From Deltaproteobacteria bacterium (GTDB taxonomy: Bacteria > Desulfobacterota > Desulfuromonadia > Desulfuromonadales > BM103): a stretch of 32,986 nucleotides of DNA. A program made the translations under genes and the position numbers. The stretch covers positions 1 to 32,986 of the forward strand of contig JAFDBS010000165.1 of the NCBI GenBank assembly GCA_019313185.1, in the 5' to 3' direction. Under the pieces are notes generated by a model. It was not told the DNA's origin, did not search any database, and worked only from the letters and a program-made list of their open reading frames with translations. Positions 1 to 32,986 of the stretch are shown piece by piece (position 1 is the stretch's first letter; each line of letters starts with the position of its first letter).

Positions 1-2
1 AC

Positions 3-65
3 GCTGATGCCGTGAGAACTTTTGAAGACCTAATCAAAAGTTTCACGATATCTCCCGGTGGTTGA
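3..65 (+). CDS. possible C-terminal end of an upstream gene (partial)
   Basis: The third frame is open from the window edge for 20 codons (ADAVRTFEDLIKSFTISPGG) and stops at a TGA. The composition is protein-like, and a strong hairpin 60 bases downstream could end its transcript. It is too short to assign to a family. An antisense 50-residue frame (30..182, minus) competes for the same DNA, so this call is weak. Confidence 0.3.
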   Translation, partial: ADAVRTFEDLIKSFTISPGG

Positions 66-124
66 TTGAGGCATCAGCAGTTGGCTATATGCGCCAAACC
101 GCTCTCGTGATATCAAAGGATTCC

Positions 125-153
125 CGCCCCAAACATCATTGATGTTTGGGGCG
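125..153. terminator. perfect 14-bp stem hairpin, possible terminator
   Basis: Bases 125-138 are the exact reverse complement of 140-153, leaving a single unpaired base. The lower half of the stem is G/C-rich. There is no run of T on either side, so it is not a textbook intrinsic terminator. It could instead be a bidirectional transcript end or a protein-binding palindrome. The rest of 66-319 holds no gene I can support. Confidence 0.45.
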
Positions 154-292
154 TCGACATCAAAAGATGCCATCTCCTCCATTCGCCTAAGTATTTCCCC
201 TGGCCATCGTCAAACCCTTACTGAACAAACCTCAGCTGGCGCACGTAAATGAAAAGTAATCCTTAACAAGCAACCATTCACGGTTTATTACA

Positions 293-308
293 GAATGATC
301 ACTCACTC
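293..308. promoter_or_regulatory. TetR-type operator, upstream copy
   Basis: GAATGA-TCAC-TCACTC is a 6-4-6 inverted repeat with one mismatch, lying 11 bases before the tetR start codon. A perfect version of the same site lies just after the gene (925-940). Two copies bracketing a tetR gene point to autoregulation; that is inference from position and symmetry. Confidence 0.6.
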
Positions 309-319
309 TGGATATACCT

Positions 320-907
320 ATGTCACGACCCGATAAACGTGCAGACGTTATGAAAGCCGCCCTCGAGATAATCGCAGAGAGAGGATTTCATGACTCTCCT
401 ACATCACTGATAGCCGAGCGTGCACAGGTCGGAATGGGGACGATCTATCGGTATTTTAAGAGCAAAGATGAATTGATCCACACGATTTTCAGGGAACGGA
501 TCGCTATCGCCAAAGAAAATATACTGCTAAATTATGACCGATCGCAAAGCTTACAAGACCGGTTTCTTTTTTTGAGCAAAAATTTGTTTGATTACATGCT
601 TGAGAACCCGCTGGATTTTAGATTCTATGAGCAATACAGCAACTCTCCCTTTGGAGTGCAGACCCAATTAGAAAATGCTGCATCTTTTGAGCAAGGGATA
701 ACGCCTGGCGACTATCCGTTCATGACTGTTTTTAGAGAGGGTCAAAACCAGGGAGCCATCAAGGCGATGAGTTTGCCGCTGTTGGTCGCCTTAACGCTGA
801 GCCCGATCTTTAATTTAATCGGTCAAGCGCTTAACGGTGCCTACCAGCCAAAGCCATCGGAGTGTGACGCGTTTTTTTTAGCGTGTTGGGATGCTATAAA
901 GGCATAG
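320..907 (+). CDS. TetR/AcrR family transcriptional regulator
   Basis: A 195-residue one-component repressor. The first 50 residues form the TetR helix-turn-helix, with the typical GMGTIYRYFKSKDEL ending of the recognition helix region. The remainder is an all-helical ligand-binding and dimerisation domain too divergent to name a ligand. No good ribosome binding site precedes the ATG, which lies only 11 bases after an operator-like palindrome, so the transcript may have a very short leader. A second copy of the palindrome follows the gene and overlaps a plausible promoter for the next gene, so the regulator probably controls itself and the receiver protein. No efflux or fatty-acid gene is adjacent to hint at the inducer. 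The family call is secure, the target set is inferred. Confidence 0.93.
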   Translation: MSRPDKRADVMKAALEIIAERGFHDSPTSLIAERAQVGMGTIYRYFKSKDELIHTIFRERIAIAKENILLNYDRSQSLQDRFLFLSKNLFDYMLENPLDFRFYEQYSNSPFGVQTQLENAASFEQGITPGDYPFMTVFREGQNQGAIKAMSLPLLVALTLSPIFNLIGQALNGAYQPKPSECDAFFLACWDAIKA

Positions 908-924
908 TTTTTTGCTAAAGAAAG

Positions 925-940
925 GAGTGATTGCTCACTC
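925..940. promoter_or_regulatory. TetR-type operator, downstream copy, overlapping a promoter
   Basis: GAGTGA-TTGC-TCACTC is a perfect 6-4-6 inverted repeat, matching the site upstream of tetR at 11 of its 12 arm positions. A possible -35 (TTGCTC, 931-936), a 17-base spacer and a -10-like TTTATT (954-959) start within it, so a bound repressor would block transcription of the response regulator gene. Confidence 0.6.
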
Positions 941-1051
941 ATTTCGGTCAGGTTTTATTCTGCTTTGGGCAACTTTCCCGATAAAGCCCCAAAGCTCTGC
1001 CAGGCAAGCTTGTTACCGAGTAAGCTCAAGCGCTGGGGAAAGGAAACAAAG

Positions 1052-1453
1052 ATGAGAGGAACCGAACATGCGCCCAGAGGGCAAAAGATTCTGGTCGTTG
1101 ATGATCAGCATGATCTCCTCAATCTCCTGCAAATCTGCCTTTCGAAAGATCATAATGTCGTTGAGGTTGCAGCCGATGGTTTGGATGCTTTGCAAAAATT
1201 GTCCTCGAATTCATACGATCTGATTTTGACTGACATTGACATGCCAAATATGGACGGAAACGAACTTTGCAATTTTATTCGAAAAGCTTGTCTTCAACCT
1301 GAGGTGCCAGTCGTCGCCATTACAGCCGAACCATGGCTTGCAACAGCAGAATTTAATTTGGTTGTCAACAAACCGTTTCGCATTGTTGAAATCAGACAGG
1401 TGGTCGAAGATCTATTGGGGCGCAGTGGATCTGTGGCTTCAATTAAATGGTGA
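1052..1453 (+). CDS. single-domain response regulator (CheY-like receiver)
   Basis: A stand-alone receiver domain of 133 residues. The full phosphorylation set is present: acidic pair D17/D18 (VVDDQHD), phospho-acceptor D61 (LILTDIDMPNMDG), T91 and K107 (NKPF). There is no output domain, so it probably relays phosphate or acts by protein contact. I chose the ATG at 1052 because GGGAAAGGA lies 8-16 bases upstream; the frame stays open back to a TTG at 965, but that stretch does not look like receiver sequence. The operator-like palindrome at 925-940 lies between this gene and tetR, suggesting TetR control. No kinase is adjacent; the nearest is at 26.8 kb. The C-terminus is slightly ragged after the last helix. 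Confidence 0.9.
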   Translation: MRGTEHAPRGQKILVVDDQHDLLNLLQICLSKDHNVVEVAADGLDALQKLSSNSYDLILTDIDMPNMDGNELCNFIRKACLQPEVPVVAITAEPWLATAEFNLVVNKPFRIVEIRQVVEDLLGRSGSVASIKW

Positions 1454-1833
1454 CCAGATTCATCCGGCAAAGGGTACATTGACCGTTGATGAACAACAGC
1501 TTCTGGCTTGGGAACTTTCTCACAGATTAGACTCCACCGGCACCCTCCAAATCCTGAGGGCTGCCGAATCTCAGACTGCCTCCCAAATTTCGCAAAGGCA
1601 CTGTCAAGCTTGCCATGTCCCATATTTGCTGAGTTTGCGACGCATTGGAACCTTCCCCTTACGATGAAGTCCGACAAAGTTGACCTGGTGAGCAAGGAAC
1701 ATGGCACAGGCCGTCTCTTGTTATGGATTCAAATGTTCCAGGTCTTTAATTTTGCCCAGTCAAAGCAGACATTCAAAACCGGCCATCCGATTCATTTAGC
1801 CTGTCTCAATTGAAAAGGCTGACTTGTTCGAGA
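1454..1833. other. 380-base gap without a supported gene
   Basis: Several overlapping open frames run through this stretch on both strands, but none has a credible start, a ribosome binding site or family-like composition. One plus-strand frame passing from the receiver gene contains CQACH, a chance-compatible CXXCH. I see no terminator after the receiver gene or after the convergent transaldolase gene. It may be decayed coding sequence. Confidence 0.5.
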
Positions 1834-2484
1834 TCACCGATTCTGGTGCTGATGCCAGTCGGCGAGGAACTTGTCGAGACCAACATCCGTCAAGGGGTGT
1901 TGAGCAAGCTGTAGCATGACGGAATATGGTATAGTGCAGATGTCTGCGCCCATCAACCCGGCCTCAAGAACGTGCTGTGGGCTCCTGACCGAGGCCACGA
2001 TGATCTCTGTAGTAAACCCGTAATTGTCGAAAATGGTACGAATCTGATCGACACCATCCATGCCGTTATGACCAATATCATCAAGCCGACCAACAAAAGG
2101 GGACACATAGGTGGCTCCTGCTTTAGCCGCGAGAAGCGCTTGAACAGCCGAAAAAACCAGCGTGACGTTCGTCTTGATGCCAAGCGTGCTCAGCCGTTTA
2201 GTGGCTTTGAGGCCTTCGGGAATCAATGGGACCTTGATGACTATTTTCTCCGGATCGAACTTAACCAGCTGTTCCGCCTCGCGCAACATGCCTTCGGCAT
2301 CGGTCGCAACCACTTCCGCTGACACCGGACCGTCCACCAAACCAACGATTTCGGTCAACACTTCGTTGAAATCTCGACCAGACTTGGCAACCAAGGACGG
2401 ATTTGTTGTGACTCCATCAACCAGACCGAGTTCTCCGGCGGCACGGATTTCATTGACATCTGCGGTATCTATAAAAAATTTCAT
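1834..2484 (-). CDS. tal: transaldolase, small MipB/TalC-type subfamily
   Basis: A 216-residue TIM-barrel aldolase of the transaldolase/fructose-6-phosphate aldolase group, acting in the non-oxidative pentose phosphate pathway in the cytoplasm. The start [13 protein letters not shown], the GVTTNPSL segment (24-31) and the Schiff-base lysine K84 in IVIKVPL are all in place, and the length is normal. E57 (SAEVVA) sits where E. coli FsaA has Gln59. A glutamate there is associated with true transaldolase activity, so I prefer transaldolase over aldolase. The ATG overlaps the stop region of the upstream small membrane gene by 4 bases (ATGA), which indicates translational coupling and a shared operon with folK. 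Confidence 0.95.
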
Positions 2485-2756
2485 GAGCGCGTCTCCTTAT
2501 CTTTTGCAACCTGAGCAATGTATTGATCACGACAATCTTCTGAGCAGAAGAACTGTTGAATACCTCTTATCGAGCAACTGAACGAATCGGATCGAGAGAC
2601 AAAGGTACCACAATAGGGATCTTGGAGCATATCCTCCCCCTTGGCGGTCTTCTCGGGTGGCTGGATGTCAGGGCGTTTCAGGAACTGCTTGATACTTTGC
2701 ACCAATGTGTAGATCAGGAACGCAATAAGAAGTGCTATCAATAACCTGACAATCAT
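2481..2756 (-). CDS. PP0621-type small membrane-anchored cysteine protein
   Basis: A 91-residue protein with an N-terminal membrane helix (about residues 2-22), a short polar linker and a C-terminal domain with four cysteines: C49 in DPYCGTF, then C61, C71 and C75 in [13 protein letters not shown]. The spacing resembles TRASH/YHS-like zinc or metal-binding knuckles and the PP0621 family often annotated as hypothetical. The soluble part would face the cytoplasm if the positive residues after the helix hold to the positive-inside rule. The gene starts 4 bases after the folK stop and overlaps the transaldolase start, so it is the middle gene of a three-gene operon. No function is known to me. 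Confidence 0.82.
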
Positions 2757-2760
2757 TTGG

Positions 2761-3258
2761 CTACCACGTTTCTCGAATCGGCTTAAGCATTAGCACCTCT
2801 GGTAGCTCGGAAGCCAAGTCAGTCATGTTCCTCAGCAGACGAGGGTGCACAATCTGAGGAGCAATTTCTTGCATCGGCGCCATAACAAAAGCGCGTTCAT
2901 GAAATCTCGGATGAGGGATCACCAAGTGTTCGTGATCCAGGACATGATCACCATACATCAGGATATCCATATCCAATGTGCGGGGGGCCCAGCGTTTCGG
3001 TCGAGTTCGGCCAAAGTCATCTTCAATAGCTAAACATGCCGCGAGAAGCTCTTGCGGCGCCAGGCTGGTAATTATCTGCAACACCGCATTGAGAAACAAA
3101 GGCGTATCGGCTGGACCGCCGACTGGAACGGTTTCATATACGCTGGAGGCCCTGACTAAGTCAACATCTGACGTGGCCAACAGAGCGTCCCGCCCACCGC
3201 GCATAAACGCCAAACGGTTTCCGAGATTGCTACCCAAACCGATAAAGACATTATCCAT
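2761..3258 (-). CDS. folK: 2-amino-4-hydroxy-6-hydroxymethyldihydropteridine diphosphokinase
   Basis: HPPK transfers pyrophosphate from ATP to 6-hydroxymethyl-dihydropterin, the step before dihydropteroate synthase in folate synthesis. The 165-residue length is typical. The N-terminal FIGLGSNLGNR and the family signature RWAPRTLDMDIL (89-100) are present, the latter carrying the Mg2+-binding aspartates D96 and D98. HPRFHERAFVMAP follows as expected. It is the first gene of a minus-strand operon with the small cysteine protein and the transaldolase, behind a good promoter (TTGACG-N17-TTTAAA, 3291-3319). Confidence 0.97.
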   Translation of the reverse strand: MDNVFIGLGSNLGNRLAFMRGGRDALLATSDVDLVRASSVYETVPVGGPADTPLFLNAVLQIITSLAPQELLAACLAIEDDFGRTRPKRWAPRTLDMDILMYGDHVLDHEHLVIPHPRFHERAFVMAPMQEIAPQIVHPRLLRNMTDLASELPEVLMLKPIRETW

Positions 3259-3290
3259 CTTTTTGGAGGTCTCCCCAGACTGCGATAGAA

Positions 3291-3319
3291 TTTAAACATA
3301 GCGACCCATATGTCGTCAA
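3291..3319 (-). promoter_or_regulatory. sigma-70-like promoter for folK operon
   Basis: Read on the minus strand, TTGACG (3319-3314) is followed after 17 bases by TTTAAA (3296-3291), about 33 bases before the folK ATG. The -35 matches consensus at 5 of 6 positions and the -10 at 4 of 6. Confidence 0.5.
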
Positions 3320-3357
3320 CATTCGCCTCTCCAGTCAGAGAAAAGCAGGTGTTCTTC

Positions 3358-3774
3358 ATGTCATTTTCAGTAACGTTGTGCGTTTCTTGCCTGAACAGAA
3401 CAGAATCTTTTTACCGGGAGGTTTTGCATCTGTCGATTCTCCGCCACCAACTGCAAAGGGGGATGCCTGAGATACTGATACTTAATCATGGAAGTGGGAC
3501 TATCCTTTTTCGAGAGAAAGTCGCTTTGCAATCTCAACATCCAGCACTTTTTGCCCCGCTCGATCGTCATCCTTGGGGCCTTGGGTGTAGCATCGAATTT
3601 GAAGTAGCCGATCTCGAACATGTTCGACGTGAGTTCGCAAGACGGCAACAGCCTTTGCTTTATGAGTTGTCCGATGAGGAGTTCGGATGGGAGGAGCTTT
3701 GGGTGCATGATCCTGACGGGTACCTTATCATTCTTAGCCAAGGCCCATCTGAGACTGACCCCAGGGCAAAATAA
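3358..3774 (+). CDS. VOC superfamily (glyoxalase/bleomycin-resistance-like) protein
   Basis: A 138-residue protein with the two half-repeats of a single vicinal-oxygen-chelate domain: LNRTESFYREVLHLSI at the start, a central SIEFEVADLEHVRREF and the closing HDPDGYLIILSQ. The frame is open back to 3310, but the ATG at 3358 places the first strand (SVTLCVSCLN) where the family has it. The position that is usually the first metal-binding His is not His here, so it may be a non-catalytic or binding member. Substrate cannot be read from sequence. It runs in the same direction as the P-type ATPase and could head that operon. Confidence 0.85.
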   Translation: MSFSVTLCVSCLNRTESFYREVLHLSILRHQLQRGMPEILILNHGSGTILFREKVALQSQHPALFAPLDRHPWGLGCSIEFEVADLEHVRREFARRQQPLLYELSDEEFGWEELWVHDPDGYLIILSQGPSETDPRAK

Positions 3775-3857
3775 GTTGATATAATTTGACCGAAACCATT
3801 TGCGCCAAGCCTCATGAGAACGCCACTTCAGATATTTTGTGGAAAGGTACTGCGGTC

Positions 3858-6572
3858 ATGACACCCACGAGGGAGGGCATAGATAGTGCACGCCCAGCAT
3901 GGCATGCGATGACATCTGAACAAGCCCTGAGGGCGATGCAAAGCAGTCGTTCGGGCCTGACAGATGACGATGCCGCAACTCGTATGGCCCAGTATGGCCC
4001 AAACAAATTACCGAGCAAACCACCCCCGGGAATTGTTTTGATTTTTCTGCACCAATTCCTCAGTCCGCTGATATACATTTTAATTGTCGCTGGCTTGGTT
4101 TCTTTGGCTCTTCGCGAATGGACGGATGCTGGCTTCATCTTTGCTGTAATTTTCCTCAACGCCAGCCTAGGGACATTTCAGGAATGGAAGGCAGAAAAAA
4201 GTGCAGCCTCTCTTCAGAGACTTCTTCGAATAGTTTGTCGTTGTCGCCGCAATGGACAACCAATTGACCTTGAGGCCGAGTCACTTGTCCCTGGCGACAT
4301 CGTTATTCTCGAATCCGGAAACAGAGTTCCAGCCGATTTAAGGCTTTTCGAGAGCAATTCCCTCTTGATCGACGAATCGCTCTTAACCGGCGAATCTCAG
4401 GCTGTGGCAAAAGATCTGCCCCCTTTGCCACTTGAGACCCCTCTCAGTGATCGCAACAACCTTGCATTTGCAGGATCAACCGTAACCCTTGGCCGTGGAT
4501 TGGGTTTGGTCGTAGCGACTGGAAAACAGACCGAGGTCGGCCAAATAGCCAGTGCTGTCGCCTCGACCATCAGCGCCAAACCGCCCTTGGTCATTCGAAT
4601 GGAAAAGTTCGCACGTCAAGTCAGCTATCTGGTTCTGGGCTTTGTCTTGTTGCTGGCCGCAGTGGCAATTCTTGAGGGAATGCCATTTAAAGAAGTTTTT
4701 TTTATGGCCGTCGCTCTGGCGGTATCCGCCATTCCAGAAGGTTTGCCCGTCGCGATGACCGTTGCCCTGTCCATCGCGACCAGCCGGATGGCGCGAAGGA
4801 ATGTTATCGTCCGTCGGCTCACAGCAGTTGAAGGCCTTGGCAGCTGTACATGTATTGCCAGTGATAAAACCGGGACCTTAACTGTGAACAGGCAAACCGT
4901 CAAAGCTCTTTGGGTGCCAAGTGGCGAGAATTACACTGTCAGCGGCGAGGGCTACGCTGGTGTTGGTGAAGTTCAAAAAGACGATGGTGCCAGCCTGAGC
5001 TTGGACGAAACACACCATTTGAAGCGGCTGGCAAAAGCCGGGATCCTTTGTAATGAAGCCTCTTTGAAATTAGCTCTCGGGGAGTGGGTGCACCACGGTG
5101 ATGCCATCGATGTAGCCATCCTGGCGTTCGCCCACAAACTCGGACTCGACCCGGAAGAAGAAGTCCAGAAAAGCGTTATTCTTGGCGAAATCCCGTTCGA
5201 ATCTGAACAACGATATGCCGCACGTTTTGTGCACAATCAACAAAGCTATTGCATCGTCAAAGGTGCGGTCGAGCAGGTGCTTGATTTCTGCTCAACAATG
5301 GATGGAAGCAACGGCCGTCGTGATTTAGATATTCTCGATGTCGAAGGAGAAGCCTTGCGATTGGCCAGTTCCGGTTATCGGGTTCTGGCAATTGCTGAAG
5401 GGAATTTACCAGAAACCTCCCAAAACTTTCACTTCGGGCCGGCGGCTATTCCTAAATTGACTTTGCTTGGCTTGGTTGCCTTTATCGACCCGTTGCGCCC
5501 AGAAGTGATTGAATCGTTGGATGTTTGCCGGAAAGCCGGTGTTCGGGTTGTCATGATCACTGGCGACCATCCTGCCACAGCACTTGGAATTGCTCGCGAG
5601 TTGAAGCTGGCCAGCGATGGTGAAGCCTTGATGACCGGCAAAGAATTCACAGCGATTGAACACAACCCAGAGGCGATCTTGAAACAGGTCTCTAAAACGA
5701 CTGTCTTCGCCCGTGTCGCACCGTTGCAAAAGCTTTCCATCGTCAATGCCCTCAATCAGCTCGGGCATTTCACTGCAGTCACCGGTGACGGGGTCAACGA
5801 TGCTCCGGCGTTGCGCAAAGCGCATATAGGGGTTGCCATGGGCACCGGTACAGATGTTGCCAAAGAAACAGCGTCAATCATCGTTGCCGACGATAACTTT
5901 GCATCCCTTGTCGCAGGAATTGAAGAAGGCCGTTTTGCCTATGACAACATCCGAAAGGTTGTTTATCTGTTGATTTCAACGGGGGGGGCAGAAATAGTTC
6001 TCTTCACGCTTGCCCTTTTGTTTGGGCTTCCTTTACCACTTGGCGCGGTTCAATTGCTATGGTTAAACTTGGTTACAAACGGCATTCAGGATATCGCCCT
6101 GGCGTTTGAGGGGGGCGAGCCTGGCGTGATGCACCGACCGCCAAGGCGACCGAATGAAGGAATTTTCAATCAGCTGATGATTTCCCAAACATTGGTTTCT
6201 GGAATTGTCATGGGAATTCTGGCGTTTTGCTGCTGGCATTTCTTATTGACAAGCGGCATGGGGGTGTCAGAAGCGCGCAATTCTGTGCTATTGTTAATGG
6301 TGTTGTTGGAAAATGTCCATGTTTTTAATTGCAGGTCGGAACGGATCTCGGCATTTAGGGTGCCGTTTCGAAAAAACCCTCTGCTTATTGGCGGTGTGCT
6401 AACTGCGCAAAGCATTCATATTTTGTCTATGCACTTGCCCTTTATGCAAACTGTTCTCGATATCCAGCCGGTTTCATGGGTAGAATGGTCCCGATTGCTT
6501 GTTTTGGCCGGTATTCTTCTGCTGGCTATGGAGCTTTTTAAACTCATGAAAAAAACCAGGAAGACCCTTTGA
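3858..6572 (+). CDS. P-type cation-transporting ATPase (type II, P2A-like)
   Basis: A 904-residue ion pump of the inner membrane. In order: an N-terminal cation-ATPase domain (WHAMTSEQALRAM), M1-M2, the actuator domain with TGES (177-180), M3-M4 with the PEGLP kink (293-297), phospho-acceptor D336 in SDKTGTLT, the nucleotide-binding domain, the hinge TGDGVNDAP and six C-terminal helices. The ATG at 3858 has GGAAAGG upstream; a TTG at 3786 is an alternative adding 24 residues. The M6 segment reads LNLVTNG, with Asn where SERCA Ca2+ pumps have Asp800, and M5 keeps Glu but not the neighbouring Asn. The ion is therefore uncertain: Ca2+, Mn2+ or a monovalent cation are all possible. Its stop overlaps the moxR start. 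Confidence 0.95.
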   Translation: MTPTREGIDSARPAWHAMTSEQALRAMQSSRSGLTDDDAATRMAQYGPNKLPSKPPPGIVLIFLHQFLSPLIYILIVAGLVSLALREWTDAGFIFAVIFLNASLGTFQEWKAEKSAASLQRLLRIVCRCRRNGQPIDLEAESLVPGDIVILESGNRVPADLRLFESNSLLIDESLLTGESQAVAKDLPPLPLETPLSDRNNLAFAGSTVTLGRGLGLVVATGKQTEVGQIASAVASTISAKPPLVIRMEKFARQVSYLVLGFVLLLAAVAILEGMPFKEVFFMAVALAVSAIPEGLPVAMTVALSIATSRMARRNVIVRRLTAVEGLGSCTCIASDKTGTLTVNRQTVKALWVPSGENYTVSGEGYAGVGEVQKDDGASLSLDETHHLKRLAKAGILCNEASLKLALGEWVHHGDAIDVAILAFAHKLGLDPEEEVQKSVILGEIPFESEQRYAARFVHNQQSYCIVKGAVEQVLDFCSTMDGSNGRRDLDILDVEGEALRLASSGYRVLAIAEGNLPETSQNFHFGPAAIPKLTLLGLVAFIDPLRPEVIESLDVCRKAGVRVVMITGDHPATALGIARELKLASDGEALMTGKEFTAIEHNPEAILKQVSKTTVFARVAPLQKLSIVNALNQLGHFTAVTGDGVNDAPALRKAHIGVAMGTGTDVAKETASIIVADDNFASLVAGIEEGRFAYDNIRKVVYLLISTGGAEIVLFTLALLFGLPLPLGAVQLLWLNLVTNGIQDIALAFEGGEPGVMHRPPRRPNEGIFNQLMISQTLVSGIVMGILAFCCWHFLLTSGMGVSEARNSVLLLMVLLENVHVFNCRSERISAFRVPFRKNPLLIGGVLTAQSIHILSMHLPFMQTVLDIQPVSWVEWSRLLVLAGILLLAMELFKLMKKTRKTL

Positions 6573-7543
6573 TGAAACTTCATTGCGACAATCGCACACA
6601 AATGAACTCCGATGCGCGAAAGCCAATCCATCATGTCATCGATACCCTCGCTGAACACTACTTAAAAGGGAAAGTAAAAACTATCAAGCTTGCCATGACC
6701 ACTTTGCTTGCTGGCGGGCATCTGTTGCTCGAAGACATCCCTGGCTTGGGGAAGACGACATTGGCCTTGGCTCTGGCTAACGCTTTGGGCCTATCTTTTG
6801 GGCGGATTCAATGCACGAGCGATTTGCTGCCTTCCGATATAACGGGACTATCGATTTATGATCGGAATCAAAACCAGTTTAATTTTGTGCCAGGGCCAAT
6901 TTTCAACAACTTGGTCTTGGCCGATGAAATCAACCGAGCCATGCCCAAAACGCAGAGCGCCTTGCTTGAAGCTATGGAAGAACGGCGCGTAACCGTTGAA
7001 GGGAAAACCTACCCCCTTCCAGACCCTTTCATGGTGATCGCCACTCAAAACCCGATTGAACAAGTTGGGACCTACCCCCTTCCGGAATCACAACTTGACC
7101 GTTTTTTGATCACAACGGGGATTGGCTATCCTCCTGAAGAAATGGAAAAAGCCATTATCATGACCGGGAGCATTCGGGATGGCATTCGCGATATAGGTTC
7201 TCTTTTGAGTCGCGATCAATTACTCATAGCCAAAGAGGCATTGCAAAAAGAGGTGTACCTTTCAGAAAAAATTGTGGAGTATATTTACCGGATAGCAACA
7301 GCTACACGTAATCACAAACTTTTACTGGCCGGGGTTTCGACCCGTGGGGCGATCAGCCTAGCCGAGGCTGCCCGGGCGAAAGCCTTTCTCGCCAATCGTG
7401 ACCACGTCATCCCGGAGGACGTGAAACACCTCCTCGGCCCAGTCTGTGCGCATCGCATCATCACGAAACCGGAACATGACACCCTAGATCGCAAGGAGGT
7501 CCTCCAATCGCTATTAGATACAATCCCCGTAACTTTAGCCTGA
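6572..7543 (+). CDS. MoxR family AAA+ ATPase
   Basis: A 323-residue AAA+ chaperone-like ATPase. Walker A is PGLGKTT (57-63), Walker B LVLADE (114-119), followed by the MoxR-typical NRAMPKTQSALLEAMEER, the sensor region ATQNPIEQ.GTYPLPE and the C-terminal lid. MoxR proteins usually act on a partner encoded beside them, here the DUF58 and transglutaminase proteins. The ATG overlaps the last base of the ATPase stop codon (TGATG) and has AGGAAG upstream, so the two genes are translationally coupled. Its 3' end carries a perfect Shine-Dalgarno (7493-7500) for the next gene. Confidence 0.96.
   Translation: MKLHCDNRTQMNSDARKPIHHVIDTLAEHYLKGKVKTIKLAMTTLLAGGHLLLEDIPGLGKTTLALALANALGLSFGRIQCTSDLLPSDITGLSIYDRNQNQFNFVPGPIFNNLVLADEINRAMPKTQSALLEAMEERRVTVEGKTYPLPDPFMVIATQNPIEQVGTYPLPESQLDRFLITTGIGYPPEEMEKAIIMTGSIRDGIRDIGSLLSRDQLLIAKEALQKEVYLSEKIVEYIYRIATATRNHKLLLAGVSTRGAISLAEAARAKAFLANRDHVIPEDVKHLLGPVCAHRIITKPEHDTLDRKEVLQSLLDTIPVTLA
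7493..7500 (+). promoter_or_regulatory. consensus Shine-Dalgarno that defines the DUF58 start
   Basis: AAGGAGGT is a full match to the 16S rRNA anti-Shine-Dalgarno and lies within the last codons of moxR. No ATG, GTG or TTG lies in the DUF58 frame at usable distance; the in-frame candidates are ATC 7507 and ATT 7513. This argues that the DUF58 protein starts at a rare codon. Confidence 0.7.
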
Positions 7544-8406
7544 GCCTGACTCGTTCTGGCCTGATCTATATAGTGTTGACCTTGCTGATTGGCTTCGCAG
7601 CAGTCAACACAGGCAATAACCTTCTTTACCTCCTGGTCTCAGCCCTGCTTGGCTTCATGGCCGTATCTGGCGTGCTCGGCAAATGGAATCTTAGTGGAAT
7701 CTCGGTAAATTGCCACCCCCCTGCGGAAGTCTATGACGGCTTGACGACACTGATGAAAGTCGAACTGTTTAATCGACGCCGTTGGCTGCCTGGAATCCTC
7801 TTGGAAGTGGGTTATTACGACCAGAAGGCCCTCTTTCCAATTGTCGATGCAAAAAGTTCTCAACAAAGGCTTTTGGAGATCACCTTCGAGGGTCGCGGCC
7901 AACACCCTGCACCAACACTTCGGTTATCGTCGCGATTTCCGATAAATTTTTTCATTCGGCACAAAACCCTCGAAACCGAAAAATTTATAACCGTTTTCCC
8001 TCGACCCCAATTATGCCCAATGGATCAGCTCCAAGATCCAAACATCCAATTCGGCAATTCCCTGTCCCTGCGCAAAGGTCAAGACGGAGATATTAACCGG
8101 ATCAGCAACTACCGTGGCGGAGAACCCTTGAAACGGATTCACTGGAAGCTCAGCGCTCGCCAGGGGCAACTGAAAGTCAAAGAACTCTCAACCACGGCAC
8201 ACACACCGTTAATCCTGGAAATAAATCAACTCCCCGGCGCAAATCTCGAGCAAAAACTTCAACATGGCGCCTATCTGGTTACCCGGATGCTCAGATCTGG
8301 TCGTCCGGTAGGGTTGCAGAACGGGACCATGGTAATCCCGCCTGACACGGGCCTGCATCATAAACAACGCCTGTTGCACACTTTGGCACTATATGGTCAA
8401 GACTAA
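7507..8406 (+). CDS. DUF58 domain membrane protein, probable non-canonical start codon
   Basis: About 299 residues. Two membrane helices near the N-terminus (LIYIVLTLLIGFAAV and NNLLYLLVSALLGFMAV) precede a large soluble part with the DUF58 hallmark (RISNYRGGEPLKRIHWK, then LSARQGQLKVKEL). The first ordinary start codon in frame is GTG 7573, which would cut the first helix short and has no ribosome binding site. The frame is open back to 7480 and codes the family-like FSLSLTRSGL before it. A perfect AAGGAGGT (7493-7500) lies 6 bases before ATC 7507 and 12 before ATT 7513; I place the start at 7507 on spacing, ATT 7513 being the better-attested rare start. The protein overlaps moxR and the transglutaminase gene and is the usual partner of both. 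Confidence 0.88.
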   Translation: MAIRYNPRNFSLSLTRSGLIYIVLTLLIGFAAVNTGNNLLYLLVSALLGFMAVSGVLGKWNLSGISVNCHPPAEVYDGLTTLMKVELFNRRRWLPGILLEVGYYDQKALFPIVDAKSSQQRLLEITFEGRGQHPAPTLRLSSRFPINFFIRHKTLETEKFITVFPRPQLCPMDQLQDPNIQFGNSLSLRKGQDGDINRISNYRGGEPLKRIHWKLSARQGQLKVKELSTTAHTPLILEINQLPGANLEQKLQHGAYLVTRMLRSGRPVGLQNGTMVIPPDTGLHHKQRLLHTLALYGQD

Positions 8407-10291
8407 AACACTCCTCAATCAAATCTGTTACCTTGTGGCAGCAATCAGTATTGCACCTGTTTTGGGTTTTTTGGATTTTGCTTTCGTTCTGCTTGCGATG
8501 GGTGCAACTGTCCTCGGCGCCTGGTTTGATTATAAAGAGCTGCATCCGATTCCAGGCTGGGGAACGTCCTTGGTGGCCTTGGCTGTGATTGTCAATTACA
8601 GCCTTCAGTTTTCGCAGGAGGACATTGCGACCCCATTGGTCCATGTTTTGATCAGCTTGTTGGGCATCCGCATGGTCTCAACCAAAAAAGGCCGCGATTA
8701 TCTGCAAATTTTTGTATTGGGCGTTTTTATCCTTGCAGGCTCATCTTTGCTCAGCTTGAATGTTGAATACATTATTTACTTGGTTCTCATGGTCTTCTCC
8801 ATCACCGTTGGCCTTGTGCTCCTCTGTGTCTTCGAAACAGATTCAGGGCTTGCATTCTCTTCAAGTCAGCTCCTTAAACTATTACGGGTTGCCATTGTCT
8901 TACCCACTGGTTCTCTTGTGCTGATGGCACTGTTGTTTTTTATTCTCCCACGCACCAGTCACCCACTCTGGAATTTTTTGAACCCGACTAACAAAGCGAC
9001 AAGTGGGTTGACCGAGGCTGTCAAACCTGGCGCTTTTGCAAAAATTTCAACGGGAAACCAACTTGCGTTTCGAGCTGAGTCTCCTGAACTTGCCCCGGAA
9101 GATCTCTATTGGAGAGCATTGGTTTTAAATCGCCCTGAAAGAGAGGAGTGGATACGTGTTACCCCTCCACCTGAGATTTCGCATGTTGTTGATAAATCTC
9201 CTTCACTACAATTGCAGATTTTCCCGACTTCTCGCAACGACAAGTATCTGATCACTCTTGATCGGACAACAGCCTTGCATGGTGTGCAACATAAAAAAAG
9301 CAGTGATCACGTATATGAAACCAGGCGGAAACAAAGCCAGCGGCATAGCTATCAAATCGACTCCAAGTTGGGCGCACCGTTAACTGTTATTGGACAAGTT
9401 GACCATGAATTCTATAAAGCTTTGCCGGAATTCACCTCCGTACGCGTTCAAAGCATTGCACAAAATATTTCTGTTTTACCGGACACTGACACAAAACTCG
9501 AGGCTTTGGCTGACTTCTTTCGTAAACAGTCTTTGCGATATGCAGAAACAGATTTACCGAGTGGTCCAAATGTGATCGAAGAATTTCTTTTTGAAAAACG
9601 CCAAGGCTATTGTGAATTCTTTGCTTCAGCATACGTTACTTTGGCCAGGCTGGCCGGAATTCCGGCGCGGCTGGTTGGGGGCTATTATGGTGGCGAATAT
9701 AACCCGCTGGGAAGCTACTACTTAGTAACTGAAGACAAAGCCCATGTCTGGGCAGAGGTCTTAGACAACGAGAACCGCTGGCACCGAGTTGATCCAAGCC
9801 TTTGGGCCACCAATGCCGCTAGCACTTTGGGAGCAAGCCGGTTGAACCGGCTAAGTATGCTCCAAAAAATTACCGACAGCCTGAATTACTATTGGATACA
9901 AGCGATTGTCGTGTTTGACTTCAGTCGCCAGATCACTATGTTTCAAGAGTCTGTAAAAACAATTGGATCCTTATCGAAGCCAAGTGTCCCAACTGGCTAT
10001 TTCTGGTGGAGCCTTGGTGGCGTGGGAACGTGTCTGCTTATTGTAATCAGCCGCCATCAGCGACGTTTGAGCCGAGAAGCAAAACTATTGCGAAAATTCC
10101 AAAAGCGTGTCGCTCGCCGTTATGGTTCCACGATACTCAACGAAACAACCGGCCTCTCCGAATTGGCTGAAAACGTCGACAGCCCTCACTGCCGTGAATT
10201 CGCCCGGATTTATCAACAGGCTGTATTTACCGATCGCGCCTTGCGCTCCACTGAATGGAAGATTTTGAACTCTTTGCTTAAGAAGGTTTAG
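8393..10291 (+). CDS. TgpA-like membrane transglutaminase (DUF3488 + transglutaminase core)
   Basis: A 632-residue inner-membrane protein. About six helices fill residues 5-190 (DUF3488), followed by a periplasmic transglutaminase-like domain with the triad C407 (GYCEFFASAYVTLARLAGIPAR), H451 (KAHVWAEV) and D467 (HRVDPS), then one further helix near residue 540 and a cytosolic tail. In Pseudomonas aeruginosa the homologue TgpA is essential; its substrate is not settled. The ATG overlaps the DUF58 gene by 14 bases, completing a MoxR-DUF58-TgpA module. The 3' end overlaps the convergent pcnB by 14 bases, so the two transcripts are antisense at their ends. Confidence 0.95.
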   Translation: MVKTKTLLNQICYLVAAISIAPVLGFLDFAFVLLAMGATVLGAWFDYKELHPIPGWGTSLVALAVIVNYSLQFSQEDIATPLVHVLISLLGIRMVSTKKGRDYLQIFVLGVFILAGSSLLSLNVEYIIYLVLMVFSITVGLVLLCVFETDSGLAFSSSQLLKLLRVAIVLPTGSLVLMALLFFILPRTSHPLWNFLNPTNKATSGLTEAVKPGAFAKISTGNQLAFRAESPELAPEDLYWRALVLNRPEREEWIRVTPPPEISHVVDKSPSLQLQIFPTSRNDKYLITLDRTTALHGVQHKKSSDHVYETRRKQSQRHSYQIDSKLGAPLTVIGQVDHEFYKALPEFTSVRVQSIAQNISVLPDTDTKLEALADFFRKQSLRYAETDLPSGPNVIEEFLFEKRQGYCEFFASAYVTLARLAGIPARLVGGYYGGEYNPLGSYYLVTEDKAHVWAEVLDNENRWHRVDPSLWATNAASTLGASRLNRLSMLQKITDSLNYYWIQAIVVFDFSRQITMFQESVKTIGSLSKPSVPTGYFWWSLGGVGTCLLIVISRHQRRLSREAKLLRKFQKRVARRYGSTILNETTGLSELAENVDSPHCREFARIYQQAVFTDRALRSTEWKILNSLLKKV

Positions 10292-11573
10292 CGGTTCTGG
10301 GCGGACGCCTTCTGCGGGAACGAGGTCTTCTTCTAGGCTGTTGGGTTTTTTGCGACGCATTCGCCTCTTTGCCGCTCTGCCTCTGTTGGTCAAGGGCCTG
10401 CTGCCAACACATGGCAAGCGTCATACTTTCACCATTGGCTTTGAGCCATGCACGGTAGAGTTCAAGAACCCTCGGCGTCATCGGATGCCTGAGCAATCTC
10501 CGTTCCCCCCGGCGACCCAGCCCCCTCGCCATGCGGTAACACCCCACCAAAAGCTCTTTCGCCTGATGTCTCAATCCATGAGAAATCCGATAATAACTAC
10601 AGTAGGCGGTGAGCAGCAAACTGGCCATTTGCAAGACTTCACTTATTGGCAATTCTGCAGATACCGGGCAATTACGCCAAAATCGGTTGAGGAACAAGCT
10701 CGCTATGATTTCCGCCTCGTCAATTTGATCGTTTGCCAAAGCCTTTTGGTCCAAAATCTCCAGCAACGCAAAGGTCGCCTCGTCACTTTCATACCCTGCC
10801 ATCATTGGGCCGATCAGCCCCATTGCCTGTGCCCGGCGTAAAACTGCACTGCCGACACCGTTCCGGAAAAGACCCAAGATTTCTTCTCTTATCCGCGCCG
10901 GTGCTGCATCAGCCATTAAAGGGGCTCGCGCGTAGATCGCCTCGCGCGCTTCCTCATCAAGCGAGAAACCGAGGCGAACATTAAACTCAAGAGCGCGCAA
11001 CATTCGAACTGGATCTTCGGTGAAACGAAGCAAAGGGTCACCAATGACTCTCAGCCGGCGTGCTTTTAGGTCAGCTAAACCGCCAACGTGATCAATCACT
11101 TCAAAGTTGGCAATATTATAGAACAACGCATTGACCGTAAAATCTCTCCGGAAAGCATCTTCGCGAGGAGTCCCAAATAGGTTTTGCACAAAAAAAGCGT
11201 GCTCTCCACGGTCTTCGGGCAACTCCTCCGGGCCGGGCTGGCGGCGAAATGTCGCAACCTCAACAACTTGATTGTTGCCAAACCGGATGTGGGCGAGCCG
11301 AAAACGACGGCCGACCAGAAAACAATTGCGAAACAGTTTTTTGACCTCTTGCGGGGTTGCATTTGTTCCCACATCAAAGTCTTTCGGAGTGCGCCCAAGC
11401 AAAAGGTCTCTGACGCAACCTCCAACCAGATAAGCCTGATAGCCTTGACGGTGTAAACGATAAAGGACTTTCAAGGCCTGGGCGTCAATCTGTTTTCGCG
11501 AGATGCCGTGCTCGGACCGTGGTAATATTACCGGCTCGGCATCGTCCTTGATGTTATGGTTAGGTTCTGGCAT
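10278..11573 (-). CDS. pcnB: poly(A) polymerase I
   Basis: A class II nucleotidyltransferase that adds A tails to RNA 3' ends and promotes decay. The N-terminal half has LVGGCVRDLLLGRTPKDFDVGTNA-type head motifs with the catalytic DFD aspartates, then RRFRLAHIRFG and EVATFRR, which favour PcnB over CCA-adding enzymes. FTEDPVRMLRALEF marks the end of the conserved core. The last 30 residues are extremely arginine-rich, a usual RNA-binding tail of this family. Length 431 residues, ATG start. It is divergent from miaA, which is also an RNA-processing gene, and convergent with the transglutaminase gene. Confidence 0.95.
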   Translation of the reverse strand: MPEPNHNIKDDAEPVILPRSEHGISRKQIDAQALKVLYRLHRQGYQAYLVGGCVRDLLLGRTPKDFDVGTNATPQEVKKLFRNCFLVGRRFRLAHIRFGNNQVVEVATFRRQPGPEELPEDRGEHAFFVQNLFGTPREDAFRRDFTVNALFYNIANFEVIDHVGGLADLKARRLRVIGDPLLRFTEDPVRMLRALEFNVRLGFSLDEEAREAIYARAPLMADAAPARIREEILGLFRNGVGSAVLRRAQAMGLIGPMMAGYESDEATFALLEILDQKALANDQIDEAEIIASLFLNRFWRNCPVSAELPISEVLQMASLLLTAYCSYYRISHGLRHQAKELLVGCYRMARGLGRRGERRLLRHPMTPRVLELYRAWLKANGESMTLAMCWQQALDQQRQSGKEANASQKTQQPRRRPRSRRRRPPRTAKPS

Positions 11574-11602
11574 GATATCGGCGGCTATAAGCTGGACATG
11601 GA

Positions 11603-11630
11603 TTGACAGTTATCAATTAGCTTGTATAGC
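11603..11630 (+). promoter_or_regulatory. sigma-70-like promoter for miaA
   Basis: A consensus TTGACA (11603-11608) is followed after 16 bases by TATAGC (11625-11630). Transcription would start about 85 bases before the miaA GTG. It lies in the divergent gap shared with pcnB. Confidence 0.6.
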
Positions 11631-11721
11631 AGATTCTTCGACCAGTGGGAAGTAGCCGTTACGGGTTGTCCGATATCGAGCTGTTTATGCCATAAACGAA
11701 ACCTTTTGCTGGTGATTAAAA

Positions 11722-12651
11722 GTGAATGCACTGACGCCGAACTTGTTGGTTCTGCTCGGCCCTACGGCTTCCGGGAAAACCCGCTTAGCTGTTGATGCTG
11801 CTCGAAACCTGAATGGAGAGATACTTTCTGCAGACTCCCGCCAAGTCTACCGAGGACTTGATATAGGCAGCGGTAAAGACTTAGCAGAGTATGGATCGGT
11901 GCCATATCATCTGATCGATATTGCCGAGCCAGGGGACAACTTCAACCTTTTTACATTTCTTCAAGCCTTTACAACGGCTTACGAAGGTATCCGCCAACGG
12001 AACCGCCTGCCGATACTCGCTGGAGGGACGGGGCTTTACTTGGACGCCGTGCTGCGAGGGTACTCTCTTACAGAAGCTCCACAGAACCTGCCACTAAGAA
12101 AACAATTGGCTTCGACATCACTCCCTGATCTGCAGAAACGACTCATCACCCTCCGCCCCAAACAACACAATACCACTGACCTAAGCGACCCGGATCGCTT
12201 GATCCGGGCAATTGAAATTGCCCTTGCAGAGGAGAGTCAGTCAGCTAAGACGTTGTCTTTGCCAAAACTTCAGCCAATTGTTTTCGGCCTAAAGTGGCCA
12301 CGCAACCAATTACGACATCGCATTACCAAGCGTCTTCAAGAACGTCTTGCTCACGGCATGATAGAGGAAGTAGAATCGCTTCACAGGCGAGGGGTCTCCT
12401 GGGCCACTCTCGAAGGCTTTGGGCTCGAATATCGTTTCGTCGCCCAATACCTTCAACTGCATTTCAACCGAAACGATTTGATGCAGAAACTAAACAGTGC
12501 CATTTTTCAATTTGCGAAACGTCAGGAGACATGGTTTCGGCGTATGGAACGCCAAGGGGTAACCATACACTGGCTTGAGGCTCAGAAATCGCCGTTACAA
12601 GAACTTCTCCAGCTATGGCTAAAAATGAACGATGGCTGTTGCGCCCCATAA
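11722..12651 (+). CDS. miaA: tRNA dimethylallyltransferase
   Basis: MiaA transfers a dimethylallyl group to N6 of A37 in tRNAs reading UNN codons. The 309-residue protein has the P-loop LLGPTASGKT (11-20), the substrate segment ILSADSRQVYRGLDIG with its catalytic aspartate, the LAGGTGLYLDAVLRG loop and the late RITKRLQERLAHGMIEEVESL region. The downstream part of the DIG segment reads DIGSGKDL rather than the more common DIGTAKP, a known variant. The start is GTG with a weak ribosome binding site (GGTGAT). The last 20 bases overlap the glycosyltransferase gene in another frame. Confidence 0.95.
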   Translation: MNALTPNLLVLLGPTASGKTRLAVDAARNLNGEILSADSRQVYRGLDIGSGKDLAEYGSVPYHLIDIAEPGDNFNLFTFLQAFTTAYEGIRQRNRLPILAGGTGLYLDAVLRGYSLTEAPQNLPLRKQLASTSLPDLQKRLITLRPKQHNTTDLSDPDRLIRAIEIALAEESQSAKTLSLPKLQPIVFGLKWPRNQLRHRITKRLQERLAHGMIEEVESLHRRGVSWATLEGFGLEYRFVAQYLQLHFNRNDLMQKLNSAIFQFAKRQETWFRRMERQGVTIHWLEAQKSPLQELLQLWLKMNDGCCAP

Positions 12652-13897
12652 AGTCAAAGAGTACCTTACGAAGCGATCCTTTTCCGGCCCTTGGCAACTT
12701 GCTGGGCAGCGGCGAGGGGGGTTTTATGGTGCGATTGTAATCCCATCTCTTGCCGAAGGAGACAGCCTGTTCAAAACCCTGGACAGCCTCCGACAGAATC
12801 CCCCAGAGATCAAAAACCGCTTTCTGACCGTAGTTGTTGTCAATGCCCATTCAAAAACTCCTTGCTCAGATTTTGCACAGAATCATGCTGACCTGAACCG
12901 TTTATCACAGCAGGATCAAGCGACACTGCCACTTGCCTGGGTCGATGCAACCTCTCCCGGGGTCACATTAGCCGATAAATTTGGCGGCGTCGGCCTGGCA
13001 AGAAAGATCGGCATGGACCTCGCTCTTGGTCGGCTTGACTGGAGTGTTCAACCGATACTGATTTCATTGGACGCTGACACCTTGGTTGATACAAACTATT
13101 TGACCTGCCTTGCGAATCATTTTAAAAGCCACCAGAGCGGCGGCGCTGTTCTTGCCTATCGTCACCAAAGCGCAGAGAATCAAGAGCTGCAATTGGCGAT
13201 CGATACGTATGAACTGTTCCTGCGAAGTTATGTGTTGGGATTGTCTCTTGCAAAATCCCCCTATGCTTTTGCAACAATTGGTAGCGCCATGGCCTGCAAG
13301 GCCATGGCCTATGTTCAATGTGGTGGGATGAGCACCCGAAAAGCCGCTGAAGATTTTTACTTTTTGGACAAACTGAGCAAAACTTCTGGGATTTCGATGT
13401 GTTATGGTACGATCGTTGCCCCTTCACCACGGCCATCAGGGCGCGTGCCGTTTGGCACAGGACAAAGCGTTGCCAACCAATTGCTTGATCGCGACCAGCC
13501 TTTTGTTTTTTACCCATCGAGCCCGTTCAAGATCCTTGGTGCCTGGCTCTCGGCGGTATCTCGGCATGTTGAAGATAATGCAGAGTCAATTTTTGCCGAA
13601 GCACTGACTATTGCTCCAGAGTTGGCCAGGTTTTTACAACAAGCAGGCTGGCAAAAAACGTGGACCAACTTGTGCCGCAATCATGCTCAACTTGACAAGC
13701 GCCTCCATGCCTTTCACTGCTGGTTTGACAGCTTGAAAACGTTGCGTTTGATCCACCATCTCTGCGCCACGGTCCACCCAAAAGCAGAAGCCGAATTGGC
13801 TTTACCGGACTTATTTAAATGGGCAAAGCTGGCCTGTCCTCAGGGCATTGCTGCCAAGCTTGCAGTTCTCCGGCATTCGCAACAAGTTTATAAGTGA
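12632..13897 (+). CDS. GT-A fold glycosyltransferase (family 2-like)
   Basis: A 421-residue soluble protein. AIVIPSLAEGDSLFKTLDSL is the usual first strand and helix of family 2 glycosyltransferases, LISLDADTLVDTNYL supplies the metal-binding DxD, and RKAAEDFYFLDKLSK the ED acid/base region. No membrane helix or signal peptide is visible, so it probably works on the cytosolic face or on a soluble acceptor. The C-terminal 130 residues match nothing I know. The ATG lies 20 bases inside the end of miaA, implying co-transcription although the functions look unrelated. Sugar donor and acceptor cannot be read from sequence. Confidence 0.8.
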   Translation: MAVAPHKVKEYLTKRSFSGPWQLAGQRRGGFYGAIVIPSLAEGDSLFKTLDSLRQNPPEIKNRFLTVVVVNAHSKTPCSDFAQNHADLNRLSQQDQATLPLAWVDATSPGVTLADKFGGVGLARKIGMDLALGRLDWSVQPILISLDADTLVDTNYLTCLANHFKSHQSGGAVLAYRHQSAENQELQLAIDTYELFLRSYVLGLSLAKSPYAFATIGSAMACKAMAYVQCGGMSTRKAAEDFYFLDKLSKTSGISMCYGTIVAPSPRPSGRVPFGTGQSVANQLLDRDQPFVFYPSSPFKILGAWLSAVSRHVEDNAESIFAEALTIAPELARFLQQAGWQKTWTNLCRNHAQLDKRLHAFHCWFDSLKTLRLIHHLCATVHPKAEAELALPDLFKWAKLACPQGIAAKLAVLRHSQQVYK

Positions 13898-13974
13898 AAA
13901 TTTCCAACCATGCACATTCTATGTTAAAATTTGAAAACATTGTTTCGCTTGCGATGTGTACTTCAGGGGTAATT

Positions 13975-14361
13975 ATGACTGAGAATAATGTTTCTGAAAC
14001 TCCGGGAACCCAACAAAGCCAGCGCAGCGATTTGAGATCGCCACTGATTGTTGAAAAAATTCCCTGCGAAGATTCAAAAAAAACTTTTTTTGGTTATGCA
14101 AAAAACCTTAGCAGCGGGGGGTTGTTTATCTCGACAGTAAATCCACGACGCCCCGGTGAACGATTCACAATAGAACTGACCCTGCCTACACCGGAAAAGC
14201 CAACTATTCAATCCGCCTGTGAAGTCGTGTGGTGTCGGCATTATGAGCGCAAACAACCGTATGAACCCGGAATGGGGCTAAAATTTTGTGGGCTGTCTAT
14301 GGAAAATCAGGCGGAAATTGAACGTTGGGTCAAGCAACAGTCTACATCTTCGACCGAATAA
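13975..14361 (+). CDS. PilZ domain protein, c-di-GMP receptor
   Basis: A 128-residue single PilZ domain. Both nucleotide-binding motifs are intact: RxxxR (R17 and R21 in QRSDLRSPL) and N44xS46xxG49 (NLSSGGLFI). C-di-GMP binding is therefore likely. The frame is open back to GTG 13894, overlapping the glycosyltransferase stop, but the ATG at 13975 has AGGGG 7 bases upstream and removes an atypical leader, so I use it. The neighbouring glycosyltransferase may be its partner, since PilZ proteins often control polysaccharide or surface functions; that link is inferred from proximity only. Confidence 0.88.
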   Translation: MTENNVSETPGTQQSQRSDLRSPLIVEKIPCEDSKKTFFGYAKNLSSGGLFISTVNPRRPGERFTIELTLPTPEKPTIQSACEVVWCRHYERKQPYEPGMGLKFCGLSMENQAEIERWVKQQSTSSTE

Positions 14362-14387
14362 TTTCTGCCTTCAATGCATTTGTCGAA

Positions 14388-14416
14388 TTGACAGCTGTTC
14401 CCAGGCAGTGTTATTT
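14388..14416 (+). promoter_or_regulatory. promoter for the ferritin-like/cytochrome pair
   Basis: A consensus -35 TTGACA (14388-14393), 17 bases, then a weak -10 TTATTT (14411-14416), about 58 bases before the ferritin-like start. The -35 is convincing, the -10 is poor. Confidence 0.4.
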
Positions 14417-14474
14417 ATACGTTCCTTAATCGACTACCAATAAGCATTCGATATATTGTGCCAAGGAGAAACTT

Positions 14475-14972
14475 ATGACCCAGGAATTCAGCATGAAAGA
14501 GGCCATCAAGTTGGCGATCCAAACAGAAAAGGACGTCATGGACTTTTACAACAAAGCCGCCTCAATGACAAAAAACCAGCGAGGCAAGAAAGTCTTTGAA
14601 CAACTGGCCAAAGAAGAACGTGAGCATGCCAGCCACTTTTTCAAGATTTACCCAGGAGACGACTTGGGATCTTTTGAGGAATTCATGCAGCAGCCAGCAC
14701 GCATCGATCATGCTTTACTCAAGCAGCTCGAAAAGGCGTTAAACGAAAATATTCATGAACGTAAAGCGATGGAGCTGGCGATGCAAGAAGAAGAGGACTT
14801 GGTCAAGCGCCTTCGTCAAACGGCTTCACATATTGTCGATCCGATGGTGCGCACTGTGTTCGAGCGAATGGCCGAGGAAACTGAAAATCATTTTGCCATC
14901 ATTGAATCTGAATATGCCCACATGATGGGCATGGTCCATGAGACGGATATCGATACTTATGTGCGCGAATAA
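14475..14972 (+). CDS. ferritin-like di-iron protein (rubrerythrin family, no rubredoxin domain)
   Basis: A 165-residue four-helix bundle protein, probably handling iron or peroxide in the cytoplasm. Helix 1 carries E18 (IQTEKDVMDFY), helix 2 the EExxH-type pair E48/H51 (KEEREHASHFF). The matching motif in helix 4 reads EETENHF, with Thr at the usual ligand position, so the second metal site looks altered. There is no C-terminal rubredoxin domain. AAGGAG lies 5 bases before the ATG. Its last 14 bases overlap the exported CXXCH protein gene, and both end at one strong terminator, so they form a two-gene operon. Confidence 0.9.
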   Translation: MTQEFSMKEAIKLAIQTEKDVMDFYNKAASMTKNQRGKKVFEQLAKEEREHASHFFKIYPGDDLGSFEEFMQQPARIDHALLKQLEKALNENIHERKAMELAMQEEEDLVKRLRQTASHIVDPMVRTVFERMAEETENHFAIIESEYAHMMGMVHETDIDTYVRE

Positions 14973-15291
14973 AAAGAACCTGCTGTTGGTTTGTGTTGTC
15001 ACTTTGCTTTTGATGTGGCCAGCTTTAGCCTTGGCTGAGGCTTCTGGTGCGGTCCATGACCCACATCAGATGTTCAACAACGATGACTTTCAGGAAACGC
15101 TCGAGGCACGGTGCATAATTTGCCACCCCCGTGACCGTATTGACCAGGCGATGGAAGAGGGTGAAGACCTGGATGCACTTTTACAGCGCATGATCGAGCG
15201 AGGTGCGATTGTTAACGAGCGGGACAAAAGTGTTCTCGGCACCTTCTGGGGATCACCCATCACCGGCGACCAGCACCCTGGCAGTCAATAA
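14959..15291 (+). CDS. exported protein with one CXXCH c-haem motif
   Basis: A 110-residue protein with a clear signal peptide (NKKNLLLVCVVTLLLMWPALALA, cleaved near residue 26) and one haem c attachment site, CIICH (C52, C55, H56), early in the mature part. It resembles the small monohaem or haem-attachment proteins common in Desulfuromonadales; no family name fits. An alternative ATG at 14938 adds seven residues in frame; either start lies inside the ferritin-like gene, so translation is probably coupled. The distal haem ligand is not obvious; a Met follows in MIERG. Location would be periplasmic. Confidence 0.82.
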   Translation: MCANKKNLLLVCVVTLLLMWPALALAEASGAVHDPHQMFNNDDFQETLEARCIICHPRDRIDQAMEEGEDLDALLQRMIERGAIVNERDKSVLGTFWGSPITGDQHPGSQ

Positions 15292-15311
15292 ATTTTTAAA
15301 TCTTCTGACAT

Positions 15312-15352
15312 CCCCAAAAGACCGGCTTGCTTGCCGGTCTTTTGGGGTTTTT
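15312..15352 (+). terminator. intrinsic terminator after the CXXCH gene
   Basis: A perfect 15-bp stem (15312-15326 with 15333-15347), a 6-base loop and a run of five T. It stands 20 bases after the CXXCH gene and 13 bases before the convergent end of sucD. It may also stop sucD transcription, but the minus-strand side lacks an adjacent T run. Confidence 0.92.
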
Positions 15353-15364
15353 GTCATGCGACGA

Positions 15365-16237
15365 TCAAGGTTGCCAAATATTCAGCAGGGCATCACTCAT
15401 CTCCGCTGGACTATCTGCCACACTGACCCCACATTCTCGCAAAAATGCCTTTTTGCTCACGGCGTCGCCCTTCCCTCCTGAGATTATGGCTCCAGCGTGA
15501 CCCATTCTTTTTCCAGCAGGAGCTGTTGCCCCGGCGATAAATGCCGCAACGGGTTTGCTCATGTGATGTTTGACAAACTCGGCGGCCTGTTCTTCCGCAT
15601 CGCCACCGATTTCTCCAATCATAATCACTGCTTTTGTCAACGGATCAGCTTCAAACATTTTCAGGCAGTCCAGGAAGTCGGTGCCATTCACGGGGTCTCC
15701 GCCAATCCCAACACATGTCGTTTGACCGATGCCGCGGCTCGTCAACTGCCAAACCGCCTCGTACGTTAAGGTTCCGGACCGAGAAACAATTCCAACTGGT
15801 CCCGGTTTGTGAATATAACCGGGCATAATGCCGATTTTACATTGATTAGGAGTAATGACACCTGGGCAATTTGGGCCAATAAGTCGACTTGGCTTATCTT
15901 TCATAAACTCGACAACCTTGACCATGTCCAGGACTGGTACGCCCTCAGTGATACAGATCACCAATTCAATTCCGGCATCCACTGCCTCGACAATTGCATC
16001 CGCTGCACCAACCGGTGGCACATAAATAACTGAGGCATTCGCCCCGGTCTCTTTAGCCGCATCCTCCACCGTATTAAACACTGGAAAACCATCTATAAGA
16101 CTGCCGCCCTTGCCTGGTGTGACACCTCCAACCATCTGTGTGCCATAATCACGACATTGTTGGGCATGGAATAGTCCTGTGGCACCGGTAATCCCCTGGG
16201 TGATAACCTTGGTATTGCTATCGACCATGATACTCAT
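15365..16237 (-). CDS. sucD: succinyl-CoA synthetase, alpha subunit
   Basis: The 290-residue alpha subunit of the citric-acid-cycle enzyme that interconverts succinyl-CoA and succinate with ATP or GTP formation. The CoA-binding Rossmann segment ([22 protein letters not shown]) and the active-site histidine in [13 protein letters not shown] are present. AAGGAGAT lies 8 bases before the ATG. The gene follows sucC by 13 bases, as usual for the heterotetrameric enzyme. All motifs appear normal. Confidence 0.98.
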
Positions 16238-16250
16238 CTGTCAGATCTCC

Positions 16251-17414
16251 TTAACCTTGAACAGCCTTGACTATCTTCTCTGCCGCATCGGCCATGCCAT
16301 CTGCGGCAATAATGTTCAGCCCAGATTCAGCCAACATTTGTTTGCCTTTTTTAACATTTGTCCCCTCGAGTCGCACAACCAGTGGGACGTCTACACCAAT
16401 TTGTTTTGCGGCTTTGATTACGCCTGTGGCAATCACATCACATTTCATGATGCCCCCGAAGATATTGACCAAAATCCCCTGAACCTTTTCGTCGGACAGG
16501 ATAATCTTGAAGGCCTCAGTCACTCTCTCAATGGTGGCCCCCCCTCCGACATCGAGAAAATTCGCTGGTTCTCCACCGTAGTGCTTGATGATATCCATTG
16601 TGGCCATGGCCAATCCAGCACCGTTGACCAAACAGCCAATATTGCCATCCAAAGCGATGTAGGACAGGTCGTATTGTGAGGCCTCTATCTCGTTCGGGTC
16701 TTCTTCATCATAGTCGCGTAAATCACGGATTCGCAAATGTCGAAACAGAGCGTTATCGTCAAAATTAAGCTTGGCATCGAGACAAAGCAAGGTGCCTTCT
16801 TGTGTCAACACCAGGGGGTTGACCTCCAAGAGCGTGCAATCCGCTTCAACAAAGACCTTATAGAGGTTTGAAAAGAGCGTGACCGCTTGCTTGACCTGGA
16901 CTATGTCAAACCCAAGCTTAAAAGCGATTTTGCGTGACTGAAAAGCTGTCATTCCAAGTGTCGGATCGACAGCTTCGAAGAAAATTTTTTCAGGCGTTTT
17001 GGCCGCAACCTCCTCAATATCCACCCCACCTTCAGCAGAGGCCATGAAGGTGACCTGATTGGTGGCACGGTCGATCAGTATCGACAAATAAAATTCTTTG
17101 TCGATACTGCACCCTTTTTCAATCAGCACTCGTTTTACATTTTTGCCTTCTGGACCGGTTTGCGGAGTGACTAACGTCATGCCAAACATTTCTCGGGCGT
17201 ATTGCTTTACCTCATCAGCTGTTTTGGCGATTTTGATCCCACCGCCTTTGCCGCGGCCACCGGCATGAATCTGCGCTTTCACCGCGTAAGGACCTTCACC
17301 AAGTCTCTTGGCCCAGTCTCGAGCAGAATTGCTGTTGTAGACAACGTGCCCTTCAGGCACAGGGACACCAAAATTACGCAAGATGGCTTTGGCCTGGTAC
17401 TCATGGATGTTCAT
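16251..17414 (-). CDS. sucC: succinyl-CoA synthetase, beta subunit
   Basis: The 387-residue ATP-grasp beta subunit. It begins [22 protein letters not shown], runs through the lysine- and glycine-rich [16 protein letters not shown] nucleotide loop and has the late [13 protein letters not shown] segment. The open frame extends 77 codons further upstream, but GGAGG lies 8 bases before ATG 17414 and the family starts there. It leads a two-gene operon with sucD. A perfect 6-4-6 palindrome 120 bases upstream (17534-17549) may be its operator. Confidence 0.98.
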
Positions 17415-17533
17415 TGTGAGGCCTCCGGGAATCACGGTGCGAAATGAGACAGAAGATAACCTGTCATGAATTACGAAACGGCGAAACTCTGTGACGATAA
17501 GTTTAACAAAGTTTCTTTTCTTTACACTTGCCA

Positions 17534-17549
17534 GACCGAATGGTCGGTC
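17534..17549. promoter_or_regulatory. palindromic operator upstream of sucC
   Basis: GACCGA-ATGG-TCGGTC is a perfect 6-4-6 inverted repeat lying between sucC and the end of cbiO. Its shape and half-site are typical of TetR-family operators. It differs in sequence from the tetR sites at the left of the window, so another regulator is expected. Confidence 0.5.
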
Positions 17550-17645
17550 AGAGCTGCGGACACCGTTTACATCGGTCCAAATGAAACTGCCTGACATTTG
17601 GTCTGGCGTCCAACACGCCCTGTGGTTGCTGATGAAGAAGAGCAA

Positions 17646-18473
17646 CTAGCGGTTATGACTGTGATGATGAGGCTTGTCAGGGTGTGGCACAATGAGGGGT
17701 TTTTGCGCAGGATTGTCGATGGTTTTGGGAGAGCAGTTTGGACAATTTTGCATAGCAAAGGGTTTCTCCAGGCAGCATCGATCCAACAAGGACTCGTCGC
17801 GAAAGATCTCTAACGTCGGTCCATCGGCCATGACCTGGCCCTCATGCAAAACTATGGTGCGTTCACATAATTCCATAACCATGTCAAGGTCGTGCGAGGT
17901 GATGATCCGAGTATGATGAAACGCTCTTAGCATAGCCATCAGTTGGCGCCGAGCGCAAGGGTCTAAACCGCTTGTCGGCTCATCAAGAATTAAAATTTCA
18001 GGAAGCATCGAAAGAACTGAAGCGATTGCAACACGTTTCTTTTCGCCTCCAGAGAGGTGATAAGGAGGCCTGTCTGTGAGGTTTTGAGCGCCGACGCGGT
18101 CCAGCGCATCCTTCACCCGTCTCTCAACTTCCGATTTCGGAAGTCCCATATTCATCGGTCCGAACGCGACATCATCAAAAACAGTCGGCATAAAAAGCTG
18201 ATCGTCTGGGTCCTGGAAAACCATTCCGACCGTTCGTCTCACATCAACCAAGTTTTTTTTGGAGACAGTGAGGTCCCCTACAACAACTTCCCCAGAGGTC
18301 GCTCCCAAATAGCCATTCAGGTGGAGAAGCAACGTGGATTTGCCGGCGCCGTTGGCACCAATGATGGCAACCGATTCACCGTGATGAACTCGAAAAGAGA
18401 CATCCTTCAGGGCGGTGGTCCCGTCGGGATAGATATGGTGTAAATGTCTTGCTTCCACAATGTGGTGACTCAA
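17646..18473 (-). CDS. cbiO: cobalt/nickel ECF transporter ATP-binding protein
   Basis: The 275-residue ATPase of the CbiMQO importer. Walker A GANGAGKST, Q-loop FQDPDDQLF, signature LSGGEKKR, Walker B ILILDEPTSGLD and the switch histidine ITSHDLD are all intact. The start is TTG 18473, overlapping the cbiQ stop, with GGAG 7 bases upstream. The C-terminal extension is unusual: CPNC followed by a His-rich HPDKPHHHSHNR tail, a potential metal-binding sensor. The gene is the last of cbiM-cbiQ-cbiO. Confidence 0.95.
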   Translation of the reverse strand: MSHHIVEARHLHHIYPDGTTALKDVSFRVHHGESVAIIGANGAGKSTLLLHLNGYLGATSGEVVVGDLTVSKKNLVDVRRTVGMVFQDPDDQLFMPTVFDDVAFGPMNMGLPKSEVERRVKDALDRVGAQNLTDRPPYHLSGGEKKRVAIASVLSMLPEILILDEPTSGLDPCARRQLMAMLRAFHHTRIITSHDLDMVMELCERTIVLHEGQVMADGPTLEIFRDESLLDRCCLEKPFAMQNCPNCSPKTIDNPAQKPLIVPHPDKPHHHSHNR

Positions 18474-19285
18474 GGTATTCTCCAGGTCATTAAATTGCCA
18501 AGAAACTGGGGGAGATTATAGAAACGAAAAAACACAAACAATGCACTCCAGCCGCTAATAAAAAACAAATCGTCGCGCCCAAGGCGACCTTTCCCCCAGG
18601 TTGCCTGGAATTCACCCTGAAATCCCCGTGAGAGCATCGCCATATGGATTCGCTCAGCGCGTTCCCAAGTTCTTAGCAAAAGGTGACCGATCAAAGAGCC
18701 AAACTGGTGCAGGCCTAAACCACGTCGACCGAAACTGCGTAATTGCCGGGACCTGGCAACGCGAACAGCCTCATCTGTTAATACGAAAATGTATCGGTAA
18801 AGAAATTGTAGCTGTATCGCAAACACTTGCGGCATACCAAGTTTTTGCAATGCAGCGCATATTGCTGGGAAGCCGGTTACGGCCACCAGGATGATCGCGG
18901 TACTGGCTGTTAAAATTGCTCTCAATAGAATAGAGGCACAGGAAACCCACCCACCCCATACATTAAGCTCACCAAATCGCAAAACCACTTGACGATCAAA
19001 GAGCGGGTTGAACAGACCTATTGCCAGAGCAAATGGAATGACAAGCAACAATTTGCGGAGTAGGTAGCCAGGCGGAAGATTACCCAGGACTGAGAGGACA
19101 ATTGGGAAACTGAGAAAGGGCAGCATTGCTGCTATCGTGTACCGGTCGAAAGAAACCACACAGATGATAAAGACAATGGTTGTGACCACTTTGACCCGGG
19201 CATCAATGCGGTGTATAACCGTATTCTGCAATGCCAAGCGATCAAGACGCTTGAAATCCAATGTAGAGCCGTCTATTGCCAACAT
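18470..19285 (-). CDS. cbiQ: cobalt/nickel ECF transporter transmembrane protein
   Basis: The 271-residue T component that couples the substrate-binding membrane protein to CbiO. It has several hydrophobic helices and the two cytosolic coupling motifs of this family, ARSRQLRS and MLSRGF. GGAG stands 7 bases before the ATG. The stop overlaps the cbiO TTG; cbiM ends 40 bases upstream. A single CbiO would serve as the ATPase pair. Confidence 0.94.
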   Translation of the reverse strand: MLAIDGSTLDFKRLDRLALQNTVIHRIDARVKVVTTIVFIICVVSFDRYTIAAMLPFLSFPIVLSVLGNLPPGYLLRKLLLVIPFALAIGLFNPLFDRQVVLRFGELNVWGGWVSCASILLRAILTASTAIILVAVTGFPAICAALQKLGMPQVFAIQLQFLYRYIFVLTDEAVRVARSRQLRSFGRRGLGLHQFGSLIGHLLLRTWERAERIHMAMLSRGFQGEFQATWGKGRLGRDDLFFISGWSALFVFFRFYNLPQFLGNLMTWRIP

Positions 19286-19325
19286 GGCATGTCTCCATCA
19301 GACAAATCGCGATGCGAATCCATTG

Positions 19326-20342
19326 TCACTTCCTGCACTTTCGCAACAGCAAACCGATCATTGCGCACATCATGAGAGTGACCATGCCACCAACGACTCC
19401 AGCAACACTGGTGGACAGGGGCGCTGTTTGGCCAGCTGACAAATTTTCATTTTCGTTATCTGGGGGAAATGCATAATCTCTCATTATGGCCGTTTTGTCT
19501 TGCAGAGCAGATGCGCGGACGTGTTCTGTGGATGATGGGGGAGGAAGTTCTTCTGCTCCAGTCAACTTGGCAATCGACCATTCAAGACCATCCGGGGATT
19601 CGGAAGCTAACCACGAGAGTCCTCCGGCTAGGGTAAAACTGGCCACCAAAAAGGTGACAACTATGGTTCGCTGCGGAAGCTGACCAATTGGCTGGGATCG
19701 TAAGGCCGCATCCAGTATTTCAGGCCGAGCACGGTAAACAAAAAGAACCACAAAAGCCGTCACGATACCTTCAATAATGCCGATTGCCAGATGAATTGGC
19801 TGCATCAGCATAAGAAATGAACTGAAAGGTAGTGCAGCGACACCTGAGGCAACCGTTTGTAGCACTACACCCAAGGCCCCTAATTGAAGACCAATGACTG
19901 CCGACACAACGGCAGCAAAGAAAATGCGTGATGGCTTCAACGGTCGGCCAACCAAACGCTTGTAAATCCAAGGGTAAGCGATAAAAGCCGGGAAAAAACC
20001 AAGGTTGATGATATTGCACCCTAACGCCAACAATCCCCCATCCGCAAAGAAAAGGGCTTGGACCATCAGCACAGAGGCAATACTCAAAAACGCGGCATGG
20101 GGCCCCAACAAAATTGCCAACAGCAACCCTCCGCCAAGATGACCGCTCGACCCAGTGGCCGGGATGGCAAAATTTATCATCTGTGCCGCAAAAACAAAAG
20201 CGCCGAACACGCCCATAAGAGGAATTTTGCGGTCATTTATCTCTTGTTTTACACGATTCGAACAGTAAGCTATCGTACCTGCCGACACAGTCCAAAGAAC
20301 TCCCCCGACTGTGGGCGATATCAACGCATCAGCCATGTGCAT
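19326..20342 (-). CDS. cbiM: CbiM-type Co2+/Ni2+ substrate-binding membrane protein fused to a PDGLE/CbiN-like domain
   Basis: The 338-residue S component. It starts MHMADALISP; the free amino end and His2 form the metal site in CbiM/NikM, so the start matters. AGGAGGTG 7 bases before ATG 20342 supports it over a start nine codons upstream. About six membrane helices follow, with GSSGHLGGGLLLAILLGPHAA. The last 100 residues hold a periplasmic PDGLE segment (SPDGLEWSIAKL) and a final helix, replacing a separate CbiN. Co2+ or Ni2+ cannot be told apart from sequence; no cobalamin riboswitch is visible. The promoter region has repeated motifs. Confidence 0.93.
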   Translation of the reverse strand: MHMADALISPTVGGVLWTVSAGTIAYCSNRVKQEINDRKIPLMGVFGAFVFAAQMINFAIPATGSSGHLGGGLLLAILLGPHAAFLSIASVLMVQALFFADGGLLALGCNIINLGFFPAFIAYPWIYKRLVGRPLKPSRIFFAAVVSAVIGLQLGALGVVLQTVASGVAALPFSSFLMLMQPIHLAIGIIEGIVTAFVVLFVYRARPEILDAALRSQPIGQLPQRTIVVTFLVASFTLAGGLSWLASESPDGLEWSIAKLTGAEELPPPSSTEHVRASALQDKTAIMRDYAFPPDNENENLSAGQTAPLSTSVAGVVGGMVTLMMCAMIGLLLRKCRK

Positions 20343-20388
20343 ACACCCACCTCCTGCTAGCCCGAACATTTAGTTCATTATTTATCAG

Positions 20389-20483
20389 ACGAATCCGTGT
20401 TACGTTTTGTGGTTTCGTACCACGCTAGCGAAGACTTAAGGTGGGGTCAAGAAGAATCTTACGAATCGCGGATTCGTGCTACC
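20389..20483. repeat. motif repeats around the cbiM promoter
   Basis: Three direct copies of TYCGTRYYACS start at 20394, 20414 and 20473; the first two are exactly 20 bases apart. ACGAATC occurs at 20389 and 20461, the second forming an inverted repeat with GATTCGT (20471-20477). A short hairpin GTGGT-ttcgt-ACCAC spans 20409-20423. The set looks like binding sites for a repressor, possibly metal-responsive. Confidence 0.45.
20422..20450 (-). promoter_or_regulatory. promoter of cbiMQO
   Basis: On the minus strand TTGACC (20450-20445), 17 bases, TAGCGT (20427-20422). Transcription would begin near 20415, giving a leader of about 73 bases. Two 11-base direct repeats lie on the -10 and just downstream (20414-20424, 20394-20404). 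Confidence 0.5.
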
Positions 20484-21090
20484 GGTTTGTTACGACTTCA
20501 GCTTGAATTTTTCGAGTAAAGCGCAGGTTGGACCCACAATCTTTGCAAAAGGCATGAAAATTCTTGCGTAACTTTCTATGCATGATACTTGTCAAGCGGT
20601 GTTCTCGACACCGACATGTGTATAGAAAGTTTCGGCTGACGATTCTTGCGGGGCGGGTAACGTAGTCATGACAACGTTTTGGAGGGAGCCCAAAACATTC
20701 CTGCATGACAGCTTGCCATTCTGGCCCATGAGGCTTTGGCCTTATCGCTAAGTGACGTGATTGCCAAAAAACGCACAGGTGGGCGACCTCATGTGGAATA
20801 GTTGTTCCTAAGTATTCATCGGTGTAGGTTTTCAAAAGGCACATGTTGAGACGCATTTCGAGCTGGTTATTGATAATTCGGGCTTGACCAGCAACATGGC
20901 CCCGCAAACCAAAATCAAGATGAATGTGGGGCAAATCGATACCGCTTTTTTGAGAGATTTGGGCAACCGCAAAGGCAAGAGAGTCTTTGGCCCTTGCTTT
21001 GAGATGGGAATCGTTGTCTGAAGACAAGATTTTGGCTCCACAGTTTAGGCGAACATCATCTGGATTCGTTACGCCGAAAGGCGGTTTCAC
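20479..21090 (-). CDS. SprT-like zinc protease/peptidase-fold protein
   Basis: A 203-residue SprT-family protein. The metalloprotease motif is PHEVAH (H100, E101, H104) with a third histidine in PHGPEW (H121). A zinc ribbon follows: C159 and C161 in YTCRCREH, C182 and C185 in FCKDCGSNLRF. The spacing CxC in the first knuckle is tighter than usual. SprT proteins resemble the eukaryotic DNA-protein crosslink protease SPRTN, but bacterial roles are little known. The start is GTG 21090, immediately after the stop of the Gfo/Idh gene, so the two are co-transcribed. Confidence 0.92.
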   Translation of the reverse strand: MKPPFGVTNPDDVRLNCGAKILSSDNDSHLKARAKDSLAFAVAQISQKSGIDLPHIHLDFGLRGHVAGQARIINNQLEMRLNMCLLKTYTDEYLGTTIPHEVAHLCVFWQSRHLAIRPKPHGPEWQAVMQECFGLPPKRCHDYVTRPARIVSRNFLYTCRCREHRLTSIMHRKLRKNFHAFCKDCGSNLRFTRKIQAEVVTNR

Positions 21091-22044
21091 TTATCGTTTG
21101 AGAGCATCAAATAATAGACGGTGTAGCGCTTCTGACAATTCTTTGTTGTCTTCACCCTTTGAATGCATTTCCGTCAAGTTAGCAAAAACCCCGCAGTAGT
21201 GGTTGACCAGCCGAGGCTTATCAGTCGCCAAATTGAAGGTCAGACCTTCTTGGCCATGAAGATAAAGCCGCCCATATTCTTTTGCATGGTCGAGTTCAAC
21301 AATACCGCTTTGATAACGCAACCGAGTGGTTTTGTAATTCTTTCCAAGCGTCCAATTGGTATCGATCATGCCATAGCCAAGCTTATCCGCTGATTTAAAG
21401 CTTAACAGCGCAAGCCCTTGCAGTTGCGCACAGTTGATACTGGGCACAATGGTCATCCGTCCATCATAAACACTCATCGTTCCAACATCGATCAGCCGGG
21501 AGAGTACACTGAGGCTGCTTATGCCACTGTCAATCCATGCACCAGCTTTTCCGATTGCGCCCAAGGTTAGCTTACCATCAATATAGTAGGGGTCGGCAAA
21601 ACAGGACTCAAAGCCGATCAGTTCACCCAAATCGAAGTTCTGTGCATCCCTCTGTTCACGCCACCAATCAACTTCTCTTCCATAAGATGGATGAAACACG
21701 GTATAGAGGGGTAACTTCCGAGTTCGAGCAGCGGTCATTAAGGCATCCATTTGCTCTTGGTTCGTGCAAAGCGGTTTCTCGACAATTGCCACGCGGTCGG
21801 CCTCGATGATTTTCATCGCTACTTCAAAATGTGTCCCTGTTGGCGTCGAAACCAAAAAAGCATCGGCAGTCGACTTCTTTAACATCTGGTCAAAATCATT
21901 AAAGAATTGAACGCTTCCAGGAAGCTCTTCAGATTTGACTGGATCAAGATCGTGGGCATCCGTTAACTTGATGCCGAGGGTGTGAGTGATCGCCTGCATT
22001 TGATAGTTCGCTATTTTACCGATGCCGATAAGTCCAATACGCAT
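21091..22044 (-). CDS. Gfo/Idh/MocA family oxidoreductase
   Basis: A 317-residue NAD(P)-dependent oxidoreductase. The Rossmann motif GLIGIGKIA begins at residue 4, and the family signature EKPL follows the third strand (AIVEKPLCTN). The C-terminal half carries AWIDSGISSLSVL, similar to the GGGLLDDGVHHID-type active-site helix, and the family lysine of EKP is present. The substrate is unknown; most relatives act on sugars. ATG 22044 has GGAG 8 bases upstream and starts at the usual place, so the four extra codons to 22056 are left out. Confidence 0.9.
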   Translation of the reverse strand: MRIGLIGIGKIANYQMQAITHTLGIKLTDAHDLDPVKSEELPGSVQFFNDFDQMLKKSTADAFLVSTPTGTHFEVAMKIIEADRVAIVEKPLCTNQEQMDALMTAARTRKLPLYTVFHPSYGREVDWWREQRDAQNFDLGELIGFESCFADPYYIDGKLTLGAIGKAGAWIDSGISSLSVLSRLIDVGTMSVYDGRMTIVPSINCAQLQGLALLSFKSADKLGYGMIDTNWTLGKNYKTTRLRYQSGIVELDHAKEYGRLYLHGQEGLTFNLATDKPRLVNHYCGVFANLTEMHSKGEDNKELSEALHRLLFDALKR

Positions 22045-22345
22045 AACAGACTCCAATCAGTGGGTTAAAAATATCTTTTAGACTAGCAGAAATGCTCAAA
22101 GAGTCCAGAGTAAATGATACCCTCAGCAAAACCCGGCTATTCTGAATTTTATTAAATTGTGTCCGCCTATAATTGAGCATATCGACAGGCAGACTGCGAA
22201 CTGTTTGCAAAAAATTAAGGGGAGCGAACATTAAAATATATGTTAAGAGATTTCAAGACGAAAAGTTGAAGTCTTATTCATAGAGTGGCATAGTTTTATA
22301 ACATTTTGATAATTATCGGCTATTTGATGGTTTGGATGAAGTCCC
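22045..22345. other. 301-base divergent intergenic region
   Basis: Lies between the minus-strand oxidoreductase and the plus-strand channel gene. It is A/T-rich, especially 22200-22330, and must hold both promoters. I could not identify a convincing -35/-10 pair, an operator or a structured RNA. Confidence 0.5.
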
Positions 22346-24034
22346 TTGAAAACATTAGCTGCTGAATTTGCATACTTTTTAAGAGGTCGCGCTCGGCAAA
22401 ATCTCAAAGCGTTGCTGGTTTATTGTGCTTTTTTGATCGTCATGGTCTTGGTCTATGCGGCGATTTTCCGTTTCTTGATGTGGCATCTGGAAGGCAGAGA
22501 GTTTTCTTTGATTGCTGGCATATACTGGACCATCACCGTAATGACCACCCTGGGGTTTGGCGACATCACTTTTCATAGCGATCCTGGTTATGTTTTTGCT
22601 GCTATCGTGACCATTTCAGGGGTTCTTTTTCTCTTGATCATTCTTCCCTTTGGGATGATAAGCCTTTTTTTGACCCCATGGATCGACCAAAGGTTGCGAA
22701 GACGCTTGACATATGAGCTGGCAGAAGAAACCACCGGCCATATCGTCATTTTCGGACTGGACATGACGACCCGGGCCGTTGTGTCCAAACTGCAAGCACA
22801 AGCGGCCCCTTATGTGGTCGTAACCGTCGACCAGAATGAAGCATTTGAACTCGAGGCTGAAGGATTTCGGGTCATTTGTGGCCGGCCGACTGATGCAAAA
22901 GTTCAAACAGCTGTCAGGATTGACCAAGCTAAATATGTGATTGCTAATCTCTCTGATCCGGAAAATGTTGCGATCTGTCTCAGCGTACGTAGCCGTTGTC
23001 AGACACCAATTGCAGCTTTTGCAAATGATGACGATCACATTAATCTTATCCGCCAAGCTGGGGCAACCCGGGTCGTACCGCTACACAAAATTTTAGGGCG
23101 TTATTTAGCCATCCGCTCAACAACCTGTGGCGCGCTCGCCCACGTGCTTGATTCCTTCGGGGATTTGCACATTGCAGAAATTCCAGTTTATGGAACACCG
23201 TTTGCCGGAAGCAGTTTAGACAAAGCAGGGATTCGTGAGCGGACGGGATTGGCAGTGATCGGCATTTGGGAGCGGGGCCGTCTTACTGTTCCGACCCCGG
23301 AAACATTGCTCAACGAAAACGCTCTTTTGGTACTTGCTGGTACCCGACAGCAATTGGAGTGTTTAGAACAAATTACCGGTGAAAATGCGATGAATGACCT
23401 GATTTTCATTCTTGGTCATGGTCGAATTGGCTGTGCCGCCGCCCAGTTCCTTGAACAAAAACCTGTCCCATTTATTTTGATTGATAAAACAGCAAACCCT
23501 GCATGTAAAAATCATGTTCCGATTTATGGTGATGCCACAGTTCGGCATGTCTTGAACCAAGCGGGTATCGACCAGGCCAAAGGCTTGATTGTTACAACCA
23601 ACGATGACAACACCAATATTTTCCTAACCCTGGCGAGCCGCCAATTGCTTCCTCACATCCGTTTAGTGGCCCGGGCAAATTGCGATGAGAGTGTCTCGCA
23701 ACTGTATCTGGCAGGGGCAGATTTTGTCGTTTCGAATGCTTCGCTTGGTGCAAACATACTGTTTAATATCTTGGAATCCAAAGCATCCGCATTCCTAACA
23801 GAAGGCGTCTCAGTGTTTCGGAGGCCTATCCCCGAATTTCTAGTTGACCAAAGAATCCAAGAGACCCAATTGCGACAACGAACCGGATGCTCGATTGTCG
23901 CAATTGAAAGCGAGCAGGGGCAGATAGAGGTGTCTCCGTCGCCTGAAACTATTTTGAAAACTGGGTCGATCCTGATTCTAATTGGAACCCCGAGCCAAGA
24001 GGCGGAATTTGATGCGGCGCTGGGCAGAGATTGA
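22346..24034 (+). CDS. K+ channel with two RCK (TrkA-N/TrkA-C) units, GsuK-like
   Basis: A 562-residue inner-membrane channel subunit. Two helices flank the pore loop with the selectivity filter TLGFGD (68-73), then two consecutive RCK units (about 131-340 and 352-555), each with TrkA-N and TrkA-C parts. This matches Geobacter sulfurreducens GsuK, where each subunit carries both RCKs and four subunits form the gating ring. The second RCK has an intact dinucleotide motif GHGRIG (357-362). The first reads GLDMTT, lacking the second glycine, so NAD+ probably binds only unit 2. The start is TTG 22346; no ATG in frame precedes the first helix. Confidence 0.95.
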   Translation: MKTLAAEFAYFLRGRARQNLKALLVYCAFLIVMVLVYAAIFRFLMWHLEGREFSLIAGIYWTITVMTTLGFGDITFHSDPGYVFAAIVTISGVLFLLIILPFGMISLFLTPWIDQRLRRRLTYELAEETTGHIVIFGLDMTTRAVVSKLQAQAAPYVVVTVDQNEAFELEAEGFRVICGRPTDAKVQTAVRIDQAKYVIANLSDPENVAICLSVRSRCQTPIAAFANDDDHINLIRQAGATRVVPLHKILGRYLAIRSTTCGALAHVLDSFGDLHIAEIPVYGTPFAGSSLDKAGIRERTGLAVIGIWERGRLTVPTPETLLNENALLVLAGTRQQLECLEQITGENAMNDLIFILGHGRIGCAAAQFLEQKPVPFILIDKTANPACKNHVPIYGDATVRHVLNQAGIDQAKGLIVTTNDDNTNIFLTLASRQLLPHIRLVARANCDESVSQLYLAGADFVVSNASLGANILFNILESKASAFLTEGVSVFRRPIPEFLVDQRIQETQLRQRTGCSIVAIESEQGQIEVSPSPETILKTGSILILIGTPSQEAEFDAALGRD

Positions 24035-24054
24035 CCTCTCACACTTTTTTCACT

Positions 24055-24106
24055 TGAAACCCGAACTTATTGGGACTAAAGACCCTGTTTAGTCATCTTG
24101 GTTTCA
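24055..24106 (+). other. nested hairpins in the leader of the aminotransferase gene
   Basis: TGAAACC (24055-24061) pairs with GGTTTCA (24100-24106). Inside, GACTAAA (24074-24080) pairs with TTTAGTC (24088-24094) around a 7-base loop. Both 7-bp stems are perfect. The element lies 26 bases before the aminotransferase start and could be a leader RNA structure, an operator, or chance. Confidence 0.35.
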
Positions 24107-24131
24107 CGCACCCAAACGGGAAGGCTCTATC

Positions 24132-24995
24132 ATGAGTTATGTCTACCTAAACGGAACGTTCGTTGAAAGCGACCTGGCCATGGTGTCTGTATTTGACCAA
24201 GGTTTTCTTTATGGAGACGGCATTTTTGAGAGTTTTCGATCGGTAAAGGGACATTTGTACCAGTTTCCTGAGCATTATAAGAGGCTGAGACAGTCTGCAG
24301 AGGCGCTGTGTTATCCGGTTACCTTGTCGCAACAAGACCTCGAGAGCATTCTCAGCGAACTGCAGAAGCGGAACACTTTGTGTGACGCTTATTTCCGGAT
24401 AACGATTACCCGTGGCAAAGGACAGGTCGGCTTCCAGCGAAACATAAACAGCCAGTTAACCTGTTTGATCATTGGACAGGAATTCCGCGGTTTCGATAGC
24501 GCCTGTTACCAGCAAGGAATCACCCTGAGGCTTGCGCAAACCCGGCGCAACGCCCCGGAGGCAATCAACCCAAAAATTAAATCAATCAGTAACTTGAACA
24601 GCCTGCTTGGCAAACTCGAAGCCAAGGCTGCAGGAGCCTTTGAGGTTATTATGCTCAACAACAAAGAGCATATTTGCGAAGGCGCCTCATCAAACATTTT
24701 CTGGACCAAGGATCAGTGGGTCTTCACCCCCGATGCATCAACTGGATTATTGGAGGGCGTGACCCGTGCAACGATCATGCGCTTGTGTGAGGAGAGGTTG
24801 AACCTGAGGGTCATTACTGGTGAATTCAAAATGCAAGATTTAAAATTCGCCGATGAGGTTTTTATCACCTCAACATCTTTGGAGGTGATGCCGGTGACAA
24901 AAGTCGATGATTTCACCGTCAACCAAGGGGTGGTAGGGCCGATTGCCCATCACCTTCGAGAGGAATTACACCGGGACATGATGCCCCACCTTTAA
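24132..24995 (+). CDS. class IV (PLP-dependent) aminotransferase
   Basis: A 287-residue fold-type IV PLP enzyme of the branched-chain aminotransferase/D-amino acid transaminase/aminodeoxychorismate lyase group. GDGIFESFR (28-36) is the N-terminal hallmark, K150 in PKIKSISNLNSLL the likely Schiff-base lysine, and EGASSNIFW and TGLLEGVTR the cofactor-phosphate regions. Motifs do not decide between IlvE-like, Dat-like and PabC-like activity. GGAAGG stands 9 bases before the ATG. The gene follows the K+ channel after about 100 bases and ends at a hairpin terminator. Confidence 0.92.
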   Translation: MSYVYLNGTFVESDLAMVSVFDQGFLYGDGIFESFRSVKGHLYQFPEHYKRLRQSAEALCYPVTLSQQDLESILSELQKRNTLCDAYFRITITRGKGQVGFQRNINSQLTCLIIGQEFRGFDSACYQQGITLRLAQTRRNAPEAINPKIKSISNLNSLLGKLEAKAAGAFEVIMLNNKEHICEGASSNIFWTKDQWVFTPDASTGLLEGVTRATIMRLCEERLNLRVITGEFKMQDLKFADEVFITSTSLEVMPVTKVDDFTVNQGVVGPIAHHLREELHRDMMPHL

Positions 24996-25029
24996 TCGAA
25001 TAATAGGGCTTCAAACAATTGTGAAGATT

Positions 25030-25070
25030 GGCCACATAGCCAGAAAACAATCAGGCATGTGGCCTCTTAT
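25030..25070. terminator. hairpin terminator between convergent genes
   Basis: GGCCACAT-A-GCC (25030-25041) pairs with GGC-ATGTGGCC (25054-25064), an 11-bp stem with one bulged A. It is followed by a loose T-rich stretch and sits between the aminotransferase and the convergent nitroreductase gene, so it probably serves the aminotransferase transcript. Confidence 0.65.
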
Positions 25071-25904
25071 TCAGATAGACAATCGCAAGACTTCTGCCTG
25101 GGGATGTTGCACGGCCCTGGAATATTGGATGGCCGGTCTACCAAACCCCATGGCATAGCCAATGATGTGGTGCTCAGGAATGCCGAATTGCATCCGCAAA
25201 GACGGAACCAGTTGGTCGACGAGTCGTTTGACCAAGCCGTTCCAAACGGTACCAACACCTAGAGATTGTGCAAACATTTCGAAGTATGCGAGAGCGATGA
25301 GGCAGTCCGGCACGGGTGAAGCGGATTTTTTGGGGGCCGAGGTGATCAGCAGATGCGGCGCCCCGCGGAACAAAACATCTTCTCTCTTATTTTGCCAAAG
25401 GTCGACAAACCTGGAGAATCCTGAGCGGGTTTCGGAAAGATGCCCCAAGGAAACCAGTTTTGCCAACGAGTCATAAGCCTTCTCACGAAATTCGGCTAAA
25501 ACTTGTTTATCGTCAATTACCGAAAACCTGACTGATCGCGAATTGAATCCGGTCGGAGCATAACTGGCGACGTCGATCAGCTTTCTGATTGTGTCAGCAG
25601 GCAAATTTTCATCGTGATAATATCGCACCGAGCGACGGCCTTTGATCAAGGCTTCCATCTTATTCGGTTCAGGGAGGCTGTTCACGCTCACCGGCACGCT
25701 TTGCTCTGGAGATAAACCCATGATTGACAGCGCGCCATTCGGACAGACCGCTAAGCAGTGCTGGCACTTGATGCAGAGCTCTTGGTTGGCAGGAAGAATC
25801 CTTGGTGCCCCTGTCTGAAGTGTTATTATTTTGACTGGACAATCTTTTCCACATAGGCCACAGCGCGTACATTTGTCTTCTGTAATTTCAAAACTCAGCG
25901 TCAT
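25071..25904 (-). CDS. ferredoxin-nitroreductase fusion
   Basis: A 277-residue protein joining two 4Fe-4S clusters to an FMN nitroreductase domain. The cluster cysteines are C12/C15/C18/C22 and C44/C47/C50/C54. The flavin domain starts near residue 84 with LIKGRRSVRYY and includes ASYAPTGFNSR. The fusion allows electrons to pass from ferredoxin-type donors directly to flavin. Members occur widely in anaerobes; the physiological acceptor is unknown. A second, single-domain nitroreductase lies 91 bases upstream on the same strand. GAGAGGGTGA stands just before the ATG. Confidence 0.94.
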   Translation of the reverse strand: MTLSFEITEDKCTRCGLCGKDCPVKIITLQTGAPRILPANQELCIKCQHCLAVCPNGALSIMGLSPEQSVPVSVNSLPEPNKMEALIKGRRSVRYYHDENLPADTIRKLIDVASYAPTGFNSRSVRFSVIDDKQVLAEFREKAYDSLAKLVSLGHLSETRSGFSRFVDLWQNKREDVLFRGAPHLLITSAPKKSASPVPDCLIALAYFEMFAQSLGVGTVWNGLVKRLVDQLVPSLRMQFGIPEHHIIGYAMGFGRPAIQYSRAVQHPQAEVLRLSI

Positions 25905-25995
25905 TCACCCTCTCTTTGCGAGCCTTAGGTGACCATGCCGAAAACCACACGACCTCTTGTTGCCAATTCGAAGCTGGCATAGTCTGTTAGACGAC

Positions 25996-26601
25996 TTAAA
26001 AGGAGTTTTCAAAAATCAATTCATTGAGCGGCAGCTGTCCGGGCTTCGGCCATGTGTCTTTGGTTTTTTTTTTTTTTGCAACCATCGGTCCCATCACATA
26101 ATCGTTAGGAAGGTTGATTAATTTGGCAACTTGCTCAATTTCAAAGCCGATCATCGGACATGAGTCATAGCCCATGGCCGTGGCTGCCAACATTAGCGTC
26201 TGCATGGCCAAACCAATCGATCTTTGCGCTTCGTCGCGCTGCAACCATTCCCGTCCCTCATGGAACGGCCCCATCCAGCCGACAAGCATCTCTGCCACCT
26301 CCTGCGGAGCATTGCGCCAATAACGTTCAGGCTGTTTCTTCCATGCCGCCATGTCAGCTGTCATGATAATGAGTAATGACGCCTCGGTGATTTGGGGTTG
26401 ATCATTCCCAAAGTCTGAACGAATTTTTTTTCGCAGGGCGTGATCTCGTACAATCACAAACCGCCAATGTTGAATATTGAAGCTGGTAGGTGATTGTATC
26501 GCAGCTTCGAGCAGTTTGGTCTCTTCCTCTTTTGTCATGCGGTGTGTTGGATCAAAGTGTTTTATTGCCCGACGTTGATAAATGGCTTTGAAAGTTTCCA
26601 T
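25996..26601 (-). CDS. nitroreductase family protein containing a 14-A tract
   Basis: A 201-residue FMN-dependent nitroreductase-fold protein: IYQRRAIKHFDP binds the flavin phosphate, AIQSPTSFNIQHWRF follows, and the C-terminus ends WPKPGQLPLNEL, typical of the subgroup. A run of 14 T on the plus strand (26064-26077), read as A on the coding strand, encodes KKKK where relatives usually have a varied segment. At 14 bases the frame is intact, while one base more or less would cut the last ~30 residues. GGAGGG stands 5 bases before the ATG. Confidence 0.9.
   Translation of the reverse strand: METFKAIYQRRAIKHFDPTHRMTKEEETKLLEAAIQSPTSFNIQHWRFVIVRDHALRKKIRSDFGNDQPQITEASLLIIMTADMAAWKKQPERYWRNAPQEVAEMLVGWMGPFHEGREWLQRDEAQRSIGLAMQTLMLAATAMGYDSCPMIGFEIEQVAKLINLPNDYVMGPMVAKKKKTKDTWPKPGQLPLNELIFENSF
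26064..26077 (-). repeat. 14-base homopolymer inside a gene
   Basis: Fourteen uninterrupted T on the plus strand, coding A on the minus strand, inside the nitroreductase gene. This is the longest single-base run I noticed in the window and could promote slippage in replication or transcription. Confidence 0.9.
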
Positions 26602-26834
26602 CTAGCCCTCCAAAGGTGTAAATATGCCTTAAGTTCATATGAGTATATCTCGAATTCAAAAAAAGTCTTGCCATTCGCTTTGTCTGCAGAAAACGAGCTC
26701 TTGATGAATGACTGGGGAGTCCAAAAACAGAAGATTCGGACATGGCCAACATGCCGAAAAGGGCTAATAAATCATCTGATGGCCATATGCAAAAGACCGT
26801 TTATAGGCTATTCCCACTGGAGGGGCAGAGTTCA

Positions 26835-27956
26835 TCACCCTTCGGAGAGATAAAAATTAGGTAGGCTAAAGGTGAATGTTGATCCTTGGCCAAGCACGCT
26901 TTCTGCCCAAATCCGGCCGTTGTGAGCGTTGATAATCTTTCGCGATATGGCCAACCCTAAACCCGTCTGGCGGTCTTCTCGAGTTGTTTTTGTTTTGATG
27001 TCTGGATAGGGCTGAAAGAGTTTGCTCATATCACCCTTGGCAATTCCCGGGCCGTTGTCGATCACGGAAACCTGAAGCTGGCCACTCATTAAAGAAGCGT
27101 TGACAATGACTTTTTGCCCTTCAGGAGAAAATTTGAGTGCATTTGAAATCAAGTTGTTCAGCACTTGTTTGATTCGGGGCGTATCGAAACTAATTTTACC
27201 AGGTGGCAATTGATCGTCTAAAACCAATTCAATACCACTTTTTTGGGCAAAAACCTGATTGATTTCAACGGTTTTACTCAACAGAACGGAAAAATCCTGA
27301 AGATGCAATTTCAGGCTAAGCTTTCCAGCTTCGATTATAGAAATGTCGAGCAGGTCGTTAATCATGGAGAGCATGAAATCGCTTAGGTAACGGATGTCGT
27401 TGAGCAAATGTAAATAGTCTGGGCGTTTGAAATTTTCTGGTTCCATCGCCATCAATTCGCTGTAACCCATAATAACCGTCAAGGGGTTTCGCAGATCATG
27501 AGCCGCCATTCCAAGAAAATGATTTTTCAATTCGTTCAACTTGGTCAGTTCAGCGCTCTTTTTATGAAGTTCACGGGTCAGATTGTTCAACTCATTGTTG
27601 CTTTGAACCAATTCTTGGCGCAGATTGTCCAATTCCAGCGTATCGATCTGTCCCAGCGCAAGGATTCCGTCGTTAAGCTCGTAAAATGAAAAATAGTAGG
27701 TCTGTGGTAAACCAGAAACTGTTGAGAGATTGAGGAGTTGGCCAGATGCCTGTTGTTGAGCACAACGTTTGAGAGAGAAGGTCCCGCGAAAGTCTAAAAA
27801 GATCTCATTGGCTTGTCGGCCCAGTTGATCATTGCCAAGTTGTTTTTGGGCGTGTTGATTTAGGTGGCAGAGCCGCTCTTGACCGTCAAATTCAAGGACG
27901 AGCAAAGCCGCAGTGCTCTCAAGAAAATTGAGCAAAATGGTGTCCCGCGATATCAA
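26835..27956 (-). CDS. soluble PAS-type sensor histidine kinase
   Basis: A 373-residue cytosolic kinase without membrane helices. Residues 1-105 look like a PAS domain (LLVLEFDGQERLCHLNQHA), residues 105-146 a coiled coil, then HisKA with phospho-acceptor H153 (MAAHDLRNPL) and a complete ATPase domain: N box NNLISNALKF, G1 DNGPGIAKG, F box and G2 TGLGLAI. The start is TTG 27956. The upstream neighbour, 10 bases away on the same strand, is a cobalamin-binding protein, the probable input partner. No response regulator follows; the receiver at 1.1 kb is the only orphan one in the window, too distant to link. Confidence 0.93.
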   Translation of the reverse strand: MISRDTILLNFLESTAALLVLEFDGQERLCHLNQHAQKQLGNDQLGRQANEIFLDFRGTFSLKRCAQQQASGQLLNLSTVSGLPQTYYFSFYELNDGILALGQIDTLELDNLRQELVQSNNELNNLTRELHKKSAELTKLNELKNHFLGMAAHDLRNPLTVIMGYSELMAMEPENFKRPDYLHLLNDIRYLSDFMLSMINDLLDISIIEAGKLSLKLHLQDFSVLLSKTVEINQVFAQKSGIELVLDDQLPPGKISFDTPRIKQVLNNLISNALKFSPEGQKVIVNASLMSGQLQVSVIDNGPGIAKGDMSKLFQPYPDIKTKTTREDRQTGLGLAISRKIINAHNGRIWAESVLGQGSTFTFSLPNFYLSEG

Positions 27957-27966
27957 TGTCTTAGCC

Positions 27967-28626
27967 TTATGAATTTTGGTCTATAAAATTTTCCAACGCA
28001 TCAAGAGAGACAACCAACTGGACCGAAGACGAAGGTGGGACAAAGGCTGTCTCTCCCCCCACAAAGGCTTGTCCGCCAACAATTATCGGCATCTTGGGAA
28101 ACCTGCAGGACAAGGTATCAACGTGATCCAGCAACACACCCAAATTGGAAATGAGCGTCAACGAAAAACATACAACGTCCGGTTTCTTCTCTCCGACCAG
28201 ATGCAAAAGATCTTTGACCGGCGTATTGGCACCAAGAAAATAGCCGTCCCAGCCATGCAGTTCAAAGATATCTGCCACCATTTTGCCGCCTATTTGATGA
28301 TACTCGTTTGCCACACAACTGATTACGGCTTTCCGGCCAGAATGTTCCGAAGCAAAAATCATCGGATGCAAGAGATTCATGGCGTTCTCGGTAATAGCGG
28401 TAGCGATATGTTCAACAGCGACCGAAATGCTGTTCGACTCCCAAAGCTCTCCAACAGCGTACATTGAGCGCTCGAAAAGACTCAAGTAGATGCTTTTCAA
28501 CGGCACCCCATGTCCCATCAGTTCCTCAACAATGGCCAGACAAGCTTGCCGCTGACCACTGAGGAGTGCATTGAAGTAATTAACATAGACCTTGTCAATT
28601 AGCTCATTGCTGTCTGACTGTTTCAT
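27967..28626 (-). CDS. CarH-like cobalamin-binding sensor protein
   Basis: A 219-residue two-domain B12-binding protein: an N-terminal helical cap and a C-terminal Rossmann-like cobalamin domain. It has the Wx9EH motif (W62, E72, H73) that in CarH photoreceptors cups the upper ligand of adenosylcobalamin, and the ExHxxG motif (E108, H110, G113) supplying the lower histidine. The residue after the Trp, His132 in CarH, is Glu here. The MerR DNA-binding domain of CarH is missing. I use ATG 28626; TTG 28686 adds 20 residues. The gene is 10 bases upstream of a histidine kinase on the same strand, so it may pass a light or cobalamin signal to it. That role is inference. Confidence 0.9.
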   Translation of the reverse strand: MKQSDSNELIDKVYVNYFNALLSGQRQACLAIVEELMGHGVPLKSIYLSLFERSMYAVGELWESNSISVAVEHIATAITENAMNLLHPMIFASEHSGRKAVISCVANEYHQIGGKMVADIFELHGWDGYFLGANTPVKDLLHLVGEKKPDVVCFSLTLISNLGVLLDHVDTLSCRFPKMPIIVGGQAFVGGETAFVPPSSSVQLVVSLDALENFIDQNS

Positions 28627-28741
28627 AAATGCCCTGTTCAGTTCGGCGAGATGTTTACTAACGTGTTTTATAACATATATTGGCAAGAAATAAATTCAAG
28701 AGCTTTTTCCTTGATCATGTAAGCCAGTTCAAAACTTTGTG

Positions 28742-28773
28742 CGAACTGACTATATCTTGCTTTAGTCAGTTCG
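28742..28773. promoter_or_regulatory. 10-bp inverted repeat upstream of the cobalamin sensor gene
   Basis: CGAACTGACT (28742-28751) and AGTCAGTTCG (28764-28773) form a perfect 10-bp stem with a 12-base spacer. A further CAGTTC lies at 28725-28730. The site sits in the divergent gap between the cobalamin sensor and the CNNM gene and could be an operator or a leader hairpin. Confidence 0.5.
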
Positions 28774-28920
28774 TTTAAGATGCTAAACTGAACAGGTTAA
28801 GTGCATTTTCATTGACTTGAGAGAATTGTTCAAGTTGCGGTCGCTGCTATTTTACGATAGTGGAATGTTTCGGCAACCTTTAAGCAAGACACTCAGTTTC
28901 ATACTGAAATAATTTCTTCG

Positions 28921-29973
28921 ATGCTGTTATTAATTGTCTACATTTCGATTGCCCTTGGTTTTTCTTTTTTGTGCTCAATTGCCGAAGCCGTTTTGCTGAG
29001 TGTAACCGTACCCTACATAGCACTTTTGAAAACGCAAAATAAACCTTCAGCCAATCTTCTAGATAAATTAAAAACAGACATCAACCAACCTCTTGCCGCC
29101 ATATTGACACTTAACACCATTGCTCACACCGTAGGCGCCGCCGGCGCCGGTGCGCAAGCCGCCGCAGTGTTTGGCAGCGCTTTTGTCGGCATCACCTCAG
29201 CCATTTTAACCTTGCTCATTTTGATCGTTTCCGAAATCATCCCCAAAACATTAGGAGCTCATTACTGGCGGCAACTGGCACCGACAACAGCCTATGTGTT
29301 AAGGATGTTGGTCTGGGGACTCTATCCATTTGTCAAATTAACGGAGTTGTTGACCCGAAGCTTGACCGAAGGGCCAACCCTGCGAGGGATCAACCGCAAA
29401 GAGCTGATTGCATTGGCAGAAGTCAGCGGTCAGGAAGGGGCGTTAGCCCTTAAAGAGTCTGCAATCTTACAAAACCTCCTTCGTTTGCATGAAACCCCTG
29501 CAAAAGCTGCCATGACTCCACGGACTGTGGTTTTCTCGATCACAGAATCTCTCAGGGTTGGAGATTACTTTGCCTCATACGAAGACAAGCCTTTTTCTCG
29601 GATTCCTGTTTACCGTAATGATCCTGAGAATATCATTGGATTTGTCCTCCGCAGTGATTTGCTCCTAGCTCAAGTTCGCGGTCAAACCGACCGGACCATC
29701 GCTGACTTCACAAGAATGCTGCCCAACGTTCTCGAACAGACTGACCTTTCCCATATCTTTGACCGCTTTCTTCAAGAACGCGTACACATTATGCTCGTGA
29801 TTGACGAATACGGTGGGTTTTCAGGCATCCTCACTCTAGAGGATGTACTTGAAACCATGCTTGGCCAAGAAATAGTTGATGAGTTTGACGACACAGAAGA
29901 TATGCAGCTTCTTGCCCGCAAGCTTTGGAAAAAGCGTGCAAAACACCTCGGATTGGACATCAAGGACATCTGA
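28921..29973 (+). CDS. CNNM/CorC-type membrane protein (DUF21 + CBS pair)
   Basis: A 350-residue inner-membrane protein. Three or four helices make up the DUF21 part (SIAEAVLLSVTVPYI, then ILIVSEIIPKTLGAHYW), followed by an acidic helical linker and two CBS domains (MTPRTVVFS and VIDEYGGFSGILTLEDVLE). The C-terminal CorC_HlyC domain is absent, since the protein ends about 35 residues after the second CBS. The family is tied to Mg2+ or Co2+ homeostasis; a role here is not proven. The ribosome binding site is weak. The haem-oxygenase-like gene follows after 33 bases, suggesting an operon. Confidence 0.94.
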   Translation: MLLLIVYISIALGFSFLCSIAEAVLLSVTVPYIALLKTQNKPSANLLDKLKTDINQPLAAILTLNTIAHTVGAAGAGAQAAAVFGSAFVGITSAILTLLILIVSEIIPKTLGAHYWRQLAPTTAYVLRMLVWGLYPFVKLTELLTRSLTEGPTLRGINRKELIALAEVSGQEGALALKESAILQNLLRLHETPAKAAMTPRTVVFSITESLRVGDYFASYEDKPFSRIPVYRNDPENIIGFVLRSDLLLAQVRGQTDRTIADFTRMLPNVLEQTDLSHIFDRFLQERVHIMLVIDEYGGFSGILTLEDVLETMLGQEIVDEFDDTEDMQLLARKLWKKRAKHLGLDIKDI

Positions 29974-30006
29974 GCCGGACGGACATCGAGAAAAGGAGTT
30001 GTTTAC

Positions 30007-31296
30007 ATGAAGCACCCTGACCTTTTGATGCAACAGCTCAAATCAGCGACAAGCGCATTACATCGCAATTTAGAAGCGTTGCCTTTCTTTTCCGCATTGG
30101 CTGAAAGGACATTGCCTAAAATCAGCATCGTCGGGCAGCTGAGGGTGTTTGCCATTCAATTTAGTGTTTTGGAATCTGCCCTTGCAGAAACCAGGTTAAT
30201 CGGTCTGTCCAACCTCAAGAACGTGGTGACACAGAAAAAACATCAGCTTTTAGCTGATCTGGATGGGTTAGGAGAGCTTCTCCCTGACTTGAGGCCGACG
30301 GTCCAAGCCAGTCTAACCTGCGCAGCCTCTATGCGCAGCAAGACCCTCGAACAACCGGCGTCCCTGGTAGGCTATCTCTATGTTTTGGGAGGAACGGCTC
30401 TCGGCAACTTGACCCACGCTCATGATGCAGCGTATGCCATTGGCTTACCAATAGGGGAGAATTTGCAATTCTACAACACCAAAAGAAGTGAAGTCGCCGA
30501 GCAGTGGCATTTTTTTTCAAGTCAGGTTAATCGCTTGGAGTTTTCTGACAAACAATGTCAGGAATCGATCGACGCCGCAAAAGAGCTCTTTCACTTTTTG
30601 CATCAAATCCACGCAACCCTTTATCCTTTCGCAAAGCGTGACCTCTATTTTTGTGCAACAACCATAAACCCTGAAGCGGGCAACCATCCTGTCCCGAACA
30701 ACCTTGATGAAATCGAGGCAGCGATTCGGGCAGGTGCACGGTGTTGCAATGAGTTCCCATACTTCAATTTGCGTTATCAGGCCCGTGGCAAAAGGTTTAC
30801 CGACAGTGATGCAGCCTGGTTGGCGACATTGTATGACCTCGAGGACAACGCCGCTTTGGCCCAAGTCACATGGCTGGCAAGGGTTTTAGCCGCTCGTGGC
30901 ATGCCGTCGATAACCCTGATACGGCAACTGAAGCTTCTCTATGAAGAGCTTGCCGCAACAGTACCAGAAAAACAAAAGCGTTATGAAACACTTATCAAAA
31001 TTGCCAAGAATCTCGAAAGCGAGCAAACCAGAGCGGTCGCTCAAACCACGAGGAGAGCCCTGATCAAAAATTTTGAACAGATGGCCCCTGAGACGGAACT
31101 GGCAAACTTTCCCGATGCCGGCGAGCTGTTTCTCTCTGCAGCGCTTGATGAGCATCTTGGCCGAACCAATGCCATTACAAGTTTGGAGGCTTGGCTTGCA
31201 AACCCTCAGAAATTTTCGGCAACCTGGATTGCTGCAGTCAAAAATCTCGTCGCCGAAACCCAACAGGCCATCGCAGAAAAGTCAAAAAAGAACTGA
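30007..31296 (+). CDS. haem-oxygenase-like domain fused to an unnamed helical C-terminal domain
   Basis: A 429-residue protein. Residues 1-200 resemble bacterial haem oxygenases: TSALHRNLEALPFFSAL with a candidate proximal His (H19), then YLYVLGGTALGNLTHAH (about 122-138), the region of the distal helix, and EQWHFFSSQVNRL. Usual haem oxygenases have YVLEGSxLGG in the distal region; the Glu and one Gly are replaced, so haem binding or activity is unsure. Residues ~200-429 form a helical region without a name known to me (RFTDSDAAWLATLYDL, WLARVLAARGMPS). AAAAGGAG stands 10 bases before the ATG. If active it would release biliverdin, iron and CO. Confidence 0.75.
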   Translation: MKHPDLLMQQLKSATSALHRNLEALPFFSALAERTLPKISIVGQLRVFAIQFSVLESALAETRLIGLSNLKNVVTQKKHQLLADLDGLGELLPDLRPTVQASLTCAASMRSKTLEQPASLVGYLYVLGGTALGNLTHAHDAAYAIGLPIGENLQFYNTKRSEVAEQWHFFSSQVNRLEFSDKQCQESIDAAKELFHFLHQIHATLYPFAKRDLYFCATTINPEAGNHPVPNNLDEIEAAIRAGARCCNEFPYFNLRYQARGKRFTDSDAAWLATLYDLEDNAALAQVTWLARVLAARGMPSITLIRQLKLLYEELAATVPEKQKRYETLIKIAKNLESEQTRAVAQTTRRALIKNFEQMAPETELANFPDAGELFLSAALDEHLGRTNAITSLEAWLANPQKFSATWIAAVKNLVAETQQAIAEKSKKN

Positions 31297-31377
31297 TTGT
31301 CATCGACTTTCTTTGATCTTGGACACACAATTTTTGCGTTGTCCGTCAAAGGCGAGCTTGTTTACCGAGTTATCGAC

Positions 31378-32619
31378 TCAGCTATTTGCGTCCAATGTGC
31401 TGAGCAGAGCCATGAAAAAAGGATACTCGCCGGTGTCGATGATTTTTATCGACATTTTAAGCTTCACTGTTTTTTGATCACGACGCAAGCCAATGAGATG
31501 ATGTTCCTGTTCAAACCATTGTTCCGGTGCCTTGGCAATAAAGCTTGACAAACTCGGCACGTAACTCTCTTCATCGGGAAGGAACAAGCGATCAAACGAT
31601 TCGCCCAACAGCTCGTTTTCCTTGTAACCAAATATCTTCTCGGCTTTTTGGTTGAACAGAAACATCTGGCCATTTGGCAAAAAAGCGACAATTGCATCTC
31701 GAGCGATTTCTGTCATCAAGCGGAAACGCGTTTCTGACTCCTCAAGCTGTCCGGTTTTTTCTTTAAGTTCACTGACCATGGCATTAAACCCTGCTACCAG
31801 ATCACCAATTTCATCATGGGTATCACGGGAAATGGCTTCTGTAAAACGGCCCGTTTGGCGAATGTCGTCTATGGTTTGTGACAACACACTAAGGGGTGTA
31901 ACGACCGTTTTCCGTATCATCAAACCAAGGCAGATCACCAGAGCGCAAAAAAAGCCTGCCGTCGTGACCAATGTTGTATTGAACCCGTGCGCCAGCCTTT
32001 TCTCTATCTGCGCAATCGGAATAACCACAGAGACCGCACCGATCACTTCTCCGATTTTGTAATTATAGGCTTGGTCCTTTTCTGGCGGATAAATATTCCT
32101 CAAAAATTGTGGAGATTCATCTGGTTTGCCGTGACATTCCAAACAACTGGAGTCGGCATATGCTGCCTGCAAATAACGAAACACAGGGTTGCCATCAAAC
32201 TCTGTGACCTCAGCTACATAATCAAGGCTTGCTCGATTAGTCATACGTTCTAACACTTTACGTTCATATTGATCAGGAGCATTTTCGGGGTTTCGAAACC
32301 GATTTGACGTATGACGGATGCTATACGTCAAGTCTTCACTAACCAGTCTGCCAATCCGATTCGCAACAACAACCGGAATCATTCCGTATCGGTCTTCGTT
32401 TAGTTCGATTTGGCCAATCTGGAGCTGTCTGGAAATGTACTCCCGAGTACGAGTCGCTTCTGTGATGATGATTTCAGCCTTTTCGCTTGCTTCGGAAAAA
32501 ACCAATCTTTGATGTTGACGATATTGCCAAATTAAACTTGTGGAAAGCAAGCCTGCAAGACTTATCAATAAAATGATGTTGACTTTCGTCCGCAGGCGAA
32601 AATTTTGCCAAAACCGCAT
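31378..32619 (-). CDS. membrane c-haem sensor (DUF3365-HAMP-PAS) without output domain
   Basis: A 413-residue protein. A first membrane helix (residues ~13-30) and a second (~215-235) enclose a periplasmic DUF3365/Tll0287-like domain with one c-haem site CLECH (C159, C162, H163). HAMP (SVLSQTIDDIRQTGRF...DEIGDLVAGFNAMVSEL) and a PAS domain (FLPNGQMFLFNQKAEKIFGYKENELLGESF) follow. Relatives normally continue into a histidine kinase, cyclase or chemotaxis domain, but here the protein stops at the end of PAS (FFMALLSTLDANS). Either it signals by protein contact or the output module was lost. It is convergent with the haem-oxygenase-like gene. Confidence 0.92.
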   Translation of the reverse strand: MRFWQNFRLRTKVNIILLISLAGLLSTSLIWQYRQHQRLVFSEASEKAEIIITEATRTREYISRQLQIGQIELNEDRYGMIPVVVANRIGRLVSEDLTYSIRHTSNRFRNPENAPDQYERKVLERMTNRASLDYVAEVTEFDGNPVFRYLQAAYADSSCLECHGKPDESPQFLRNIYPPEKDQAYNYKIGEVIGAVSVVIPIAQIEKRLAHGFNTTLVTTAGFFCALVICLGLMIRKTVVTPLSVLSQTIDDIRQTGRFTEAISRDTHDEIGDLVAGFNAMVSELKEKTGQLEESETRFRLMTEIARDAIVAFLPNGQMFLFNQKAEKIFGYKENELLGESFDRLFLPDEESYVPSLSSFIAKAPEQWFEQEHHLIGLRRDQKTVKLKMSIKIIDTGEYPFFMALLSTLDANS

Positions 32620-32779
32620 TTTGCCTCCTTTGCCATCAGAAAGGTGCCCTAATTATAACCTCAAGGGACGCGCCCGCAAGCCGCCTGTCGGCGACCAAAC
32701 TCGGTGGTATGGCCACCAGCAAACATCTATTGCCTTGCTTTTCGCAAAACGCTAAGTTGCAGAGTTGTTTCAACTTGAG

Positions 32780-32791
32780 CTAGAATTCTAG
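32780..32791. promoter_or_regulatory. 12-bp perfect palindrome
   Basis: CTAGAATTCTAG lies 39 bases before the small gene at the right end and on the far side from the sensor gene. It could be an operator, but its A/T-rich restriction-like symmetry may also be chance. Confidence 0.3.
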
Positions 32792-32830
32792 TATATCAAC
32801 TGATCTATTCAAAACTGATAATTCAAGCAT

Positions 32831-32974
32831 ATGTTTAAGATTAATGAAGAATATTTCTCCTGCATCTATGATGCTTCAAAATATGTTTTGCGCTTGGCAG
32901 CAGAAGGCAAAGCCGTATGTATTCGTAAAGCGCAACCCGGAGAAGCATTGCTTTTCCGTTTACGGAGCAAATGA
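32831..32974 (+). CDS. small uncharacterised protein, 47 residues
   Basis: A complete short frame starting MFKINEEYFSCIYDAS and ending FRLRSK. The composition is protein-like: amphipathic N-terminal half (YDASKYVLRLAAEG), then a basic strand-like part (CIRKAQPGEALLFRL). No ribosome binding site is convincing. It has no family I recognise. A small regulatory or toxin-antitoxin-sized protein is possible, but nothing shows it. Confidence 0.45.
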   Translation: MFKINEEYFSCIYDASKYVLRLAAEGKAVCIRKAQPGEALLFRLRSK

Positions 32975-32986
32975 TCCTTTGAATAT

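Follow-up and report, generated by a model that had tools for sequence, protein, structure and literature searches.

A haem oxygenase-globin fusion as a probable component of a light sensor with two pigments and with B12 and two-component partners

The locus and its genes

The stretch of DNA studied here (the window) comprises 32,986 nucleotides of contig JAFDBS010000165.1 from a Deltaproteobacteria bacterium (assembly GCA_019313185.1). On its forward strand, an open reading frame at 30007..31296 encodes a protein of 429 amino acids in which a haem oxygenase domain is followed by a domain that we assign below to the bilin-binding globins; we call it the HO-globin. Its ATG start has a good ribosome-binding site (AAAAGGAGT, located 7 nt 5'), the AlphaFold model of the full chain reaches pLDDT 96 and pTM 0.92, and a homologue with 41% identity carries the domains in the same order.

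Two reverse-strand genes lie 1.3-2 kb from the HO-globin gene. The first encodes a B12-binding sensor protein of 239 amino acids (27967..28686; B12-binding_2 and B12-binding in Pfam) and the second, which begins 10 bp downstream of it, a soluble histidine kinase of 373 amino acids (26835..27956; HisKA and HATPase_c in Pfam). Among solved structures in the PDB, the B12 protein comes closest to the photocobilin SasPcob (8j2w/8j2x, E 4e-22), and CarH (5c8a) is matched at E 3.5e-6. It shares with the CarH-type AdoCbl photoreceptors the B12-binding fold, the Wx9EH motif (W82, E92-H93) and the base-off His motif (ExHxxG, H130), so that the W-EH and ExH motifs of the photocobilin B12 domain are both present; unlike CarH, it has no DNA-binding domain. 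Glu83, directly after the Trp, stands at what we take to be the position of the second His ligand of CarH. In the kinase, residues 1-140 have no Pfam match above cut-off, with PAS_8 appearing only weakly, and their homologues are found beside HO-globin or B12 genes at about 40 loci; its distribution suggests that this region may serve the HO-globin/B12 system alone, for sensing or for docking.

The genes that directly flank the HO-globin were also considered as partners. A CNNM/CBS membrane protein (28921..29973, forward strand; PF01595 and CBS) is encoded 33 bp upstream and is probably cotranscribed with the HO-globin, but it is probably not a component of the system, as it adjoins the HO-globin gene in the window and not at the other loci. 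On the other side lies a Tll0287-like/CxxCH c-haem sensor with HAMP and PAS domains (31378..32619, reverse strand; Pfam), in whose reading frame a Pfam scan found no kinase or other output domain. The initial annotation had pointed to the proximity of both this protein and the B12 sensor. Both are indeed close in the window, but a Tll0287 neighbour occurs at none of the other loci, and we rejected the c-haem sensor as a conserved partner. Further away, about 7 kb from the B12 sensor, the window also encodes a CbiM/PDGLE cobalt-uptake component (19326-20369, reverse strand).

The haem oxygenase domain

That the N-terminal part is haem-oxygenase-like had been noticed in the initial annotation, and our searches agree. 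Residues 7-201 (30025..30609, forward strand) match PF01126 (Heme_oxygenase) with 40.6 bits and E 3e-10, above the Pfam cut-off of 23 bits. With the full HO-globin model, Foldseek returned haem oxygenases at probability 1.0, the best being that of Leptospira (5kzl; E 9.5e-5, TM(target) 0.79), and the family profile matched the haem oxygenases of the PDB at E 1.5e-19. His19 (30061..30063) is the predicted proximal haem ligand, since it falls, in the alignment with haem oxygenases of solved structure, on the helix that carries the proximal His; by alignment columns, this His is present in 54 of 61 full-length relatives. The domain thus has in common with HmuO, Leptospira HO and HO-1 the fold, the proximal His and the GxxxG motif. 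It differs from them in the extra C-terminal globin and in a distal motif of the form E/G-G-[ST]-x-x-G-[NA], from which the classical Asp is missing.

The distal helix (residues 119-144, 30361..30438; helical in the model) had been described as lacking the usual Glu and Gly. This was correct for the Glu: column counts put Glu at position 128 in 47 of the 61 relatives, and the window protein, which reads YVLGGTALGN, has Gly there. It was not correct for the Gly, as both glycines of GxxxG are kept (G129 in 58/61 relatives and G133 in 56/61, the window protein included). The residue after the second of these is most commonly Asn (29/61), as in the window, or Ala (21/61), and the Asp of the classical GDxxGG motif is replaced in the window protein by T130. 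The haem oxygenases that adjoin bilin reductases in Polyangiales have EGSALGS or EGAALGN in their distal helix, an EGxxLG(N/S) motif; because these enzymes also lack the classical GG, its loss is no mark of a dead enzyme.

The initial annotation went on to suggest that the protein binds a tetrapyrrole without degrading it. The premise fails in part, since His19 and the GxxxG glycines are in place, and yet catalysis could possibly have been lost in the window copy through E128G. Judged by sequence, such a loss is likely in a few paralogues without the His and is not the default of the family. Closest to that earlier suggestion is a reading in which the haem oxygenase domain is a non-degrading sensor of haem, O2, CO or redox state, whose signal the globin-like domain relays to the B12 protein and the kinase. 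It would account for E128G in the window copy, for the absent distal Asp (T130), for the relatives without a proximal His and for the often anaerobic hosts. We nevertheless consider it unlikely, because the proximal His (54/61) and the GxxxG glycines (56-58/61) are so widely kept, the EGxxLG(N/S) motif is common to haem oxygenases beside bilin reductases, and the partner domain belongs to a biliverdin-binding family with its bilin contacts preserved (see below).

Several Geobacteraceae genomes (G242, G244 and G246; loci L014, L015, L023, L038 and L042) hold three to six HO-globin paralogues each, and one clade of these paralogues has lost both the proximal His and the distal haem oxygenase motif while keeping the globin.

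The C-terminal domain and its predicted biliverdin contacts

The remaining residues, 201-429 (30607..31293, forward strand), about 230 in all, do lie outside the curated families, as had been proposed: searches of Pfam, NCBIfam and PDB sequences gave zero matches above threshold, and the weak Pfam matches to DUF892 and TPR_22 (E 0.03-0.2) are not common to the members of the family and were dismissed as chance. The two motifs singled out earlier as being of a conserved type, RFTDSDAAWLATL (residues 263-275) and WLARVLAARGMPS (residues 289-301), proved strongly conserved, and R260, G261, D268, W271, L275, W289, L294, G298, P300 and D381 are invariant across the 61 full-length relatives.

The statement that this part could not be assigned to a domain did not survive profile comparison. 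We built a profile from 70 C-terminal domains and searched Polyangiales for the bilin reductase family PF05996, which led to clusters (L112-L114) that encode a B12 protein, a globin, a reductase and a kinase. The globins of these clusters matched the 70-domain profile at E 1e-13 to 1e-18. In hhalign, the family aligned with the BBAG-2-type globins of the reductase clusters alone at probability 97.9 (E 3.6e-13), and with the globin domains of B12 proteins of the photocobilin type and their relations at probability 90.6 (E 1.3e-6, score 45.8). The latter set consisted of five hand-picked sequences, and for one of them, taken from the N-terminal part of the B12 protein at L092, the assignment was made by eye. 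For this second comparison, control scores did not exceed 23.2 in 100 column shuffles, or 18.3 when alignments of haem oxygenases, B12 proteins, kinases, receivers and HD-GYP proteins encoded at these loci took the place of the globins. We have left out an hhalign run against a set that already contained the family's own C-terminal domains. Based on these comparisons of sequence profiles, the C-terminal part can be assigned as a putative divergent member of the BBAG-2/photoglobin group, that is, of the bilin-binding globins, and on the strength of this homology we rejected a new, unrelated fold.

Structure prediction, which the initial annotation had proposed alongside the profile search, was less decisive. 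The C-terminal domain modelled alone is confidently all-helical (pLDDT 95), but the Foldseek matches of highest probability (0.5-0.82), to globins, a phycobilisome subunit and SasPcob, are weak (E 1-2, TM(query) 0.3-0.37), and such evidence from a predicted fold would not suffice by itself for the globin assignment. In one of the BBAG-2-type globins (L113:2196-3659, reverse strand), the second half also matches profile region 78-140, which suggests that the W..L..RG helix pair is repeated within the chain.

Biliverdin is bound in SasPcob through its A-C rings by Asp270 and has its D ring in contact with Trp296 (PMC10979010); the paper's numbering runs 6 ahead of the chain (its Trp61 is chain residue 55), so these two residues are chain residues 264 and 290. 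By an alignment procedure that is blind to bilin-contact residues, hhalign placed residues D68 and W89 of our domain on these positions. In the HO-globin they are Asp268 (30808..30810) and Trp289 (30871..30873), both of which are invariant in 70/70 C-terminal domains. The BBAG-2-type globins have the Asp and the Trp as well, with a spacing of 26 as in SasPcob. A partner domain from a biliverdin-binding family, with the bilin contacts in place, would explain why an oxygenase is attached.

Gene linkage and a possible split photocobilin

A scan of GTDB genomes found 78 loci in what are, going by the titles of the records, about 15 phyla, mostly in metagenome-assembled genomes; the phyla include Thermodesulfobacteriota, Pseudomonadota, Verrucomicrobiota, Acidobacteriota, Myxococcota, Nitrospirota, Chloroflexota, Gemmatimonadota and Bacteroidota. 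The C-terminal domain is patchily distributed: of the 277 genomes in the class to which the window belongs, only 18 encode it. A plasmid search for its relatives and for the haem oxygenase domain found none. The HO-globin is the commonest architecture, next to the C-terminal domain alone and a fusion of haem oxygenase, globin and B12 domain at two Rhodoferax loci (L054 and L076, the latter encoding 658 amino acids). Stand-alone C-terminal domains occur at L083 and L093 (Sorangium), L062 (Nannocystis), L065 (Thiocapsa) and L069, and also in Gemmatimonadota and others; the one in Thiocapsa roseopersicina is divergent from a B12 gene and near a gene for a GAF-PAS-GGDEF-EAL protein.

Linkage was counted at the 55 loci where the gene has 1.5 kb or more of sequence to its left and to its right; some of these loci are paralogues from one genome. 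Within 2 kb of the HO-globin family gene, a B12 gene is found at 38 of these loci, a kinase at 34 and both at 28, and the order B12-kinase-HO-globin-receiver recurs among loci. In the assembled genome of the window organism (86% complete) there is one match each to PF01126 and to the B12-binding_2 family PF02607, and both are in the window. Because the arrangement is conserved across loci and brings together the only such domains of this assembled genome, the linkage is not due to chance. The tetrapyrrole theme and the nearby B12 sensor, which the initial annotation had offered as a clue, were therefore well chosen, since the B12 gene recurs beside the relatives of the HO-globin, and the protein seems to belong to a light sensor with two pigments rather than to be an orphan haem protein.

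Two known systems invite comparison. In Myxococcota, the globin BBAG-2, which was shown to bind biliverdin, is encoded in one type of cluster together with a B12-binding protein and with a bilin reductase of the pre-PcyA kind, and the association of globin, haem oxygenase and B12 protein has thus been published (PMC10151467). The HO-globin resembles BBAG-2 in its homologous globin domain and in its association with B12-binding proteins, haem oxygenase and kinase; in contrast, BBAG-2 is a separate globin, usually beside a ferredoxin-dependent bilin reductase, and ours is fused behind the haem oxygenase. The photocobilins SasPcob and AbDPcob (PDB 8J2W, 8J2X, 8J2Y), which bind B12 and biliverdin (PMC10979010), have a B12-binding domain of the same type and a globin that is distantly related to ours and has the Asp and the Trp that contact biliverdin. 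They join globin and B12 domain in one chain without a haem oxygenase, either standing alone or with outputs such as a diguanylate cyclase, whereas here the globin sits on the haem oxygenase, the B12 domain is usually separate and a histidine kinase presumably provides the output. A single globin-B12 chain is found only at the two Rhodoferax loci, with the haem oxygenase in front; in the window, the two are separate genes.

We favour, at somewhat better than even chances, the reading that in the HO-globin a haem oxygenase is joined to a globin that binds biliverdin, and that the protein acts as one component of a split photocobilin with a two-component output. The N-terminal domain would cleave haem to biliverdin, which, as homology and invariance suggest, would be held in the globin by Asp268 and Trp289. 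The loaded globin would dock on the separate B12 protein as the globin of photocobilins does on its B12 domain, a step to which the linked genes, the fusions of HO-globin and B12 domain and the photocobilin structures all point, and the biliverdin would extend the B12 photosensor into red light. By the gene order, the light state of the B12 protein would then make the dedicated soluble histidine kinase more or less active, and this kinase would phosphorylate a response regulator, which is encoded adjacent at many loci and not in the window.

Some observations do not sit easily with a split photocobilin. Besides E128G in the window copy, a B12 gene is missing from the surrounding 2 kb at 17 of the 55 loci, and many hosts come from anaerobic lineages, while haem oxygenase requires O2. 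The proximal His is absent from 7 of the 61 relatives, and six genes consist of the C-terminal domain only, so that on-board synthesis of biliverdin is not essential to the family. Some B12 partners, such as that at L092, have an extra N-terminal helical domain that seems photoglobin-like, which means that the docking arrangement may vary.

The B12 protein could respond to cobalamin supply or redox state and not to light, with the tetrapyrrole-binding protein adding a haem or iron signal, so that the whole would be a two-component system for tetrapyrrole status. The anaerobic and often dark habitats of many hosts would fit, as would the cobalt ECF transporter gene (CbiM) in the same window. 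But Wx9EH, a signature discussed for AdoCbl photosensors, is present in 48 of 52 B12 neighbours, the nearest solved structures are photocobilins and the window contains no cobalamin riboswitch, and we regard this possibility as decidedly unlikely.

The HO-globin might also be a biliverdin factory and carrier only, with the globin passing the product to another acceptor outside the photosensor. A chain that unites haem oxygenase and globin, with the B12 sensor mostly encoded apart from it, would suit such a role, as would the globins that occur elsewhere without a haem oxygenase. Against this, we see no candidate for such an acceptor: the window organism's assembled genome (86% complete) has no phytochrome PHY domain and 15 genomes of relatives have no bilin reductase (PF05996), on which grounds we rejected both as users of the biliverdin, and the fusions of HO-globin and B12 domain unite carrier and sensor. 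We hold a pure carrier to be improbable. Haem oxygenases often serve in iron release, and an ordinary enzyme of haem-iron acquisition with an accessory domain could be imagined on that precedent; the recurrent neighbours are nevertheless a B12 sensor, a kinase and a receiver, with no recurrent haem uptake genes, and this explanation seems to us very far-fetched.

Returning to the split photocobilin, biliverdin forms only where haem and O2 are available, so its sensitivity to red light would be gated by O2. The loci might then represent a widespread, undescribed class of two-component photoreceptors that make their own second chromophore and work as an AND gate for light and oxygen, an idea that we put forward tentatively and think doubtful as a whole; an O2 gate through biliverdin loading is speculation and presupposes that catalysis is real. 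The parts are known, but their combination in the HO-globin fusion and kinase module appears to be undescribed: a literature search that did not extend to the founding paper on photoglobins, and so leaves room for an earlier account, found no description of the HO-globin fusion, of its fusion to a B12 domain or of the linked kinase family.

These results give a testable identity to a domain that had no name although it spans about 15 phyla, and tie it to one type of locus with a haem oxygenase-globin, a B12 sensor and a kinase. If the split photocobilin is real, photocobilin-like sensing extends to two-component systems in many bacteria that have no reputation for responding to light, anaerobic lineages among them. 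The family is also relevant to the question of how bilin-binding globins, which are relatives of the phycobiliproteins, arose beside haem oxygenase and B12 proteins. The Rhodoferax chain, with biliverdin synthase, holder and B12 photosensor in one polypeptide, would in that case be a compact optogenetic part. As to the response regulators, the one that we scanned (L044) has no DNA-binding domain. Those at L044:8830-9444, L050:10419-11102 and L041:6550-7290 share a conserved Cys-rich tail, PICxxCKxIRDDxGYW...CPxC, that has no Pfam name.
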